From Bacteroidota bacterium (GTDB taxonomy: Bacteria > Bacteroidota > Ignavibacteria > SZUA-365): DNA of 62,607 bases. A model generated the notes under the pieces. It saw nothing but the letters and a program-made list of their open reading frames with translations. It made no database searches and was not told where the DNA came from. Below are positions 1-62,607 of the stretch, piece by piece; the first letter of the stretch is position 1; every line of letters begins with the position of its first letter. The stretch is taken from the NCBI GenBank assembly GCA_029907355.1, contig JARYLZ010000009.1, forward strand, positions 1 through 62,607. Reading direction: 5' to 3'. The translations under genes were made by a program, and so were the position numbers.

Positions 1-1
1 C

Positions 2-217
2 GAGGAAAGGACGACACGGACGGACGTGCTCATCGGTATCGTGACAGGCGCGGAATTCCTCTTCTCCCGGAGGTTTACGATCGGCGGAGAAGTCCAGTTC
101 AACTCTTTCTCGGTCGGGAAGGAATCGATCGAGCCCCCGCCCGCATCGCCGTCGGAGGAGACCCGCGACTACCTCAACATCAACACCGCCATTACGCTCC
201 GATGGTTTTTCTTCTGA
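2..217 (+). CDS. C-terminal end of an outer-membrane beta-barrel protein (partial)
   Basis: The frame is open from the first bases of the window to the TGA at 215-217, so the start lies upstream. The visible 71 residues alternate hydrophobic and polar residues as in beta-strands (for example FTIGGEVQFNSF), carry an acidic/proline-rich loop, and end in a final strand closing on three phenylalanines (LNINTAITLRWFFF). A terminal aromatic residue is the usual outer-membrane insertion signal of beta-barrels. The first methionine-type codon at 26 is internal. Function cannot be given from this fragment. Confidence 0.6.
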   Translation, partial: EERTTRTDVLIGIVTGAEFLFSRRFTIGGEVQFNSFSVGKESIEPPPASPSEETRDYLNINTAITLRWFFF

Positions 218-309
218 CCGACGGATAATCACCGCGGATCGAAGAAGAACGCATTGGATACACGCGAACAATAACCACCCCCCATCCTGTCCATCCCATG
301 GAGCATACC

Positions 310-1689
310 ATGAACGACATTGCAACGTACTTCCGCGACCACCGAGATGCCCATCTCGAAGAACTCGTCTCTTTCCTTCGTATACCGAGCATCAGCACGG
401 ATGAACAGCATAAACACGACATCGAACACGCTGCAGAGTTCGTCGGCGATGCCCTCCGTGCGGCGGGCCTGGAGAATGTCCGTCGTTACGAAACTGGCGG
501 CCATCCGCTGGTGTACGGCGAATGGCTGGGGGCGAAAGGGGCGCCGACCGTCCTCATTTACGGCCATTACGACGTCCAACCGCCGGACCCGCTCGAGCTC
601 TGGATCACCCCTCCCTTCGAACCGACCGTCCGCGAAGGTCGTATCTTCGCGCGTGGAGCGGCCGACGACAAGGGACAGGTGTTCATCCATGTAAAAGCGG
701 TAGAGGCGTTCCTGAAGACGCGTGGTTCTCTCCCTGTGAACGTGAAATTCATCATCGAAGGCGAAGAGGAAGTGGGCAGCACCCACTTGGCGGATTTCGT
801 CCGCAAGAACAGGAAACTCCTTTCCTGCGATGTCATCCTCATTTCGGATACCCACATGATGGGCGTCAAAACGCCGAGCATCACGTACGGATTACGAGGC
901 CTCACGTACCTTGAAGTAACGGTGACCGCCGCTAAGACCGATATGCATTCGGGGACGTTCGGGGGAGGCGTTGCGAATCCCATCCAGGTGCTGGCGGAGA
1001 TTCTCGTCGGTTGCAAGGACCCGAAGACGGGGAAAGTCCGCATCCCCGGTTTCTACGATGATGTCGTACCCCTGTCCAAGAAGGAGCGCGCAGAACTCGC
1101 GAAAATCCCGCACAACGACAGGGAATGGGCCAAGTCGATCGGTGCCGTCAAGCCGTTCGGCGAGAAAGGTTACACGACCATCGAAAGGACTGGTGCCCGG
1201 CCGACCTTCGAAGTGAACGGCATCTGGGGAGGCCACACGGGACCCGGCGTGAAAACCGTTCTGCCTGCCCAGGCGCACGCAAAGGTATCCATGCGGCTCG
1301 TCGCGAACCAGGACCCGTCGAAAATCGCCAAGCTCTTTGCGCAACACGTGAAGAAGATCGCTCCGGATACCGTCCGAACGGAAATCAAGCTCTATGACAA
1401 CAACGGCTACCCCGCGTTGACACCGATCGACTCTCCGGGTATGCGAGCGGCTGCGGATGCGATAAAAATGGTCTATGGGAAAGCGCCTTTCTTCACGAGA
1501 GAGGGGGGGTCGATCCCGGTCGTCGCCGATTTTCAACAGCTTCTCAAGGTGGATGCCGTTCTGCTCGGTTTCGGCTTACCGGACGACAACCTCCACGCCC
1601 CGAACGAGAAGCTCGACTTGATTCAATTCGAGAAAGGGCTGGAGACCGTCGCCGCTTTCTTCGAGCGCTACGCAGAAATGAGCCGTTGA
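310..1689 (+). CDS. M20 family metallopeptidase / dipeptidase
   Basis: Cytoplasmic zinc-dependent amidohydrolase of the M20 (ArgE/DapE/CNDP-like) family, expected to cleave dipeptides or related N-acyl amino acids. Family landmarks are the first metal ligand in YGHYDVQPP, the metal-bridging aspartate region GRGAADDKGQ-like (seen as ARGAADDKGQ), and the catalytic glutamate pair in EGEEEVGS. A dimerisation domain (about residues 195-345) interrupts the catalytic domain, as usual. Length (459 aa) suits the 450-470 aa CNDP-like subgroup. I chose ATG 310 over ATG 298 because GGAG at 300-303 lies 6 nt upstream of it and would itself be inside the longer reading. The gene stands alone on its strand, between a barrel protein and a TonB-dependent receptor. 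Exact substrate unknown. Confidence 0.88.
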   Translation: MNDIATYFRDHRDAHLEELVSFLRIPSISTDEQHKHDIEHAAEFVGDALRAAGLENVRRYETGGHPLVYGEWLGAKGAPTVLIYGHYDVQPPDPLELWITPPFEPTVREGRIFARGAADDKGQVFIHVKAVEAFLKTRGSLPVNVKFIIEGEEEVGSTHLADFVRKNRKLLSCDVILISDTHMMGVKTPSITYGLRGLTYLEVTVTAAKTDMHSGTFGGGVANPIQVLAEILVGCKDPKTGKVRIPGFYDDVVPLSKKERAELAKIPHNDREWAKSIGAVKPFGEKGYTTIERTGARPTFEVNGIWGGHTGPGVKTVLPAQAHAKVSMRLVANQDPSKIAKLFAQHVKKIAPDTVRTEIKLYDNNGYPALTPIDSPGMRAAADAIKMVYGKAPFFTREGGSIPVVADFQQLLKVDAVLLGFGLPDDNLHAPNEKLDLIQFEKGLETVAAFFERYAEMSR

Positions 1690-2211
1690 GGCTGCGAGAG
1701 TAAGCTCACGCAGACGTTCTCCCGCGCTCTTCATGAGAGGGGAGATACGCAGTCTCTTTTCTTTAGGGAAACAACGGAACCCCGCCGGTTCTCGATGACA
1801 GCGCATCCGAGTGGAAACCCCAGATAAAGCTCGAGCGGGGCACTCCGGCCGCAACGAAAAGAGCGTGCGTCCCATCGCTCATCCGCGGGAGCCTCGAAAG
1901 ATTCCGGAATTATCGGTCATGAACTTCTTCCTCTGAAAAGATGCGTTCAGAACACAATGGCCGGGTCTGCAATGAGCGGATCCCTTTCCGCGGTTTTTCC
2001 TGCTGGCGAGGAGAGGCGAAGGATGACAGGTAAAGGTGGATGCCTCTTCATGCCGTCGCGTGTCTCCATTGGCGATTGAGAAAGATCATCGTATACTTGA
2101 ATGATATGTTAACTGAAGACTGCACGACACCCTCCTCGGATAATGCATGGCTCTGTTCAGATGTCCTGCCTTCTCCATGCTTGCCAATACTAGCTCAATC
2201 GAAGGGGTCTC
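1690..2211. other. Intergenic region, no gene recognised
   Basis: 522 bp between the M20 peptidase and the TonB-dependent receptor. Short open frames here have no recognisable domain. The distal part (about 2075-2130) is AT-richer than the flanks and contains TATACTTG at 2092-2099, similar to the Bacteroidota -7 element TAnnTTTG, but no well-spaced -33 element was found. It most likely holds the receptor promoter and leader; nothing else seen. Confidence 0.4.
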
Positions 2212-4482
2212 ATGTCGCATATCGATAGAGTCTTGCTTGAACCTCCCATGCATATAGGACGCGTTCCCCTCGGTATCTTTCTCATCCTTTTGTTCACACT
2301 GACCGCAGGCGCGCAGGAACGCAAGGGCGGGGTGAAGGGTTTCGTCATCGACTCCACGTCCGGCGAGCGTCTCTCTCTCGTGAACGTGACCGTCGTCGGG
2401 AAAGGGCTCGGGGCGGCGACGGATCACAACGGCTTTTTTTTCATCGGCAATATCCCAGAGGGAACGGTGGTCATCCGCGCAACGATCATCGGTTACCGGA
2501 GCATGGAGCGCGAGATCCGCATCGCCGCAGGCAAAATCCAGAGTTTGAATTTCGCTCTGCCCCCGCTTCCAGTCGAGATCGAAGGAGTTGAGCAAGTCGC
2601 GGAAAGGAGGACGAGGTACGAAACGGAAATCAGTACGCAACCCATAGGGCAGAAGGAACTCGAGATCGTTCCGGCAATCGTCGAAAAGGATTTGTTTCGC
2701 ACCATTTCCATTTTGCCGGGTGTTGTCGCGACGAGCGATGTCAGCAGCCAGTTCTATGTGCGTGGCGGGGGAGGCGATCAGAATCTGATCATCCTGGACG
2801 GGATGACGATTTACAACCCTTTTCACGCTCTCGGGATCTTCTCTATCTTCGATGCCGATGCCGTCAAGGAAGCTGAGGTACTCAAGGGGGGCTTCCCTGC
2901 AGAGTGGGGAAACCGCTTGTCTTCCGTGATCAACATCCGCACGCGCGAAGGGAACAAGAACCGTTTCTCCGGGAAGGTCAGCTCCAGCCTGGTCAGCGGC
3001 AAACTTCTCTTGGAAGGTCCGACCCCGTGGGACGGTTCTTGGATGATCGCGGGGAGGAAGAGCTTTCTCGACGACGTCCTGCAGAAATTCGTTCGTAGCG
3101 AAACACCCTTCGATTTCTACGATCTGATCGCTCGGGCCAACCATTCGACGGGTGAGAATGGGCGGGTTTCCTTCCACACCCTGTTCAGCGGTGACATCAT
3201 CCGACCGGAGTCGCGTTCGGAGCCCGAGTATCTCTGGAACAATCGCGCGTACGGCATAAGCTGGTTCCAGGTGCTCGAAAACAGGTACCTTCTGGAAACG
3301 ACATTCTCCTTCAGCAATTTCAAGGGGGAACTCCGGCCGCGGGAAAACTCGGAGATCGCCCCCCGCGTAAGCGAGATCGACGACACGTACTTCAACGGGG
3401 CGGTGACATATTTCCGGGAAAACGGTGACCAGTACGGGGCGGGGTTCATGTTCCGCTTTCCTTCGTATCATTACTCCTTTACGAATGCCGCGAATTATAC
3501 GAGAGATATCTATGATAAAAGCAATGAAACGGGTATTTGGTTAAAGTATAAGTTTAAGACCCTTAAACCATTCGCCTTCGAAATCGGCGTCCGTTCCGAC
3601 CTGTTCTCCGTTCTTTCTGTCCATGCCAGCGATGCCTTCGAACCCCGTCTCTCGGTGAGCTGGGACATCGATAATGCCCATGCATTGAAGTGCGCCTATG
3701 CTCGGATCCACCAGCGCATGATCACGATCACGAACGAGGACGATATCGTTTCCCTGTTTGAGACTTGGATCCCAATCCCGGAAGATTCCCCCTCACAACA
3801 AGCCGATCATTTCATCGTGGCATTCGATGGGAATGTCCCCAAGGTAGAGGGGGTGAACTACAACATCCAGGCGTATTTGAAGTCCATGACGAATCTCGTC
3901 GAGTATAACCGGGACAAGGTCGATGCCTCGGATCCGGATTTTACTTCGGCACGAGGGAAATCGTACGGGCTCGAAGTATTTATCGAGCGCAGGCACCCCG
4001 TCTGGTACGGGTGGGCGTCATATTCGCTGGGGTATACGGAGCGGCTGGTAGGCGATTTCCATTACTCGCCTCGCTACGATCGGAGGCATAATCTGAATCT
4101 CATCCTCGGTTTCAAGCCTGCTGTCGGCTGGGACGTCAATTTCCGCTGGGAATTCGGGAGCGGTCTTCCGTTCACGCAGATCATGGGTTTTTACGACAGA
4201 TTATTGTTCGGAGGGATTTTCGAGGGCAAGGGCTATATCGACGAGAAAGGGGTGCCGTACACTATACTCGGCGAAAAGAACCGGGGGCGTTTGCCCGCAT
4301 ACCACCGGCTCGACATCAGCGTTTCCAAATCCTTCACTCTCGGTATGGTTCGCCTTTTCGTCGAGGGGAGCATCCTCAACGTGTACGATAGGAAGAACAT
4401 GTTCTATTTCAACCAGACGACCGGTGAGCGGATCGACATGCTTCCTCTCCTTCCCACGTTGAATCTCAAGGTGGAATTTTAA
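2212..4482 (+). CDS. TonB-dependent receptor with carboxypeptidase-regulatory-like N-domain
   Basis: Outer-membrane active transporter (substrate unknown) powered by TonB. A hydrophobic signal peptide ends near AGAQ (about residue 35). It is followed by a CarboxypepD_reg-like beta-sandwich (about 40-120, motif GFFFIGNIPEG), a plug domain (about 135-245, with FYVRGGGGDQNLIILDG) and a long 22-strand-type barrel that ends in LPTLNLKVEF, with a terminal Phe. Length 756 aa is normal for receptors of this architecture in Bacteroidota. ATG 2212 has AAGGGG 4 nt upstream; ATG 2248 would give a tidier signal peptide but has no ribosome site. The next gene, a sugar transferase, starts 22 bp after the stop, so the two may be co-transcribed. 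Confidence 0.88.
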   Translation: MSHIDRVLLEPPMHIGRVPLGIFLILLFTLTAGAQERKGGVKGFVIDSTSGERLSLVNVTVVGKGLGAATDHNGFFFIGNIPEGTVVIRATIIGYRSMEREIRIAAGKIQSLNFALPPLPVEIEGVEQVAERRTRYETEISTQPIGQKELEIVPAIVEKDLFRTISILPGVVATSDVSSQFYVRGGGGDQNLIILDGMTIYNPFHALGIFSIFDADAVKEAEVLKGGFPAEWGNRLSSVINIRTREGNKNRFSGKVSSSLVSGKLLLEGPTPWDGSWMIAGRKSFLDDVLQKFVRSETPFDFYDLIARANHSTGENGRVSFHTLFSGDIIRPESRSEPEYLWNNRAYGISWFQVLENRYLLETTFSFSNFKGELRPRENSEIAPRVSEIDDTYFNGAVTYFRENGDQYGAGFMFRFPSYHYSFTNAANYTRDIYDKSNETGIWLKYKFKTLKPFAFEIGVRSDLFSVLSVHASDAFEPRLSVSWDIDNAHALKCAYARIHQRMITITNEDDIVSLFETWIPIPEDSPSQQADHFIVAFDGNVPKVEGVNYNIQAYLKSMTNLVEYNRDKVDASDPDFTSARGKSYGLEVFIERRHPVWYGWASYSLGYTERLVGDFHYSPRYDRRHNLNLILGFKPAVGWDVNFRWEFGSGLPFTQIMGFYDRLLFGGIFEGKGYIDEKGVPYTILGEKNRGRLPAYHRLDISVSKSFTLGMVRLFVEGSILNVYDRKNMFYFNQTTGERIDMLPLLPTLNLKVEF

Positions 4483-4504
4483 CGGCTTCCGCCGGCGCGG
4501 GACG

Positions 4505-5917
4505 ATGGCGGATTTCCGGCGCAACGATCTGTTGATCCCGTTCCTAACGGTTCTTTGCGACGCCGTCGCGACCGTCGGCGCATTTCTCGCGGCTTACGGT
4601 ATTCGCTTTTACAGCCCTCTCATCGGGATCGTTCCGGTCACGAAAGGTGTCCCGCCTTTGGAAATGTATCTCGCCGGGGGTCTGATCACGGCGCCGATCT
4701 GGATTCTGATGTTCCAGTCCAAACGTGTGTACCGACCACGTCGTGGCGTCGATGCCAGTGCGGAGTTTTTCCTCGTCGCCCGTGTCGTGAGTTACGGGAT
4801 GCTGGTGGTGTTTACTCTGGCGTTTTTTTACCGCGAGTTCTCCTACTCCCGCCTGGTGTTCCTCTTCATCTGGGTGTTCTCGATCGCTTTCATCACCGTG
4901 GGCAGGGCAGTGGTACTCGCGCTCGAGCACAGACTCTACGAGCGTGGACGCGAACTGCGCAATGTCATGCTCATCGGTGTCAACGCCGTCGCGCAGAATA
5001 TCGCACTCTGGCTCAAACAGCGCAGGGGGGCGGGCTACAGACTGGTTGGTTACGCATCGAATCCGGATGAACGTCTGGAAACAGTCGAAGTGCCGCGGAT
5101 TTGCGGGTACGAAGGGATCGCCGACGCCGTCGACCGTTTCCGCATCGAGACGGTGATCCTCTGTATGAACGATCCGCCCAAGGAACTTCTGAACGGGATC
5201 ATGGATGCCTTGGCCGGGCGGAACGTGCAGTTTCTCCTGCAAGCGGACGTCATCGGGATCACCCCGACGCGGCTTCGCCTCCAGGAATTCTTCGGTCTCC
5301 CTTTTCTCGGGGTGAAGGACATCCCCATGACTACATGGGGTCGTATCGTGAAACGATCGTTCGACATTGCGGTCGCCGGAATCGTGCTCATCGTGTTCGC
5401 GCCTCTGTGGGGACTCGTTGCGCTTCTGATCTTGCTCGAGTCGGGGAAACCGGTTCTCTACCGGCAGACCCGTGTCGGTCTGTACGGCGAGGAATTTACT
5501 CTGCTGAAGTTCCGAACGATGCATGTGGACGCGGAGAGGGAGAGCGGACCCACATGGACACGGAAGAACGACCCCCGCATCACGCGCGTGGGTCGGTGGT
5601 TGCGCCGCTTCAGCATCGACGAAATCCCCCAGTTCGTCAATATTCTTCGGGGCGAGATGAGCATCGTCGGGCCGCGACCAGAACGGCCTGAATTCGTTCG
5701 GCAGTTCCGGATGTACGTCCCGAAGTACCTCGAACGGCACCGCGTAAAGACCGGCCTTACGGGCTGGGCCCAGGTGAACGGGTTACGCGGCGAAGTCCCT
5801 ATCGTCGAGCGGACGAAATATGACATCTACTACATCGAGAACTGGTCCTTCAACCTGGATCTGCGCATCATCCTGAAAACCGCTCGGACCGTTCTCTTCG
5901 GCAAGGACGCATACTAA
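4505..5917 (+). CDS. Polyprenyl-phosphate glycosylphosphotransferase (exopolysaccharide/O-antigen initiation)
   Basis: Membrane enzyme that transfers a sugar-1-phosphate from a nucleotide sugar to undecaprenyl phosphate, the first step of exopolysaccharide or lipid-linked glycan assembly. The N-terminal half has about four hydrophobic segments (residues 8-30, 52-70, 88-108, 116-135), followed by a Rossmann-like CoA-binding domain (about 150-270). The C-terminal catalytic domain (about 278-470) starts with KRSFDIAVAG and a reentrant helix and carries the family motifs KFRTMHVDAE, RRFSIDEIPQ and SIVGPRPERP. Length 470 aa is typical of the WcaJ/EpsL class. No glycosyltransferase cluster is seen beside it, so the glycan made is unknown. 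Confidence 0.92.
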   Translation: MADFRRNDLLIPFLTVLCDAVATVGAFLAAYGIRFYSPLIGIVPVTKGVPPLEMYLAGGLITAPIWILMFQSKRVYRPRRGVDASAEFFLVARVVSYGMLVVFTLAFFYREFSYSRLVFLFIWVFSIAFITVGRAVVLALEHRLYERGRELRNVMLIGVNAVAQNIALWLKQRRGAGYRLVGYASNPDERLETVEVPRICGYEGIADAVDRFRIETVILCMNDPPKELLNGIMDALAGRNVQFLLQADVIGITPTRLRLQEFFGLPFLGVKDIPMTTWGRIVKRSFDIAVAGIVLIVFAPLWGLVALLILLESGKPVLYRQTRVGLYGEEFTLLKFRTMHVDAERESGPTWTRKNDPRITRVGRWLRRFSIDEIPQFVNILRGEMSIVGPRPERPEFVRQFRMYVPKYLERHRVKTGLTGWAQVNGLRGEVPIVERTKYDIYYIENWSFNLDLRIILKTARTVLFGKDAY

Positions 5918-5919
5918 CC

Positions 5920-6234
5920 ATGATCGCGGCATTCATTTTCTACTTGCATATCGTGGGCGCCGTATATGCCTTCTCGTACAGCTATTGCAAGCACAAGCTC
6001 GGGGATGCATTCATGGCCGTCGCCTTCGTCGGAGTGATCTTTTCGGTCGGGTGGACCATTGCCGCTTTCGTGGTTCGATTCACCGTTCCTCCTCATGGGT
6101 TCAAGCCGTGGTTAGACACGGACACCCTCTCCCTCATCATCGTCACCATCCTGGAGGCCGTTCTCTACGGTACGTATTTCCGAGCGACGCGTCTCCGCAG
6201 GAAACGCAGCGAGGTCACCGAGGACGGAACGTAA
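5920..6234 (+). CDS. Small integral membrane protein, unknown function
   Basis: 104 aa starting 2 nt after the sugar transferase stop, so probably translated from the same transcript. Three hydrophobic stretches (about residues 2-20, 29-52 and 70-88) suggest three membrane passes, followed by a basic tail (RATRLRRKRSE). No family recognised. Its last 20 bp overlap, tail to tail, the 3' end of the minus-strand tonB gene. Position suggests a role with the sugar transferase, but this is only context. Confidence 0.6.
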   Translation: MIAAFIFYLHIVGAVYAFSYSYCKHKLGDAFMAVAFVGVIFSVGWTIAAFVVRFTVPPHGFKPWLDTDTLSLIIVTILEAVLYGTYFRATRLRRKRSEVTEDGT

Positions 6235-7069
6235 ATATGGCCGTTGCAGACTGGTTCTTCCGATCGGAATCGTTGGGGAGAGGGGTGAATTTCCATGAGC
6301 GCACAGCGTTGAGGACGGCGCGCTCAAAGGGAGAGGCCGCTTTCTGGACGAGGACGATATCGGAGACCGTTCCGTCGGGTGCGACGGTGAAACGGACGGT
6401 GACCTGCGCTTCCCCTTCGGCTTCTTCCGGGTAAAGCGGGAGTCTCCCCGCCACGCGGTTCCTTTGCAGTCCGTCTCCCCAGATGATGCGAACCGTGGAA
6501 CCGGCCAGGTTTTCCGTGCCGCCGACGGGCGAAGGAGGAATGGGCCGAGCCGTCGTCCCTTGCGTCGACGGTATGCCGCCTGGCAAACCGCTCTGCCTGC
6601 TTCGTTCACCGCCCGGCGGTGGGAGCGGTATGCCGGGTTCCGTCGTGATCGGTGCTTTGGTCGTTTGCCGGTCCGGCATGTCGAGCGGACCGACCGTCCC
6701 CGTTCTGGGCGACGGTACCGTTCCCGTCGATGTGGTCGGCCTCGTAGTCGATGGAGGAGGTGTCGTCCTGCGGGGGGAGAGGGTTTGCGTGTTTCGTGGG
6801 GATGGCTTCGGCGATTCGGCACGTGGGGTCCGCGATGCGGTACGCGTCTCGCGGAGAGGGGATAGCGTTTTTCGGCTGGGGGGAAGTTGCGTGCGTTTCT
6901 CCGCCTCTTTCAGGTGAGCTGGAACCTTCTCTTCGGAGAGGATAATCTCGAGATCGCGTACAATCGGTCTGCCGGAATCCCATGAAAGGAGAAAAGCTAA
7001 AAGGAAAAGGATCGCATGAACCCCGAGGGAAACGCCCCACCCCGTTTTTTTCTCTTCATGGAATTTCAT
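6215..7069 (-). CDS. tonB: TonB family energy-transducing protein
   Basis: Inner-membrane-anchored periplasm-spanning protein that passes proton-motive-force energy from ExbB/ExbD to outer-membrane partners. A short cytoplasmic N-terminus is followed by one transmembrane helix (about residues 14-30, VHAILFLLAFLLSW), a long Pro/Thr/Arg-rich linker (about 50-195), and a TonB C-terminal domain (about 200-284) with VTVRFTVAPDGTV and the helix AVLNAVRSWKFTPL. I used the methionine at 7067-7069 rather than the longer frame to 7132, because the helix then sits at the expected distance. The start overlaps the end of exbD by 14 bp. It is the last gene of the minus-strand operon, and its 3' end overlaps a convergent gene by 20 bp. 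Confidence 0.88.
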   Translation of the reverse strand: MKFHEEKKTGWGVSLGVHAILFLLAFLLSWDSGRPIVRDLEIILSEEKVPAHLKEAEKRTQLPPSRKTLSPLRETRTASRTPRAESPKPSPRNTQTLSPRRTTPPPSTTRPTTSTGTVPSPRTGTVGPLDMPDRQTTKAPITTEPGIPLPPPGGERSRQSGLPGGIPSTQGTTARPIPPSPVGGTENLAGSTVRIIWGDGLQRNRVAGRLPLYPEEAEGEAQVTVRFTVAPDGTVSDIVLVQKAASPFERAVLNAVRSWKFTPLPNDSDRKNQSATAIFTFRPR

Positions 7070-7481
7070 CGTCGGATACAGGTGGTGATGTCGAGATGAA
7101 AAACCGGTATGCGCCGAGACCGCGGGAAACATCCATCACGCGAACGGCACGCGCGACAGGGACTTCCTTGTCGCTGGAAAGGATGATGGTCTGACCGCTG
7201 GGTTCGGTCAGGGCGTTGGCGAGCACATCGCGTAACGAGGAGTCCGTTGCCGGTGTTTCGTTGACGTACATCCGACCGTCGCGGTACAGGGTGACCGTGA
7301 CATCCCTGCGATCCGAACTCTGCGCATGTTCCGCTTTCGGGAGAACGACCGGCAGGCCTTCCGTCGCGATGAACGACGAGGTGAGAAGGAAAAAAATGAG
7401 GAGGAGGAGGACGATATCCGTGAGGGAGGAATAGCTGAACACGGATAACGGTTTATGAGTTTGTGTGAGTCGGATCTTCAT
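7056..7481 (-). CDS. exbD: ExbD/TolR family biopolymer transport protein
   Basis: Component of the proton-driven ExbB-ExbD motor. One N-terminal transmembrane helix (about residues 17-37) contains the conserved proton-carrying aspartate in SLTDIVLLLLIFFLL. The remaining ~100 residues form the periplasmic domain, including the typical segment IILSSDKEVPVARAVRVMD. 141 aa is the usual length. ATG 7481 is preferred over 7502 because GGGGAA lies just upstream of it. Starts 17 nt after the exbB stop and overlaps tonB. Confidence 0.92.
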   Translation of the reverse strand: MKIRLTQTHKPLSVFSYSSLTDIVLLLLIFFLLTSSFIATEGLPVVLPKAEHAQSSDRRDVTVTLYRDGRMYVNETPATDSSLRDVLANALTEPSGQTIILSSDKEVPVARAVRVMDVSRGLGAYRFFISTSPPVSDDEIP

Positions 7482-7498
7482 TGTCGTTCCCCTTGCGC

Positions 7499-8143
7499 TC
7501 ATCGCGGGGCCACCGGACGAGGGCCGGAGGGGTGTTCGGCCTGCGCGATATCGAGGAAATCGTTGCAGCTGTTTTCGGTTTCAAACACGAAATGCGCGAT
7601 GCGGTTTACGAAATAGTTGTACATGAAGTACACCGGAATCCCGACGATGAGGCCGAACGCCGTCGTCAGGAGCGCTTCCCAGATACCTCCCGCGAGCACG
7701 GTCGGATTGACGACCCCTTGATGCAGTTCTACGGTGCGGAAAGCGGAGATCATACCCGTGACAGTCCCGAGGAACCCGAGCAAGGGGGCGATCCCGGAGA
7801 CCGAAGCGAGAAGGCCCAACCCGCGCTCCAACTTGTAGATCTCGTTCTTCGCGGCGGCTTCGATGGCTTCCCGTACCTCCTGCTGTGAATGCTTCAGCTT
7901 GAGGAGCCCGCTGCGGAGAATGGCGGAAAGCGGCGAATTCGCTTCCGAGCAAAGCGAAAGGGCGGCGGAGATATCCCCGCTCTGCAGGATGCTGCGGATC
8001 TGGAGGACGAACTTGCTCCCGTCCACCCGGGCGCGTGAGAGGACGATGAACTTCTGCACGATGATGGCGAGAGCGAGGATCGAGCACGCGAGGATGAACC
8101 ACATGATGATTCCTCCCCGGAGGAACAGTTCGAAGATCGTCAT
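7499..8143 (-). CDS. exbB: MotA/TolQ/ExbB proton channel family protein
   Basis: Multi-spanning subunit of the motor that energises TonB. It has a first helix near the N-terminus (about residues 8-30, IIMWFILACSILALAII), a cytoplasmic loop rich in charged helices, then two helices, GLLASVSGIAPLLGFLGTVTGM (about 118-140) and the signature ALLTTAFGLIVGIPVYFMYNY (about 165-190) with the conserved threonines. Starting at ATG 8143 gives 214 aa, normal for the family; the frame is open further upstream, but that stretch is the end of the preceding gene read in another frame. The start overlaps the upstream stop by 4 bp (ATGA, 8140-8143), indicating translational coupling. Confidence 0.92.
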   Translation of the reverse strand: MTIFELFLRGGIIMWFILACSILALAIIVQKFIVLSRARVDGSKFVLQIRSILQSGDISAALSLCSEANSPLSAILRSGLLKLKHSQQEVREAIEAAAKNEIYKLERGLGLLASVSGIAPLLGFLGTVTGMISAFRTVELHQGVVNPTVLAGGIWEALLTTAFGLIVGIPVYFMYNYFVNRIAHFVFETENSCNDFLDIAQAEHPSGPRPVAPR

Positions 8144-9321
8144 AACGTACTCCGAGATGATGCGGGATGAAGGGGTCGAGTCGTGATCGATGCGGTGAGC
8201 GTGAGGCCGGGTGTTGTGCATTCCCGAACGGATAGACGCTCGATACGGCCGTTCGCATGCTTGAACCATTGCGGAAGGACGGGGTCGAACAGGTTCATCA
8301 TCCACCCGAGGAAGAGGAGAATGCACACCGCAATGACGGCGGCGATGAGGAGGATGAACCCCCTGCTCCTTCTCGAGGAGGAAACGGGCGGGTGGAAAAG
8401 ATGTTGCCGGTTCTGTTCGAAAATTTCGCGCGAATCCGCCTCTTTCCCCTCCGTCGTGCTTGCGTCTAATGGCGGGGTCTCTTCCCGCGCATTCGTCCGG
8501 GCTGAATAAGGAATGATCGGGTCGAAATCGCGCGGGGTCCCTTCCTCGTTCGAAACAGGGGGAAAACTTCTCTCCCCTCCTGATCGTTGCGGTTCGGCGA
8601 ATGTTTTCCGGATGTACTCGCGTGCCAGCCGGCCGATGGCATTGATATCGAGCGGTGCATTGGAGGGGTCGCCTTGGACCATGTTCTCTTCACCCGTGTC
8701 GTTTCCACTTCCCGAGTGAACCGGTAAGGGAAGCCCGAGTTCGGTGGTGACTTCCCGCACGATGCGAGCGAGATCCACGGCCTTTCGTTCTCCTGTCGAG
8801 GTCGAAGGGTGCTCCATCATGTCTTCCTGCCCCTGGGAAGTGGAGGAAGGCATGGCACCCGTAAGGAAATTCCCCGTCGAGGCGGCGAAGGGAAATTCGT
8901 CTTCGCCTGCTTGGGAGGTACTCGCAGCTGGGCGGGATTCGGCAGCCCACGTACCGAGTGCCTCGAATGAAACGGCCTCGCCGGTCGAAAGACGTTGTCG
9001 AATGGAGTCGAGGACAGCGTGTGCGATGATCGTGCACGTTTCCGTGGAAATTCCGGCCCGATGTGCCGTCTCTTCCATTATGCGCGAAAAGGGTATCAGC
9101 GGCTGGTTGGGGATATCTCCACTGCCGAGGGTCGCCGGCAGAAAACGGGGACCATGCATGGCGGGCAACAGAACCCCGAGGTTTCCGACGGTCACCGCGT
9201 GATGGGCATCCATCGCTTCACCCACTGTTGCGACGAAGGCCTCGAACCATGAACGGACGAGATCGGTCCCCAGGTCCAGGATGCACGCGGCTTCATCGAT
9301 GATGCGTTGTTCTGCTTTCAT
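8140..9321 (-). CDS. HU-like domain membrane protein in a TonB operon
   Basis: 393 aa. The N-terminus (about residues 1-70) resembles an IHF/HU-type fold: helical start ...IIDEAACILD, then VTVGNLGVLLPAM. A second similar unit (about 85-130) has SIRQRLSTGEAVSFEALGTW. Together they recall the tandem HU-like module of Bacteroidota proteins usually fused to a SPOR domain. Next comes a long low-complexity Ser/Thr/Glu/Pro region (about 130-310), Arg-rich residues, one transmembrane helix (about 321-342, ILLIAAVIAVCILLFLGW) and a ~50-residue tail without a SPOR domain. The HU part would be cytoplasmic. ATG 9321 was chosen over TTG 9327. It starts 2 nt after the barrel gene and overlaps exbB by 4 bp. 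Role in the module is unknown; the HU assignment rests on pattern only. Confidence 0.62.
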   Translation of the reverse strand: MKAEQRIIDEAACILDLGTDLVRSWFEAFVATVGEAMDAHHAVTVGNLGVLLPAMHGPRFLPATLGSGDIPNQPLIPFSRIMEETAHRAGISTETCTIIAHAVLDSIRQRLSTGEAVSFEALGTWAAESRPAASTSQAGEDEFPFAASTGNFLTGAMPSSTSQGQEDMMEHPSTSTGERKAVDLARIVREVTTELGLPLPVHSGSGNDTGEENMVQGDPSNAPLDINAIGRLAREYIRKTFAEPQRSGGERSFPPVSNEEGTPRDFDPIIPYSARTNAREETPPLDASTTEGKEADSREIFEQNRQHLFHPPVSSSRRSRGFILLIAAVIAVCILLFLGWMMNLFDPVLPQWFKHANGRIERLSVRECTTPGLTLTASITTRPLHPASSRSTL

Positions 9322-9323
9322 GC

Positions 9324-11054
9324 TCAAAGCCGATACGAAATGCCTGCGGTCGCGGTGAAGGGAAGTGCTCGGTACCCCCGGAATATCTCGTAGCGCTTGT
9401 CCAACACGTTGCGGAATTCCAGGAACACGCCGAGCGACCTGAGAATGCGGTACTCCGCGCCGAGATGGACGAGGAGAACGGAGGGCAGAGCACCTTCGGG
9501 ACAGGGACGGGTACCGAGGAGGAATCCTTCACACCATGTGCGGAGTCCGAATGGAAAGAGATATGTGCAGCGGACGGACGATTCGCCGTTCGGGAGGTAC
9601 GGGACGCCTTGCTCGAGGACCGTGTTCCGGCTGTCTCTGAATACGAGTGCGGCATGGATGTTCATCGCAACCAGGATATCCCAGAGCAACTCCCCCCTGA
9701 GTTCGGTCACCGCCGTGTAGCCCTCGTAGCGGACCTTCCACTGCCTCTCCCCAGGTGTTTCATTGCGGAGGAAAAGGGGGACGTTCCGCATGCCTTTGAA
9801 TGAACCGGTGACAGTGACGCGGAAAGAGCCGCGGTCGACGTAGGCTGCCCCAAGAGCGAATTCCTCGTGAATGTCACGGGGACGGATTTCCGGCCCGGCC
9901 GTCACGTACGGGTTGAAGTCGAGGAGGTCGCGGAAGGTCAGGTTCTCCACTGCTGAACGCCAGCTTGCGGATAAGGTAAGCCGGTCGGTCATGGAGTACT
10001 CCGCCCTGAGGGCGGGATAGATCCTGACTGCTGTGGATCCGATGCTGCCCCGGGAGAAATACAGGCCCAGCATGCCCTGGAGAGTAAAATCCTTCGCAAG
10101 AGAATACCGCGAACTCGCGGAGGATGAGAAAAAGAAGGTGTGCTGTGCGTTCAGGGTTGTCTCCGTGTGATGGGCCGCGGCGAACACGGAAGAGAGATCG
10201 ATAGGGAGGTCGAAAAGTTCGATCCGCACGCATCCCTCGAGTGAATATGCCCGTTCGAGAAAGGAAGATTCCGCCAGCGGAATGCTGTCGCGTACCGAGA
10301 CGGTTTCCTTCAAAGAGGTGTACGCGATACCTGCACGCAGGGAATAATCGATGATTCTGTTCCTCCGCGAATGTATTTCCCCTCGTGCACCCAACCGCAG
10401 GGCGTCCCGGGTAAAATCGAGGGCGTCTGCGTCCTGCCGTGGCGGGTCGCCGTAGCACGAGTACCCGTCGAATCGGACATTTCCCTCACCGGAGACGCGT
10501 GAACGTGCAAAGAAGGGAGGGGCGGAGGAGGGAAAATACGAACCGCCGGACAGGGCGAAGGCGTACCGGTCGTAGGAGGAGCGTGGCACATGTCCATCGC
10601 TGTGCTCGAGACGAGCGGAAGCCGCCATATCCCCCTTGAAGAATGTTCTCCCGAACCAGGATTCGAGAGCAGGGGTACCGTAACTCCCGTAAGAGGCGCG
10701 CGCGAGCAAGGTGGTCGCATCCACAGCGTAGTTCGTCGGAGTGGGGGTTGTCCCCTGCCGAGAAGGCACAGTATTCCACGAGATCCGACTCCCTCGACCT
10801 GCCATACCCACCAGGGCGGATGGATCATACCATGCCGGTATTTCTTTCGTGGCGTTTTCGAATCGCAGGACGTCATTGCCCGTGATGATGAATTCCGGGA
10901 AAGAAAGTGGGGAGAGCATCCGGGAGCGCCGTGCGGTATCGGTGGGCGCCGGAGGCGAAGGCGGCTGCGGTTTTTCCTGCGCCCCGGCAAGGGTTGCGAC
11001 GAGGAGCGCACCGATACCGAGCGGAACGGCGATGAACGGACGGCCGGGTATCAT
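9324..11054 (-). CDS. TonB-receptor-like outer-membrane barrel lacking a plug domain
   Basis: Signal peptide (cleavage after about LAGAQ, residue 26), a Pro-rich linker, then about 500 residues of alternating beta-strands with aromatic girdle residues. The end is typical of TonB-dependent receptors: EFRNVLDKRYEIFRGY followed by a last strand GISYRL. The plug motifs seen in the receptor at 2212-4482 (for example the VRGGGGDQN region) are absent, and 576 aa is too short for a plug plus a 22-strand barrel. Its start overlaps the TPR gene stop by 4 bp and its stop lies 2 nt before the HU-like gene. Co-expression with a TonB motor suggests an energised outer-membrane complex rather than a classical uptake receptor. 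That is inference. Confidence 0.75.
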   Translation of the reverse strand: MIPGRPFIAVPLGIGALLVATLAGAQEKPQPPSPPAPTDTARRSRMLSPLSFPEFIITGNDVLRFENATKEIPAWYDPSALVGMAGRGSRISWNTVPSRQGTTPTPTNYAVDATTLLARASYGSYGTPALESWFGRTFFKGDMAASARLEHSDGHVPRSSYDRYAFALSGGSYFPSSAPPFFARSRVSGEGNVRFDGYSCYGDPPRQDADALDFTRDALRLGARGEIHSRRNRIIDYSLRAGIAYTSLKETVSVRDSIPLAESSFLERAYSLEGCVRIELFDLPIDLSSVFAAAHHTETTLNAQHTFFFSSSASSRYSLAKDFTLQGMLGLYFSRGSIGSTAVRIYPALRAEYSMTDRLTLSASWRSAVENLTFRDLLDFNPYVTAGPEIRPRDIHEEFALGAAYVDRGSFRVTVTGSFKGMRNVPLFLRNETPGERQWKVRYEGYTAVTELRGELLWDILVAMNIHAALVFRDSRNTVLEQGVPYLPNGESSVRCTYLFPFGLRTWCEGFLLGTRPCPEGALPSVLLVHLGAEYRILRSLGVFLEFRNVLDKRYEIFRGYRALPFTATAGISYRL

Positions 11055-14050
11055 CGAAGTCGTTCCAACCGGTTAGCGGCTTCGGCAGCGGTATCGCTCC
11101 CCTTGTACATGCGCAGGATGGTCTCATACGTTTCCCGTGCTTTTGCCGTTTTGCCCTGCCTATCGTACACGGTCCCCAAGTGGAGAAGTGAACGGGCCGA
11201 CCATTCCACGGAATGCGGGTAGATGTAACAGACGCGGAGGAGAGCGCGTTCGGCTTCCTCGAGTTTCCCTGCATCGAGGAGCGTTTCGCCTGCGCGAAAC
11301 TGCGCTTCGGCGCCAAGATCGTCCGATCGGGAGCCTGCGATTTCGTTCAACATGGCGACGGCGGCATCGGTTTCACCGTGTCGACCCATGCAACGTGCCT
11401 TCTCGATTGCGGCCAGCGTCCCGTACATCCCGAGGGAATCCACGGCGATGGCTTTTTCGAAGTCTGCGGCGGCCGCTTGGTCATCTCCGGCATGGGACTC
11501 GGCGATTCCCCGGCGGTAATGGAGTTCTGCAAGAACGGAGGCCGAGGTCGCCGAGGAGATCAGGGCGTTATAGATGGCGATCGCATCGCGCGGTTGCTGT
11601 TCGTCAAGCGAGATGCGGGCAAGCTCACGGGCGGCCTCCGGTGAGGCGGCGGGGTCGCTCCCCGGGGGGAGAAGAATTTCCAGCGTGCGGCGCGCACTAT
11701 CGAATAGCCCCCGTTCGCGGTAAACTTGGGCGAGGAGCAGGCGTGCGGCGGGGAGTTGCGGGTTCGTCGGCGCATCGCGGAGAAACACCACGAGGACATG
11801 CGTGGCCTGATCGAGTCGTCGTTCAGCGACGAGTTTTCTCGCGATCGAGAGTGCCACGTTCCCGGCGACCGGCGCGCTGGTATTTTGCGACAGCCAGCGT
11901 TCCGCCACGGTGGCCGATTCCGTCGTCCGACCAAGCATGGATAGACACTGAGCAATGCCTTCGAGCGCGTCCGCACAGAGCGGTGAAGAGGGGTAGCGCG
12001 AGAGAACCTCGCGATAGGCTTTCTCCGCCTCGATGTACCGTCCACGGTTGTAAAGGCAATCGCCGATACTTTGCGCCGCCCGCGGGGCGAGCGGGCTCTC
12101 GGGGTATTGCTGGAGGAGACGTTCGAATTCGACCGCTGCCGAGTCGTATTCCCTCGCCTGGAAAAAGAGCCAGCCGAGGTTGTATTGGCCGTCGTCCGCG
12201 AAATCGGATTTCGCATAGGACGCGAGCATGGCACGGATGGTCGCGATTCCTGTTCGCGTGTCTCCGCTCCGGTGTTCCGAAATGCCCGCATGCATGAGGG
12301 CGTACGGGGCGAGAGGGTGGGCGGGATAGGTGCGTGCGGCTTGGCGATAGGTGCGCACGGCCTCGGAGTAGCGCTTCAGTGCATACCGCGCGTCTCCCAG
12401 CCGAACCAGGGCGTCCATATCCTGGCGTCCTCCGGGATACGCGCGCGTCAGGGCATCGAAGCACTGTTCCGCCTCGGCGTACCGTTCGAGTTTGAAGTAC
12501 GACCAGCAGCGTCCGTATTGGGCGTCGTACCGGACGTCGGGTTTCGCATCGCCGGCGAGTACCGCCTCGTATGCGTTGATGGCTTCAAGGTAACGTCCGA
12601 GCTGGAAGAGAGACTCGCCTTGCCAGAGGAATGCCTCGGCGAGATGCGGGTTCCCCGGGTTGCCGCGCACGAAGTCACGGAAAGCCGCGGCAGCCTTATC
12701 GAAACGTCCCGCTTCGAAGAAGCTGTGGCCGAGGCGGAATGCCGCATTGCTCTGTGTCGCTTTCGACGCGGTCGAGTCGCGGAGTACCGCGCTGAAATAC
12801 GCACTCGCCTCGGCCGGGCGGCGCAGTTTCATGAGCGTTTCACCTGCCATGTACCACGAATCGGCGTGCACATCGCTCGATGGGAATGCATCGATGATAT
12901 GTTCGAACCGGTTGAGGGCCTCGGAGAGACGATCCGACCGGTAGGCGAGCATCCCCAGTTCGAAGTGCGCGTTATCCGCCCATGCGCTCGTCGGGTGCGC
13001 GCGCACGAACTCTTCCAGCGTCTGGTTCGCCTCGTCCACCCTGTCCGCTGTGCGGAGGGCAATGCCCTTTCCGTAAGCCGCCGCTTCCGCGATGGCGTCG
13101 CCTCCTCCGAGAAGACTGTCGAACTCTGCGATGGCTTCGCTGTATTTCCGGAGTTCGATGAGGCTCAGCCCGAGCGTGTAACGTATCGACCGCGCTCGGC
13201 TGTGCCGCGGATACGCCTCGAGATACGCTCGGCAGTGCAGAACCGCTGCGGGGTAATCCTTCGAAAGGTAACGAATCTCAGCACGCATGGCGAGGCGCTC
13301 GGCTGCATTGTCGGCATCAGGGCTGTCGGTGAGGCTGTCCAGCCATGTTTCTGCCCGATCGCGCTCGCCCATGCCGAAGAGGCAAGCGGCGATACGTGTC
13401 AATGCGCTGGAACGGAGCGGCGATGTGGGATACGTGTCCAAAAAGGCGGTATATCCCTCGTATGCATCCGCGAAACGCTGTTCGCGCTCATCCATGAACG
13501 CGAGCGAAAAATCGGCGTAATCCCGGATGCGACCGGAAGGGTAATGCTCGATCGCCAATCGGAAAAACATGCGTGCGGTCCGGGAATCCCCCTCGTTGAA
13601 TGCGCTCTCACCAGCCCAGTATGCCGCCTCGTGAGCAATTTCCGACTCCGGGAATTCGCGGATGACGCGCTCGAAAATCGAACGGGCTTTTCCGTACTCG
13701 CGGCGCCGGAAAGCGATCTCGCCCGTGCGGAATAGGGCTTTATCCGTAAAAGAGTGACGAGGGTAGCGTTCGAGAAAATCCGAAAATGCAATCTCGGCGT
13801 CCGTGAACAGCTCGCGCCGAAAAAGGCATTCCCCCGCATAATACTGCGCGTCCGCAGCAGCAATGCTTTCAGGGTATTTCTTGAAAAAGGAAACGAATTC
13901 ACCATACGCGATGTCGTAGTTTCCATCGTGAAAGAGCCCCATCGCGAACGCGAGATCCTGTTGCTGCTTCTGAACGGTGTCTTGACCGCACACCGTGGAA
14001 ACGATGATGAATGTCCCCAGAGATGTGGCCATCAACGTACGGAGGTTCAT
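11051..14050 (-). CDS. Large secreted tetratricopeptide-repeat protein (CpoB/YbgF-BamD-like repeats)
   Basis: 999 aa with a signal peptide (residues 1-22, ending VCGQ), predicted periplasmic. The rest is a near-continuous array of TPR-type helical pairs of ~36 residues, with recurring phrases such as YPESxxAxDAxYYAGE, FxxxIRxFPxSxxAxxAxY and LGxxxYxxGRYxEAxxAY. I count roughly 22-25 units. The repeat style resembles CpoB/YbgF and BamD, which act at the outer membrane and, for CpoB, with the Tol-Pal motor. It is first in a minus-strand operon leading to a receptor-like barrel, ExbB, ExbD and TonB, so it may be the periplasmic scaffold of that system. Its start at 14050 faces the divergent moxR gene. 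Confidence 0.85.
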   Translation of the reverse strand: MNLRTLMATSLGTFIIVSTVCGQDTVQKQQQDLAFAMGLFHDGNYDIAYGEFVSFFKKYPESIAAADAQYYAGECLFRRELFTDAEIAFSDFLERYPRHSFTDKALFRTGEIAFRRREYGKARSIFERVIREFPESEIAHEAAYWAGESAFNEGDSRTARMFFRLAIEHYPSGRIRDYADFSLAFMDEREQRFADAYEGYTAFLDTYPTSPLRSSALTRIAACLFGMGERDRAETWLDSLTDSPDADNAAERLAMRAEIRYLSKDYPAAVLHCRAYLEAYPRHSRARSIRYTLGLSLIELRKYSEAIAEFDSLLGGGDAIAEAAAYGKGIALRTADRVDEANQTLEEFVRAHPTSAWADNAHFELGMLAYRSDRLSEALNRFEHIIDAFPSSDVHADSWYMAGETLMKLRRPAEASAYFSAVLRDSTASKATQSNAAFRLGHSFFEAGRFDKAAAAFRDFVRGNPGNPHLAEAFLWQGESLFQLGRYLEAINAYEAVLAGDAKPDVRYDAQYGRCWSYFKLERYAEAEQCFDALTRAYPGGRQDMDALVRLGDARYALKRYSEAVRTYRQAARTYPAHPLAPYALMHAGISEHRSGDTRTGIATIRAMLASYAKSDFADDGQYNLGWLFFQAREYDSAAVEFERLLQQYPESPLAPRAAQSIGDCLYNRGRYIEAEKAYREVLSRYPSSPLCADALEGIAQCLSMLGRTTESATVAERWLSQNTSAPVAGNVALSIARKLVAERRLDQATHVLVVFLRDAPTNPQLPAARLLLAQVYRERGLFDSARRTLEILLPPGSDPAASPEAARELARISLDEQQPRDAIAIYNALISSATSASVLAELHYRRGIAESHAGDDQAAAADFEKAIAVDSLGMYGTLAAIEKARCMGRHGETDAAVAMLNEIAGSRSDDLGAEAQFRAGETLLDAGKLEEAERALLRVCYIYPHSVEWSARSLLHLGTVYDRQGKTAKARETYETILRMYKGSDTAAEAANRLERLR

Positions 14051-14328
14051 TTCCGCTTTGGAATCTTGGAATATTGGGTAAGACTTAAAGCAACGCTCGA
14101 AAAAGTCATTGTAACTCGATCAAAGGTAGTGCATACCATACCCAGTGTCAAGGGGAAAAGGCAGCTGTCTAAGAGGATCACGCAAGGAAAGGAAAACGAA
14201 TAGGCGAGGTACAATGATTATGGTGAAAAGATTCTGTGAGCCTCAAGAAATTTTCCGGTCGAAACGGATATTTTCCTCTCTGGGACGTTTTCCGTATTCT
14301 GCGCATGGAAATTCTACGTGGGGGAGTA
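14051..14328. promoter_or_regulatory. Divergent promoter region between the TPR-TonB operon and moxR
   Basis: 278 bp between the diverging starts at 14050 (minus) and 14329 (plus). It is AT-richer than its flanks, especially about 14060-14140. This position must carry at least one promoter in each direction, but no element with convincing sequence and spacing could be assigned. An open frame from GTG 14236 runs into moxR but lacks a ribosome site. Confidence 0.4.
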
Positions 14329-15636
14329 ATGAAGCCCGATCATGCGGCAAACGGCTTCGATGTTTCCTTTGCGCTGGAAAAAATCCGGCGAGCGAAAGAA
14401 GAGGTGAATGAACGGCTGGTTGACCGCGAGGAGGTAGTTGACCAGATCTTCTACGCTCTGATTACGAGGGAGCACGCGCTTGTCCAGAGCAGAACCGGCG
14501 CGGCGAAATCTCTCCTCGCAAGGCAAATTTTCGCAATGTTCGAAGGTGCCCGCCTCTTTCAAGTTCAAGCTTCAAAGGAACAGCAGCCGGACACCTATTT
14601 CGGGGCACTCGATATCGAGGAGTTGAAGAAAGGGCGAGTCGTGCATAACACCCGCGGTTCGCTGGTCGATGCGGAATTCGGCTTTATCGATGAAATCTTC
14701 GATGCGAACGATTACACCCTACGAGCCCTCCTGACGACCCTCAACGAACGCGCTCTCGTACTCGGGGCGCAGGTTGTCCCTGCCCCCCTTCACACGGTTA
14801 TCGCGGCGACGAATTACCTGCGAATCAGTGAGGTAACCGAGGCGGTGCTCGACCGCTTCGTGTACAAATCGGTGATCCACCCGTCCAAGGAACCTGCCGC
14901 CCAGTATCTGATCGCCCGCCGATACCTCCGCCATGGGGGACAGCCCGCCCCACCTCGGGAAACCGTACCCTTCACGTTGCTCGATCGGGTCTCACGCATC
15001 GTCACGGGGAACGACCCAAGGCTGACCGTCCGGGTCCCCGCCGAGGTCGTGTTTCTCGCCAACATCGCCGTGAAGTATTTCGAGACGGCCAGGAACAGGC
15101 GCATCAAGGAAAGGCCGCAGGACCACCCGTACACGAAAGACGGTTACATTTCCCCGCGCACGTACGCGAAGGGCCTCGATACCCTCCGTGCGAGCGCTTT
15201 CCTCGACGGCCGCACCGAAGTCACTGCCGACGACATCGTGAATCTCCGCTACCTGCACACCATCGTCGGTTTGAAAGACCAGGAGGAGCTTTTCCGGAAA
15301 TCCGTTGAAACCGTTTTGCGGCATTACACGACGGCAGGTGCATGGGATCAGCTTCGGACTCTCCTCGCGTTCCAGGAACTTCTCGATTCCCTCCGCACTC
15401 AGCCGGAAATGCTTTCCCAACCCGTCACACTCTTGGAAGAGTTCCCCTTCCGTCGCAACCTACTCGAGTGGGTCAAGGACAAACTGGGTCTCGAAAGGGG
15501 CGGTATCGCGGTCAACCGCCGTCTCTTCGAGTCGTTCATCGAGAGCATAGAGCCGAAGACCGAAGAAATCCTCGATCTCAAGCGGAGACAGGAGATGGAG
15601 ATCGCGAAGCTTTTCCGAGCAGCGACGGAGGATTGA
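14329..15636 (+). CDS. MoxR-family AAA+ ATPase
   Basis: Cytoplasmic AAA+ chaperone-like ATPase, 435 aa. The Walker A region reads QSRTGAAKS (the usual GxxGxxKS with the first Gly replaced by Ser), and Walker B is GFIDEIFDA. Sensor 1 is in VIAATNY, and RISEVTEAVLDRF is the typical MoxR/RavA region. MoxR proteins work with VWA-domain partners on metal insertion, complex assembly or stress functions. ATG 14329 was chosen because GGGGAG lies 2 nt upstream; the frame extends to GTG 14236 without a ribosome site. The VWA gene follows after 4 nt, so the two form one unit. The client of this pair is not indicated by neighbours. Confidence 0.88.
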   Translation: MKPDHAANGFDVSFALEKIRRAKEEVNERLVDREEVVDQIFYALITREHALVQSRTGAAKSLLARQIFAMFEGARLFQVQASKEQQPDTYFGALDIEELKKGRVVHNTRGSLVDAEFGFIDEIFDANDYTLRALLTTLNERALVLGAQVVPAPLHTVIAATNYLRISEVTEAVLDRFVYKSVIHPSKEPAAQYLIARRYLRHGGQPAPPRETVPFTLLDRVSRIVTGNDPRLTVRVPAEVVFLANIAVKYFETARNRRIKERPQDHPYTKDGYISPRTYAKGLDTLRASAFLDGRTEVTADDIVNLRYLHTIVGLKDQEELFRKSVETVLRHYTTAGAWDQLRTLLAFQELLDSLRTQPEMLSQPVTLLEEFPFRRNLLEWVKDKLGLERGGIAVNRRLFESFIESIEPKTEEILDLKRRQEMEIAKLFRAATED

Positions 15637-15640
15637 CGAG

Positions 15641-17248
15641 GTGAGGGAGCCCTTTTTCCGCGTGATGGAAGAACTGGGGTTCTTCGAGAGAATCGAGGGA
15701 AAATTACCTGAGCATTTCACGGCGGTCTACGAGATCGCCCGCGTGCTGGATAACCCTGCCCACGTTCTCACCAGGCGCCTTTCACCCGCGTTGAAGCTCG
15801 GCCATCCCGGACGACGGGCCGCTGAACGTCCGCCGGAACCTGAGCAAGCGGCCGTACCCGTGCTCGCCGGGGAGGACGAATACGAGGCCGGAACGATTCG
15901 TTCACCGCGAGACATTCCCCGGATGTACCTCTCGCAGTGGCTTTTCCCCCAAGAGGTCCTGTATCGAAAACTGGCGAAGAAAGAACTCCTCGTTCCTTAT
16001 CCGAAAGCGCCGTGCGTGTACCCCGTGGAACCGGACCGACGCGGCTACGATCCCGACGCACGGAAACAGAAACTTTACATTCTCTTGGACACATCGTCGT
16101 CCATGGCGGTGAAGAACCGTATCCATGTCGCGAAGGCGGTGTGCTACCACATGCTGGTCCGGAACATGCGGGAACTCGGCTTCATCACGATGCGCACATT
16201 CGACGTGTCGGTGGGAGAAAGGCACGAAGCTTGCGACCGGCAGGGGTTCCAGGACTTGTTGAGACTCCTCGCGCGTGTTCGCACTCTCGGAGACGGCACG
16301 GCGATGGCTCGGGCCGTGATGCAGGCGGTGGAGGACATCGCTCGGGTACCTTCGCTCGCATCTGCAGAGATCCTGATCATTACTGATGGCGCCTGTGTCC
16401 TCGATGAAGAGCGTATCCGCGCCTTGATGGAGAGACACAAGGTCGTCATCCATACTGTCAAGATCGGGCGGATACGCCTATACCCGCCGCGCAGTGTTCT
16501 TCACGACATGCTTTTCGCTTCCGGAGGAAAGGGAAGCAGAGTCATCGCCGACATGCAGGCGAAGGAAAGGGAACTCCGCCGCCTGAGAGATGCGGCACAC
16601 TCGCCGCAGCGGCGCCGCCTATACGAAGAATCGCTCGCTTCCGTACGCAGGGAAATCGAGAAGGCAATCCGCATTCGGACGGACGAAATCGTCTCGGGCT
16701 ATGGGCGCGAACTGGAACGGCTCAGCAGGGTCTACGTAGAAATCGACGATATGGACATGGCCGAGCTCTTGCCCGACCGTGAGGAAAGCGGGCGGGAACT
16801 GCGCCGCCTGCTCGAATCCGTCCGCGGGGAGATGGAAGACCCCGTTTCGTCGACGGCAGTGAGAAAACTCGCTCTGCTATGCGCCCATGCCGAGTTTCTT
16901 TCGTCGGTCTTCGAAGAGAAGAGGGGTGACGGTATGTTCACGCGCATCGCGCAGGAAACACACGAGTATCTGTTGCCTTTTCTCGGAGGCAAACATGGGG
17001 CAGGAGCGTATGGAAGCGAGATACTGTTCGGTGATGACATGCGCGATGTGCGATGGATCCTTTCCGTACCGGGTTTACGTCGAACCTCGTTATGGCGTCT
17101 GCTCGAATATGTAATCCGATCCGCTCTTCGCAGCTTCCGAAACATGAAACCGGCGAGCAGCATGGCGAGGAAAGGAAGCGCTCGACGGTGTGGTTCACGG
17201 TTCGTGGAGGGGTATTCGAGTTCTAAGAATTCAGAGCGAGTACGGTGA
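15641..17248 (+). CDS. VWA-domain protein, partner of the MoxR ATPase
   Basis: 535 aa. A von Willebrand A fold (about residues 140-285) carries a MIDAS metal site, DTSSSM at residues 150-155, with further elements LGDGTAMARA and IITDGAC. No signal peptide, so probably cytoplasmic. After the VWA domain there is an Arg/Glu-rich, probably coiled-coil segment (about 305-400). The C-terminal ~60 residues are unusually basic and Ser-rich. It begins with GTG 15641, with GGAGG 8 nt upstream, 4 nt after moxR. MoxR-VWA pairs commonly act on a protein client; none is evident here, as the downstream genes encode ATP synthase. Confidence 0.82.
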   Translation: MREPFFRVMEELGFFERIEGKLPEHFTAVYEIARVLDNPAHVLTRRLSPALKLGHPGRRAAERPPEPEQAAVPVLAGEDEYEAGTIRSPRDIPRMYLSQWLFPQEVLYRKLAKKELLVPYPKAPCVYPVEPDRRGYDPDARKQKLYILLDTSSSMAVKNRIHVAKAVCYHMLVRNMRELGFITMRTFDVSVGERHEACDRQGFQDLLRLLARVRTLGDGTAMARAVMQAVEDIARVPSLASAEILIITDGACVLDEERIRALMERHKVVIHTVKIGRIRLYPPRSVLHDMLFASGGKGSRVIADMQAKERELRRLRDAAHSPQRRRLYEESLASVRREIEKAIRIRTDEIVSGYGRELERLSRVYVEIDDMDMAELLPDREESGRELRRLLESVRGEMEDPVSSTAVRKLALLCAHAEFLSSVFEEKRGDGMFTRIAQETHEYLLPFLGGKHGAGAYGSEILFGDDMRDVRWILSVPGLRRTSLWRLLEYVIRSALRSFRNMKPASSMARKGSARRCGSRFVEGYSSSKNSERVR

Positions 17249-17254
17249 ACGGAG

Positions 17255-17521
17255 ATGCAGAAAGAAAAACTCGGAAAAACTGCCGATGCCCCGACGAAAA
17301 AAGCGTGGCTCGAAGGGATGAAGAGCCTGCTCCCGTATACGCATCTGGGATGGGTTCTGGTCGGGACGATGCTCGTATGTTTCGCGATCGGCTATGGCCT
17401 CGATGCGTGGTTAGGTCTTTCCCCTTTGTTCACGATTGCGTTTTCCGTCGCCGGCATCGTCGTGGGGCTGATCCAGCTTCTACGCCAAGCGACGGAGATG
17501 TTTCGGAAAATGGGGAAGTGA
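17255..17521 (+). CDS. atpZ: AtpZ/AtpI family protein of the ATP synthase cluster
   Basis: 88 aa with two membrane helices (about residues 32-52 and 58-78) linked by a short turn (YGLDAWLGLSP), the standard form of the small AtpZ/AtpI proteins encoded before atpB. These are thought to help c-ring assembly or supply divalent cations to the synthase. It starts 6 nt after the VWA gene and precedes atpB on the same strand. Confidence 0.8.
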   Translation: MQKEKLGKTADAPTKKAWLEGMKSLLPYTHLGWVLVGTMLVCFAIGYGLDAWLGLSPLFTIAFSVAGIVVGLIQLLRQATEMFRKMGK

Positions 17522-17728
17522 AACGCGAGTATGGTCCATACATTTCTGCCGGAGATCCAATTTTCGAATATCGACGGGAATGGAGAAGAAAGGAGAATAT
17601 GGTTCTTTCTTCGCACCGTTGGATATTTGCATCTATGATTGCATCTTTCCGTGACGTTTTCGGTTTCGGGAACGTGCCAGAAAGAGCCGCTCATACCCAC
17701 CACATGGTGGATATACATTCCCTCGACA

Positions 17729-18850
17729 ATGCATCGATACACGAGCGATCCAGTGCATCTTTCGCCGAGACGGTCGATTGATGGTTTCTCACGGACCGAA
17801 CGAACGCATGGCGAAGGGAAACGAGTCGCGAGGTCTATCCGCTTCGGAAAATCCTTTCTCGTCATCCCCTTCTCCGGCATATTCCTCCTCTTCCTGCTGA
17901 TCCCGGCAGCTGGTCTTGCAAGAGCGTTCGCGGAGAGCGGGGAATACCAACGCGGGGGTGGAAACGACACGGTATTTCCCATTCCCCGGCATACAGTGGT
18001 TGAGGGACATGTCCGAAGCGACCGGGGGCTGAACGATATGTCCCCGTCCGAAGAAATGATGAGTGTGTTGGAACATAAGGTCGAGAATTCCCACATCATC
18101 CACGAATACCCTCTACCGCCCATCCGACTGCCCGAGAACTGGAAAGTGACGATCGCTGGCGTGACGGTGAATTTCTCGCCGTCTCGGCACATCGTCTATA
18201 TGTGGATATCTATGCTCTTGACCGTCGTATTGACCGTGCTCGCGGCGCGACAGAACAGGCGGAGGCTCGTACCTCACGGTTTCGGGAACATGATCGATGC
18301 GGTCGTCGTGTTCATCCGCGACGAGGTCGCACGTCCATTTCTCGGAAACGATGCACGTCGGTTCATGCCCCTCTTATTGACGTTTTTCTTTTTCATCTCC
18401 ACGATGAACCTTCTCGGTCTGATCCCGTTCGGGTCGACACCGACGGGCAATATCAACGTCACCGCAGGGCTGGCGCTCGTCACGCTCGGGTTGATGATCG
18501 GCGGTGGGATGCGGGCGAAGGGGGTGTTCGGGTACATGAAGGACCTCGTTCCGGCGGGGCTACCGGCACCTCTCTACATCATTCTCGTCCCGATCGAGAT
18601 CTTGGGCCTCTTCACCAAGCCCTTCGCCCTGACCGTCCGTCTTTTCGCGAACATGTTGTCCGGGGCTCTGGTAATCGGGGCGTTCTACGCCTTGATTTTC
18701 GGGATGGACACGGTCCTGATCGCGCCGGTTTCCATCGTGTTCCTGTTGTTCATGTCCGTTCTGAAGATGTTCGTCTGCCTTCTCCAGGCGTACATCTTCA
18801 CGCTTCTGTCTTCCTTTTTCATCGGGATGTCCATCCACCACGCTCATTGA
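17729..18850 (+). CDS. atpB: F0F1 ATP synthase subunit a, with long N-terminal extension
   Basis: Membrane subunit forming the proton half-channels against the c-ring. The core covers about the last 235 residues, with the essential stator arginine in ALTVRLFANMLSG and the conserved end LLQAYIFTLLSSFFIGMS. Before it lie ~130 extra residues that include a hydrophobic signal-like segment (FLVIPFSGIFLLFLLIPAAGLARA) and a His/acid-rich linker. Such extensions are known for subunit a in Bacteroidota/Chlorobiota. The start is uncertain: ATG 17729 gives 373 aa, the frame is open from TTG 17639, and neither has a clear ribosome site. The 207 bp before it hold no recognised gene. Confidence 0.88.
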   Translation: MHRYTSDPVHLSPRRSIDGFSRTERTHGEGKRVARSIRFGKSFLVIPFSGIFLLFLLIPAAGLARAFAESGEYQRGGGNDTVFPIPRHTVVEGHVRSDRGLNDMSPSEEMMSVLEHKVENSHIIHEYPLPPIRLPENWKVTIAGVTVNFSPSRHIVYMWISMLLTVVLTVLAARQNRRRLVPHGFGNMIDAVVVFIRDEVARPFLGNDARRFMPLLLTFFFFISTMNLLGLIPFGSTPTGNINVTAGLALVTLGLMIGGGMRAKGVFGYMKDLVPAGLPAPLYIILVPIEILGLFTKPFALTVRLFANMLSGALVIGAFYALIFGMDTVLIAPVSIVFLLFMSVLKMFVCLLQAYIFTLLSSFFIGMSIHHAH

Positions 18851-18903
18851 AGCTCAATGCATTTCCGTCAATACTCTTTCACAACGAATCATGGAGGAAT
18901 ATT

Positions 18904-19137
18904 ATGGAGGGTTTCGGTCTTGCCCATCTCGCCGCAGGTATCGGTGCCGCCATCGTCGTCGTCGGGGCGGGTCTCGGTATCGGGAAACTCACCGCAGCGG
19001 CCCTGGAAGCGATCGGCCGCCAGCCCGAGGCATCCGGCGATCTGCGCGGCGCCATGATCATCATGGCGGCCTTCATCGAAGGGATCGCGCTCTTCGCGAT
19101 CGTCGTCTGCCTCTTGCTCGCCATCAAGAGCGCATGA
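18904..19137 (+). CDS. atpE: F0F1 ATP synthase subunit c
   Basis: 77-aa proteolipid with two helices around the polar loop EAIGRQPEASGDLR. The ion-carrying carboxylate is the glutamate in FIEGIALFAI. Helix 1 has GAGLGIGKL with no glutamine at the position typical of sodium-binding rings, so a proton ring is more likely (inference). GGAGG at 18893-18897, 6 nt before ATG 18904, fixes the start; the much longer open frame upstream is a shadow of atpB. Confidence 0.95.
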   Translation: MEGFGLAHLAAGIGAAIVVVGAGLGIGKLTAAALEAIGRQPEASGDLRGAMIIMAAFIEGIALFAIVVCLLLAIKSA

Positions 19138-19218
19138 CGGTTTTTTCTTCGACATCGCATCTGTTGAGCGCGGTACAGGTATTTCGGTGACAGGAACACC
19201 GACTCGAAAGGAGGGATC

Positions 19219-19713
19219 ATGGAAACGTTGTTGAGGATCGAGCCGGGCATGATCATTTGGACCCTGCTCACCTTCGGTCTCCTTCTCTATCTTTTGAAAA
19301 AGTTTGCATGGAAACCTCTTCTCGGCGCTCTCGAATCACGCGAGGAGCGGATTCGCAGCGATCTCGTCCGCACGAAGCACGCACGGGAAGAAGCGGAGAA
19401 ACTCGCAGCGGAACGCCGGGGACAATTACAGGCCGCCGAGCTCGAGGCGAGGCGCATCATCGATGAGGCGAGGAAAACGGCCGAGAACCTGCAAAAGGAA
19501 ATTCTTCGCCAGGCCGACGAAAAGGCACAGGCGAGAATTACGCAAGCACTGGCCGAAATCCGGCGGGAAAAGGAAACAGCGTTCGCACAGCTCAAAGCCC
19601 AGGTCGCCGATTTCGCCATTGCAGCCGCCTCCCGTATTCTCCGGGAAGAAGTGGACTCCGACCGGAACCGACAGCTGGTGGACGAGTTCATCGCACGGCT
19701 TCCCCGCAACTGA
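19219..19713 (+). CDS. atpF: F0F1 ATP synthase subunit b
   Basis: 164 aa: one N-terminal membrane helix (about residues 10-28, MIIWTLLTFGLLLYLLKKF) followed by a long charged coiled coil (ESREERIRSDLVRTKHAREEAEKL...), the peripheral stalk that holds delta and alpha3beta3 static. AAAGGAGG lies just before ATG 19219. It lies between atpE and atpH in the usual order. Confidence 0.94.
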   Translation: METLLRIEPGMIIWTLLTFGLLLYLLKKFAWKPLLGALESREERIRSDLVRTKHAREEAEKLAAERRGQLQAAELEARRIIDEARKTAENLQKEILRQADEKAQARITQALAEIRREKETAFAQLKAQVADFAIAAASRILREEVDSDRNRQLVDEFIARLPRN

Positions 19714-19731
19714 CGACTCCGGTATTCCGCT

Positions 19732-20277
19732 ATGCTCATCCCACGCATCGCCAGGCGGTACGCCCATGCAATCGCTGATATGATCCATCAGCACGCAGAG
19801 GGCGAAGCGATTCTCCGTGACCTGGACAGCGTGCGAGCGGCGCTCCACGCATCCCGTGAACTGCGTGTTTTCGTCGCTTCACCGGTGGTCCCGGCGGCGA
19901 AGAAGGAAGAGGTTCTCCACGCGCTCTTCTCCGGGCGGATCCGACCGGAAACGTTCGATATCCTGCGTTTCCTCCTTCATAAACGCAGGGAACAGTCCAC
20001 CCTTGAGATCATCGAGGCAGTGTATGACGTGGAACGCGAACGCCGGGGGATTACGGTCGTTTCCGTGACAACGGCCCGTCCGCTCGACGAGTCGCACAAG
20101 TCCCGGCTCACCGAGCGTCTGGAAAGAATGACGGGTAGGCGCATCGAGGCGGGGTTCACCGAGGATCCGGCATTGATCGGGGGCGTCATGGTGCGCGTTG
20201 GGGACAGGGTTTACGACGGCAGCGTAAAGAGGAGGCTCGAAATACTCCACCGGCGGCTCGTTGCGGGTTCCGCGTGA
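19732..20277 (+). CDS. atpH: F0F1 ATP synthase subunit delta
   Basis: 181 aa, all-helical N-domain followed by the OSCP/delta C-terminal signature. Recognisable parts are IARRYAHAIAD at the start, VASPVVPAAKKEEVL, and the terminal DPALIGGVMVRVGDRVYDGSVKRRL. It connects the peripheral stalk (subunit b) to the top of F1. It starts 18 nt after atpF. Confidence 0.94.
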   Translation: MLIPRIARRYAHAIADMIHQHAEGEAILRDLDSVRAALHASRELRVFVASPVVPAAKKEEVLHALFSGRIRPETFDILRFLLHKRREQSTLEIIEAVYDVERERRGITVVSVTTARPLDESHKSRLTERLERMTGRRIEAGFTEDPALIGGVMVRVGDRVYDGSVKRRLEILHRRLVAGSA

Positions 20278-20339
20278 TATGATGAAAAGGCTGTATCGGG
20301 ACTCGCTATTCCTTATCACTATGCAAGGCATCTTTTCTC

Positions 20340-21902
<1,563 letters not shown>

Positions 21903-21906
21903 TACC

Positions 21907-22818
21907 ATGGCCGGCCTCCGCGATATCCGCCGCCGCATCGCCGCGATACGGAGCACGGCGAAGATCACGCAGGCGATGAAACTCGTCGCGGCCGCGAAGC
22001 TTCGGCGCGCCCAAGAAGCAGTGATCGCCGCCCGACCGTACGCGGTAAACCTTAAAACGCTCATGGCACACCTCTTGGAACGCGTCGAGGAGGACAGGCT
22101 CCCCATCTGGCTTCGACAGGACACAGGCAACGGCGTTTTGGTTGTCGTCGTCTCCGCCGACCGGGGGCTCTGCGGTGCGTTCAACACGAATGTCATCCGC
22201 GAGGCGGAGCGGCTCATCACCGATAAGTTCAGCGAGTGGCACGAAGCGGGGAAAGTCCGCGTCATGACGATCGGGAAACGAGCATATATGTACTTCGTCA
22301 AGCGCGATTACGAATTGTACGGGAAGCATATCGGCATCGTCAATAACCCGAACCCCGCGGTTGCGCGGGATATCGTCGAGGAGATCGTTTCCGGTTACCG
22401 GGCGGGGACCTTCGACCGGGTGGAAATCGTATACAATGAGTTCAAGTCGGTCATCCAGCAGAATCTCAAGGTGGATACCCTCCTGCCGATACCGACCGAC
22501 GTGGACCCGGTCATCGAGATCCTCAAACGCAAGCGGAAAACCGCCGTCAATTACATCTACGAGCCTTCGGAACAGGGTGTGCTCGATGTTCTCATCCCGA
22601 AACACCTCCGCTTCAGAATGTATCATGTCCTTCTGGAGTCCAACGCCGCCGAACAGGGCGCGCGCATGACTGCCATGGACGCGGCGACCGAAAACGCGCA
22701 CGAGTTGATCGAGACTCTCCAGCTCGAGTATAACAGCGCCCGCCAGGCGAGCATTACAAAGGAACTTCTCGAGATCGTCAGTGGGGCCGAGGCCCTCAAA
22801 GAGGGGGCGGGAGCATGA
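21907..22818 (+). CDS. atpG: F0F1 ATP synthase subunit gamma
   Basis: 303 aa. Central rotor shaft: N-terminal helix LRDIRRRIAAIRSTAKITQAMKLV, a Rossmann-like middle domain with SADRGLCGAFN, and a C-terminal helix with MTAMDAATENAHELI. It ends the cluster; atpD (beta) and atpC (epsilon) do not follow and are not in the window. Confidence 0.96.
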   Translation: MAGLRDIRRRIAAIRSTAKITQAMKLVAAAKLRRAQEAVIAARPYAVNLKTLMAHLLERVEEDRLPIWLRQDTGNGVLVVVVSADRGLCGAFNTNVIREAERLITDKFSEWHEAGKVRVMTIGKRAYMYFVKRDYELYGKHIGIVNNPNPAVARDIVEEIVSGYRAGTFDRVEIVYNEFKSVIQQNLKVDTLLPIPTDVDPVIEILKRKRKTAVNYIYEPSEQGVLDVLIPKHLRFRMYHVLLESNAAEQGARMTAMDAATENAHELIETLQLEYNSARQASITKELLEIVSGAEALKEGAGA

Positions 22819-23190
22819 TGCCGTATCGAAGCACCGAAATCAACGGCAGGGAGGGAATGGACGGTAGAAATCATGAGGTCCTCGGCGACTAACGTACACC
22901 GCCCATGTACACAGGTGCTTGCGTACTCATCCGCCTCTTTCGAACCAAGGCCGTTGAAAAAGACCAACCATTCTCCTCGAATCGAGTATCTCCCTTCGTT
23001 TTAGCCGCATTCCCCCCCTATCCCCTGAAAGAAAGCGCATCTCCCAGGCGGTTCTGTAGAAGATTGATGGTTTGGGAGAGAGTGGGAAATTCCATAAAAA
23101 AAGGAACGGGAGCCAGACTCCCGTTCCATCACTACCGATTTGATTTGTATTCGCGGTTGGTTTTCGGCTGATGTCCCCTGCCGCAGAACC
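22819..23190. other. Convergent intergenic region with one terminator
   Basis: 372 bp between the converging ends of atpG (plus) and a T9SS cargo gene (minus). The only clear element is the minus-strand terminator at 23096-23127. No plus-strand hairpin with a T-tract after atpG was found, and no gene. Confidence 0.5.
23096..23127 (-). terminator. Rho-independent terminator of the minus-strand T9SS cargo gene
   Basis: A perfect 10-bp stem, GGAACGGGAG (23103-23112) with CTCCCGTTCC (23118-23127), loop CCAGA. On the minus strand the stem is followed by seven Ts (complement of A23096-A23102). It lies 63 bp past the stop of the gene at 23191-24516. The plus strand has no T-tract after the stem, so it works in one direction. 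Confidence 0.88.
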
Positions 23191-24516
23191 TCAGCGCGAT
23201 AAGACGAGACGATGCGACGTCACTCCTGTAGAACTTAATAGGTGCGCGAAGTACACGCCGCTCGAAAGCCCTGTCGCGTCGAATACCATTGAATGCAGGC
23301 CTTCGTTGAGCTGTGCATGATCCAGAAGGCGTGCAACTTCCTTTCCCGACGCGTCGAAGATCACGAGCGTAATGGTTTCCGGTGCAGGGAGCGTAAAGGA
23401 GATAGTGGTCGTCGGGTTGAAGGGATTCGGGAAACTGTGCATTGCCAGGAAAGCGTTCGGAGAGAGGCTGAGCGAAACGATGGGGGAGTAATCGAAGGAC
23501 CCATCGCGGTCGATTTGCCGGAGGCGGTAGTGGACGACAGTCAAGCCGGTGAGGTCTTCTCCATCGACGAAGGAATATGTGCGAGGGGAGTTCACTGTGC
23601 CGGCGCCTTCGACGAAGCCGACGACCTGCCAGTTCTCGCGGTCGCTCGAGCGCTCGATCTCGAAGCCGTAGTTGTCCGCTTCCGTGGCGGTCTTCCAGGT
23701 CAGGTGCACGCTACCGCTCTTCAAGACAGCGTTAAAAGAGACGAGCTCGACGGGAACGAGATTGTCGATTTGGAAATCGTCTAAACCCCATATCTGAGAA
23801 TTCTGAGCATTGTTTCCGCCTTGATTTGCGGGATCACCAACGGAGAAACAGATGGCCATATAGAAGTTCCCATTCGGCGGAATGTAGACATTGTTGATAT
23901 CGAGTATCTGTGCGACTTCCATCAGAGGGTATCCCGAAGATGGGTTGTTGTTGTTCGCATCGGGAGTACTGGTGTAACCGGATCCAACCCCGACCCAGTA
24001 ATATGCGGGATCCGGGTTCATCATCGTTTCGGAGAATTGGGCATTCGGATTATATGTGTAGAAGAATTTGATATTTGTACCTGCCGGGTTCGTATCGTTG
24101 TAATACTTCTCGAGCTTGTACGAAATCCTCATGTCGGTAAGAGGTCCAGATATGTTGTTGTAATACCAGGCAATCGCAACCTGGGAGTAAGCGTTCGGGC
24201 GCTGACAGAAGGCGAGAGACCTGTCAGTGGTCTGAGAGTATCTATCGTCGAAGCAATTGAAAGTCAGATTCGCGCCGGGGTTGATCGGGTAAGAAGTGAC
24301 GACCTGATCGACCGTGGTACCGAATTGAGGGTTGTTCCAAGGGGGGACGGTTCGGAACGCGTTTGGAGTCCTCACGATACGCCAATTGGACGGGAGGTTG
24401 GACCCTGTCATGCTGTCGAACGTCTCCGTGTAGTTGATGAGCGGTGCCGGCGACTGGGCCACGCTGATCGCCGTGAGGACCGCTAAAACCGCCGCGATTC
24501 GAACGAAAGATCTCAT
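23191..24516 (-). CDS. Secreted choice-of-anchor/T9SS C-terminal-domain protein, copy 1
   Basis: 441 aa with signal peptide (residues 1-20, ending ISVAQ). The N-terminal half (about 25-240) begins TETFDSMTGSNLPSNWRIVRT, as in cleaved-adhesin/choice-of-anchor jelly-roll domains. A fibronectin-like segment follows (VHLTWKTATEADNYGFEIERS, about 260-345). The C-terminal ~80 residues form a T9SS type A sorting domain (FPNPFNPTTTISFTLP ... ASGKEVARLLD ... GLSSGVYFAHL). The protein is expected to be exported by T9SS and anchored or released at the cell surface. AAGGAGT lies 5 nt before the start and a terminator follows the stop. Close paralogue of the gene at 25456-26778. Ligand unknown. Confidence 0.85.
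   Translation of the reverse strand: MRSFVRIAAVLAVLTAISVAQSPAPLINYTETFDSMTGSNLPSNWRIVRTPNAFRTVPPWNNPQFGTTVDQVVTSYPINPGANLTFNCFDDRYSQTTDRSLAFCQRPNAYSQVAIAWYYNNISGPLTDMRISYKLEKYYNDTNPAGTNIKFFYTYNPNAQFSETMMNPDPAYYWVGVGSGYTSTPDANNNNPSSGYPLMEVAQILDINNVYIPPNGNFYMAICFSVGDPANQGGNNAQNSQIWGLDDFQIDNLVPVELVSFNAVLKSGSVHLTWKTATEADNYGFEIERSSDRENWQVVGFVEGAGTVNSPRTYSFVDGEDLTGLTVVHYRLRQIDRDGSFDYSPIVSLSLSPNAFLAMHSFPNPFNPTTTISFTLPAPETITLVIFDASGKEVARLLDHAQLNEGLHSMVFDATGLSSGVYFAHLLSSTGVTSHRLVLSR
23261..23760. repeat. Direct DNA repeat, copy 1 (3' halves of paralogous T9SS genes)
   Basis: This 500-bp stretch aligns without gaps to 25526-26025 (constant offset 2265). Long shared blocks include the regions around CGAAAGCCCTGT and AATACCATTGA, and the fibronectin-like and sorting-domain codons. 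The 5' halves are more diverged, so the sorting half is the best-conserved part of a tandem gene duplication. Confidence 0.8.
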
Positions 24517-25455
24517 TTTAGACTCCTTATTTGAAGTAGGGAATTTCGTTTCAAGTTGAAAAACAGGAAATAACTTCTATGCCAATGTTTTCCGTTCGCT
24601 GGAACCTTTAAAAGCGATGTGGGAAACGAAATGATGAATCGCTCCTCTTCTCGTTATCGATTTTTCCGCTGTAACGGATTTGAACGCGCCCGTTGATGTG
24701 TACCATTTCTCTACAGGATTTATCCAATTAGATAAAATCGCTTTTCCATACCCATTTGTTCCGCGGAGTTCGTCCACGCGAATCCTCCTCCGCAGGGCGG
24801 TAAATCAAAGAAAGAAGATGTTAGGTATGAATAACGGGCACCTACAACACGAATCGAACACCGTTATCGCTTTCCCCTTCTCGGATGCCGCGCTCGGGGA
24901 TCTCCATCCTCTCTGTCGCTCATATTCGCGACATGAATCTCATCGAGCGTTTCGTGTGGATAATCCCTCACGCAGACGGGGTCGTCGGTATTCCTCCGTT
25001 TCGTGTTGTCTTTAATCGCATTATACGACAGCAAGAGTACAAAGTCAATACATTCGTTACATAAGGACATAATGCAGCTGACATGGCGCATTTTCGAATC
25101 ATGAACAGGTAGAGACGACTGGTAATGAAAAAGATCTGACAGCGATATCAGTCATTCGCTTTGACTTTTGACGCGGACGCTCTCCTTGTGCAAGGGGATA
25201 TCCTGCTTCCAAGAAATATCGGGGAAATGTGCCCCTCGTATTGTCTTGTAGGAGAAACCGGATATGTGAAATTCGCATTATGATTCTAAGGTTGGTATTC
25301 CTTCAAGGGGACGTATTCCGTCGGCATTTCCGCATCGTCCATGCAGGGTGGGTCTCGGAAGAAGACGTGATGGAGGAGGGGATATGTTACTCCCATACTC
25401 GGTCGCTTTTCTCATATGTTCCGTTTCCTACGAGTGGCCCTGACGGCCAAGAGGA
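24517..25455. other. 939-bp gene-less spacer between paralogous T9SS genes
   Basis: No open frame here has a recognisable domain, ribosome site or typical codon pattern; short frames at 24577-24777 and 24680-25015 look spurious. Base composition is clearly more AT-rich than the coding flanks, notably 24540-24760 and 25005-25160. The part next to 24516 must carry the promoter of copy 1. A small inverted repeat, TGGCC-CTGAC-GGCCA (about 25434-25448), lies just past the stop of copy 2. The rest is unexplained. Confidence 0.4.
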
Positions 25456-26778
25456 TTACCGAGCGAGAATGAGTCTCTGCGAAGTTCCATTTGACAAGCT
25501 TAAAAGATGTGCGAAGAACACCCCGCTCGAAAGCCCTGTTGCGTCGAATACCATTGAGTGCCTGCCCTCACCGAGTGGAGCGTGGTCCAGAAGCCGGGCA
25601 ACTTCCTTTCCCGACGCGTCGAAGATCACGAGAGTAATGGTTTCCGGTACAGGGAGCGTGAACGAGATCGTCGTCATCGGGTTGAAGGGGTTCGGGAAAC
25701 AGCGCATCGCGAGGAAAGCGTCCTGTGAGAGGCTGACCGAAACGATGGGGGAGTAATCGAAATACCCGTCGCGGTCTACCTGACGGAGGCGGTAATAGAC
25801 GACGTCGAGACCAACGAGATTCTCCTGATCGACGAAGACATACGTGCGTGGCGTATTCACCGTGCCGGCACCCTCGACGAATCCGACGACCTGCCAGTTC
25901 TCGCGGTCGCTCGAACGCTCGATCTCGAACCCGTAGTTGTTCGATTCCGTGGCGGTTTTCCACGTGAGGCGCACGTTCCCATTCTTGAAGAGAGCGTTGA
26001 ATGAAACGAGCTCGATCGGCACGAGCTCATCGATCATGAAATCGTCGAGCGCCCATATCTGGGAGTGGTCTGCGCTGGAATTCCCCGATGGATCGCCGAC
26101 GGAAAAACACAAGGCGAAATAGAGATTCCCGTTCGGCGGGACGGAGAGATTCGTAATCGTCGCCTGTTGGAACACCTCGAGAAGAGGGTATACCTTTCCG
26201 GCAGGGTTGCTGTTATTGCCGTCGGGTATCGATGTGTAACCACTGCCCGCGCCGACCCAGTACGTCGCGGGGTCCGGGTTGATGAGGGATTCGGAAAATT
26301 GAGCGTCGGGGTTATACGTGAAGAACAGCTTTACGTTCGTACCGGCCGGATTGGTGTCCTTGTAATATTTTTCCAGCTTGTATGCTACTCGCATCGCGAC
26401 GAGGGGGACACCGGTGTTGTTGACGAACCATGCCATCACACACTGCGAGTATGTACCGGTTGCCTGGCGGAACCCGAGCGCACGATCGGTCGTTAGCGAG
26501 GACCTGTTATCGAAACAGTTGAACGTCTTGTTCGTCTGGGGTACAATAGGGTACGAGTTGACGACGTAATCGACGGTAGTCGAGTATGTGCTGTTCCACG
26601 ATGGAACGTCACGGTAATTGGCCGAACTCCTCACAATGCGCCAGTTCGAGGGAAGATTCGTACCCGTTCCCATGTTATCGAACGTTTCGGAATAGTATGT
26701 GATCGGAAGGGGGGACTGCCCGGAGGACATTCCAGTGATTGTTGCGAAGGTAAGTGCGATGAATAACAAGTGCCGCAT
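25456..26778 (-). CDS. Secreted choice-of-anchor/T9SS C-terminal-domain protein, copy 2
   Basis: 440 aa, same layout as the neighbouring 441-aa paralogue: signal peptide (1-21, ending MSSGQ), jelly-roll-like N-half starting SETFDNMGTGTNLPSNWRIVRS, fibronectin-like segment with VRLTWKTATESNNYGFEIERS, and a T9SS type A sorting domain (FPNPFNPMTTISFTLP ... GLSSGVFFAHLLS). ATG 26778 was chosen over 26802 because a GGAGAG site precedes it and it gives a proper signal peptide. Probably a surface protein. It differs from copy 1 mainly in loops of the N-terminal domain, suggesting diverged ligand specificity (inference). Confidence 0.85.
   Translation of the reverse strand: MRHLLFIALTFATITGMSSGQSPLPITYYSETFDNMGTGTNLPSNWRIVRSSANYRDVPSWNSTYSTTVDYVVNSYPIVPQTNKTFNCFDNRSSLTTDRALGFRQATGTYSQCVMAWFVNNTGVPLVAMRVAYKLEKYYKDTNPAGTNVKLFFTYNPDAQFSESLINPDPATYWVGAGSGYTSIPDGNNSNPAGKVYPLLEVFQQATITNLSVPPNGNLYFALCFSVGDPSGNSSADHSQIWALDDFMIDELVPIELVSFNALFKNGNVRLTWKTATESNNYGFEIERSSDRENWQVVGFVEGAGTVNTPRTYVFVDQENLVGLDVVYYRLRQVDRDGYFDYSPIVSVSLSQDAFLAMRCFPNPFNPMTTISFTLPVPETITLVIFDASGKEVARLLDHAPLGEGRHSMVFDATGLSSGVFFAHLLSLSNGTSQRLILAR
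25526..26025. repeat. Direct DNA repeat, copy 2 (3' halves of paralogous T9SS genes)
   Basis: Partner of 23261-23760, same orientation, ungapped over about 500 bp at offset 2265. It covers the fibronectin-like segment and most of the T9SS sorting domain of the second paralogue. Homology this close could support unequal recombination that would remove the spacer and fuse the genes. Confidence 0.8.
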
Positions 26779-27191
26779 GATTTCGCTCTCCGTGTTTCGC
26801 ATGCTGTATCAAAATTCATTGAAGATGATTCTTAATTTTCATGCCACTCGGTTAGAAAGGATAGAACTCGAGAATCTTTCCGAATGAGTAGATTTCGATG
26901 CCGCAGGAAAAACCCACGACATCGTATCCTTGTTCTAGAATGGAGCAGAGAGATCCTGTCGTAGCGTTCTGAAACAAAACAATCTTGTTGAATTCGAGAA
27001 GATTCTCTGTGGGAAGATTTCTTTTTAAATGACAGGTGTCTCCCGCTGCGCCCTGTCCACCAGCTGCATTTCATTCTGTTAGCGGCTCATGTTCGCCGTC
27101 TGTTACGACGAAAGCTTCCATTGGCATTCAAAATTTCGGGTTCTATCTTTGCAGAATGAATTTTTTCGGCAAAATCTTTAAAGGGCCGATC
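26779..27191. other. Divergent promoter region between T9SS copy 2 and dsbD
   Basis: 413 bp between diverging starts. AT-rich near 26800-26960. On the minus strand GAATTTTG about 50 bp before the copy 2 start resembles the Bacteroidota -7 box TAnnTTTG, but no -33 partner was found. The dsbD frame is open through much of this stretch (from 27036), without a better start. No other gene seen. Confidence 0.4.
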
Positions 27192-29195
27192 ATGAAGCCG
27201 ACCTCATTCCCCGTAACGTTCATGTGCGTCGTCTTTTTCGTGTTTCCTGGTGCGCTACCCGCGCAAAAGGTCGCGACCTGGTCGGCCCGTCTTGACCAGG
27301 AGAAGGTGAAACAAGGAGGGGAGGCTGTTGTTCTGGTCAGCGCCAAGATCGATTCGGGCTGGCACATTTATGCCGCTACACCGATGCAGGAAGGGCCGGA
27401 GGAAACGCGGATTGACTTTGCCCGGGACGCACCTTTACAGAAGATAGGTACTGTCCGCCAACCGAAACCGAACGTCGCATTCGACCAGGCGTTCGGGATT
27501 AACACGGAGTATTTCGAGCGCGAGGTCACCTTCCGTATCCCGGTCCGGATCGGTACAAACGTTCCCGCAGGTCCGGTGAAAACGGTTGCACGCGTCAGGT
27601 ACATGGGCTGCAACGACAGGCTTTGCATTCCCCCACGGAATGTCGAGGTCCCCTTAGCCTTCGAGGTTATCCCTGGGGATTCCGCGAAGACCGCCGAGGG
27701 GATGCCCGCGCATGAAACGACAGGCAAGGGGGAAATGGATACCGGAGCACCTTTGACTGGCGGCTATGGGGATGCTCGTGAAGTGGAGGCTGCACGAAGC
27801 CAGGGGTTGTGGGCGTATCTGGGGCTCGCGATGACCATGGGAGCGCTTTCACTTTTAACACCGTGCGTGTTCCCCATGATACCGATCACGATCTCGTTCT
27901 TCACGAAACGGGAGCAGGCGACGCGCGGGCGCGGTGTTCGCGACGCACTGATCTACTCCTTCGGTATCGTTTCCACCTTTACGGTTTTGGGCGTCCTCTT
28001 GGCTGTGCTTTTCGGCGCATCTGGAATCAACAAATTTGCGGCGAATCCGTGGATCAACCTCCTCATCGCGGGCATCTTCATCGCTTTCGCCCTTAACCTC
28101 TTCGGGCTGTTCGAAATTGTCGTCCCATCCGGCCTGCTCACACGAATGACGGAGGCTTCCGGGAAAGGGGGCGGGATCGTCAGCCTTCTCCTCATGGGAT
28201 TGACGTTCACGATGACGAGTTTCACGTGCACAGTGCCCTTCATCGGCACCGTCATGGTAGCGGCGGCGTCCGGTGAAATCTGGTGGTCCGTCGCGGGGAT
28301 GCTCGCATACTCCGTCGTATTCGCATGCCCATTCTTTCTCCTCGCGTTGTTCCCCTCGTGGTTGAAAACGCTACCGAAAAGCGGGGGCTGGCTCAACTCG
28401 GTGAAAGTCGTCATGGGCATGCTCGAACTTGCAGCTGCCATGAAGTTCATTTCGAACGTCGACTTGGTCTGGGCTCTCGGTATTCTCAGCCGAGACATGT
28501 TCCTCTCGTTCTGGGTCGGGATCGGCTTCATGACGTCGCTATACCTCATCGGCCTCTTCCAGCTGCCGCACGACACGAAGCCGGAGCGTATCGGGGTGTT
28601 CCGCATGCTCTTCGCTGTGTTCTTTCTCGGGATATCCGTCTATCTCTACACCGGGCTCGGGGCAAGACCTCTCGGTGAAATCGATGCGTTTCTCCCCCCC
28701 ATCGAGTACAATATGACCATACGAGCGGTCCGGGGCGGTTCACCCGTACTCCCGACACCAGCGAACCCTGCCATGAAGAGTTCCGGAGCTTCGGGTATCG
28801 GTGAGGCCGACCGCTGGGGAACGGATTACGACGAATCCCTTCGCATTGCACATCGGGAAAACAAGCTCGTTTTCATCGATTTCACCGGTCTCTCGTGCAC
28901 CAACTGCCGTTGGATGGAATCGAACGTGTTCACCCTGCCGGAGGTCCGCGAACTGCTTTCCCGATTTGTGATCGTACGCCTCTATACGGACATGAGCGGC
29001 GAGGAATCGCTCCGGAACAGGAAAATGCAAGAAGAACGGTTCGGAACGGTTGCACTCCCTTTGTACGCCGTCATGAGGTCGGACGATACGATTGTCGACA
29101 CATTCCCGGGCATGACACGCAAGCCTGAGGAGTTCGTGGCATTCCTCAAAAGAGCGCTCGACAAAGGCATGAGTGCTCGCAAGACCGACGGATGA
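27192..29195 (+). CDS. dsbD: Thiol:disulfide interchange protein DsbD
   Basis: Inner-membrane protein that carries electrons from cytoplasmic thioredoxin to periplasmic thiol pathways (cytochrome c maturation, disulfide isomerisation). All three parts are present. After a signal peptide (residues 1-25) comes DsbD-alpha with cysteines C140 and C145 (MGCNDRLC). An eight-helix beta domain has C225 in TPCVFPM and C346 in TCTVPFIG. The C-terminal thioredoxin-like gamma domain has C569-T-N-C572. 667 aa is slightly longer than E. coli DsbD. ATG 27192 has AAAGGG 6 nt upstream and gives a clean signal peptide; the frame extends to 27036. It stands alone, with an imperfect hairpin at 29202-29240 after it. 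Confidence 0.93.
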   Translation: MKPTSFPVTFMCVVFFVFPGALPAQKVATWSARLDQEKVKQGGEAVVLVSAKIDSGWHIYAATPMQEGPEETRIDFARDAPLQKIGTVRQPKPNVAFDQAFGINTEYFEREVTFRIPVRIGTNVPAGPVKTVARVRYMGCNDRLCIPPRNVEVPLAFEVIPGDSAKTAEGMPAHETTGKGEMDTGAPLTGGYGDAREVEAARSQGLWAYLGLAMTMGALSLLTPCVFPMIPITISFFTKREQATRGRGVRDALIYSFGIVSTFTVLGVLLAVLFGASGINKFAANPWINLLIAGIFIAFALNLFGLFEIVVPSGLLTRMTEASGKGGGIVSLLLMGLTFTMTSFTCTVPFIGTVMVAAASGEIWWSVAGMLAYSVVFACPFFLLALFPSWLKTLPKSGGWLNSVKVVMGMLELAAAMKFISNVDLVWALGILSRDMFLSFWVGIGFMTSLYLIGLFQLPHDTKPERIGVFRMLFAVFFLGISVYLYTGLGARPLGEIDAFLPPIEYNMTIRAVRGGSPVLPTPANPAMKSSGASGIGEADRWGTDYDESLRIAHRENKLVFIDFTGLSCTNCRWMESNVFTLPEVRELLSRFVIVRLYTDMSGEESLRNRKMQEERFGTVALPLYAVMRSDDTIVDTFPGMTRKPEEFVAFLKRALDKGMSARKTDG

Positions 29196-29504
29196 CATGA
29201 AGGGGAAGCGGGATGTTGCCCATCCCTTGAGCGGTTCCCCATCCGCTCCTTGCTTTTGTGCATCCGCACAGCCGATACGAGGGCAAAGGATGTAATTGTC
29301 CTTTTTTCGGGGCACGGGGTTTCTCAAGAGAACGATCGTTTCAAAACGGCGTGAGGAGGCACGGGAGGCCTCGACCGAGCGATCACTCGATCTCCGGGCG
29401 GTTGAAAAATGATCGAGTGGGCGTTATGTTTCTCGCGTTGATCCCGCGGATACCGCGGCGGGCGAAGAAGACCCGGCAAGGTCCATTGCACCTGAGAAAC
29501 CGAA
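29196..29504. other. Intergenic region after dsbD
   Basis: 309 bp. It contains one structured element, the nested hairpin at 29202-29240 described separately. A frame open across 29258-29752 has no domain and is mostly a shadow of the prenyl synthase. The prenyl synthase promoter, if any, is not identifiable. Confidence 0.4.
29202..29240 (+). terminator. Possible terminator hairpin after dsbD
   Basis: Nested inverted repeat: outer arms GGGGAA (29202-29207) and TTCCCC (29235-29240), inner arms GGGATG (29210-29215) and CATCCC (29221-29226), loop TTGCC. It begins 7 bp past the dsbD stop. No immediate T-tract (nearest Ts about 29250-29256), so intrinsic termination is uncertain. Confidence 0.35.
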
Positions 29505-30485
29505 ATGGAAGATCCTCAGGAATATTACGACGCGCTGCGAGCACGCATCGACGAGAGACTGGCATGCGTCGTGGAGCGCCGAGAACCGGTCACCATGTAC
29601 GAGCCGGTCCGCTATGTGCTCGGCGGGGGGGGCAAACGTGTACGTCCTGTTCTCCTGCTCGTTTCCTGCGAGGCAGTGGGGGGAGCGATCGAGGACGCAA
29701 TCGACGCAGGGGTGGCGGTGGAAATTCTCCACAATTTCACGCTTGTCCATGATGATATCATGGACAACGCGGACCTGAGGAGGGGCAGGGCAACCGTCCA
29801 CAGGAAGTGGGACGCGAACGTTGCGATCCTCGTCGGCGACCAATTGATCGGAATCGCCTACATGTGCCTCCTCCGGACGAAAAACGGTGATATCCGGAAA
29901 CTCGTCGACGTGTTCACGCAAGGGATGATCGAAGTGTGCGAGGGGCAGAGCTACGACAAGGAATTCGAGTCTGCACCCTCTGTGACGGAAGAGGAATACC
30001 TCATGATGATCGGGAAGAAGACCGGGAGGCTGGTCGCCATGTCAGCCGAACTCGGTGCCCTGATCGGGAACGGAGATGATCGTCAGCGGGTGGCACTCGC
30101 TCGATATGCCACGGCACTCGGGTGCGCTTTCCAAATACAGGACGATCTCCTCGACGTCACGGGGGACGAAAGATCGTTCGGGAAATGCGTGGGCGGGGAC
30201 ATTCTCGAGGGGAAAAAAACGTACCTCCTCGTATCCGCCATGAACACCGCGGAAGGAAAGGACCGCGATATCTTGATGCATGTCGCGGGACGCCGTTCTC
30301 CCTGGCCGGGTATCGTTGAGGAAGTAACGGAGATTTACCGGCGTCTCGGGGTCATCGAACGTGCACGCGAACGGGTCCGGCAGGATACCGAAAGTGCTAT
30401 TCGCGCTCTGGGGGATCTCCCCCCCGGGAGGGGCAGGGACATGCTGACGTGGATGGCGGGTATGCTCCTGGAGCGTACATCGTGA
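29505..30485 (+). CDS. Trans-isoprenyl diphosphate synthase (polyprenyl synthetase)
   Basis: Condenses isopentenyl diphosphate with allylic diphosphates to make the prenyl chain of quinones or related lipids. First aspartate-rich motif DDIMDNADLRRG (about residues 84-95) and second DDLLDVTGDERSFGK (about 210-224) bind magnesium-diphosphate; GGGGKRVRP near residue 40 is the substrate lysine/arginine region. Length 326 aa suits long-chain (octaprenyl/heptaprenyl) synthases. A relatively small-residue position before the first motif (HNFTLVHDD) is compatible with a long product, but chain length is a guess. The HPr gene overlaps its stop. Confidence 0.92.
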   Translation: MEDPQEYYDALRARIDERLACVVERREPVTMYEPVRYVLGGGGKRVRPVLLLVSCEAVGGAIEDAIDAGVAVEILHNFTLVHDDIMDNADLRRGRATVHRKWDANVAILVGDQLIGIAYMCLLRTKNGDIRKLVDVFTQGMIEVCEGQSYDKEFESAPSVTEEEYLMMIGKKTGRLVAMSAELGALIGNGDDRQRVALARYATALGCAFQIQDDLLDVTGDERSFGKCVGGDILEGKKTYLLVSAMNTAEGKDRDILMHVAGRRSPWPGIVEEVTEIYRRLGVIERARERVRQDTESAIRALGDLPPGRGRDMLTWMAGMLLERTS

Positions 30486-30763
30486 GTCGGGTACGGATGA
30501 TCGAGAGAACCGTTACGATCAAGAACAAGGCCGGTTTGCACACGCGTCCCGCGGCGGGTCTCGTCAAGCTCGCCTCGCGGTTCCGGTCGGAGTTCTTCAT
30601 CCGCAAGGACGGTATCGAGATCAACGGCAAGAGCATCATCGGTGTCATGACGCTGGCGGCGGAGCGCGGCTCGCAACTGACACTCGTCTTCGACGGTGAG
30701 GACGAGGAGGAAGCGGCGAGGACGGTGTGTGCGTATTTCGACGAGGGTTTCGGTGAACCCTGA
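30482..30763 (+). CDS. ptsH: Phosphocarrier protein HPr
   Basis: Small phosphotransfer protein of the PTS: receives phosphate from enzyme I on the active histidine in GLHTRPA (H20 here, H15 in standard numbering). The serine equivalent to Ser46 is kept in GKSIIGVM, the site used by HPr kinase/phosphorylase for regulation. I used GTG 30482, which overlaps the previous stop (GTGA) and has GGAG 8 nt upstream (93 aa); ATG 30497 (88 aa) is a plausible alternative. It overlaps enzyme I by 11 bp. Confidence 0.9.
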   Translation: MSRVRMIERTVTIKNKAGLHTRPAAGLVKLASRFRSEFFIRKDGIEINGKSIIGVMTLAAERGSQLTLVFDGEDEEEAARTVCAYFDEGFGEP

Positions 30764-32570
30764 TCGCAAAGAAAGCGGCCGAGGGGGGGGACCGGAAGAG
30801 CCGAAAGAACAGATCCTCCGGGGTTTACCGGCTTCAGCGGGGATGGCTATCGGTCCGGCGTACCTCTACGAGCGAGAAGAGGTCTTCGTCGCCGAGCGCA
30901 CCCTCGATGAGGCGGAGATCGCATGGGAGCTCACGCTGCTCAAAGACGCATTTACGCGCGCGAACCACGAGCTCGAGAATATCACCGAGTATGCCCGGGA
31001 ACGTCTCGATCAAGAAGCAGCCGCGATCTTCGAAAGCCAGATCATGCTCTTGAACGACCCGGAATTGTTCCGTGCCATCGAACGACGGATACGACTCGAG
31101 AAAAAGAACGCGGATTTCCTGATCCACCAGGAACTCGAGCGATACAAAGCCCTGCTCATCACGACGAACGACCCCCTGTTCCGCGACCGCATTCCCGACC
31201 TCGACGAAGTGGCGCAGCGTCTCCTTCGCTGCCTTCAGCGGAAGCGGCTTCGCTCCTCCGTGGAAGGGAAACATATCATCGTCGCGAATCAACTCTCCCC
31301 TGCCGACACCATCCTTTTCAGCCGAAACGACGTGCTCGGTTATGCCACGGACCTCGGCGGAGTGACGTCGCACGCTGCCATCCTCGCCCGTTCTTTGAAG
31401 ATCCCGGCGGTCGTCGCACTCCACGAGGCCACAGCATCGATACGCACAGGCGATCCCTTGATCATCGACGGCCATCGGGGCCTGCTCATCATCCATCCGA
31501 CTCCGGAGCGTGTCCGGGAATACGAGAAAAAAATCGAACGCACACGCGCCCTCGAGGCGAAGATGGACGGACTCGTGCACTTACCGGGGGCGACACCGGA
31601 CGGCCGTACGGTGGACATCGACGCGAATGCAGAGTTCGTCGACGAGTGCGAGTATATCCTCGCACAGGGTGCGGGCGGGATCGGGTTGTACAGAACGGAG
31701 CATCTCTATCTCCTCGAAGGGGGATTCCCCTCGGAGCAGGAACAGTACATCGCCTACAGCACGATCGCATCCATGATGTACCCTCGCAAGGTCATCATCC
31801 GCACCTTCGATATCGGAGGGGAAAAGCTGACCGATCGGCAGTACGAGGAGGAAAACCCATCGCTGGGATGGCGTGGGATCCGCGTTCTCCTCGACAAACC
31901 GGAAGTGTTTCGTCAGCAGTTGCGAGCAATCCTGCGGGCTTCGGCAGCGAAGAACGTCAAGCTCATGTTCCCGATGATTTCGGGATTGGCCGAACTGCGG
32001 AGAGCGCTCGCCCATCTCGAGGATGTGCGGCGAGAGTTGCGCGACAGCGGAGTCCTCTTCGACCAGCACATGGAAGTAGGGATCATGATCGAAGTTCCCT
32101 CTTCGGTGTTCCTGGCCGATCTCTTCGCGCGAGAGGTCGACTTCTTCAGCATCGGAACGAACGATCTCGTGCAGTACCTCCTCGCCGTCGATCGGACGAA
32201 TGACTTGATCGTGGAATTGTACCAGGAATTCCACCCTGCCGTACTTCGCGCCGTCAAGCACGTAATCGATACGGCCCATGCGGCAGGTATCCGGGTCGGT
32301 ATGTGCGGTGAGATGGCGGGGAACCCGATGGCAGTCGCGTTGCTCCTCGGCATGGGGCTCGACGAGTACAGCATGATCCCATCCGTCATCCCGATCGTCA
32401 AGGGGATCATTCGGCGTACGCCTTTCACGGAGGCGAAGGCCCTCGCCGACGAGGCTCTCAGCAAAACCACCAGCGCCGAAGTGCGCGAGCTCGTCGCGTC
32501 GTTCTTCGCATCGCGCTACACGGATTTGTGGCAGCCAACGAACAGCGGGCATGTGCCCCCCTCGGAGTGA
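30753..32570 (+). CDS. ptsI: PTS phosphoenolpyruvate-protein phosphotransferase (enzyme I)
   Basis: Transfers phosphate from phosphoenolpyruvate to HPr. N-terminal phosphohistidine domain with the active site GGVTSHAAILARS (H207). C-terminal PEP-binding TIM barrel has GIGLYRTEHLY, DIGGEK, MIEVPSS, FFSIGTNDLVQY and the catalytic cysteine in GMCGEMAGN. 605 aa from GTG 30753, which is preceded by GAGGG at 5 nt and lies inside the HPr gene; the open frame begins at 30696 but would then read most of HPr out of frame. No sugar-specific EII genes are in the window, so sugar transport or a purely regulatory role cannot be decided here. Confidence 0.94.
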   Translation: MNPDRKESGRGGGPEEPKEQILRGLPASAGMAIGPAYLYEREEVFVAERTLDEAEIAWELTLLKDAFTRANHELENITEYARERLDQEAAAIFESQIMLLNDPELFRAIERRIRLEKKNADFLIHQELERYKALLITTNDPLFRDRIPDLDEVAQRLLRCLQRKRLRSSVEGKHIIVANQLSPADTILFSRNDVLGYATDLGGVTSHAAILARSLKIPAVVALHEATASIRTGDPLIIDGHRGLLIIHPTPERVREYEKKIERTRALEAKMDGLVHLPGATPDGRTVDIDANAEFVDECEYILAQGAGGIGLYRTEHLYLLEGGFPSEQEQYIAYSTIASMMYPRKVIIRTFDIGGEKLTDRQYEEENPSLGWRGIRVLLDKPEVFRQQLRAILRASAAKNVKLMFPMISGLAELRRALAHLEDVRRELRDSGVLFDQHMEVGIMIEVPSSVFLADLFAREVDFFSIGTNDLVQYLLAVDRTNDLIVELYQEFHPAVLRAVKHVIDTAHAAGIRVGMCGEMAGNPMAVALLLGMGLDEYSMIPSVIPIVKGIIRRTPFTEAKALADEALSKTTSAEVRELVASFFASRYTDLWQPTNSGHVPPSE

Positions 32571-32651
32571 ATGGGAGCGGGGTAGTCGTTTTTCACGGCA
32601 TGGCCGCTCGGAAATGGAGATCCCGGGGATGTATTCCAGACGAGGTGTTCC

Positions 32652-33983
32652 ATGGAAATGCCGTTGAACCTGGATGACACGTGGGTGTGGGAATCCATCG
32701 GCGAAAGCACACGACGCCGCGCGGAAACATCGTGCGCAGAGGCCCGACGAAGGCTCATCGACAGGAGCGGACCGGGGAGAGGATTCCTCGGTTGGCTTGA
32801 TCTCCCCGAAACGATCGAAAGCCATGTCTCGGACATCGTGGAAACGGCGGGTCGCCTCCGCGAGGAAACGGACGTTCTCGTCGTGATCGGCATCGGGGGG
32901 TCTTATCTCGGTGCACGCGCCGTGATCGAAGCGTGCGGGGGCGGCACGCGGGGTTTTCCCCGTATCCGCTATGCAGGCCACCATCTTTCAGGGAAATATC
33001 TCGCGTCACTCCTTGACGAGCTTGAGGGACGCCGCGTCACCGTCAATGTCATATCGAAATCCGGAACGACGACGGAACCCGCCATAGCGTTCCGCGTTCT
33101 CAAACAGTGGATGGAGAACCGCTATGGCCGGCGGGAAGCAGCGAAACGCATTATCGTCACGACGGACCCCTCGAAGGGCCCACTGCGCGAGCTTGCTTCA
33201 AAGGAAGGCTACAAGACCTTTCCCATTCCGGAAGATGTCGGCGGCCGCTTTTCCGTGCTGAGCGCCGTGGGACTTTTCCCGATTGCTTCAGCGGGTCACG
33301 ACGTCCGCGCCTTGCTCGAGGGTGCACGGTGGATGCGTTCGTGCTTTCTCCGCGATGAGGGGGGTGAGGCTCCTTCTTTTCGTTATGCCGCGGCACGGAC
33401 TGCCCTCGCCGCAGTGGGGAAGCGCGTCGAAGTGCTCGCCGTCTTCGAACCGGAACTAGGGATGGTGGCCGAGTGGTGGAAACAGCTATTCGGTGAAAGC
33501 GAAGGGAAACAGAGGAAAGGGCTTTTCCCCTCGTCCGTTGTTTACACTACGGATCTGCACTCGCTGGGGCAGTACATTCAGGAAGGGACGCCAATCCTTT
33601 TCGAGACTTTTCTCCGCGCTGAGAGCGCGGGGGGGGATCTCGTGGTACCTCCTCTCGATGGGGACAGCGACGGACTGCAGTACCTGGCAGGCCGCGGACT
33701 TTCGTGGATCAATCGGAAAGCGTGGGAGGGAACGGCTCTCGCGCATCGGGCCGGCGGAGTTCCCGTAATGACTATTTCGGTGGCCGGTTTGTCCTGCTTC
33801 GAGGTGGGGGCGCTTCTCTATATGTTCCAAGCGGCGGTCGCGATCAGCGGTTACGCTATCGGTGTGAACCCCTTCGACCAGCCGGGTGTCGAGGCATACA
33901 AGCGGAACATGTTCGCGCTCCTCGGAAAACCGGGGTTCGAGCGCGAGGCGGAAGCCCTCCGGCGCATGCAAGGTGCAGGTTGA
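32652..33983 (+). CDS. pgi: Glucose-6-phosphate isomerase
   Basis: Interconverts glucose-6-phosphate and fructose-6-phosphate in glycolysis. Two SIS domains: VIGIGGSYLGARAVIEA (about residues 77-93) and NVISKSGTTTEPAIAFR (about 135-151). The catalytic glutamate region is in LFGESEGK, and the C-terminal lysine region is in NPFDQPGVEAYK. 443 aa matches the short bacterial form (about 450 aa) typical of Firmicutes and several FCB members, not the 550-aa proteobacterial form. It follows the PTS genes by 80 bp and is followed by a second isomerase of another family. Confidence 0.95.
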   Translation: MEMPLNLDDTWVWESIGESTRRRAETSCAEARRRLIDRSGPGRGFLGWLDLPETIESHVSDIVETAGRLREETDVLVVIGIGGSYLGARAVIEACGGGTRGFPRIRYAGHHLSGKYLASLLDELEGRRVTVNVISKSGTTTEPAIAFRVLKQWMENRYGRREAAKRIIVTTDPSKGPLRELASKEGYKTFPIPEDVGGRFSVLSAVGLFPIASAGHDVRALLEGARWMRSCFLRDEGGEAPSFRYAAARTALAAVGKRVEVLAVFEPELGMVAEWWKQLFGESEGKQRKGLFPSSVVYTTDLHSLGQYIQEGTPILFETFLRAESAGGDLVVPPLDGDSDGLQYLAGRGLSWINRKAWEGTALAHRAGGVPVMTISVAGLSCFEVGALLYMFQAAVAISGYAIGVNPFDQPGVEAYKRNMFALLGKPGFEREAEALRRMQGAG

Positions 33984-34132
33984 AAATCCGGCTGTATCCA
34001 ACATGGGATGGCTCAATATGGCGCTTTCGAGATGCGTGACGAGGGTGAAGAGGGGGCGAGGTGCGTATCTTTGTTCACGGCTTCGTCTCGTCGTATGTTA
34101 TCGGAAAAGATTCGCGCAGAAACGTGTGTCCC

Positions 34133-35206
34133 ATGTACCCGTTAGATTACCGGCATCTGATCGAGAAATACGACCCCACAGCGCAATACGAGGTGCTCCG
34201 CGCTTTTCCCGACCAGGTTCGCGTCGGGATCGCTGCAGTGGATAGGTTGAAAACGGGATGGCCGAAAAAAGGCGCATTCCGTTCCGTTCTCATTGCAGGA
34301 ATGGGAGGATCGGCAATCGTCGGAGATGCCCTCCGGTGCTTCGCGGAATCGAGATCCCCGTACCCGATTTCTCTCCGGCGGGATTACCGTCTGCCCGCCT
34401 GGGTCGGTAACGACACGCTTTTGATCGCCGTCAGTTACTCGGGTACTACTGAGGAAACGCTGGCCGTTTTCGAAGAAGCCGCGTCACGCGGCTGTCCCCG
34501 TATCGTCATCGCGTCGGGAGGGGTGCTTGCCGAACGAGCGGAGAAGCTGGGGGTGCCGCTGATCCGGATACCAAGCGGGTACGCACCCCGATTCGCATTC
34601 GGATACCTTTTTTTCGCGATACTCCGTCTTGCCGAAGTCCTCGGCATCGTGACACTTCGACCGGGAGAGGTTGAAGGGGCTCTCGGTGCGATTGCAGAAG
34701 CGGTCGGACGCTTCTCGGATTGGAACGATCCAGGCAACCCGGCCGTCGCACTCGCCGAGAGGCTTCACGGGTTCATGCCCGTCATCTACGCCGCAAATGG
34801 TCTTCTCGAAGCTGTCGCCTTACGCTGGCGCGGACAGATCGAAGAGAATGCGAAGACCCTCGCATACGGCAACGTGCTCCCCGAGATGAATCACAACGAA
34901 ATCGTCGGATGGGAGAAAAACCCCGAGATCCTGAAACGGATCTTCGTGATCGCCCTCGCCGACCCTGACGATCACCCCGCGGTCAAGAAACGGATGATGG
35001 CGACACTGGACATGATCCGTCCTCTCGCTGCCGGTATCCATACGATCGAAAGCACGCGCCCAGAGCCCTTAGCGCGCCTTTGCGAACTGATTTGCCTCGG
35101 GGATTGGGTGAGTTACTATCTTGCCGTCGGTATCCATGTGGACCCATACCCCATCCGGAACATCGTTGCCCTCAAGGACGCTCTCGGACGGTTGGAACGG
35201 GCTTGA
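34133..35206 (+). CDS. Bifunctional phosphoglucose/phosphomannose isomerase
   Basis: SIS-domain isomerase expected to use both glucose-6-phosphate and mannose-6-phosphate. It has the N-terminal glycine motif AGMGGSAIVGD, the phosphate-binding SYSGTTEETLAVFEEA, and the C-terminal region PEMNHNEIVGWE with the conserved glutamate and histidine of the PGI/PMI family. 357 aa from ATG 34133 is normal. A longer start, GTG 34061, has a good GAGGGGG site 4 nt upstream and adds 24 residues, so the true start is open. Beside a separate pgi, its main role may be mannose-6-phosphate supply for glycans. Confidence 0.88.
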   Translation: MYPLDYRHLIEKYDPTAQYEVLRAFPDQVRVGIAAVDRLKTGWPKKGAFRSVLIAGMGGSAIVGDALRCFAESRSPYPISLRRDYRLPAWVGNDTLLIAVSYSGTTEETLAVFEEAASRGCPRIVIASGGVLAERAEKLGVPLIRIPSGYAPRFAFGYLFFAILRLAEVLGIVTLRPGEVEGALGAIAEAVGRFSDWNDPGNPAVALAERLHGFMPVIYAANGLLEAVALRWRGQIEENAKTLAYGNVLPEMNHNEIVGWEKNPEILKRIFVIALADPDDHPAVKKRMMATLDMIRPLAAGIHTIESTRPEPLARLCELICLGDWVSYYLAVGIHVDPYPIRNIVALKDALGRLERA

Positions 35207-35273
35207 ACGTCCGCCCGTACGAAGAGAGCGGTACCTTCCAAGAAGCGGACGCAGAAGAAACGTTTGCATCGCG

Positions 35274-38096
35274 GTGCAGCGGGTGGTACCTCTTCCCAGC
35301 GCGGTGGTCTTTCTCCTGCTCTTCACGGGCGGGCTCGCCAGGGACGCGGTAGGACAATTCCTTCCCTTCGGGAGGAATAAGGTCAATTACATGTCGTTCG
35401 ATTGGCGTGTCCTCAAGACCGACCACTTCGCGATCTACTTTTACCCGGAAATGGAAACGCTCGCTCGGCGAGGCGCCGCGATCGCGGAGGAAAGTTTTCA
35501 CGAGCTCGAGCAGGTCTTGAATTTCACGATCACCGAACCGATTCCGCTCATTTTCTACTCCTCTCCGATCCATTTCCAGCAGACGAATATTACACCCGGC
35601 TTCATTCCGGAAGGTGTCGGGGGGTTGTTCGAGTTCATCAAAGGACGTGTGGTCATCCCGTACAACGGTTCCATGACGGAATTCCGCTATGTCATCAGGC
35701 ATGAACTCGTGCACGTCTTCATGCACGAAAAGGTGGAGAGCGTGCTTCGGCGGTACAACCTGCAGCCCGAACGGTACCCCCCACTGTGGTTCGTTGAGGG
35801 AATCGCCGAACATTTCTCGACATCATGGGACAGCCAGGCTGAAATGGTTCTGAGGGATGCCGTGCACAGTGGGTATTTCGTCCCTCTTGCCTCGATATCC
35901 GAGATCGCAGGCAGTTTCCTCATGTACAAAGAAGGGCAATCCGTAATCGGCTATATCGAGAGGGAATTCGGCTCGGAAGCTATCGTGCGTATCCTGGAAA
36001 ACCTCTGGAAATCCCCCGATTTCAACGAGGTCATCGAATGGTCGCTGGGCATCGAAGCAAAGGAACTGGACAGGCGGTGGCAATCGTGGTTGAGAAAGCG
36101 TATCTACCCCCTCGTATCGGATCATGAGATGCCCTCGGCGGTCGGGGATATCATCATCCGAGGGGGAATGAACGCGAAACCGGTGTTCTATCGTGACGGG
36201 GATTCGCTCTTCGTCCTCTACATGGCGAATGTAACCGGGTATGCAGGGATATATAGCCGACCGCTTTCGGGCGGTAAAGCGCGCCTTCTTCTCGAGGGGG
36301 AAAAATCGGACGAGATGGAGGCATTTCACTTGCACCGGAGCGGCATGTCGGTCAATCGGCAACATCTCCTCGCTTTCGTTGCACAGAGCGGAGGGAAAGA
36401 CGTCCTCCACCTATTCGATCTACGCCGTGAACGCATCGCCCGAACCCTGTCCTTTCCCGGTCTCGTCGTACTGAACTCCCCCTCTTGGTCCCCGGACGGG
36501 AAGAAGATCGTGATGTCGGCACTTGCACAGTCCGGTCAGAGCGACCTTTTCATCGTCGATCTCGAACGTGACTCGATCGCGCAGGTGACGGACGATATCT
36601 ACGACGACCGGGACCCGGCGTGGTCACCGGACGGGAAGACGATCGTCTTTTCCTCGGACCGTTCCCACTGGGGAGAGGATGGGCGGATGAACCTTTTCGC
36701 ATGTGACCCGTCGACGGGCGAGATACGCTCCGTCATCGTCGAGAACGCCGACTGTCTTTCGCCCTCATGGTCGCCTGATGGTTCTCTCCTGGCTTTCACC
36801 TGTGACCGGGCGGGCGTACACGAAATCTATGTCCTTCGCTATGCGAGGGACGGTGGAGCACAGCGCCGCATCGCGCGGGTGACGAATTTTCTCACCTCTG
36901 CGTTCGACCCTGTCTGGACCGAGGACGGCGGTCTCCTCTGCACGGCGTTCGAGCGCTATGGTTTCCCCGTCCTGAGATTGCCGACGGTGAGCGAGACGTT
37001 GGATTCTCTCGAGACCGTTTCCGTTGCGGCGTACGATGACGCCGATTGCTGGTCGGTGAGTGAATGGGCCGGCGAAACCGCGGTTCAGTCGCTTCGCTAC
37101 GAGAAGGAATACGCGCTCGATATTGCGCAGAGCCAGATATCCACGGATCCGGTGTTCGGGACGATCGGTGGGGCCGTGCTCAGCGTGAGCGATCTGCTCG
37201 GCAATGACAACTATTCCTTCCTCGTCTACAACACGGCACAATCGACGAACGAACTGCTCTCGAGTTTCAGCCTCGCCATCTCGCACGTCCAACTGGGCAA
37301 GCGGGTACCCATCGCGTACGGGATTTTCAGTTTTTCCGGGCGGCGCTACGACCTGCTCGATCCCGACGAATATTTCCAGGAACGGGCATACGGCGGGTAT
37401 TTCGCACTCTCGTATCCCTTGTCCATGTTCCGGAGAATCGAAGGGTCGGTGTCGCTGACGAACTCGGACAAAGAATCCCTCTACGAGCTGCGACAGCGCA
37501 AAGCTCTGCTGTTGACGAACACGATTTCCTACGTACACGACAACGCGCTCTTCACCATCACGGGGCCCCTGGATGGGAGCCGATTCAATCTCACGCTCTC
37601 GTTCACGACCGATATCCGGTACTCGAACGTGAACTATTTCTCGGTGATGGCGGACTACCGGCGGTATTTCCGGATCGCTTCGCGTTCTGCGGTCGCAGCA
37701 CGCCTCGAAATGTTGTACAACGATGGAAAAGAGGCGCGGAGATACTTTCTCGGGGGGAGCTGGGACCTTCGGGGTTGGCCGCGATGGTCAATCCGCGGAA
37801 CGAAACGCTGGCTCGCGAGCGCCGAATTGCGGTTCCCGCTCCTCGACCGCGTCGGTTTCGCCTTCCCGTTCGGCGAGATGAACCTGGGGATCCTCCGCGG
37901 GGCTGTGTATTTCGATGCAGGGAATGCCTGGGACGTCGCGTACGGGACGACTCTCGGGAGTATCGGAGCCGGTCTTCGCTTGGGACTCTTCGGTGTTCTC
38001 GTCCTCCGGTACGATTTCGGGAAACGCATCGAAAACGGTTTCTCGATGCTCCAGGATGGTTTGTTTCACCAGTTCTTCTTCGGGTGGGATTTTTAA
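35274..38096 (+). CDS. Fusion of HExxH peptidase, TolB-type propeller and BamA-like outer-membrane barrel
   Basis: 940 aa with signal peptide (VVPLPSAVVFLLLF, cleavage near residue 28). Three parts follow. A peptidase-MA-like gluzincin domain (about 35-290) has zinc motif HELVH (143-147) and the downstream glutamate E175 in WFVEGIAEHFS. A TolB/PD40 propeller (about 290-620) has repeated PSWSPDGKKIV, PAWSPDGKTIVFSSD and PSWSPDGSLLAF. A C-terminal barrel (about 640-940) resembles the bacterial surface antigen/BamA end (GSWDLRGW, GAVYFDAGNAWD, terminal FFFGWDF). GTG 35274 was chosen for the signal peptide; ATG 35121 would start inside the upstream gene. The last base overlaps the next start. Function unknown; a zinc peptidase tethered to an outer-membrane pore is the simplest reading. 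Confidence 0.82.
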   Translation: MQRVVPLPSAVVFLLLFTGGLARDAVGQFLPFGRNKVNYMSFDWRVLKTDHFAIYFYPEMETLARRGAAIAEESFHELEQVLNFTITEPIPLIFYSSPIHFQQTNITPGFIPEGVGGLFEFIKGRVVIPYNGSMTEFRYVIRHELVHVFMHEKVESVLRRYNLQPERYPPLWFVEGIAEHFSTSWDSQAEMVLRDAVHSGYFVPLASISEIAGSFLMYKEGQSVIGYIEREFGSEAIVRILENLWKSPDFNEVIEWSLGIEAKELDRRWQSWLRKRIYPLVSDHEMPSAVGDIIIRGGMNAKPVFYRDGDSLFVLYMANVTGYAGIYSRPLSGGKARLLLEGEKSDEMEAFHLHRSGMSVNRQHLLAFVAQSGGKDVLHLFDLRRERIARTLSFPGLVVLNSPSWSPDGKKIVMSALAQSGQSDLFIVDLERDSIAQVTDDIYDDRDPAWSPDGKTIVFSSDRSHWGEDGRMNLFACDPSTGEIRSVIVENADCLSPSWSPDGSLLAFTCDRAGVHEIYVLRYARDGGAQRRIARVTNFLTSAFDPVWTEDGGLLCTAFERYGFPVLRLPTVSETLDSLETVSVAAYDDADCWSVSEWAGETAVQSLRYEKEYALDIAQSQISTDPVFGTIGGAVLSVSDLLGNDNYSFLVYNTAQSTNELLSSFSLAISHVQLGKRVPIAYGIFSFSGRRYDLLDPDEYFQERAYGGYFALSYPLSMFRRIEGSVSLTNSDKESLYELRQRKALLLTNTISYVHDNALFTITGPLDGSRFNLTLSFTTDIRYSNVNYFSVMADYRRYFRIASRSAVAARLEMLYNDGKEARRYFLGGSWDLRGWPRWSIRGTKRWLASAELRFPLLDRVGFAFPFGEMNLGILRGAVYFDAGNAWDVAYGTTLGSIGAGLRLGLFGVLVLRYDFGKRIENGFSMLQDGLFHQFFFGWDF

Positions 38097-39229
38097 TGCG
38101 CCCCCTAGGTACGTTGCTGATGATTTGCCTTACCGGCTGCAGGTCGCTCGCACCCCTCGAGACCGGTCGGGACTGGGGTGATGGACCATGGCAACAGGAA
38201 GGGGGAGGGGCGACACGACGGTTCGAGACCACGGAAAAAGCGTGTTTTCCCCCTGTAGGGAAAACGTCCCTCTCTCTATCCGGTTCGCCCGTCTCCGGTT
38301 CCCCTCTCGTTGCAGGCGGTCTGCTCTTCGTTCCCCTCGTGTCCGAGGGCATCGATATCATCCCGCTCGACGAAGGGGAACATCGGGGCAATCTCTCCGT
38401 GTCGGGATGGCTCACGTGCACGCCGGCGATTGAGGGGAACCACCTCTTGTATGCCGTCTCGGGTCACGCGGGGGGCGTCGTCGTGTGCTTCGATCTCGCG
38501 AAACGCCGCCTCGTCTGGGAAAAAGCGACGGGGCTCGTGGAAGCCGACCTGCTGGTCGTGCAGGACACGCTCGTCGTCGCGACGTCGTCGGGAGAGCTAT
38601 CGTGGGGCAGCGCGGAGGACACAACGACGTGGTTCCACGTCGAATTCCCGAAATGCAGCATCGTTGCGACGGCCGCGGACGAGGGAACGATCTACGTGCT
38701 GTGCAGCAATGGGGTTCTCGCCGCTGTCGGACGTACAGAGAGGGGAATCCGCTGGAAGGTCCACGGCCCGTCACCGACCGGTCTTCTTGTCTCGAGCGAT
38801 GGGATCATCGTCACGCATCGAAAAGGCGGCGTCTGTCTGCGTTCCCTGCATGACGGGAGAATCTTGTGGGAGAAGGGAATCGGGGGACCCGTTCATGCCC
38901 CACCCGCCGCGGATTCCGAGCACGTTTACGTGGCATCGGCGGACGGTTCGCTTTCGTGCCTCGACATCCACGACGGCCGGGAACGCTGGCGGTACCGGCT
39001 TGGCGGCCTGCTGAATGCGCCGCCCCTCGTTGCCGGGTCTCATATCGTTCTCGCGGGGGCGGCAGGGACTCTCCGCGCCGTCGACCGTGAGAACGGGAGA
39101 GAGGTGTGGGCCGACGACGTCATGGAACGCTTGGTTTCCCACACGGTACTCGCCGGCGGGAAACTGATCGTATGCTCGGAACGCGGCGGGGCATACCTTT
39201 TTCGACTCGAAACCCGAGACACGCCGTGA
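38096..39229 (+). CDS. PQQ-type beta-propeller lipoprotein (BamB-like fold)
   Basis: 377 aa with lipoprotein signal MRPLGTLLMICLTGC (lipobox LTGC, lipidated C15), so membrane-anchored on the periplasmic side. The rest is a repeated PQQ/pyrrolo-quinoline-type propeller, for example RLVWEKATG, RGIRWKVHG, GRILWEKGIGG, GRERWRYRLGG and GREVWADDV, each a strand ending in a Trp-docking motif. ATG 38096 shares a base with the previous stop. BamB, of similar fold, is a scaffold of the barrel-assembly machine, so a partnership with the adjacent barrel-bearing peptidase is plausible but unproven. Confidence 0.82.
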   Translation: MRPLGTLLMICLTGCRSLAPLETGRDWGDGPWQQEGGGATRRFETTEKACFPPVGKTSLSLSGSPVSGSPLVAGGLLFVPLVSEGIDIIPLDEGEHRGNLSVSGWLTCTPAIEGNHLLYAVSGHAGGVVVCFDLAKRRLVWEKATGLVEADLLVVQDTLVVATSSGELSWGSAEDTTTWFHVEFPKCSIVATAADEGTIYVLCSNGVLAAVGRTERGIRWKVHGPSPTGLLVSSDGIIVTHRKGGVCLRSLHDGRILWEKGIGGPVHAPPAADSEHVYVASADGSLSCLDIHDGRERWRYRLGGLLNAPPLVAGSHIVLAGAAGTLRAVDRENGREVWADDVMERLVSHTVLAGGKLIVCSERGGAYLFRLETRDTP

Positions 39230-39861
39230 AACGAGACCCTCATATCGTCTTTCTCCTTTTCCTGCCGTTTTTCCGCGTGCTGGGACAGGGAGTGGAACCC
39301 GCGATGCCGGTGGGCATTTCCATAGACTCGTCCCCCCGCGGCGCCGAAGTCTGGATCGGTGACAGCCTGTACGGAATGACGCCGTGCGAAATCCCGGTGA
39401 CGGTTCGGGACACGATCGTCTTTTACTACCCATCCCGCATGGTTTGGAATGCATCGCGCGCGTTTGCAGCGCCGCCGTACCCCGATCGTTCCCGCGGAAC
39501 GGTTCACGCGACCATTCCACTCAGAGTCTGCCGAGGGATCAGGGGGGAAGGATCGTTGTCGGATACCGCCTTCAACACGCCGGTCATGCGGCGGATTCGG
39601 TCCCATATTGTCGACGAAAAACCGTCGCATCGTCTGCCGCCACCGCGCATCCTTCTTCCTTTGGGCTCGGCCATCGTTGCAGGTACGGCGGCCGTGGTGT
39701 TGAAACGCGAGGCGGACGCCCGCTATGACGACTATCTTCGCACCGGCGACCGTGCACAGCTTAGACGGGTCAAGCACTACGATATCGTTTCCGGAATCGC
39801 CCTCGCAACAACGGAAATCGCGTTCGGATGGCTCATTTACCTTTTGTTCAGGGGGAAATGA
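39226..39861 (+). CDS. PEGA-domain membrane protein
   Basis: 211 aa starting at GTG 39226, which overlaps the previous stop as GTGA. A signal or anchor segment (IVFLLFLPFFRVLGQG) is followed by a PEGA-like domain (ISIDSSPRGAEVWIGDSLYGMTP, about residues 28-95). Two hydrophobic helices come near the end (about 145-160 and 188-207), enclosing a basic stretch. PEGA domains usually sit at the cell surface or next to peptidoglycan. Third member of the 35.3-39.9 kb envelope cluster; role unknown. Confidence 0.72.
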   Translation: MKRDPHIVFLLFLPFFRVLGQGVEPAMPVGISIDSSPRGAEVWIGDSLYGMTPCEIPVTVRDTIVFYYPSRMVWNASRAFAAPPYPDRSRGTVHATIPLRVCRGIRGEGSLSDTAFNTPVMRRIRSHIVDEKPSHRLPPPRILLPLGSAIVAGTAAVVLKREADARYDDYLRTGDRAQLRRVKHYDIVSGIALATTEIAFGWLIYLLFRGK

Positions 39862-39963
39862 GAAGTATTTTCGTTTCTGCAGCCTCGTTCAGGGCAAAAA
39901 CACCGATAAGGCGGAGAGAGGGCTGCCGTTTACCCGAAAATCCGTACGACCGCGTGCGTCGTC

Positions 39964-40791
39964 ATGGCGGAAAAAGTCGACCTCCATACGCATACATACT
40001 TTTCCGACGGAATCCTGTCGCCTCGCGCCCTGGTCGTTCTTGCCGCAGAGCGGGGGATCTCATGCCTCAGTATCACGGATCACGACAGCATCGACGGTTT
40101 GGAGGAAGCGACGGAGGCGGGCAGGGAATACGGGGTGGAAATCATCCCGGGCGTTGAGCTGAGTGCCACCCTCGGTGTGAAGGATATCCATATTCTCGGT
40201 TATCTGTTCGACCCGTCGAACCGTGCCCTTCGCACCACACTCGACTTGTTCAAGAAAGAGCGTTTCCACCGCGCCGTGCGGATCGTCCGGAAACTCAACC
40301 AGTTGAACATCCCTCTCCGTTTCGATGCCGTACTCGAACGGGCCGGGCACGGGGCAATCGGGAGACCGCATATTGCGGAGGCGCTCGTCGAAGAAGGCCT
40401 CACAAGCGATTATGTCCAAGCGTTCGAACATTACATCGGCGATTCGGGGCCCGCGTATGAACCCAAGTACCGCATTTCGCCGGAAGACGCCATGGCGATC
40501 ATTGCAGACGCAGGGGGTATTTCCATTCTGGCCCATCCCGGGTGGTACGTCAACGAGGAGGAACTGATGCAGCTGATCCGGGCGGGGCTGGACGGGATCG
40601 AAACCGTTCACCCGGCCCATGACGACGGGAGACGCCGGTTCTACCGTGATATCGCGTCGGCATACTTTCTCCTCGAAAGCGGTGGGTCGGATTACCATGG
40701 CGGGAGGAGAAACGACGATGAAAATTTCGGGACGTGCGTCGTCGGCCGGGAAATCCCCGCTGCCATGCGCAGAAGATTGTTCATCCAATAA
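39964..40791 (+). CDS. PHP-domain phosphoesterase (RNase AM/TrpH-like)
   Basis: 275 aa metal-dependent phosphoesterase. Metal-binding residues are seen in VDLHTHTYFSDG, ITDHDSIDGL, IPGVELSA, ISILAHPGW and GGSDYHGG. This layout matches the YciV/TrpH family (3',5'-nucleoside bisphosphate phosphatase or 5'-3' exoribonuclease RNase AM). Cytoplasmic. The lumazine synthase gene follows after 14 nt. Confidence 0.87.
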   Translation: MAEKVDLHTHTYFSDGILSPRALVVLAAERGISCLSITDHDSIDGLEEATEAGREYGVEIIPGVELSATLGVKDIHILGYLFDPSNRALRTTLDLFKKERFHRAVRIVRKLNQLNIPLRFDAVLERAGHGAIGRPHIAEALVEEGLTSDYVQAFEHYIGDSGPAYEPKYRISPEDAMAIIADAGGISILAHPGWYVNEEELMQLIRAGLDGIETVHPAHDDGRRRFYRDIASAYFLLESGGSDYHGGRRNDDENFGTCVVGREIPAAMRRRLFIQ

Positions 40792-40805
40792 AGGAGGGTT
40801 GAAGA

Positions 40806-41282
40806 ATGTCCACGCCCGTCGAAGGGGATCTGCTCGCCCGTAAGGCCCGTTTCGCCATCGTCGCGAGCAGGTACAATGAAATCATCACACGGCGTCTCAT
40901 CGATGGCGCCGTGGACTGCCTGATGCGCCACGGCGCTGCAGAGGAGCAATACCGGGTGTTCCTGTGCCCCGGTGCCTGGGAAATCCCTCTTCTCGCCAAG
41001 AGTATCGCCGAGTCCGGCGCATACGATGCGGTGATTTGCCTGGCGGCCGTTATTCGGGGCGAGACTCCGCACAACGAGTATATCGCCTCCGAGGTCGCCA
41101 AGGGGATCGCTCAGACATCTCTCGCGACAGGTGTTCCCATGCCCTTCGGTGTCCTGACGACGGATTCCGTCGAGCAGGCCATCGAGCGGGCGGGTCTCAA
41201 GCACGGGAACAAGGGATGGGATGCAGCGCTCTCCGCACTCGAGATGGTGAACCTGTTGGCGGCTGTGCGACGAGGCGTATGA
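40806..41282 (+). CDS. ribH: 6,7-dimethyl-8-ribityllumazine synthase
   Basis: Penultimate riboflavin biosynthesis enzyme, joining 5-amino-6-ribitylaminouracil and 3,4-dihydroxybutanone phosphate. Typical motifs: SRYNEIITRRLIDGA, PGAWEIPLLAK, LAAVIRGETPHNEY (catalytic His in TPH) and PMPFGVLTTD. 158 aa is standard. AAAGGAGG precedes ATG 40806. No FMN riboswitch and no other rib genes are nearby. Its stop overlaps the next start by 3 bp. Confidence 0.96.
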   Translation: MSTPVEGDLLARKARFAIVASRYNEIITRRLIDGAVDCLMRHGAAEEQYRVFLCPGAWEIPLLAKSIAESGAYDAVICLAAVIRGETPHNEYIASEVAKGIAQTSLATGVPMPFGVLTTDSVEQAIERAGLKHGNKGWDAALSALEMVNLLAAVRRGV

Positions 41283-43528
41283 AGGCACCATCGGCTGTCC
41301 TCCTTCCCCTTCTCGCCATCTCCGCTTTCGTGATTGCGGCTCGGGCGCAAGTGGGGGCGTGGTCCACCTACACGGACATGAGCGATGTACGCTCCCTCGT
41401 GATACAGGACGGGACCCTTTGGGCAGCGACAGGCGGTGGAGTTTTCCGTTACGATACGAGGTCCGAACGTTTCACCACCTACACGAATATCGATGGGCTC
41501 GCTTCGATCGATGTCCGCGCTGTGGCGATCGACCGGGAGGGGACGGTTTTCGTCGGGTTGTCGAACGGCACCGTCAATATCCATTACGCTGGGAAAGGAT
41601 GGAGTACGGTGCCCGATATTGCGCGTGTCGTCGATAAACCGCAGAAGGGGATCAACGTTCTCCGCGTTCACCAGGGTTTTCTCTACGTGGGAACGGATTT
41701 CGGCCTCTGCGTCTACGACCCTGCGACGCGGAGTTTCCGGGACACGTACCTGAAGTTCGGAGATCTCCCCGCACAAGCGTGCGTCCGCGATGTTTTCTTC
41801 ACGGGTGATTCCATTTGGGTCGCGACGGACGAGGGACTGGCGATTTCCGTCACTTCGGCACCGAATCTCCAGGACCCTCAGTCCTGGCGGTCTTTCACCG
41901 TCGCCGACGGATTGCCGCACAAGGCCGTGCTCCATATCACGCGTTTCAACGGCGTTATGGTCGCGTGCACGGCCAGCGGTGCCGTCTTCAGGGAAGATGG
42001 GCGGTGGAGCGCAGCATTCCCTTTCCTCGGCGAAGTCGCGATCCGGGCATCCGCAGTCGTTGAGGATGTGCTGTTCTTCGCGACCGACAAGCGCCTGTAT
42101 AGAGCGGTTTCCCTGCAGGATGCAGAGCCGGTCGGTCCTTCATTGGACGAGCCATCTTACCGCGGGGCCGTGATCAGGGCGCTGGCCGCATCGTCCGACG
42201 CTTTCTTTGCCGGTACGAACAGGGGAGTCGTCGACACGCACACCGACCCATGGAGGTTCCGGAGGCCGGAAGGCCCTGTCTCGAACATTTTCCGTTCACT
42301 TACCATCGATGCGAACGGCAGACTCTGGTGTGCCACGGGGACGACGGCGGACTCTCGGGGGGCGAACTGTTTCGACGGGGCACGATGGCGCAATTACTCC
42401 GTCGAGACGTCGGAACTCCCGACCGATGAAGTCGCCTGCTCCGCCGCGGGCCCTGACGGTGACGTCTTCCTCGGAACATGGGGAATGGGAGTGGTGCGCA
42501 TTCTCCCGAACGATTCGATCGAGCTGTACAACCCTCAGACCGTCCCGGGGTTCCCCGGTATCGTCAATGATTCTCTATTCGCGGTCGTCAGCGGACTTTC
42601 TGTCGACCCCCAAGGGAACCTCTGGACCCTCCATTACCGTGGTACGAACGGCATCGTCCTCGGCAGGAGATCGCGGGATGGGAAATGGCGGTTCTACCGG
42701 AATCCTTTTTGGGACGATACCTACCTTTTCGGCACGGCGATCGACCAAATGGGGAACAAATGGACATGGTTGGATTATTCGTATACCGGCGTCATGACCT
42801 TCAACGAGAATGGGACGCCTGACGACCTCTCCGACGATGCGTGGAAAAAAATCGACCCTTCCACGTTCCTCGCCGGGAGCGTCAAAGCCGTGGCGACAGA
42901 CCGTTTCGGCGACGTGTGGATCGGTACGAATCTCGGACCACGTACCGTCTTCAACCCCGCCGCACCCGACAAGGTTTCCCGCACGTGCTACAACACGCGG
43001 TGCAACGTCGAGGGGCAGAACATCACCTGCATCGCGGTGGACCCCGTCAATAACAAGTGGCTCGGCACAACGTCCGGAGTCTTCGTCCTTTCATCGGATG
43101 GAAGCAGCATTCTCGCCCAGTATACGAGAGCTAACAGTCCGCTGATCGATGATGTCGTCACGTCCATCGTGATCCATCCCCAGACGGGCGTGGCCTATAT
43201 CGGGACGAGCCGGGGGTTGTCCAGCGTCGTTACGCCATTCGTCCAGCCTTCGCAGACGGCCGAGCTTCGCATCTCCCCGAATCCCTTCCGACCCGGAATC
43301 GATGATCGTATCATGGTCGAGGGGTTGCCCGAAGGCGCCGTCCTGAAGATCCTCACGATATCCGGCGATCTCGTCGCGGAGATTGAGACGCCGGGAGGCG
43401 GCGTCGGTTTCTGGGACGGTCGGACTCGAAACGGTGACCCGGTTGCTTCGGGGGTATACATCGTCGTCGCATACCAGATGGAGGGTACCGGGGTCCGCCT
43501 GGGGAAGGTGGCGATCGTCCGCCCGTAA
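41279..43528 (+). CDS. porZ: PorZ-like two-propeller protein with T9SS-type C-terminal domain
   Basis: 749 aa with signal peptide (1-23, ending AARAQ). It then has many beta-propeller units of the two-component-regulator type (RSLVIQDGTLWAATGGGVFRYD, GDVFLGTWGMGVVRI, GDVWIGTNLG, NKWLGTTSGVFVL). The C-terminal domain of about 90 residues begins LRISPNPFRPG and ends with GVYIVVAYQ, as in FlgD/T9SS sorting domains. This order (N-terminal propellers then CTD) matches PorZ, part of the T9SS attachment complex that processes cargo. ATG 41279 overlaps the ribH stop; the frame continues upstream only as a shadow. The symbol is by architecture, not by alignment. Confidence 0.7.
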   Translation: MKAPSAVLLPLLAISAFVIAARAQVGAWSTYTDMSDVRSLVIQDGTLWAATGGGVFRYDTRSERFTTYTNIDGLASIDVRAVAIDREGTVFVGLSNGTVNIHYAGKGWSTVPDIARVVDKPQKGINVLRVHQGFLYVGTDFGLCVYDPATRSFRDTYLKFGDLPAQACVRDVFFTGDSIWVATDEGLAISVTSAPNLQDPQSWRSFTVADGLPHKAVLHITRFNGVMVACTASGAVFREDGRWSAAFPFLGEVAIRASAVVEDVLFFATDKRLYRAVSLQDAEPVGPSLDEPSYRGAVIRALAASSDAFFAGTNRGVVDTHTDPWRFRRPEGPVSNIFRSLTIDANGRLWCATGTTADSRGANCFDGARWRNYSVETSELPTDEVACSAAGPDGDVFLGTWGMGVVRILPNDSIELYNPQTVPGFPGIVNDSLFAVVSGLSVDPQGNLWTLHYRGTNGIVLGRRSRDGKWRFYRNPFWDDTYLFGTAIDQMGNKWTWLDYSYTGVMTFNENGTPDDLSDDAWKKIDPSTFLAGSVKAVATDRFGDVWIGTNLGPRTVFNPAAPDKVSRTCYNTRCNVEGQNITCIAVDPVNNKWLGTTSGVFVLSSDGSSILAQYTRANSPLIDDVVTSIVIHPQTGVAYIGTSRGLSSVVTPFVQPSQTAELRISPNPFRPGIDDRIMVEGLPEGAVLKILTISGDLVAEIETPGGGVGFWDGRTRNGDPVASGVYIVVAYQMEGTGVRLGKVAIVRP

Positions 43529-43740
43529 GCTCCTGGGAGCGAGCAGGGGAATCGCGGACACCCCCTCGGGCTCGCGGAAGTGTTTCTTCGTTTCCAGTCT
43601 TCTGTCGAATGACGAAAAGAATCTCGCCTTCTTACCTTTTCGTCCTCATGGGGAATTGCAACACCCCCATTGTATGGAAACATCTCCGTCTTTTCAGCGC
43701 ATTATTCGAGTTCGATGTGAAATGGAACGGTTCGACTTCC

Positions 43741-43803
43741 CAGGGTATGGTTTTTCTTTGATTTAGGATTTTTAATGTTTAAATTATAAGTCTTGAATAT
43801 CTC
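43741..43803 (+). promoter_or_regulatory. AT-rich putative promoter/leader of the cmk-ispH-rpsA operon
   Basis: This 63-bp stretch is far richer in A/T than anything around it (runs such as TTTTTCTTTGATTTAGG and TTTAAATTATAAG) and ends at the cmk start. TTTG at 43757-43760, TAATGTTT at 43773-43780 and TATAAG at 43785-43790 resemble promoter elements, but no pair has ideal spacing. Confidence 0.35.
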
Positions 43804-44508
43804 ATGCGAATGAGAAAACCATTCATCATAACCATCGACGGTCCGGCAGGATCCGGAAAAACGACGACCGCGCGCCTCGTCGCGGAACGCCTCGGATTTC
43901 CGTACATCGACACGGGGGCCATGTACCGGGCGGTCGCGTATGCCGTGCTGTCCGAAGGTCTCGACGCGAGCGATGAGCCATCGATTTGCCGTCTTGTGCA
44001 GAGGATAACGGTCGAATCGGTGACGGTGGACGGCGTGCGCCGTACTCTTCTCAACGGCGTCGATGTCGAACCCTATATCCGTTCGCGCGAAATTTCGCGA
44101 CTCGCCAGCATCGTGAGTGCGATTCCCTGCGTGCGGCAGGCCATGGTTGCCCGTCAACGTGCAGCCGTCGAAGGTGTGAAAGGTGCAGTTCTCGAGGGGC
44201 GCGACATTGGGACCGTCGTTTTCCCCGATGCCCCGTGCAAAATATACCTCGTGGCCGACAGCAGGACGCGAGCCGAACGCCGGAGACTCCAGCTCGCCGC
44301 GCAGGGACAGGAAGTGGATGCTTCAACTCTCGAGCGGGAGATCGCCGAGCGGGACGCTTTCGACGCATCGAGGTCGCATTCTCCGCTGAGGAAACCCGAG
44401 GACGCCGTCGAGGTGGACACCACGCATTTGACCATCAAGGAGCAAGTCGACGCGATCGTCGGCATCGCGGGGGAAAAGATGACGCAGAGCGGGGGAACGA
44501 ACGCATGA
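43804..44508 (+). CDS. cmk: Cytidylate kinase
   Basis: Phosphorylates CMP and dCMP. P-loop DGPAGSGKTTTARLVAE, YIDTGAMYRAVAYAVL, EGRDIGTVVFPDAPCKIYLVAD and the lid RDAFDASRSHSPL are all present. 234 aa is standard; ATG 43810 is an alternative start 2 residues in. First gene of a tight trio: its stop overlaps ispH by 4 bp. Confidence 0.96.
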   Translation: MRMRKPFIITIDGPAGSGKTTTARLVAERLGFPYIDTGAMYRAVAYAVLSEGLDASDEPSICRLVQRITVESVTVDGVRRTLLNGVDVEPYIRSREISRLASIVSAIPCVRQAMVARQRAAVEGVKGAVLEGRDIGTVVFPDAPCKIYLVADSRTRAERRRLQLAAQGQEVDASTLEREIAERDAFDASRSHSPLRKPEDAVEVDTTHLTIKEQVDAIVGIAGEKMTQSGGTNA

Positions 44509-45539
44509 CGATCACGGTCGACCCATATGCCGGGTTCTGTTGGGGCGTCGTGCGCACCATCCGCATCGCGGAGGAAGAGCTGGCTCGCGGGAACGCCCTC
44601 GTGTGTCTCGGTGATCTCATTCACAATCCGCAGGAACTCGCCCGTTTGAAGAGGCTCGGTCTCCGAACGGTGGCTCACGAGGATCTCTCCGGTATTCCGC
44701 CGGGAACGAAAATTCTCGTCCGAGCACATGGAGAACCACCCGAGACATACCGCCGGGCGCGTGATCTCGGCCTGGAAGTCATCGACGCGACATGCCCGGT
44801 CGTCACCCGCTTGCAGGAGCGGATCCGGCGCTACGCGGATGAGGGTTACCAAGTCGTCATCTTCGGCAAGAAAGACCATGCCGAAGTGGTGGGACTACGC
44901 GGCGTCATCCACGACGCATGCGTCGTCGTCAAGAACGCTGAAGAAGCGATGCGCTTCGTAGACCCGCACCGTAAGACGGTGCTGTTCTCGCAGACGACGA
45001 TGGATAAACCGACGTTCAATGCCGTGCGGGAAGCGATCGAAACCCTCATCTCCTCTTCCCGCAAGACGGTGCCGAACCGGGAAGCGGTCGAGTTCCAAGC
45101 GAAGGACACCATCTGCGGGCAGGTCGCCGGTCGCGAACACAAGCTTCGGGAGTTCGCCGTCTCGAACGACGTTGTCCTGTTCGTGGCGGGAAAGAACAGC
45201 TCGAACGGACAGGTGTTGTTCGACATTTGCCGGAAGGCCAACTCGCGCTCACACTTCATCGAAGACGAGACGGAAATTTCCCTCTCGTGGTTCGAGGGGG
45301 CGGAGCGTATCGGGATCAGTGGCGCAACCAGCACACCGAAGTGGCTGATGGCCCATGTCGCCGAGTCCATCGTCCGCAGCGTTATCGACGCCCTCCCCCG
45401 AGAAGAATCAAAGAGCACCCAGCCGCTGCCGTTCACGATTCCAACCACCAAACCCCTCACGTTTTCCTCCCGGAACGGGTTCGAGGCAGCCGTACCCGGC
45501 CGTGAGCGAAAAACATGTTTCACCAAGGAGAATGAATGA
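44505..45539 (+). CDS. ispH: 4-hydroxy-3-methylbut-2-enyl diphosphate reductase
   Basis: Last enzyme of the MEP isoprenoid pathway, an iron-sulfur protein. The cluster cysteines are C12 (AGFCWGV), C97 (DATCPVV) and C204 (DTICGQ). Substrate-binding regions LIHNP, RAHGEPPE, SQTTMDKP and GISGATSTP are intact. 344 aa is longer than average (about 310) because of a ~35-residue Pro/Thr-rich tail. Start ATG 44505 overlaps the cmk stop, and its stop overlaps the rpsA start (ATGA at 45536-45539), so all three are translationally coupled. Confidence 0.96.
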   Translation: MTITVDPYAGFCWGVVRTIRIAEEELARGNALVCLGDLIHNPQELARLKRLGLRTVAHEDLSGIPPGTKILVRAHGEPPETYRRARDLGLEVIDATCPVVTRLQERIRRYADEGYQVVIFGKKDHAEVVGLRGVIHDACVVVKNAEEAMRFVDPHRKTVLFSQTTMDKPTFNAVREAIETLISSSRKTVPNREAVEFQAKDTICGQVAGREHKLREFAVSNDVVLFVAGKNSSNGQVLFDICRKANSRSHFIEDETEISLSWFEGAERIGISGATSTPKWLMAHVAESIVRSVIDALPREESKSTQPLPFTIPTTKPLTFSSRNGFEAAVPGRERKTCFTKENE

Positions 45540-47350
45540 CACAGGAAACCCTCACCCCCGGCGCTGACATGGAAATGCCCGCATCAGCCGCACCGTCGGT
45601 CTCGTCCGTCGAGTCTGGCGGTCGAAACGCCCCCGTCCGAACCGTCGGCCGTGTTGTGGAAGAATCCGATTACGAGCCGTCGGAATTCGACAAGTTGAAA
45701 TCGATGTACGAGAACACCCTCAGCACGCTCAAGAAGGGCGAGATCATCAAGGGAAAGATCATCAACCTGACGAAAGATTACGCGGTCATCGACATCGGCT
45801 TCAAATCGGAAGGGATGGTCGGACTCGACGAATTCACGAACGCATCCGAATTGAAGATCGGCGACGAGGTCGAGGTGTTCCTCGAATCCGTCGAGAACAA
45901 AGACGGCAACGTCATCCTCTCTCGCAAGCGGGCGGATTTCGTCCGGATTTGGGAAAGGATCCAGAGCGCATTCGAGAACGAGGAGATCCTCCAGGGACGC
46001 TGCATCCGACGCATCAAGGGTGGGATCGTCATGGATCTTATGGGGGTGGACGCTTTCCTGCCGGGTTCGCAAATCGATATCCGCCCGGTCCGAGATTTCG
46101 ATGCATATCTCGGGAAGACGCTCGATGTGCGGGTCGTCAAGCTCAACCAGCAGGCGGAGAACATCGTCGTCAGCCGCAAAGTGATCATCGAGGAGCAGAT
46201 CGCGGGCCAGCGCAAGGCGATCCTCGACAGTCTCGAGAAAGGCCAGATCCTCGAGGGCACCGTCAAGGCGATTACGGATTTCGGAGTATTCATCGACCTG
46301 GGCGGTGTCGATGGCCTCGTCCACATCACGGACATTTCATGGGGGCGCGTCAACCACCCCACCGAGGTGGTGAAACTCGATCAGACAGTCAACGTCGTCG
46401 TGCTCGATTTCGATGCGGAGAAAAAACGCATATCCCTCGGCATGAAACAGCTCATGCCGCACCCGTGGGAGAACATCGAACTGAAATACCCCGTGGGGAC
46501 GAAGGTGCGCGGGAAAGTCGTGTCCCTCGCCGAGTACGGCGCGTTCATCGAGATCGAGAAAGGGATCGAGGGGCTGATCCATATCAGCGAAATGAGTTGG
46601 ACGCAACATATCAAGCACCCCTCGCAAGTGGTTTCCATGGGACAGATGGTCGACGCCGTCATCCTCAATCTCGACGTCCAAGAGAAGAAAATTTCCCTCG
46701 GGATGAAACAACTCGAACCGGACCCCTGGTCGGATCTCATCACGAAATACCCCATCGGGTCGCGCCATACAGGGACGGTCCGCAACCTGACGAACTTCGG
46801 CGTCTTCGTAGAACTCGAGCCCGGCATCGACGGACTCGTGCACATTTCCGATCTCTCGTGGACGAAGAAGATCCGCCACCCGGGGGAAATCGTCAAGAAA
46901 GGGGACCGGCTCGATGTCGTCATCCTGGGCATCGACGTCGAGCAGAGGCGCATCTCTCTCGGGCACAAGCAGGTGCAGGAAAACCCGTGGGACGCTTTCG
47001 AAAAGCTCTACAATGTCAACACGGAAGTAGAAGGACGTATCGCGCGCATCATCGAGAAAGGGGTCATCGTCGAGCTGCCGTCGGGCGTCGACGGATTCGT
47101 GCCGTCATCTCAACTCGCCCCAAAGGTTGTCCGCAACCTGGCGGAATCGTTCCGCGAAGGCGATACGCTGCCGCTGAAGATCATCGAGTTCGACAAAGAG
47201 AATAAGAAAATCGTGCTGTCCGTCGTCGAGTACCTGAAAGACCGTGACCAGGCCACTGTGGAGGCGTACCTCGCCTCGCACGGCCTGCTCGACGCACCGG
47301 CGGGCGAGGCGAGCGATACCAAATCGGACGACTTCGTGTTCGACGAGTGA
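45536..47350 (+). CDS. rpsA: 30S ribosomal protein S1
   Basis: 604 aa mRNA-binding protein of the small ribosomal subunit. Six S1 (OB-fold) repeats are visible, beginning around residues 60, 145, 230, 318, 405 and 492; repeats 3-5 carry the clearest signature (GVFIDLGGVDGLVHITDISW and close variants). An acidic Ser/Asp tail ends the protein. It is the last gene of the cmk-ispH-rpsA set and is followed by a strong hairpin at 47374-47396. Confidence 0.96.
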   Translation: MTQETLTPGADMEMPASAAPSVSSVESGGRNAPVRTVGRVVEESDYEPSEFDKLKSMYENTLSTLKKGEIIKGKIINLTKDYAVIDIGFKSEGMVGLDEFTNASELKIGDEVEVFLESVENKDGNVILSRKRADFVRIWERIQSAFENEEILQGRCIRRIKGGIVMDLMGVDAFLPGSQIDIRPVRDFDAYLGKTLDVRVVKLNQQAENIVVSRKVIIEEQIAGQRKAILDSLEKGQILEGTVKAITDFGVFIDLGGVDGLVHITDISWGRVNHPTEVVKLDQTVNVVVLDFDAEKKRISLGMKQLMPHPWENIELKYPVGTKVRGKVVSLAEYGAFIEIEKGIEGLIHISEMSWTQHIKHPSQVVSMGQMVDAVILNLDVQEKKISLGMKQLEPDPWSDLITKYPIGSRHTGTVRNLTNFGVFVELEPGIDGLVHISDLSWTKKIRHPGEIVKKGDRLDVVILGIDVEQRRISLGHKQVQENPWDAFEKLYNVNTEVEGRIARIIEKGVIVELPSGVDGFVPSSQLAPKVVRNLAESFREGDTLPLKIIEFDKENKKIVLSVVEYLKDRDQATVEAYLASHGLLDAPAGEASDTKSDDFVFDE

Positions 47351-47373
47351 AACGTACGGTTTCCGGGATTCAA

Positions 47374-47396
47374 AGGGGGGAGCGGTGCTCCCCCCT
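47374..47396 (+). terminator. Strong GC hairpin after rpsA
   Basis: Perfect inverted repeat: AGGGGGGAGC (47374-47383), loop GGT, GCTCCCCCCT (47387-47396), 24 bp past the rpsA stop. It is very stable but not followed by a T-tract, so it may act as a weak terminator or as a 3'-end protecting structure. Confidence 0.55.
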
Positions 47397-47535
47397 CGCA
47401 TTCACGGCGAGTCGACGCGGATGCCGGTGCCGATTGCCGTGTTGGAACGGGAACCCCATACGGGAAAACAGAGGGGAACCGGCGATCCGGCCTTGCATCC
47501 CTGGGGAAGCGTGATCCCGCCAGTCTCTCCAAGCT

Positions 47536-48840
47536 ATGACGATGGCACTTCGTTTTTCCACATATACGATCGGCTGCAAGCTCAACTATTCGGAGACGGC
47601 ATCGATCCGCCGGACATTCGCCGAAGCCGGGCTCCGCGAGGTCCCTTTCGGAGAGGAAGCGGACGTCGTCGTTGTCAACACGTGCACGGTGACGAGCAAG
47701 GCGGATCATGACACGAGGAACATCATTCGCAGGGCATTACGCGTATCGCCCCGCGCTTTCGTCATCGTCACGGGGTGCGCCGCTCAGCTCCGCCACGACG
47801 AACTCGCATCCATAGAGGGAGTCGACCTCATCGTCGGAACGGAGGACAAGCACCGTCTCCTCGAGTTGGCCGGTGACTTGAGAAAGGTCGGAATGGCGAG
47901 GGTCGTGGTCCGGGATCTCCATCGCCGCCCTTCTTTTCACGCCGCTTTCGCATCGGAAGGAAGCGGGAGGACACGGGCGTTTCTCAAAATCCAGGATGGA
48001 TGCGATTACCGGTGCACGTACTGCACGGTCCCCCTCGCCCGAGGCGGGAGCAGATCGGCCGACATCGAGGCGACAGTGAGCGGTGTCCGCAACATCGTGC
48101 GGCAGGGGTTTCAGGAAATCGTGTTGACGGGCGTGAACGTCGGCGATTACGGGAAGGGGCAGGGGGCTTCGCTCGCGGACCTCGTCCGCGCGGTCATCGA
48201 ACTTCCCGGCGATTTCCGGTTACGGATCAGTTCGGTCGAGCCGGATCTCCTCACGGATGAACTCATCGAGCTCGCGGCGAAGGGGGAAAAGATCTGCCCG
48301 CACTTTCACCTTCCCCTTCAATCCGGGAGTGACGAGATCCTCCGACTCATGGGGCGTCGGTATGACACGGCATTCTTTCGAGAACGCATCGAAGCTCTGA
48401 AACACAAGCTTCCTCACACCGGAATCTGGGTGGACGTCATCGTGGGTTTCCCGGGTGAGACGGAAAAACATTTCGAAGCAACACGGACGTTCCTGGAAGG
48501 TTTGCCGGTGTCTGCCCTTCACGTTTTCACGTTCTCCGAGCGTCCGGGTACTCCCGCCGCCGCATATGGAGGTCATATCCCCGATGCAGTGAAACGCGAA
48601 CGGAATGGCGTTCTCCGCCGCCTGTCCGAGGGGAAACGTGCAACGTTCTATCGAAGCGAACTCGGGTCCGTGAGGCGGGTTCTCTTCGAAACGGGAGGCG
48701 AGCGCGGCATGATCGAAGGATTCACGGAGAATTACATCCGCGTCGCGGTTCCGCAGTGCACCGCTTCCCCGAGAACCATGAGGCGCGTGCGTCTGGAACA
48801 AATCGTGATGGGCCGCGTGTTGGGGGTGGTCATCGACTGA
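47536..48840 (+). CDS. mtaB: tRNA t6A37 methylthiotransferase MtaB
   Basis: Radical-SAM enzyme that adds a methylthio group to t6A at position 37 of ANN-decoding tRNAs. The N-terminal UPF0004 domain has cysteines in TIGCKLN, NTCTVT and VTGCAAQ (second 4Fe-4S cluster). The radical-SAM motif is CDYRCTYC, and FHLPLQSGSDEILRLMGR and VDVIVGFPGETE are family hallmarks. 434 aa is typical of MtaB rather than MiaB; the FHLPLQSGSD form fits both, and the NYSETASIRRTF start favours MtaB. Confidence 0.9.
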   Translation: MTMALRFSTYTIGCKLNYSETASIRRTFAEAGLREVPFGEEADVVVVNTCTVTSKADHDTRNIIRRALRVSPRAFVIVTGCAAQLRHDELASIEGVDLIVGTEDKHRLLELAGDLRKVGMARVVVRDLHRRPSFHAAFASEGSGRTRAFLKIQDGCDYRCTYCTVPLARGGSRSADIEATVSGVRNIVRQGFQEIVLTGVNVGDYGKGQGASLADLVRAVIELPGDFRLRISSVEPDLLTDELIELAAKGEKICPHFHLPLQSGSDEILRLMGRRYDTAFFRERIEALKHKLPHTGIWVDVIVGFPGETEKHFEATRTFLEGLPVSALHVFTFSERPGTPAAAYGGHIPDAVKRERNGVLRRLSEGKRATFYRSELGSVRRVLFETGGERGMIEGFTENYIRVAVPQCTASPRTMRRVRLEQIVMGRVLGVVID

Positions 48841-48891
48841 GTGCCGTCGGATCACACTGCGCAACCATTGCGGGCCACACGGTAGGGGATA

Positions 48892-48921
48892 GTATCCGGA
48901 TACCCTTCGATCGGGTGTAAC
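48892..48921. other. Palindrome and hairpin between mtaB and ffh
   Basis: Two adjacent dyads: the perfect 12-bp palindrome GTATCCGGATAC (48892-48903), and ATACCC-TTCGATC-GGGTGT (48901-48919), which share bases and so are alternative structures. They lie 50-80 bp past the mtaB stop and upstream of the ffh promoter candidate. Could be a terminator (no T-tract until 48938) or an operator. The TTCGATC loop looks like a tRNA T-loop, but no acceptor or anticodon arm fits. Confidence 0.35.
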
Positions 48922-48940
48922 GAATACGATCACCTTCATT

Positions 48941-48976
48941 TTTGCCCCTTGTTTTCTTTTTTCCTATACTTATAAG
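48941..48976 (+). promoter_or_regulatory. Putative promoter of the ffh-rplS operon
   Basis: TTTG (48941-48944) and TATACTTA (48965-48972) are 20 bp apart, close to the Bacteroidota consensus TTTG-N19-21-TAnnTTTG (two mismatches in the second box). Overlapping it, TTGTTT (48949-48954), 16 bp, TATAAG (48971-48976) fits a sigma70-type promoter. Either would give a leader of about 25-30 nt before ATG 49008. Confidence 0.45.
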
Positions 48977-49007
48977 CTTTTTCCGAAGCATTTTTTCATA
49001 CGAGAAT

Positions 49008-50339
49008 ATGTTCGAGACACTGACGGAAAAACTGGACACGGCTCTGCGCCGCATCCGCGGACAGCACCGCATGACGGAAGCGAACGTCGACGAATCGCTC
49101 CGCGAGGTGCGCCGCGCCTTGCTCGATGCCGACGTGAATTTCCAGGTAGCCAAGGGATTCATCGAGTCCGTCAAGACGCGGGCGCTCGGGCAGGAGGTTC
49201 TCAAAAGCCTCTCGCCCGGTCAGCAATTCGTGAAAATCATTCACGACGAACTCGTCGCCCTCATGGGGAGCAACCGGGCGGATTTGAACTTCTCGCCTTC
49301 GGGTCTCACCATCATCATGGTCGCGGGACTGCAAGGATCCGGGAAAACGACTTTCGCAGGGAAACTCGCCCTGTACGTGAAAGAGAAAGGCCGGTTCCCC
49401 TTACTCGTCGCAGCCGACGTCTACCGTCCCGCCGCTATCGAGCAGTTGAAACTCCTGGCGAAGACCATCGAGGTCCCGGTCTATGCCGGGGATGAACGGA
49501 CGCCGGTCCGCATCGTCGAGGAGGCGCTCGACCACGCGAGGAAAAACCTGCGCGACACCGTCATCATCGACACGGCGGGGCGGCTCAGCATCGACGAGCA
49601 GATGATGCAGGAAGTCGCCGAGATCAAGCAGAAGGTCAAGCCGACGGAAATTCTCTTCGTGGTCGACGCCATGACCGGCCAGGACGCCGTCAACACCGCC
49701 AAGGCATTTCACGAGAGGTTGGACTTCGACGGCGTCGTCCTCACGAAGTTGGACGGCGACACGCGCGGCGGCGCAGCCCTGTCGATCCGGAAGGTCGTCG
49801 ACAAACCCATCAAGTTCGTCGGGACAGGGGAGAAGCTCGATGCGCTCGAGCCGTTCTACCCCGATCGCATGGCCTCCCGCATTCTCGGCATGGGGGACAT
49901 CGTCACACTCGCCGAAAAAGCACAGCAGCAGTTCGATGAGACGGAGGCGGAAAAGCTTGAACGGAAGATGCGCAAGAACCAGTTCACCCTGGAAGATTTC
50001 TACGCGCAGCTTCAAGCGTTGAAGAAGATGGGCCCCCTCTCCTCGATTCTCGAGATGATACCCGGCGCCGGCAAAATGTTCAAAGGCATGGATGTGGACG
50101 ACCGCGCGTTCATCCGCGTCGAGGCCATCATCCTTTCGATGACACCGGAGGAGCGCCGGAAGCCCGCTATTATCAATGGGAGCCGACGCCGCCGCATCGC
50201 TGCGGGGAGCGGAACGACGGTGCAGGATGTGAACAGGCTCTTGAAGCAGTTCGCCGAGATGCAGAAAATGATGAAGACATTGACGCGTGGCGGGATGAGG
50301 CGATTCGCCCGCGGCATGTCGGGCGGTCTCGGTTCGTAA
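49008..50339 (+). CDS. ffh: Signal recognition particle protein Ffh
   Basis: GTPase that targets nascent membrane proteins with 4.5S RNA. N domain (ETLTEKLDTALRRIRGQ), G domain with P-loop GLQGSGKTTFAGKLA, DTAGRL, TKLDGD and the insertion-box region AADVYRPAAIEQL. The methionine-rich M domain (about residues 325-443) includes QMKKMGPLSS-like sequence LKKMGPLSSILEMIPG and the RNA-binding SRRRRIAAGSGTTVQDVN. ATG 49008 gives the standard N-terminus (443 aa); the frame is open from 48942. First gene of a conserved translation operon. Confidence 0.96.
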   Translation: MFETLTEKLDTALRRIRGQHRMTEANVDESLREVRRALLDADVNFQVAKGFIESVKTRALGQEVLKSLSPGQQFVKIIHDELVALMGSNRADLNFSPSGLTIIMVAGLQGSGKTTFAGKLALYVKEKGRFPLLVAADVYRPAAIEQLKLLAKTIEVPVYAGDERTPVRIVEEALDHARKNLRDTVIIDTAGRLSIDEQMMQEVAEIKQKVKPTEILFVVDAMTGQDAVNTAKAFHERLDFDGVVLTKLDGDTRGGAALSIRKVVDKPIKFVGTGEKLDALEPFYPDRMASRILGMGDIVTLAEKAQQQFDETEAEKLERKMRKNQFTLEDFYAQLQALKKMGPLSSILEMIPGAGKMFKGMDVDDRAFIRVEAIILSMTPEERRKPAIINGSRRRRIAAGSGTTVQDVNRLLKQFAEMQKMMKTLTRGGMRRFARGMSGGLGS

Positions 50340-50403
50340 GTGGTACGGGGAACGTTTTCATCGACACCCAGGAAGATCACATCTCAATTCGGAGGTTTCA
50401 TTC

Positions 50404-50838
50404 GTGGTTACACTTCGTTTGCAACGTCGGGGAAGAAAAAAACTTCCCGTCTACAAAATCGTCGCCACCGACTCGCGGGCACCGCGTGACGGCCGCTTCA
50501 TCGAAGCCATCGGCCGGTACGAGCCGTTGCGCGAGCCCGCCGTCATTGAAATCAATCGGGACCGTGTCCGGTACTGGCTCAGCGTGGGGGCACAGCCGTC
50601 GGATACCGTTCGAAGCCTTCTTCGGCGCGAGGGCGTGTATCTCGAAATGCACTTGGAGCGCAAGGGGAAATCGCCTGAGGAAATCGCGGCAGAGGTGGAT
50701 GCATGGCGCCGTAGCGCAGCGGAACGCCTGCAGAGGAAAGGGGCGAAAAAACGCCGCCGCCTGATGGAAAAAGGAGAGGAAGTCGAAACCGCCGTCAATG
50801 CCGCCCCCGAGGCGGAGAACCAGGAAACGCAATCCTAA
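50404..50838 (+). CDS. rpsP: 30S ribosomal protein S16, C-terminally extended
   Basis: Residues 1-80 are standard S16 (VTLRLQRRGRKKLPVYKIVATDSRAPRDGRFIEAIGRYEP and WLSVGAQPSDTVRSLLRREG). Residues ~85-144 add a charged tail (RKGAKKRRRLMEKGEEVE then Ala/Glu) found in many Bacteroidota S16 proteins. Start is GTG 50404 with GGAGG 8 nt upstream. Lies 64 bp after ffh. Confidence 0.95.
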   Translation: MVTLRLQRRGRKKLPVYKIVATDSRAPRDGRFIEAIGRYEPLREPAVIEINRDRVRYWLSVGAQPSDTVRSLLRREGVYLEMHLERKGKSPEEIAAEVDAWRRSAAERLQRKGAKKRRRLMEKGEEVETAVNAAPEAENQETQS

Positions 50839-50931
50839 ACGGGCTTTCTCCGGAGAACGCAAAGAGGCATCCTGCACGATCGAGAACGGACGGTGTGACT
50901 GGAGCGACGGGTTCGAACGGAGAGGGGACGA

Positions 50932-51459
50932 TTGACGGTGCCGGATCTGTGCCTGATAGCCGATATCATCGGACCGCATGGTGTCCGAGGACTCATGCGC
51001 TTGCGCTCGCAGTCCGATGTCGAGGGGCGTTTCCGTCGCCTGTACACCGTCTGGGTCGGGAATGACCCGTCCCAAGCGAAGCGAATGAACGTACGCTCGG
51101 TGGAAGAGAAAGCAGGGCGCCTGCTCGTGTCCCTCGAAACGGTCGAGACGCGCACCCAGGCCCAGGAATACGTCGGCAAGCATCTGTACGTGGAAGAAAA
51201 GGATATGGAACCCGCTCCGCCCGGGCGCTACTATGTCCACGATCTCATCGGCTGTTCCGTTCGTTCAGGCGGGCATACGCGGGGGACCGTGACCGACGTT
51301 CTCCTGATGCCCGCGCAGGATCTCTACGTTGTCGCGTGCGGGGGCAAAGAAGTGCTCATCCCTGCCGTCCCGGCCATCGTGACGAAGGTGGATATCGAGG
51401 CGCGCTGTATCGATGTGGCGGAACTCCCAGGACTTTTCGAGGATGAGCATGAGGATTGA
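50932..51459 (+). CDS. rimM: Ribosome maturation factor RimM
   Basis: 175 aa, binds S19 and assists 30S head assembly. N-terminal RimM barrel ([19 protein letters not shown]) and C-terminal PRC-barrel ([19 protein letters not shown] ... [13 protein letters not shown]). The start is the TTG at 50932 (GAGGGG 4 nt upstream) or the in-frame GTG at 50938. The gene overlaps trmD by 11 bp. Confidence 0.93.
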
Positions 51460-52141
51460 TATTCTCACCGGATTCCCCGGGCTCTTCCAAGGTCCTCTTA
51501 CCGAGAGCATTATCGGCAGGGCTGTTCGCAACGGGAAGGTGGAAATTCACCTCCACGATTTGCGTGACTACACCCACGACCGTCACAGGACCATCGACGA
51601 CACCCCCTATGGAGGGGGTGCGGGGATGATTCTCAAACCCGAACCGATTTTCGAGTGCATGGATGCCCTCTTCGCGGAGCGCTCGTACGACGAAGTCATC
51701 CTGACGACGCCCGCAGGCTTGCGGTATACGCAGGACGAAGCGAAACGGCTCTCCCTTCTCAACGCCGTCGCGATCATCTGCGGGCGGTACAAAGGGGTGG
51801 ACGAACGCGTACGGGAAGCTCTCGTGACACGGGAAATTTCCATCGGAGACTACGTCCTGACGGGCGGCGAACTCGCGGGGATGGTCATCATCGACACCGT
51901 CGTCCGTCTCCTGCCCGGGGTGGTGGGGGATGGGGAATCCATCCTGAGCGATTCGTTCATGGAAAACGAACTCGACTGCGGGTATTACACGAGACCTGCC
52001 GAGTACCGCGGGATGAAGGTTCCGGAAGTTCTCCTCTCCGGCAATCACGCGGAAATCGCACGCTGGCGGGCGGCGCAGTCCGCGCGAAGGACGCTCGAGC
52101 GGCGTCCCGATCTCTTCGGGGAGAGGGGAAAAACGACGTGA
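51449..52141 (+). CDS. trmD: tRNA (guanine37-N1)-methyltransferase TrmD
   Basis: 230 aa SPOUT-class methyltransferase that methylates G37 next to the anticodon. Motifs: [56 protein letters not shown] and the [21 protein letters not shown] knot region. ATG 51449 was chosen over 51443 because GAGG (51439-51442) is 6 nt upstream; both lie inside rimM. Confidence 0.95.
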
Positions 52142-52196
52142 ACCGATTCGAGAAATTCCTTTATATTGCATAACATATGTTTCGGAAGGAGTGTCC

Positions 52197-52535
52197 ATGA
52201 ACAAGATCGATTTGTTGGAACGGTCGCAAATGAGAAGCGACGTTCCGGAGTTTTACCCCGGAGACACGGTGAGCGTGCACGTCCGTGTCGTCGAGGGGGA
52301 CAAAGAGAGAATCCAGGAATTCCGCGGTATCGTGATCGCGATTCGGGGAAGCGGACTGAAAAAAACATTCACCGTGAGGAAAATCTCTTACGGGGTCGGT
52401 GTGGAGCGGATCTTCCCCGTCCATTCACCATCCGTTGCGAAAATCGTCAAGGTGCGGAGTGGAAACGTGCGCCGCGCAAAACTCTATTACCTCCGTCACC
52501 TCGCCGCAAAACAGGTCCGTGCGAAAACGACCTGA
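52197..52535 (+). CDS. rplS: 50S ribosomal protein L19
   Basis: 112 aa. Typical core [25 protein letters not shown] and [15 protein letters not shown], and the end [27 protein letters not shown] 6 nt before ATG 52197 fixes the start. Last gene of ffh-rpsP-rimM-trmD-rplS; a terminator follows at 52556. Confidence 0.96.
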
Positions 52536-52555
52536 CCCCAGCCGGTCCTTCCGTC

Positions 52556-52588
52556 AAGAGACATGCGCGGGCATGTCTCTTCTTATTT
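52556..52588 (+). terminator. Rho-independent terminator after rplS
   Basis: Perfect 11-bp stem AAGAGACATGC (52556-52566) / GCATGTCTCTT (52571-52581), loop GCGG, followed by CTTATTT. Placed 20 bp past the rplS stop. The next gene starts only 20 bp after the T-rich tail, so that gene's transcript must read through or begin within the hairpin. Confidence 0.85.
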
Positions 52589-52607
52589 GGGGAAGAGCGG
52601 GGGAGGC

Positions 52608-53441
52608 ATGACTTACGCCGTCGGGTACCCTTGCGTTCGTCCTTTCCTCGATGCTCTGGCCTCGGCCTTGCCCCCATCCGAAGGCCGGATCCACACGGAC
52701 ACCGAGGAAAACGTAGGGTGGAGGCTTCTCGAACAGCAGTGCGAAACCGCCGTCGTTCCACCGAGCGTCCCCGCTTGGAAGCACGGCGAACTTTCCCTCG
52801 TTCCGGGGGGTGCCGTTTCAGCCGTCGGTCCGACGAACGACATCGTCCTGTTCTTCTCACCCGGCCTGATGACCATCCGGCATATCGGGACCCGCAGCCC
52901 TGAAGTATACGAAATCCTCCTTGCGGAAGTCGTCCTTCGCGAGAAATACCGCATGACGCCGACATTCCACCGATGGGACGGCACCGTTGAAGAAGGACTC
53001 CGCCGCTACGACGCGGTGCTTCTGCTCGATGAGGACATCCCGCACGGAAGGGTCGCCCCTTTCCACACTTTAGACCTCGTGGATGAGTGGTTCGATATGA
53101 CGCAGTTGCCCTTCATTCGGACGGTTACCGCAGGCTGGACCCATCTCCTGACAAAACCCTTTTGCGACGCCGTTGCAACCGCGGCATCCGCCGTCGATGC
53201 GCGCCTGCTCTCAGACCTCGAGGAACGGCTGGTTCGCCAGGGAACCACGTCGGGCTGTGAATCCGTACCAGGCCATTACCGGTGCATTCTCGATGCGGAT
53301 GTCATCGAGGGACTGGATGTCTTTTTCCGCTTCTGTTTCTATCACGGGCTTCGCCGGGACATTCCGAGTTTTCACGTGTGGAGCGAGGAAGAGAGGGGTA
53401 CGCCGGGCAAGCCGCTTGACCACGGGAGTCCAAACGGGTAG
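52608..53441 (+). CDS. Divergent MqnA-like (menaquinone biosynthesis MqnA/MqnD family) protein
   Basis: 277 aa, the length of chorismate dehydratase MqnA (first step of the futalosine menaquinone pathway). Order of landmarks agrees with MqnA: AVGYPCVRPFLDAL at the start, a GGAVSAVGPTNDIVLFF strand, SPEVYEILLAEVVLREKY helix, YDAVLLLDEDIPHG (MqnA usually has a DAxLLIGD motif here), then TLDLVDEWFDMTQLPFIRTVTAGW (usually DLGxEWxxxTGLPFVFAVW). Many normally conserved residues differ, so it may be a paralogue with another substrate. ATG 52608 follows GGGAGG very closely (1 nt), an unusual spacing. No other mqn genes are in the window. Confidence 0.62.
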   Translation: MTYAVGYPCVRPFLDALASALPPSEGRIHTDTEENVGWRLLEQQCETAVVPPSVPAWKHGELSLVPGGAVSAVGPTNDIVLFFSPGLMTIRHIGTRSPEVYEILLAEVVLREKYRMTPTFHRWDGTVEEGLRRYDAVLLLDEDIPHGRVAPFHTLDLVDEWFDMTQLPFIRTVTAGWTHLLTKPFCDAVATAASAVDARLLSDLEERLVRQGTTSGCESVPGHYRCILDADVIEGLDVFFRFCFYHGLRRDIPSFHVWSEEERGTPGKPLDHGSPNG

Positions 53442-53468
53442 ATTCCGCGCACACGACGGCGAACCCCT

Positions 53469-55181
53469 ATGATCACTTCGCTCACCGTTTCCCAGTTCGC
53501 ATTGATCGAACACATCGAGGTCGACCTCGCACCGGGGTTGACCGTCGTGACAGGGGAAACAGGCGCGGGGAAATCCATTCTCGTCGACGCGCTCAGTCTC
53601 GTTCTCGGCGAGCGGGCGGATACGACGATGGTACGCGACGGTGCGGCGAAAGCCGTCGTGGAAGCCCAACTCGAATCGAGCGGTCTCGCCATTCTCCGCC
53701 CCCTCCTCGAATCGTTCGGTGCCGAATGGCGCCCGGACATGATCCTGCGCAGAGAAGTTCCCACGCGCGGTTCCAGCCGTTGTTTCATCAACGACACACC
53801 CGTTCCCCTTTCCGCCCTGAAAACATTGGGTGACAGAATCGTAGACCTTCACGGCCAGCACGAACATCAATCCTTGCTTCGCCAGGAAGTGCACATCGGT
53901 ATCCTCGACGCCTTCGCGCGGAACGAGAAACTCCTCGCGCGGTACCGGGAGGCTTTCGACGCGTTCCGTGAACGCCTGCGCAGACTGAACGATGCGTACG
54001 CGGCGCGGGAGTCCCTCGAAGAGCGGCGCGCGGTCATCACGTATCAGCTGCGGGAAATCGACGGGATCGGCCCGAAAGCGGGCGAAGACGAGGACATCGA
54101 ACGGCAGTTGCGCATCGCGGAACACGCCGAGCGATTCACGATGCTCGGCAGGGAAATGCTCGGCATCCTCTACGACGAAGAGGGAAATGTGACGGACCGC
54201 CTCGGGCGCGCCCGACGTCTCCTCATCAACCTCTCGACCATCGATTCCACCCTTGCCGCGCTCGACACGGAATTCCTCTCCGCGACGGCAGCCGTAGAGG
54301 AAATCGTTCGGAGCGTGCGAAACGCTGTGGAGAGAATGGAATTCGACCCCGCGCGCATCGAAGAGTTGCGCGCCCGCTCGGCGGCTCTCTCCACGCTGAA
54401 GCGCCGGTTCCGGGCGACGCTGCCCGAACTGATCGATCGACGCGCAGCACTCGTCGAGGAGCTCGAGGGGCTCGAGAACATCGATGCATCGATCGCGGAT
54501 CTGGAGCGTTCCGTGGAGGAGGCCCGCGCGCAAGCATCGGAATACGCCGCAGCACTCCACGAGGCGCGTTGCAGGGCGGCGGAGCTGCTCGCCCCCGCCG
54601 TGGTCGAAGCGCTGGCCGGTCTCGGTATTCCCAGAGCGCAATTCTCAGCGCGGGTGGAGTACCTCGCCGGGGATGGCACTTCGAGGGAGATGATGCTCCG
54701 CCCCGAGTCCGTCGACATCCCGGCGAACGAAAACGGGTGCGATACTGTCGCGTTCTTTTTATCCACCAATGTCGGGGAGGAACTCAAGCCTCTCGTGAAA
54801 GTCGCTTCCGGTGGGGAAGTCTCGCGGATCATGCTCGCCCTCAAGTCGATTTTCGCCGAGACCTCCCCCATCCCGGTGATGGTATTCGACGAGATCGACA
54901 CGGGCGTCAGCGGGTCGGTCGCCAGCAAAGTGGGGCGCGTCATGCTGCGGCTGGCACGGAGCCGACAAGTCATCGCCATCACCCATCTTCCGCAGATCGC
55001 GGCGTTCGGGGATACGCATCTCCTCGTCGAGAAAACCGCGGGCAAGGAACGGACGCGCACCTCGGTCCGTCCCTTGAACGGCGAGGAGAGGGTCCGTGAA
55101 ATCGCCCGCCTGTTGAGCGGCGACCGGGTCACGCCCGCTGCCATGAAGAGTGCGGCGGAACTCCTGCACAGCTGCATGTGA
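53469..55181 (+). CDS. recN: DNA repair protein RecN
   Basis: 570 aa SMC-like ATPase acting in double-strand break repair. N-terminal P-loop VTGETGAGKSILVDALSLVLG, two long coiled-coil arms (about residues 160-350), and the C-terminal signature KVASGGEVSRIMLALKSI with Walker B VMVFDEIDTGVSG and the H-loop ITHLPQIAA. Complete and of standard length. Confidence 0.96.
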   Translation: MITSLTVSQFALIEHIEVDLAPGLTVVTGETGAGKSILVDALSLVLGERADTTMVRDGAAKAVVEAQLESSGLAILRPLLESFGAEWRPDMILRREVPTRGSSRCFINDTPVPLSALKTLGDRIVDLHGQHEHQSLLRQEVHIGILDAFARNEKLLARYREAFDAFRERLRRLNDAYAARESLEERRAVITYQLREIDGIGPKAGEDEDIERQLRIAEHAERFTMLGREMLGILYDEEGNVTDRLGRARRLLINLSTIDSTLAALDTEFLSATAAVEEIVRSVRNAVERMEFDPARIEELRARSAALSTLKRRFRATLPELIDRRAALVEELEGLENIDASIADLERSVEEARAQASEYAAALHEARCRAAELLAPAVVEALAGLGIPRAQFSARVEYLAGDGTSREMMLRPESVDIPANENGCDTVAFFLSTNVGEELKPLVKVASGGEVSRIMLALKSIFAETSPIPVMVFDEIDTGVSGSVASKVGRVMLRLARSRQVIAITHLPQIAAFGDTHLLVEKTAGKERTRTSVRPLNGEERVREIARLLSGDRVTPAAMKSAAELLHSCM

Positions 55182-55188
55182 ACCATTC

Positions 55189-56598
55189 ATGCCCCTCGCA
55201 TTCTACAACACCCTGACGAAGAGCATCGAACCGTTCATCCCTCTCGAGGAAGGGAAGGTTTCGATGTACACATGCGGGCCGACGGTCTACGATTACTTCC
55301 ACATCGGGAACGCCCGCACGTTCATCCTGTCGGACCTCGTCCGCCGTTACCTCGAGTTCCGCCGTTATAACGTCACATTCGTCATGAACATTACGGATGT
55401 GGACGACAAGATCATCGAACGGGCGCATAGAGAAGGGACGGACGCCGAAACGGTCGCCCATCGGTACACGGAGGCATTTTTCGAGGATGCCGCCGCACTC
55501 GGAATACGACCCGCCGACGTGCACCCACGCGCTACGAGGCATATCGACGATATCATCACGCACGTGATGCGCCTGGTAGAAGCCGGTGCCGCATACGTCG
55601 CCGACGGGGATGTGTATTACTCCGTGGAAGCATTCCCCGCGTACGGGAAGCTCAGCGGCAAACGGCTCGAAGACCTCATCGCCGGTGCCCGGGTCGAACG
55701 GGATGAGCGCAAGAAAAACCCTGCCGATTTCGCCCTGTGGAAATGCGCGAAACCCGGTGAACCCAGTTGGGATTCCCCCTGGGGGAAAGGGCGTCCCGGC
55801 TGGCACATCGAGTGCTCGGTCATGGCGATGAAGCATCTCGGGGAATCCTTCGACATCCACGCGGGCGGTCATGATCTCATCTTTCCCCACCATGAAAACG
55901 AGATAGCGCAGAGCGAAGTATTGACCGGCAAGCCCCTCGCTCGCTATTGGATCCATTTCGGATTCTTGAACGTGGAGGGCGAGAAGATGTCCAAATCCTT
56001 GGGAAATTTCTTCACCGCCCGTGAAATCCTCCGGGAGTACGACGCAGAAACCATACGGTTCTTCACGTTCCAGACGCATTATCGTAGCCCGCTGAACTTT
56101 TCACGGGAAGGTGTGACCGCCGCAGAGAACGGTCTCAAGCGCCTGCACGCGCTGTATGAAGCGCTCGGGGAACGGCATGAGGGCAGTGGTGCCCTTGACA
56201 TCGACGGCTTCGAGCGGCGGTTCATCGAAGCGATGGACGCCGATTTCAATGCACCCGCCGCCTTCAGCGTGATCTTCGATCTCGTGCGAGAAAGCAACCG
56301 ACTCCTCAACGGGGCCGAGGGATTGCGAGCGGATTGTGCCGAACGCACCCGCGATTTCCTCCGCCGGACGGCCGGGGAGGTGTTCGGCGTCCTCGGGAGC
56401 GGGGAGAAACAATCGGCCGGCCAGTTCGATGCCGAACCTTTCGTGCGCCTGGTGATCGAAGCGCGACAGCGCGCACGCGCCGAAAAACAATGGGCCCTGG
56501 CGGATTTTCTGCGGGACGGCTTGCGGGATCTCGGCGTCATCCTCGAGGACGGGCGTGATGGGACGACGTGGAAATGGTGCGATGAGCGAAACAGGTGA
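55189..56598 (+). CDS. cysS: Cysteinyl-tRNA synthetase
   Basis: 469 aa class I synthetase. Zinc and cysteine site in MYTCGPTVYD; HIGH-type motif HIGN; GWHIECSVMA and HAGGHDLIFPHHENEIAQ zinc ligands; KMSKS loop KMSKSLGNF; C-terminal helical anticodon-binding domain. ATG 55189 is 7 nt past recN; the frame opens earlier, inside recN. Confidence 0.97.
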   Translation: MPLAFYNTLTKSIEPFIPLEEGKVSMYTCGPTVYDYFHIGNARTFILSDLVRRYLEFRRYNVTFVMNITDVDDKIIERAHREGTDAETVAHRYTEAFFEDAAALGIRPADVHPRATRHIDDIITHVMRLVEAGAAYVADGDVYYSVEAFPAYGKLSGKRLEDLIAGARVERDERKKNPADFALWKCAKPGEPSWDSPWGKGRPGWHIECSVMAMKHLGESFDIHAGGHDLIFPHHENEIAQSEVLTGKPLARYWIHFGFLNVEGEKMSKSLGNFFTAREILREYDAETIRFFTFQTHYRSPLNFSREGVTAAENGLKRLHALYEALGERHEGSGALDIDGFERRFIEAMDADFNAPAAFSVIFDLVRESNRLLNGAEGLRADCAERTRDFLRRTAGEVFGVLGSGEKQSAGQFDAEPFVRLVIEARQRARAEKQWALADFLRDGLRDLGVILEDGRDGTTWKWCDERNR

Positions 56599-56611
56599 AG
56601 GGGCGGAACCC

Positions 56612-57124
56612 ATGAGCGAAGCGTTTCTCTGGAAAAACGTCACCCGCAAGGAAGGGAGAAAAAATGTCATGGACATTCTGCGGGGTGTCCCCCTCTTCGA
56701 ATCCCTCGGCAGCCGTTACCTTCGCTACATCGAACGGGTTCTCCACCGCCGCACGTATATGGAAGGCGAGCCGGTGTTCCGTGCGGGAGACCGCGGTTTC
56801 GCGCTCTACATCATCGAGACGGGGGAGATTGCCATTCTCGATGGGAAGACCGGTAAGGAAATCACGCACTTGCGAGAAGGCGATTTCTTCGGGGAACTTG
56901 CCCTCGTGTCGGAACAACCGCGCGATGCCACCGCCGTGGCGCTCAAGGAATCCCATCTCTACGGCATGGGGAGGGCCGATTTCCTCGATATCGTCGAGAC
57001 GCATCCGCGTCTGGGAGTCCTCGTGCTCGTGAATCTTGCACGCGTCATCGCCGAACGTCTCCAACAGGCATCCATCCAGTTGAAGCGCCTCACCGAGACG
57101 GGTGAAACCGATCGGGGAGAGTGA
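56612..57124 (+). CDS. Cyclic-nucleotide-binding domain protein without HTH
   Basis: 170 aa. A single cNMP-binding fold (about residues 20-140): FRAGDRGFALYIIETGEIAIL, the phosphate-binding cassette region GDFFGELALVSEQPRDATAVAL, and a C-terminal helix. The Arg normally following FGELAL...PR is present (QPRDAT), so nucleotide binding is possible. There is no room for a winged-helix DNA-binding domain, so it is not a CRP-type regulator. ATG 56612 follows AAGGGG at 8 nt; ATG 56582, overlapping cysS, is the alternative. It precedes an AI-2E family permease by 10 bp and may regulate it (inference). Confidence 0.8.
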   Translation: MSEAFLWKNVTRKEGRKNVMDILRGVPLFESLGSRYLRYIERVLHRRTYMEGEPVFRAGDRGFALYIIETGEIAILDGKTGKEITHLREGDFFGELALVSEQPRDATAVALKESHLYGMGRADFLDIVETHPRLGVLVLVNLARVIAERLQQASIQLKRLTETGETDRGE

Positions 57125-57134
57125 GAGGCCGAAC

Positions 57135-58178
57135 GTGACCGTTGCGACTCGTATCCTCGTCGTCCTCCTCATCATCGCGCTCGGGGGCGTTCTCCTCTAC
57201 ACGATGTTCACCATCGGGGCGATCGTCGCGTTATTCCTCCTCTCGCTGCTCTTCGCGTTCATTCTCGCCCCCGCGGTCAATGCCGTCGAACGTCTTCATA
57301 TCCCCCGCACGCCGGCGGTCCTGATCGTGTTCACGCTTTTCTTCGGCGGTCTCGCCTTCCTCGTTTCGATCATCGCTCCGTTCATCCTCTCGGAGATCAT
57401 GCACCTTCAAGAAATCGTCAGTGTCGGGCAGATGCGCCGTGCCGTGCGGGATATCGAGGTGTTCATCACGCGTCGCCTGTCTTTCTTCGGTGTCCGCCGC
57501 CTCACCCTCGCCCCGAAAGTCGAGGAATGGGTGGGGGTCGCACTCGACAATGTCGTGAATATCGCGTCGGGGGTCGTCGGACTCGTCCTCTTCGTCGTCA
57601 TGCTTCTCATCTCGACTTTCTTCCTCTTGAAGGATGCGAGGAGCCTGAAAAAGTCCCTGGTGCGGATGATGCCGAACGGGTTCTTCGAAACATCGCTCAC
57701 CATCCTGTACAAGATCGAACGCGCGATAGGCGATTACTTGCGGGGGATCTTGCTCGACGCGGCGAGTATCGCCGTCATCACGACCTTCGCCCTCTGGCTC
57801 ATCGATCTCCCCTATTACTTCCTCGTCGGCCTCTTCGCCGGTTTCGCGAACCTCGTGCCCTACCTCGGTCCGCCGACCGCCGCCGTCGTCGCCGCCTTCA
57901 TCTCCATCGTGGACACCGGCCGCTTCGATCAAGTCCCGCTGATCGCGTTCGTCTTCATCGTCATCCGTCTCTTCGATGATGCCGTCGTCCAGCCGTTGAC
58001 GATCTCGCGGAGCGTTCGTCAGCACCCGCTCGTCATCATCTTCGTCCTCCTCATCGGCGGGCAGTTGTTCGGGATCATCGGGATGCTCTTCGCGGTACCG
58101 GTGGTCGGCGTGATCCGGGTTCTCGGGACGGAGATCCTTGCAGGGGTATCGGCATCCCGCTCTTCGCCGTCTCCATGA
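57135..58178 (+). CDS. AI-2E family transporter / PerM-like permease
   Basis: 347 aa with about eight hydrophobic segments (for example ILVVLLIIALGGVLLYTMF, IVALFLLSLLFAFILAPAV, VVGLVLFVVMLLISTFFLL, LVIIFVLLIGGQLFGIIGMLFAVPVVGVI). Conserved family features: N-terminal pairs of helices, a long extracytoplasmic segment (about 95-160), GxxxPYLGPP-like NLVPYLGPPTAAVVA, and a C-terminal GGQLFGIIGMLFAVP. The substrate of such proteins varies (autoinducer, Na+/H+, unknown). GTG 57135 has GAGAGG 6 nt upstream; the frame extends to GTG 57102. Confidence 0.86.
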   Translation: MTVATRILVVLLIIALGGVLLYTMFTIGAIVALFLLSLLFAFILAPAVNAVERLHIPRTPAVLIVFTLFFGGLAFLVSIIAPFILSEIMHLQEIVSVGQMRRAVRDIEVFITRRLSFFGVRRLTLAPKVEEWVGVALDNVVNIASGVVGLVLFVVMLLISTFFLLKDARSLKKSLVRMMPNGFFETSLTILYKIERAIGDYLRGILLDAASIAVITTFALWLIDLPYYFLVGLFAGFANLVPYLGPPTAAVVAAFISIVDTGRFDQVPLIAFVFIVIRLFDDAVVQPLTISRSVRQHPLVIIFVLLIGGQLFGIIGMLFAVPVVGVIRVLGTEILAGVSASRSSPSP

Positions 58179-58209
58179 GGGTCGTGTCGCACGAGCGGAT
58201 CGATCCGAC

Positions 58210-59640
58210 ATGGACCCGCTGAACGATGGAACTCCTCGACCCGTCTCGCTCCGACAGGGGGATACGGTTCGCCTGGAGATCGAGAGCGCCTCGCCGGACG
58301 GGCGTTCCGTAGCGCGTTATGGGGGAGCCGTCGTTTTCGTCGAAGGGGCGGTTCCCGGCGACGTCGTGCATGCGTTCGTGTACCGGAAAAAGCGTCGTTT
58401 CCTCGAAGCGAGAGTGGTGGAGATTCTCACCCCTTCGCCTGAGCGCATCGAACCCGTGTGCCCACATTTCGGCACTTGTGGGGGCTGCACGTGGCAGAAC
58501 CTCTCTTACGAGGCACAGTGCCGATGGAAGCGCACACATGTCCGCGATGCCTTCGCACGCATAGGACATTTCGCGGGTGTCGCCGTGCGCGAGACACTCC
58601 CATCGCCACAGCGCTTCTTTTACCGGAACAAAATGGAATTCACCTTCGGCAGTCGACCGTGGCTTATCCGCGGGCAGGATGAAACAGGGGCAGAAGCGCA
58701 GCCTTTCACGCTCGGGCTCCACGTTCGAGGGCGTTTCGATCGTGTCCTGCACATCGCAGAGTGCCGCCTCCAGTCACCGGAGTCGAACGCCATCCTCGGA
58801 GCGGTCCGGGAGTACTTCCTCCGATGTAAGGCGAGCGCATGGACGACGCGGACGCATACGGGCGACTTGCGGAACCTCGTTATCCGTGAAGCACGGCGGA
58901 CGGGGGAGCGCATGGTGTTCCTGCTGACCGCTCCGACCCGTGTACCGGTCGAGGGGCTTGCGGAGATACTCCGCGAACCCGTCTTCGGGGTTACGACCTT
59001 CATCCACGGCGTCAGCGAACGGAAAGCGGCCGTGGCCGTCGCGGATAAGGAATACATCGTGTTCGGGCCGGGGTACATCCGGGAGCGTCTCTGCGGTTCG
59101 GTCTTTCGCATTTCCCCATCATCGTTTTTCCAGGCGAACACCGAACAGGCCGAGCGCCTATACCATGTCGCGACCGACTACGCGGAGATCTCACACGGGG
59201 ATGTGGTGTGGGATCTCTACTGCGGGACGGGGACGATTGCCGTATTCATCGCCCACCATGCCGGGCACGTTCTCGGCGTGGAACAAAACGAGGCCGCCGT
59301 CGAGGACGCACGGCGGAATGCTCAAGAAAACGGGTGCGGGAACGTTTCCTTCGTCGTTTCCGATATTCTGGATTTCGTCCGTCGGAAAAACATCGAGCGG
59401 GAAATACCCTCCGTCGTCGTTCTCGATCCCCCACGATCGGGTGTGCATCGGGGTGTCCTGGACGCTCTCGGCGACCTCGGCCCGCGAACGATCGTTTACG
59501 TGAGCTGCAACCCCGCGACGAGCGCACGCGATTGCGCCCTCCTCGCCGAACGCGGATATGCGGTCGATGAAGTGACACCGGTGGACATGTTCCCGCAGAC
59601 GGCGCATATCGAATGCGTCATCCGCCTCAGGCGGACATGA
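58210..59640 (+). CDS. rlmD: 23S rRNA (uracil-C5)-methyltransferase, RlmD/TrmA family
   Basis: 476 aa. N-terminal TRAM domain (about 15-75), iron-sulfur cysteines in CPHFGTCGGCTWQ, then an SAM-dependent methyltransferase domain with DLYCGTGTIAVFIA, the DPPRSGVHRG motif and catalytic cysteine VSCNPATSARD. RlmD methylates U1939 of 23S rRNA in E. coli; RlmC/RlmCD-type specificity cannot be excluded. ATG 58210 has no clear ribosome site; upstream in-frame starts overlap the permease gene. Confidence 0.88.
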   Translation: MDPLNDGTPRPVSLRQGDTVRLEIESASPDGRSVARYGGAVVFVEGAVPGDVVHAFVYRKKRRFLEARVVEILTPSPERIEPVCPHFGTCGGCTWQNLSYEAQCRWKRTHVRDAFARIGHFAGVAVRETLPSPQRFFYRNKMEFTFGSRPWLIRGQDETGAEAQPFTLGLHVRGRFDRVLHIAECRLQSPESNAILGAVREYFLRCKASAWTTRTHTGDLRNLVIREARRTGERMVFLLTAPTRVPVEGLAEILREPVFGVTTFIHGVSERKAAVAVADKEYIVFGPGYIRERLCGSVFRISPSSFFQANTEQAERLYHVATDYAEISHGDVVWDLYCGTGTIAVFIAHHAGHVLGVEQNEAAVEDARRNAQENGCGNVSFVVSDILDFVRRKNIEREIPSVVVLDPPRSGVHRGVLDALGDLGPRTIVYVSCNPATSARDCALLAERGYAVDEVTPVDMFPQTAHIECVIRLRRT

Positions 59641-59727
59641 CCCGCTTGACATTCCGGTCGACGTTTCTGAAGTTGATTTCGTTCCCACGCCTGGTACGAT
59701 TCGGCGAAATGATCCCTTCGCGGTAAT

Positions 59728-59751
59728 GGCATGCGCCGTTGACGGCATGCC
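59728..59751 (+). terminator. Hairpin between rlmD and the glycoside hydrolase gene
   Basis: GGCAT-GC-GCCG-TTGA-CGGC-ATGCC: nine base pairs with a 2-nt bulge and a TTGA loop, 88 bp past the rlmD stop and 23 bp before the next ATG. No T-tract. It could end the rlmD transcript or sit in the leader of the secreted hydrolase. Confidence 0.4.
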
Positions 59752-59774
59752 GAGCCTAAAGACGGAGGTTCTCC

Positions 59775-61421
59775 ATGCGCGGACGAATATCTATTGTTTT
59801 TTTCCGGGGATTGATGGTTCTCTTCAGCGTCTCTGTGCCGTTTGCTTCGGTACAAGCGCAGGAACGACGCTCTTTCCCCGATACGCGGGAAGGTATCCAC
59901 GTCTTCTACGATCAAATCCCATGGAACGCGACGGATCCCCAGCTCGCCTTTGCGGCGAGACATTTTACGGGGTGCCAGAAAATTCCCCTGCGCATGGTCA
60001 CAGCGCTTCGAAGAGAAAACCCGTCTTTTCTCGTCCTCGGTTACCGGCTGGCTTTCGGGACATATGACACGATCCCGGGCTATATCGTCGGAGACAACCT
60101 CGTCAACGATTGGGATAGCGTAAGGCATCATACCGATTGGTTCATCACCAGCGGGAACTCGACGAATCCGGGCGGCCGCGTGAGACAGACGGACTGGAAC
60201 TGGTACGTGATGGACATTTCCGGCGAAGTGAACGGGAACCGTGACAATGGATGGAAAGAGTACTGGGTGCGGACGGTGGCCCAGCAGTTACGCGCGACGG
60301 CGTGCGACGGTGTCTTCGCGGATTCTTTCGGAATCCCCTGGAACCTCGATTTCCCACCCGATTGGCTCCTCCCCGGGGCGGACACATCCTGGATACGGCA
60401 CATGCGCATATTCGGTCGTTTCGTGTCGGAATCCCTCCATGGGGAGGCGGAACGATTCTTGATCATTCCGAACCTCGGCCCGTGGATCACGACGCGCGAT
60501 GTGTGCGACTACGGGGAATTCATCGATGGGGCCATGGTGGAGATGTTCGGGAGCCCCGGTGCATTCGACCTCTATGAGATCGATGACTGGAAATTACAGA
60601 TGAACCGGCTGCTGGACCTCGAACACCGAGGGAAAATCGTGATCTGCCAGGCAGTGACGGTGGACGAATGGGCCGTCGACGACCGATTGTACAGCCTCGC
60701 GAATTATCTTCTCGTCAAAGGCTCGAAAACGTATTACAATCTCGCGTTCGGCGAGAACTTCTACGACCGCCTCGTGTTCTTCCCCGAGTGCACAGCGCCG
60801 ATCGGGCACTACCTCGAGGAACCGCCCCATGATATCGACGACCTCCTCCAGCCGGGTTCCGATGTATATGTCCGCGAGTACTCGAACGGCTGGGCCGTTC
60901 TCAACCCGACGTGGGAACCACGGACCTTTACGCCCGCCCGCCCCTCGTATATCATCGACCGTGACCATCTCAGGACGGATCCCAGAATCGATGTACCGGA
61001 AGACGGGAATTGGCGGGATTCCGTGCGCTGGGTGGCGGTGAATAGCGTCGAACTGCCGCCGAAGGGAGGCGCCGTGCTTTTGAAGTCGCTCACAACTGCG
61101 CGCGAAAACGTCCCCGATAAATCAGGATCCTCTCTCCGCCTCCGGCATTACCCGGAGCCTTCCGGGGGATTGGTCTTCTTTACGTTGGAAGGATGCGGGA
61201 ACGGAAACACTTGCAGCCCTGAACTCCGCGTGTACGATGCACTCGGGCGCACGATCGAAATACTTCACCTGATTCCGGCGGGGGACGGCGAAATGCGCAC
61301 CCTCTGGAACGGCTGCGATGCCGATGGGCATCTCGCACCGCAAGGAGTGTATACCGTCGTCGCCGTGAACACTGGGAAGGAAGGGAATCTCGCAGTGGAG
61401 AGGGTTACGATCATTCGATGA
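59775..61421 (+). CDS. Secreted putative glycoside hydrolase (GHL15-like) with T9SS-type C-terminal domain
   Basis: 548 aa with signal peptide (1-28, ending VQAQ). The body (about 35-430) resembles the hypothetical glycosyl-hydrolase family 15: a TIM-barrel-like protein with FLVLGYRLAFG, NWYVMDISGE and the probable catalytic aspartate region ACDGVFADSFG, later GKIVICQAVTVDEWAVD and a conserved end LVKGSKTYYNLAFGE. The last ~90 residues (YPEPSGGLVFFTL ... VYDALGRTIEI ... APQGVYTVVAV) look like a T9SS sorting/FlgD-like domain, so the enzyme is probably delivered to the cell surface. GGAGG precedes the start at 8 nt. Substrate unknown. Confidence 0.72.
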   Translation: MRGRISIVFFRGLMVLFSVSVPFASVQAQERRSFPDTREGIHVFYDQIPWNATDPQLAFAARHFTGCQKIPLRMVTALRRENPSFLVLGYRLAFGTYDTIPGYIVGDNLVNDWDSVRHHTDWFITSGNSTNPGGRVRQTDWNWYVMDISGEVNGNRDNGWKEYWVRTVAQQLRATACDGVFADSFGIPWNLDFPPDWLLPGADTSWIRHMRIFGRFVSESLHGEAERFLIIPNLGPWITTRDVCDYGEFIDGAMVEMFGSPGAFDLYEIDDWKLQMNRLLDLEHRGKIVICQAVTVDEWAVDDRLYSLANYLLVKGSKTYYNLAFGENFYDRLVFFPECTAPIGHYLEEPPHDIDDLLQPGSDVYVREYSNGWAVLNPTWEPRTFTPARPSYIIDRDHLRTDPRIDVPEDGNWRDSVRWVAVNSVELPPKGGAVLLKSLTTARENVPDKSGSSLRLRHYPEPSGGLVFFTLEGCGNGNTCSPELRVYDALGRTIEILHLIPAGDGEMRTLWNGCDADGHLAPQGVYTVVAVNTGKEGNLAVERVTIIR

Positions 61422-61450
61422 GCCGCTGTGACAGAAACAAGGAGATGAAC

Positions 61451-62607
61451 ATGGGCTTTTCACCGATGGGCCGAAGGGTGCGATTCGTGTTCTGTACCGC
61501 CGCCCTCGTGTTCGCGTACGCGTATGGGCAGATCCCTACCGGCATTCAGGCATTCCACCGTGCCGGTCAGACCTTCCTCACATGGAACGAGCGAGCCGAC
61601 ATCGAGGACGAGTTCTATATCGTGTATCGGCACACGGTTCCGATCACGGCAGGCGAACTTTCACGGGCGAAGAAAATCGCCGTGGTCCCGGATTCCTCGG
61701 GGATGTTCCATCTCGAACGTTGGAAGGAAGAGGCCGGCATGACCCCCATCCAACGGAATTTCATCATCAGCGACCTGGGTCCGGAACTCGAGGACGAGCG
61801 GGGGCTCTTCGTGTACACGACACAAGCAGGCGAGGAGGGTCCTGCGTATTACGCTGTGACGACCTCGGTGAATGGGATAGAGGATCGCACGATCATACCC
61901 GACGTGAACGCGATGACGGGAGCAGTGCAAGAAACCGTCTCGGCCCCGCGACCGGTTCTCGTTTGGCGCTCGCAGAACGGGAAAGGGAGAGTGTACACCC
62001 AGTTCATGGATTTCAAGAACTGGAATCCGACGTTCGACGGGTACTGCTATAATTACTTCGTCAGTCTCCCCGAAGGGTATGACCCATCCGTGCGATGGCC
62101 CCTGTACCTTCACCTGGAGGGTTGGGGAACGCGATACTCGGTGGAAGACAGCCTCGGCACCCCGTGGGATTTTCCGGCGATCCAAATATGGGCGGATGAG
62201 CCTCACCAGTCCTGGTACTACGGGTTTTCCCGCGACCATGATTATGGACCGAACTGGCCGCAGAACATTTTCAGCGAACTTCCTGCCCCGACGGCGGGGG
62301 CCGTGGAGAATTTCACCGAACAGCGCTTGCTCCGTTCCATCGCAGACCTGGTCCGGGATCCTGAGTACAGGGTCGACACCAACCGCATTTACGCTTACGG
62401 GCACAGCATGGGTGCGAGCGGATCCCTTTCCCTCGGGATTCGCTACCCGAACATTTTTGCGGCCGTCTTCTGCAGCGAGCCCATGACCGATTACGGAGCG
62501 GACGAACCCGCCGTCGGGGGGGACTGGATCGCAGACTGTGCGATGAAGTTCGGGACAAAGGCGGATCGGCACCCTGTCGTGAACAGGGGCCCCGCCGCAT
62601 CACACCT
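61451..62607 (+). CDS. Secreted serine hydrolase/esterase, N-terminal part (partial at window edge)
   Basis: Open from ATG 61451 to the window end with no stop (385 codons seen). AAGGAG lies 6 nt before this ATG. A signal peptide (about 1-27, ending AYAYGQ) is followed by a fibronectin-like stretch (about 30-150, TFLTWNERADIEDEFYIVYRH). An alpha/beta-hydrolase-type domain then has LPEGYDPSVRWPLYLHLEGWG and the nucleophile elbow GHSMGASGS (GxSxG). This pattern is seen in secreted carbohydrate esterases and polyhydroxybutyrate-depolymerase-like or feruloyl-esterase-like enzymes. It lies 30 bp after a putative glycosidase, suggesting a joint role in polysaccharide breakdown. Confidence 0.78.
   Translation, partial: MGFSPMGRRVRFVFCTAALVFAYAYGQIPTGIQAFHRAGQTFLTWNERADIEDEFYIVYRHTVPITAGELSRAKKIAVVPDSSGMFHLERWKEEAGMTPIQRNFIISDLGPELEDERGLFVYTTQAGEEGPAYYAVTTSVNGIEDRTIIPDVNAMTGAVQETVSAPRPVLVWRSQNGKGRVYTQFMDFKNWNPTFDGYCYNYFVSLPEGYDPSVRWPLYLHLEGWGTRYSVEDSLGTPWDFPAIQIWADEPHQSWYYGFSRDHDYGPNWPQNIFSELPAPTAGAVENFTEQRLLRSIADLVRDPEYRVDTNRIYAYGHSMGASGSLSLGIRYPNIFAAVFCSEPMTDYGADEPAVGGDWIADCAMKFGTKADRHPVVNRGPAASH

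Follow-up and report, generated by a model that had tools for sequence, protein, structure and literature searches.

A Conserved Bacteroidota Operon Pairing a Plugless Receptor-Type Barrel with an ExbB-ExbD-TonB Motor: a Candidate Tol-Like Envelope Machine

Results

The window analyzed here, a stretch of 62,607 nucleotides from a Bacteroidota bacterium of the class Ignavibacteria (contig JARYLZ010000009.1), carries on its minus strand, from position 14050 down to 6215, six genes arranged head to tail that encode, in order, a TPR protein, a barrel, an HU-like protein, ExbB, ExbD and TonB. The open reading frame list and the sequence, together with the structure models described below, gave the following features.

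14050-11051, minus strand: TPR protein gene, 999 aa
11054-9324, minus strand: barrel gene, 576 aa, overlapping the TPR gene by 4 nt
10878..10898, minus strand: TonB-box-like motif PEFIITG within the disordered N-terminal tail of the barrel (residues 53-59)
9321-8140, minus strand: HU-like protein gene, 393 aa from its ATG, with a 2-nt gap to the barrel gene
8290..8373, minus strand: predicted transmembrane (TM) helix spanning residues 317-344 of the HU-like protein, from the model helix and hydrophobicity
8143-7499, minus strand: exbB, 214 aa, overlapping the HU-like gene by 4 nt
7502-7056, minus strand: exbD, overlapping exbB by 4 nt, with an alternative start ATG at 7481
7069-6215, minus strand: tonB, 284 aa, overlapping exbD by 14 nt

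The gene order, strand and overlaps described in an earlier note on this DNA were confirmed on both the open reading frames and the sequence. A 17-nt gap that it had listed is found before exbD if translation starts at the ATG at 7481; with the start at 7502, exbB and exbD overlap by 4 nt. Pfam identified ExbB (PF01618, 3.7e-32), ExbD (PF02472, 1.2e-23) and the C-terminal domain of TonB (PF03544, 9e-12), as well as TPR repeats in the first protein. The general receptor at 2212-4482 is, as had been claimed, a separate entity: it is an ordinary plugged receptor (PF07715, 1e-9), whereas the operon barrel has no such domain.

No Pfam family matched the barrel. AlphaFold2, run on a 44-row alignment, predicted 22 strands (pLDDT 83) beginning at residue 113 and preceded by a disordered N-terminal tail (residues 41-111 mostly below pLDDT 50), and the matches from Foldseek and from a PDB profile search were to TonB-dependent receptors, whose fold and C-terminal motif the barrel shares. 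A plug (PF07715) was found neither by Pfam nor in the AlphaFold2 model, nor was one found in any member examined. Plug domains comprise some 130 residues, and as only about 53 residues separate the TonB-box-like motif from the first strand in the model, a plug cannot fit. The barrel is thus plugless, as first suspected, and an ordinary plugged receptor is ruled out.

The motif in the tail, PEFIITG, is similar to the TonB boxes that plugged receptors of the same genome carry (NEVIVTA, DPILVTG, REIVVTA and GEVIVSA). Among relatives, the barrel sequence is divergent save for the C terminus and this motif, which is near-invariant with the consensus LPEFVITG. A PSSM built from the genome's own plugged-receptor boxes ranked the motif first of the 570 heptamers in the window's barrel. 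Taken alone, however, the score is modest, since 54 of 5000 shuffled versions of the tail reach it, and so the case for the motif rests more on conservation than on score. This conservation was judged on loci selected by whole-barrel similarity (L038-L057 and L188-L207) instead of on those of the named-genome scan described below, which had been picked by the LPEFVITG pattern. The corresponding sequence in other classes is REVEIRG-like and less clearly TonB-box-like. The earlier note had suggested looking for a TonB box in the barrel, and a conserved candidate for one is what the tail appears to hold.

The TPR protein has a predicted signal peptide and scored 408.9 bits against TIGR02795 over 11 stretches; no lipobox cysteine was conserved across the N termini of its orthologues. 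We propose, on sequence grounds, that it is a periplasmic scaffold with CpoB-like repeats, albeit one with 999 aa of repeats, compared with the 250-aa CpoB.

The third gene encodes a single-pass membrane protein with two HU-like segments, whose match to PF00216 (3.6e-5) lies just above the gathering score (24.3 bits versus 22.4). Its top Foldseek matches were to HU/IHF with a probability of 0.96 but an E of 0.4; the model itself is of low confidence (pLDDT 51), and only the weak HU match was used. Pfam found no SPOR domain (PF05036) in this protein, and the window's family is likewise without one. In most relatives, the same slot is occupied by a TM-SPOR protein or, in Kryptonia, Melioribacteraceae and locus L088, by an HU-TM-SPOR protein, and in other classes a separate small HU-like gene often accompanies the SPOR-slot gene. 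The HU-like membrane protein of the earlier note does have HU segments and a helix, but it proves to be one form among several of a SPOR/HU slot. SPOR would appear to have been lost from the HU-HU-TM protein of the window, and the simplest history may be an ancestor with HU plus HU-TM-SPOR, from which SPOR was lost in the window's family and HU elsewhere. SPOR domains bind denuded glycan, which is enriched at the septum (PMC6895207), and the slot, as judged from its domains, suggests division rather more than transport.

Over the proton-path segments, ExbB can be aligned with solved TolQ and ExbB, and its GTVTGM and TTAFGL segments are conserved. It scores below the curated cut-offs for both ExbB (TIGR02797, 74.7 bits versus 206.2) and TolQ (TIGR02796, 110.6 bits in the window and 97-112 in relatives, versus 221). 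ExbD keeps the transmembrane aspartate (LTDIVLLLL), and its motor residues align with those of solved ExbD. TonB has an N-terminal TM helix with SxxxH, a proline-rich linker and a C-terminal TonB domain closest to that of E. coli TonB; this transducer passes TonB family TIGR01352, while for the TolA type (TIGR02794) its 30.5 bits fall below the cut-off of 59.45. Three features of a Ton motor (TonB C-terminal domain, ExbD family and motor residues) are present.

In a phylogenetic tree, the operon ExbBs formed one clade distinct from general ExbB (97/96, bootstrap/SH-aLRT), and when TolQ was added and four long branches were removed, the operon group, at 94 by SH-aLRT, was distinct from TolQ as well. 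The source genome has two MotA_ExbB genes, that of the operon and one in the L037 locus (exbB, two exbD and two tonB). In Kryptonia (L208, L209 and L213), the ExbB-ExbD-TonB trio is not linked to the locus, and its ExbB belongs to the operon clade; in several genomes whose locus is of the TonB-only type, the one MotA_ExbB gene lies elsewhere, which indicates that the motor can be shared. The motor, earlier claimed to be private, has an ExbB clade of its own but is not always private, as seen from the unlinked Kryptonia trio; as a general rule, strict privacy is ruled out by the TonB-only loci and the single-ExbB genomes.

A search with the barrel alone, in which the motif was not used, found matches in 62 of 119 relatives. 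Among the neighborhoods of 20 of these, every same-family locus examined had the order TPR-barrel-HU-ExbB-ExbD-TonB, and loci of other families had TPR-barrel-SPOR-ExbB-ExbD-TonB or, in some, TPR-barrel-SPOR-TonB. The Kryptonia loci among these 20 read TPR-cytochrome-barrel-HU-HU/TM/SPOR, without motor genes at the locus; the gene between TPR and barrel (L051:7784-8200) encodes a reaction-center-type cytochrome c, and genes of similar size are present in L052, L053 and L055. A scan of named genomes gave 53 loci, spread over Ignavibacteria, Kapabacteria, Kryptonia and Melioribacteraceae. In a search across the phylum, 369 of 395 genomes had a barrel match at E <= 1e-4, the weaker of which may be other receptor-type barrels. 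Forty further neighborhoods, taken from the better matches, had barrel-HU-HU/TM/SPOR-ExbB-ExbD(-TonB) in other classes, and some had TPR-barrel only.

Counted by gene, TPR was present at 35/41 named class loci, 17/19 loci of other families of the class and 11/20 loci of other Bacteroidota classes; the corresponding figures for SPOR were 34/43, 17/18 and 15/20. TonB was found at 40/43 and 16/18 of the class loci and was absent from the locus in 12/20 of those in other classes, and ExbB/ExbD lay at the locus in 29/43, 6/18 and 16/20, respectively. The HU model matched 7/43 named class loci. TPR and barrel genes overlapped or were separated by no more than 25 nt in 67 of 74 cases. Since different families and classes preserve the order, the association is real beyond chance, and incidental neighbors are ruled out; the linkage of barrel and TPR genes with exb/tonB asserted at the outset stands, the homologues not being usually found elsewhere. 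The gene set is not peculiar to the source genome; it occurs throughout Bacteroidota, in variants, in most lineages examined.

Neither Pal (TIGR02802) nor TolB (TIGR02800) exceeded its cut-off in any of 34 genomes that were selected because they have the barrel; TolB passed in 2 of 14 control genomes. Among 35 genomes with a weak or no barrel match, Pal passed in seven, these being all of the tested members of one family, f33 (7/7), whose barrel matches are weak or none. Loci of this family (L295, L297, L298 and L299) contain tolQ, tolR, a tolA-like gene, tolB, two tandem pal genes and ybgF, which, tolA excepted, were confirmed by NCBIfam for one locus. The family is probably Chlorobiaceae, for which Tol-Pal has been reported (PMC7391070). 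Three others (f28, f46 and f50) have neither a strong barrel match nor canonical Pal, and so the exclusion between barrel and Tol-Pal is one-sided and replacement is not strict. The cut-offs for TolQ and TolA in the operon, and for TolB and Pal in the 34 genomes, are not reached, which rules out a canonical Tol-Pal identity.

A survey published in 2025 reported that Bacteroidetes lack identifiable tol-pal loci and put forward PorE as a tether, but it named no motor (PMC12204202). Our search for PorE gave partial matches, none over the cut-off, and was uninformative as to its presence, since the controls also fell below. The source genome (G000) has 24 OmpA-domain matches, some of them in PorE-like proteins, and several relatives had fewer in the Pal search.

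Discussion

The operon belongs to neither the Tol-Pal nor the plugged-receptor family, although it shares features with both. Like Tol-Pal (TolQRA-TolB-Pal-CpoB), it has a proton motive force-driven motor of the ExbB/TolQ family, a TonB/TolA-type transducer, a TPR protein with CpoB-type repeats and, to judge from the SPOR of relatives, a likely septal partner. Unlike Tol-Pal, it is without TolB, Pal, or a TolQ over the curated cut-off, and in their place are a barrel that lacks a plug and bears a TonB-box-like motif, and a SPOR/HU membrane protein. With the Ton system it has in common ExbB-ExbD-TonB, the TonB C-domain family, a 22-strand receptor-type barrel and the TonB-box-like motif; the two differ in that the operon lacks a plug and substrate genes, has fixed TPR and SPOR partners, and has its own ExbB clade. 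The third protein of relatives resembles the SPOR divisome proteins FtsN, DamX and DedD in being single-pass with a C-terminal SPOR domain, but its HU domains (N-terminal in several lineages), its operon with a Ton-type motor and the absence of SPOR from the window's own version set it apart.

The gene order and its conservation, the barrel fold, the absence of a plug, the conservation of the motif and of the motor residues, the ExbB clade and the absence of canonical TolB and Pal from the 34 genomes are computed observations, from which we infer a Tol-like function. The best reading, to which we give roughly even credence, is a Tol-like, TonB-powered machine that tethers or constricts the outer membrane. 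That the operon would be a dedicated envelope machine rather than one for nutrient uptake, as the earlier note had it, is supported by the conserved association, the plugless barrel, the box-like motif and the separate ExbB clade. In such a machine, ExbB and ExbD would power TonB with the proton motive force; TonB would span the periplasm and, through its C-terminal domain, presumably grip the barrel by the TonB-box-like motif of its N-terminal tail. There being no plug to extract, it is the outer membrane that would take up the force and so be tethered to the inner membrane or pulled towards it. The TPR scaffold may join barrel, TonB and cell wall enzymes in the periplasm, much as CpoB does for Tol; CpoB coordinates peptidoglycan synthesis with outer membrane constriction (PMC7391070), and by analogy we propose a coordinating role of this kind for the operon TPR protein too. 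The SPOR domain of the HU/SPOR membrane protein would direct the complex to the division septum, and HU may couple it to the nucleoid. So placed, the machine may contribute to outer membrane constriction.

A broader and more tentative idea, which we think has somewhat less than an even chance of being right, is that this envelope system is ancestral to much of Bacteroidota: a Ton-type motor would pull a plugless barrel, an HU-to-septal-peptidoglycan protein would position it, and the whole would replace Tol-Pal, such that lineages with a complete tol-pal are without it.

Several observations count against a tethering or constricting machine. The window's own protein is SPOR-less, TonB is missing from most of the other-class loci, and ExbB/ExbD from about a third of the named class loci. 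Furthermore, a 22-strand barrel that stands open must be closed off by some further element. PorE-like OmpA proteins, moreover, may fill the role of Pal instead. PorE (a CpoB-TolB-Pal fusion; PMC12204202) is likewise a proposed stand-in for Tol-Pal in the same phylum, but it has neither motor nor barrel, and the operon could provide the force transducer that PorE lacks.

The main rival reading is export through the barrel, with TonB pulling a gate (the TPR protein or the N-terminal tail) so that the channel passes or assembles protein, lipid or polysaccharide outwards. The large plugless barrel and a TPR partner like those of other export machines would suit such a role, and there is a precedent in Myxococcus, where the TonB-dependent transporter Oar is needed for secretion of the PopC protease (PMC6434023). 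However, no substrate gene was found linked across loci, the constant SPOR/HU partners fit division better, and the barrel diverges everywhere but in the tail motif and the C terminus; we regard export as unlikely. Slightly less likely again is a Tol-like role in outer membrane lipid homeostasis or asymmetry, as opposed to constriction. In its favor, the motor and the TPR partner match those of Tol-Pal in kind, and in Salmonella Tol-Pal lowers outer membrane glycerophospholipid levels (PMC6013679), but no lipid-transfer domain was found among the operon genes or at the loci of relatives, and here too the SPOR/HU partner suggests division. A TonB-dependent nutrient receptor of the ordinary kind, its plug supplied by a partner and an exb/ton cluster lying nearby, is very improbable: the barrel fold and C-terminal motif are of the right type, but no member examined has a plug, there are no substrate genes, the TPR and SPOR partners are conserved across classes, the ExbB clade is separate, and plugged receptors and a general exbB-exbD-tonB locus lie elsewhere in the genome.

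The combination of genes is probably new; the earlier note knew of no description of it, and we found none in the searchable open literature, a coverage from which subscription journals and bioRxiv are mostly excluded. For the question of how dividing Bacteroidota, without Tol-Pal, constrict their outer membrane, the gene set offers a testable candidate for both the motor and its outer membrane target. If a Tol-like tether or constriction machine is indeed what it encodes, TonB would act not only by moving a plug but also by pulling directly on the membrane.

On the plus strand, convergent to tonB, lie genes for a sugar-phosphate transferase (PF02397/PF13727) and a 104-aa membrane protein (4505-6234), the latter gene ending within the end of tonB; in other loci, these were the convergent tonB neighbors in 22/64 and 29/64 cases, respectively. 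Divergent from the TPR gene, at 14236-17248 on the plus strand, are genes for a bpMoxR AAA ATPase and a vWA protein, and vWA or MoxR relatives adjoin the operon in several same-family loci.
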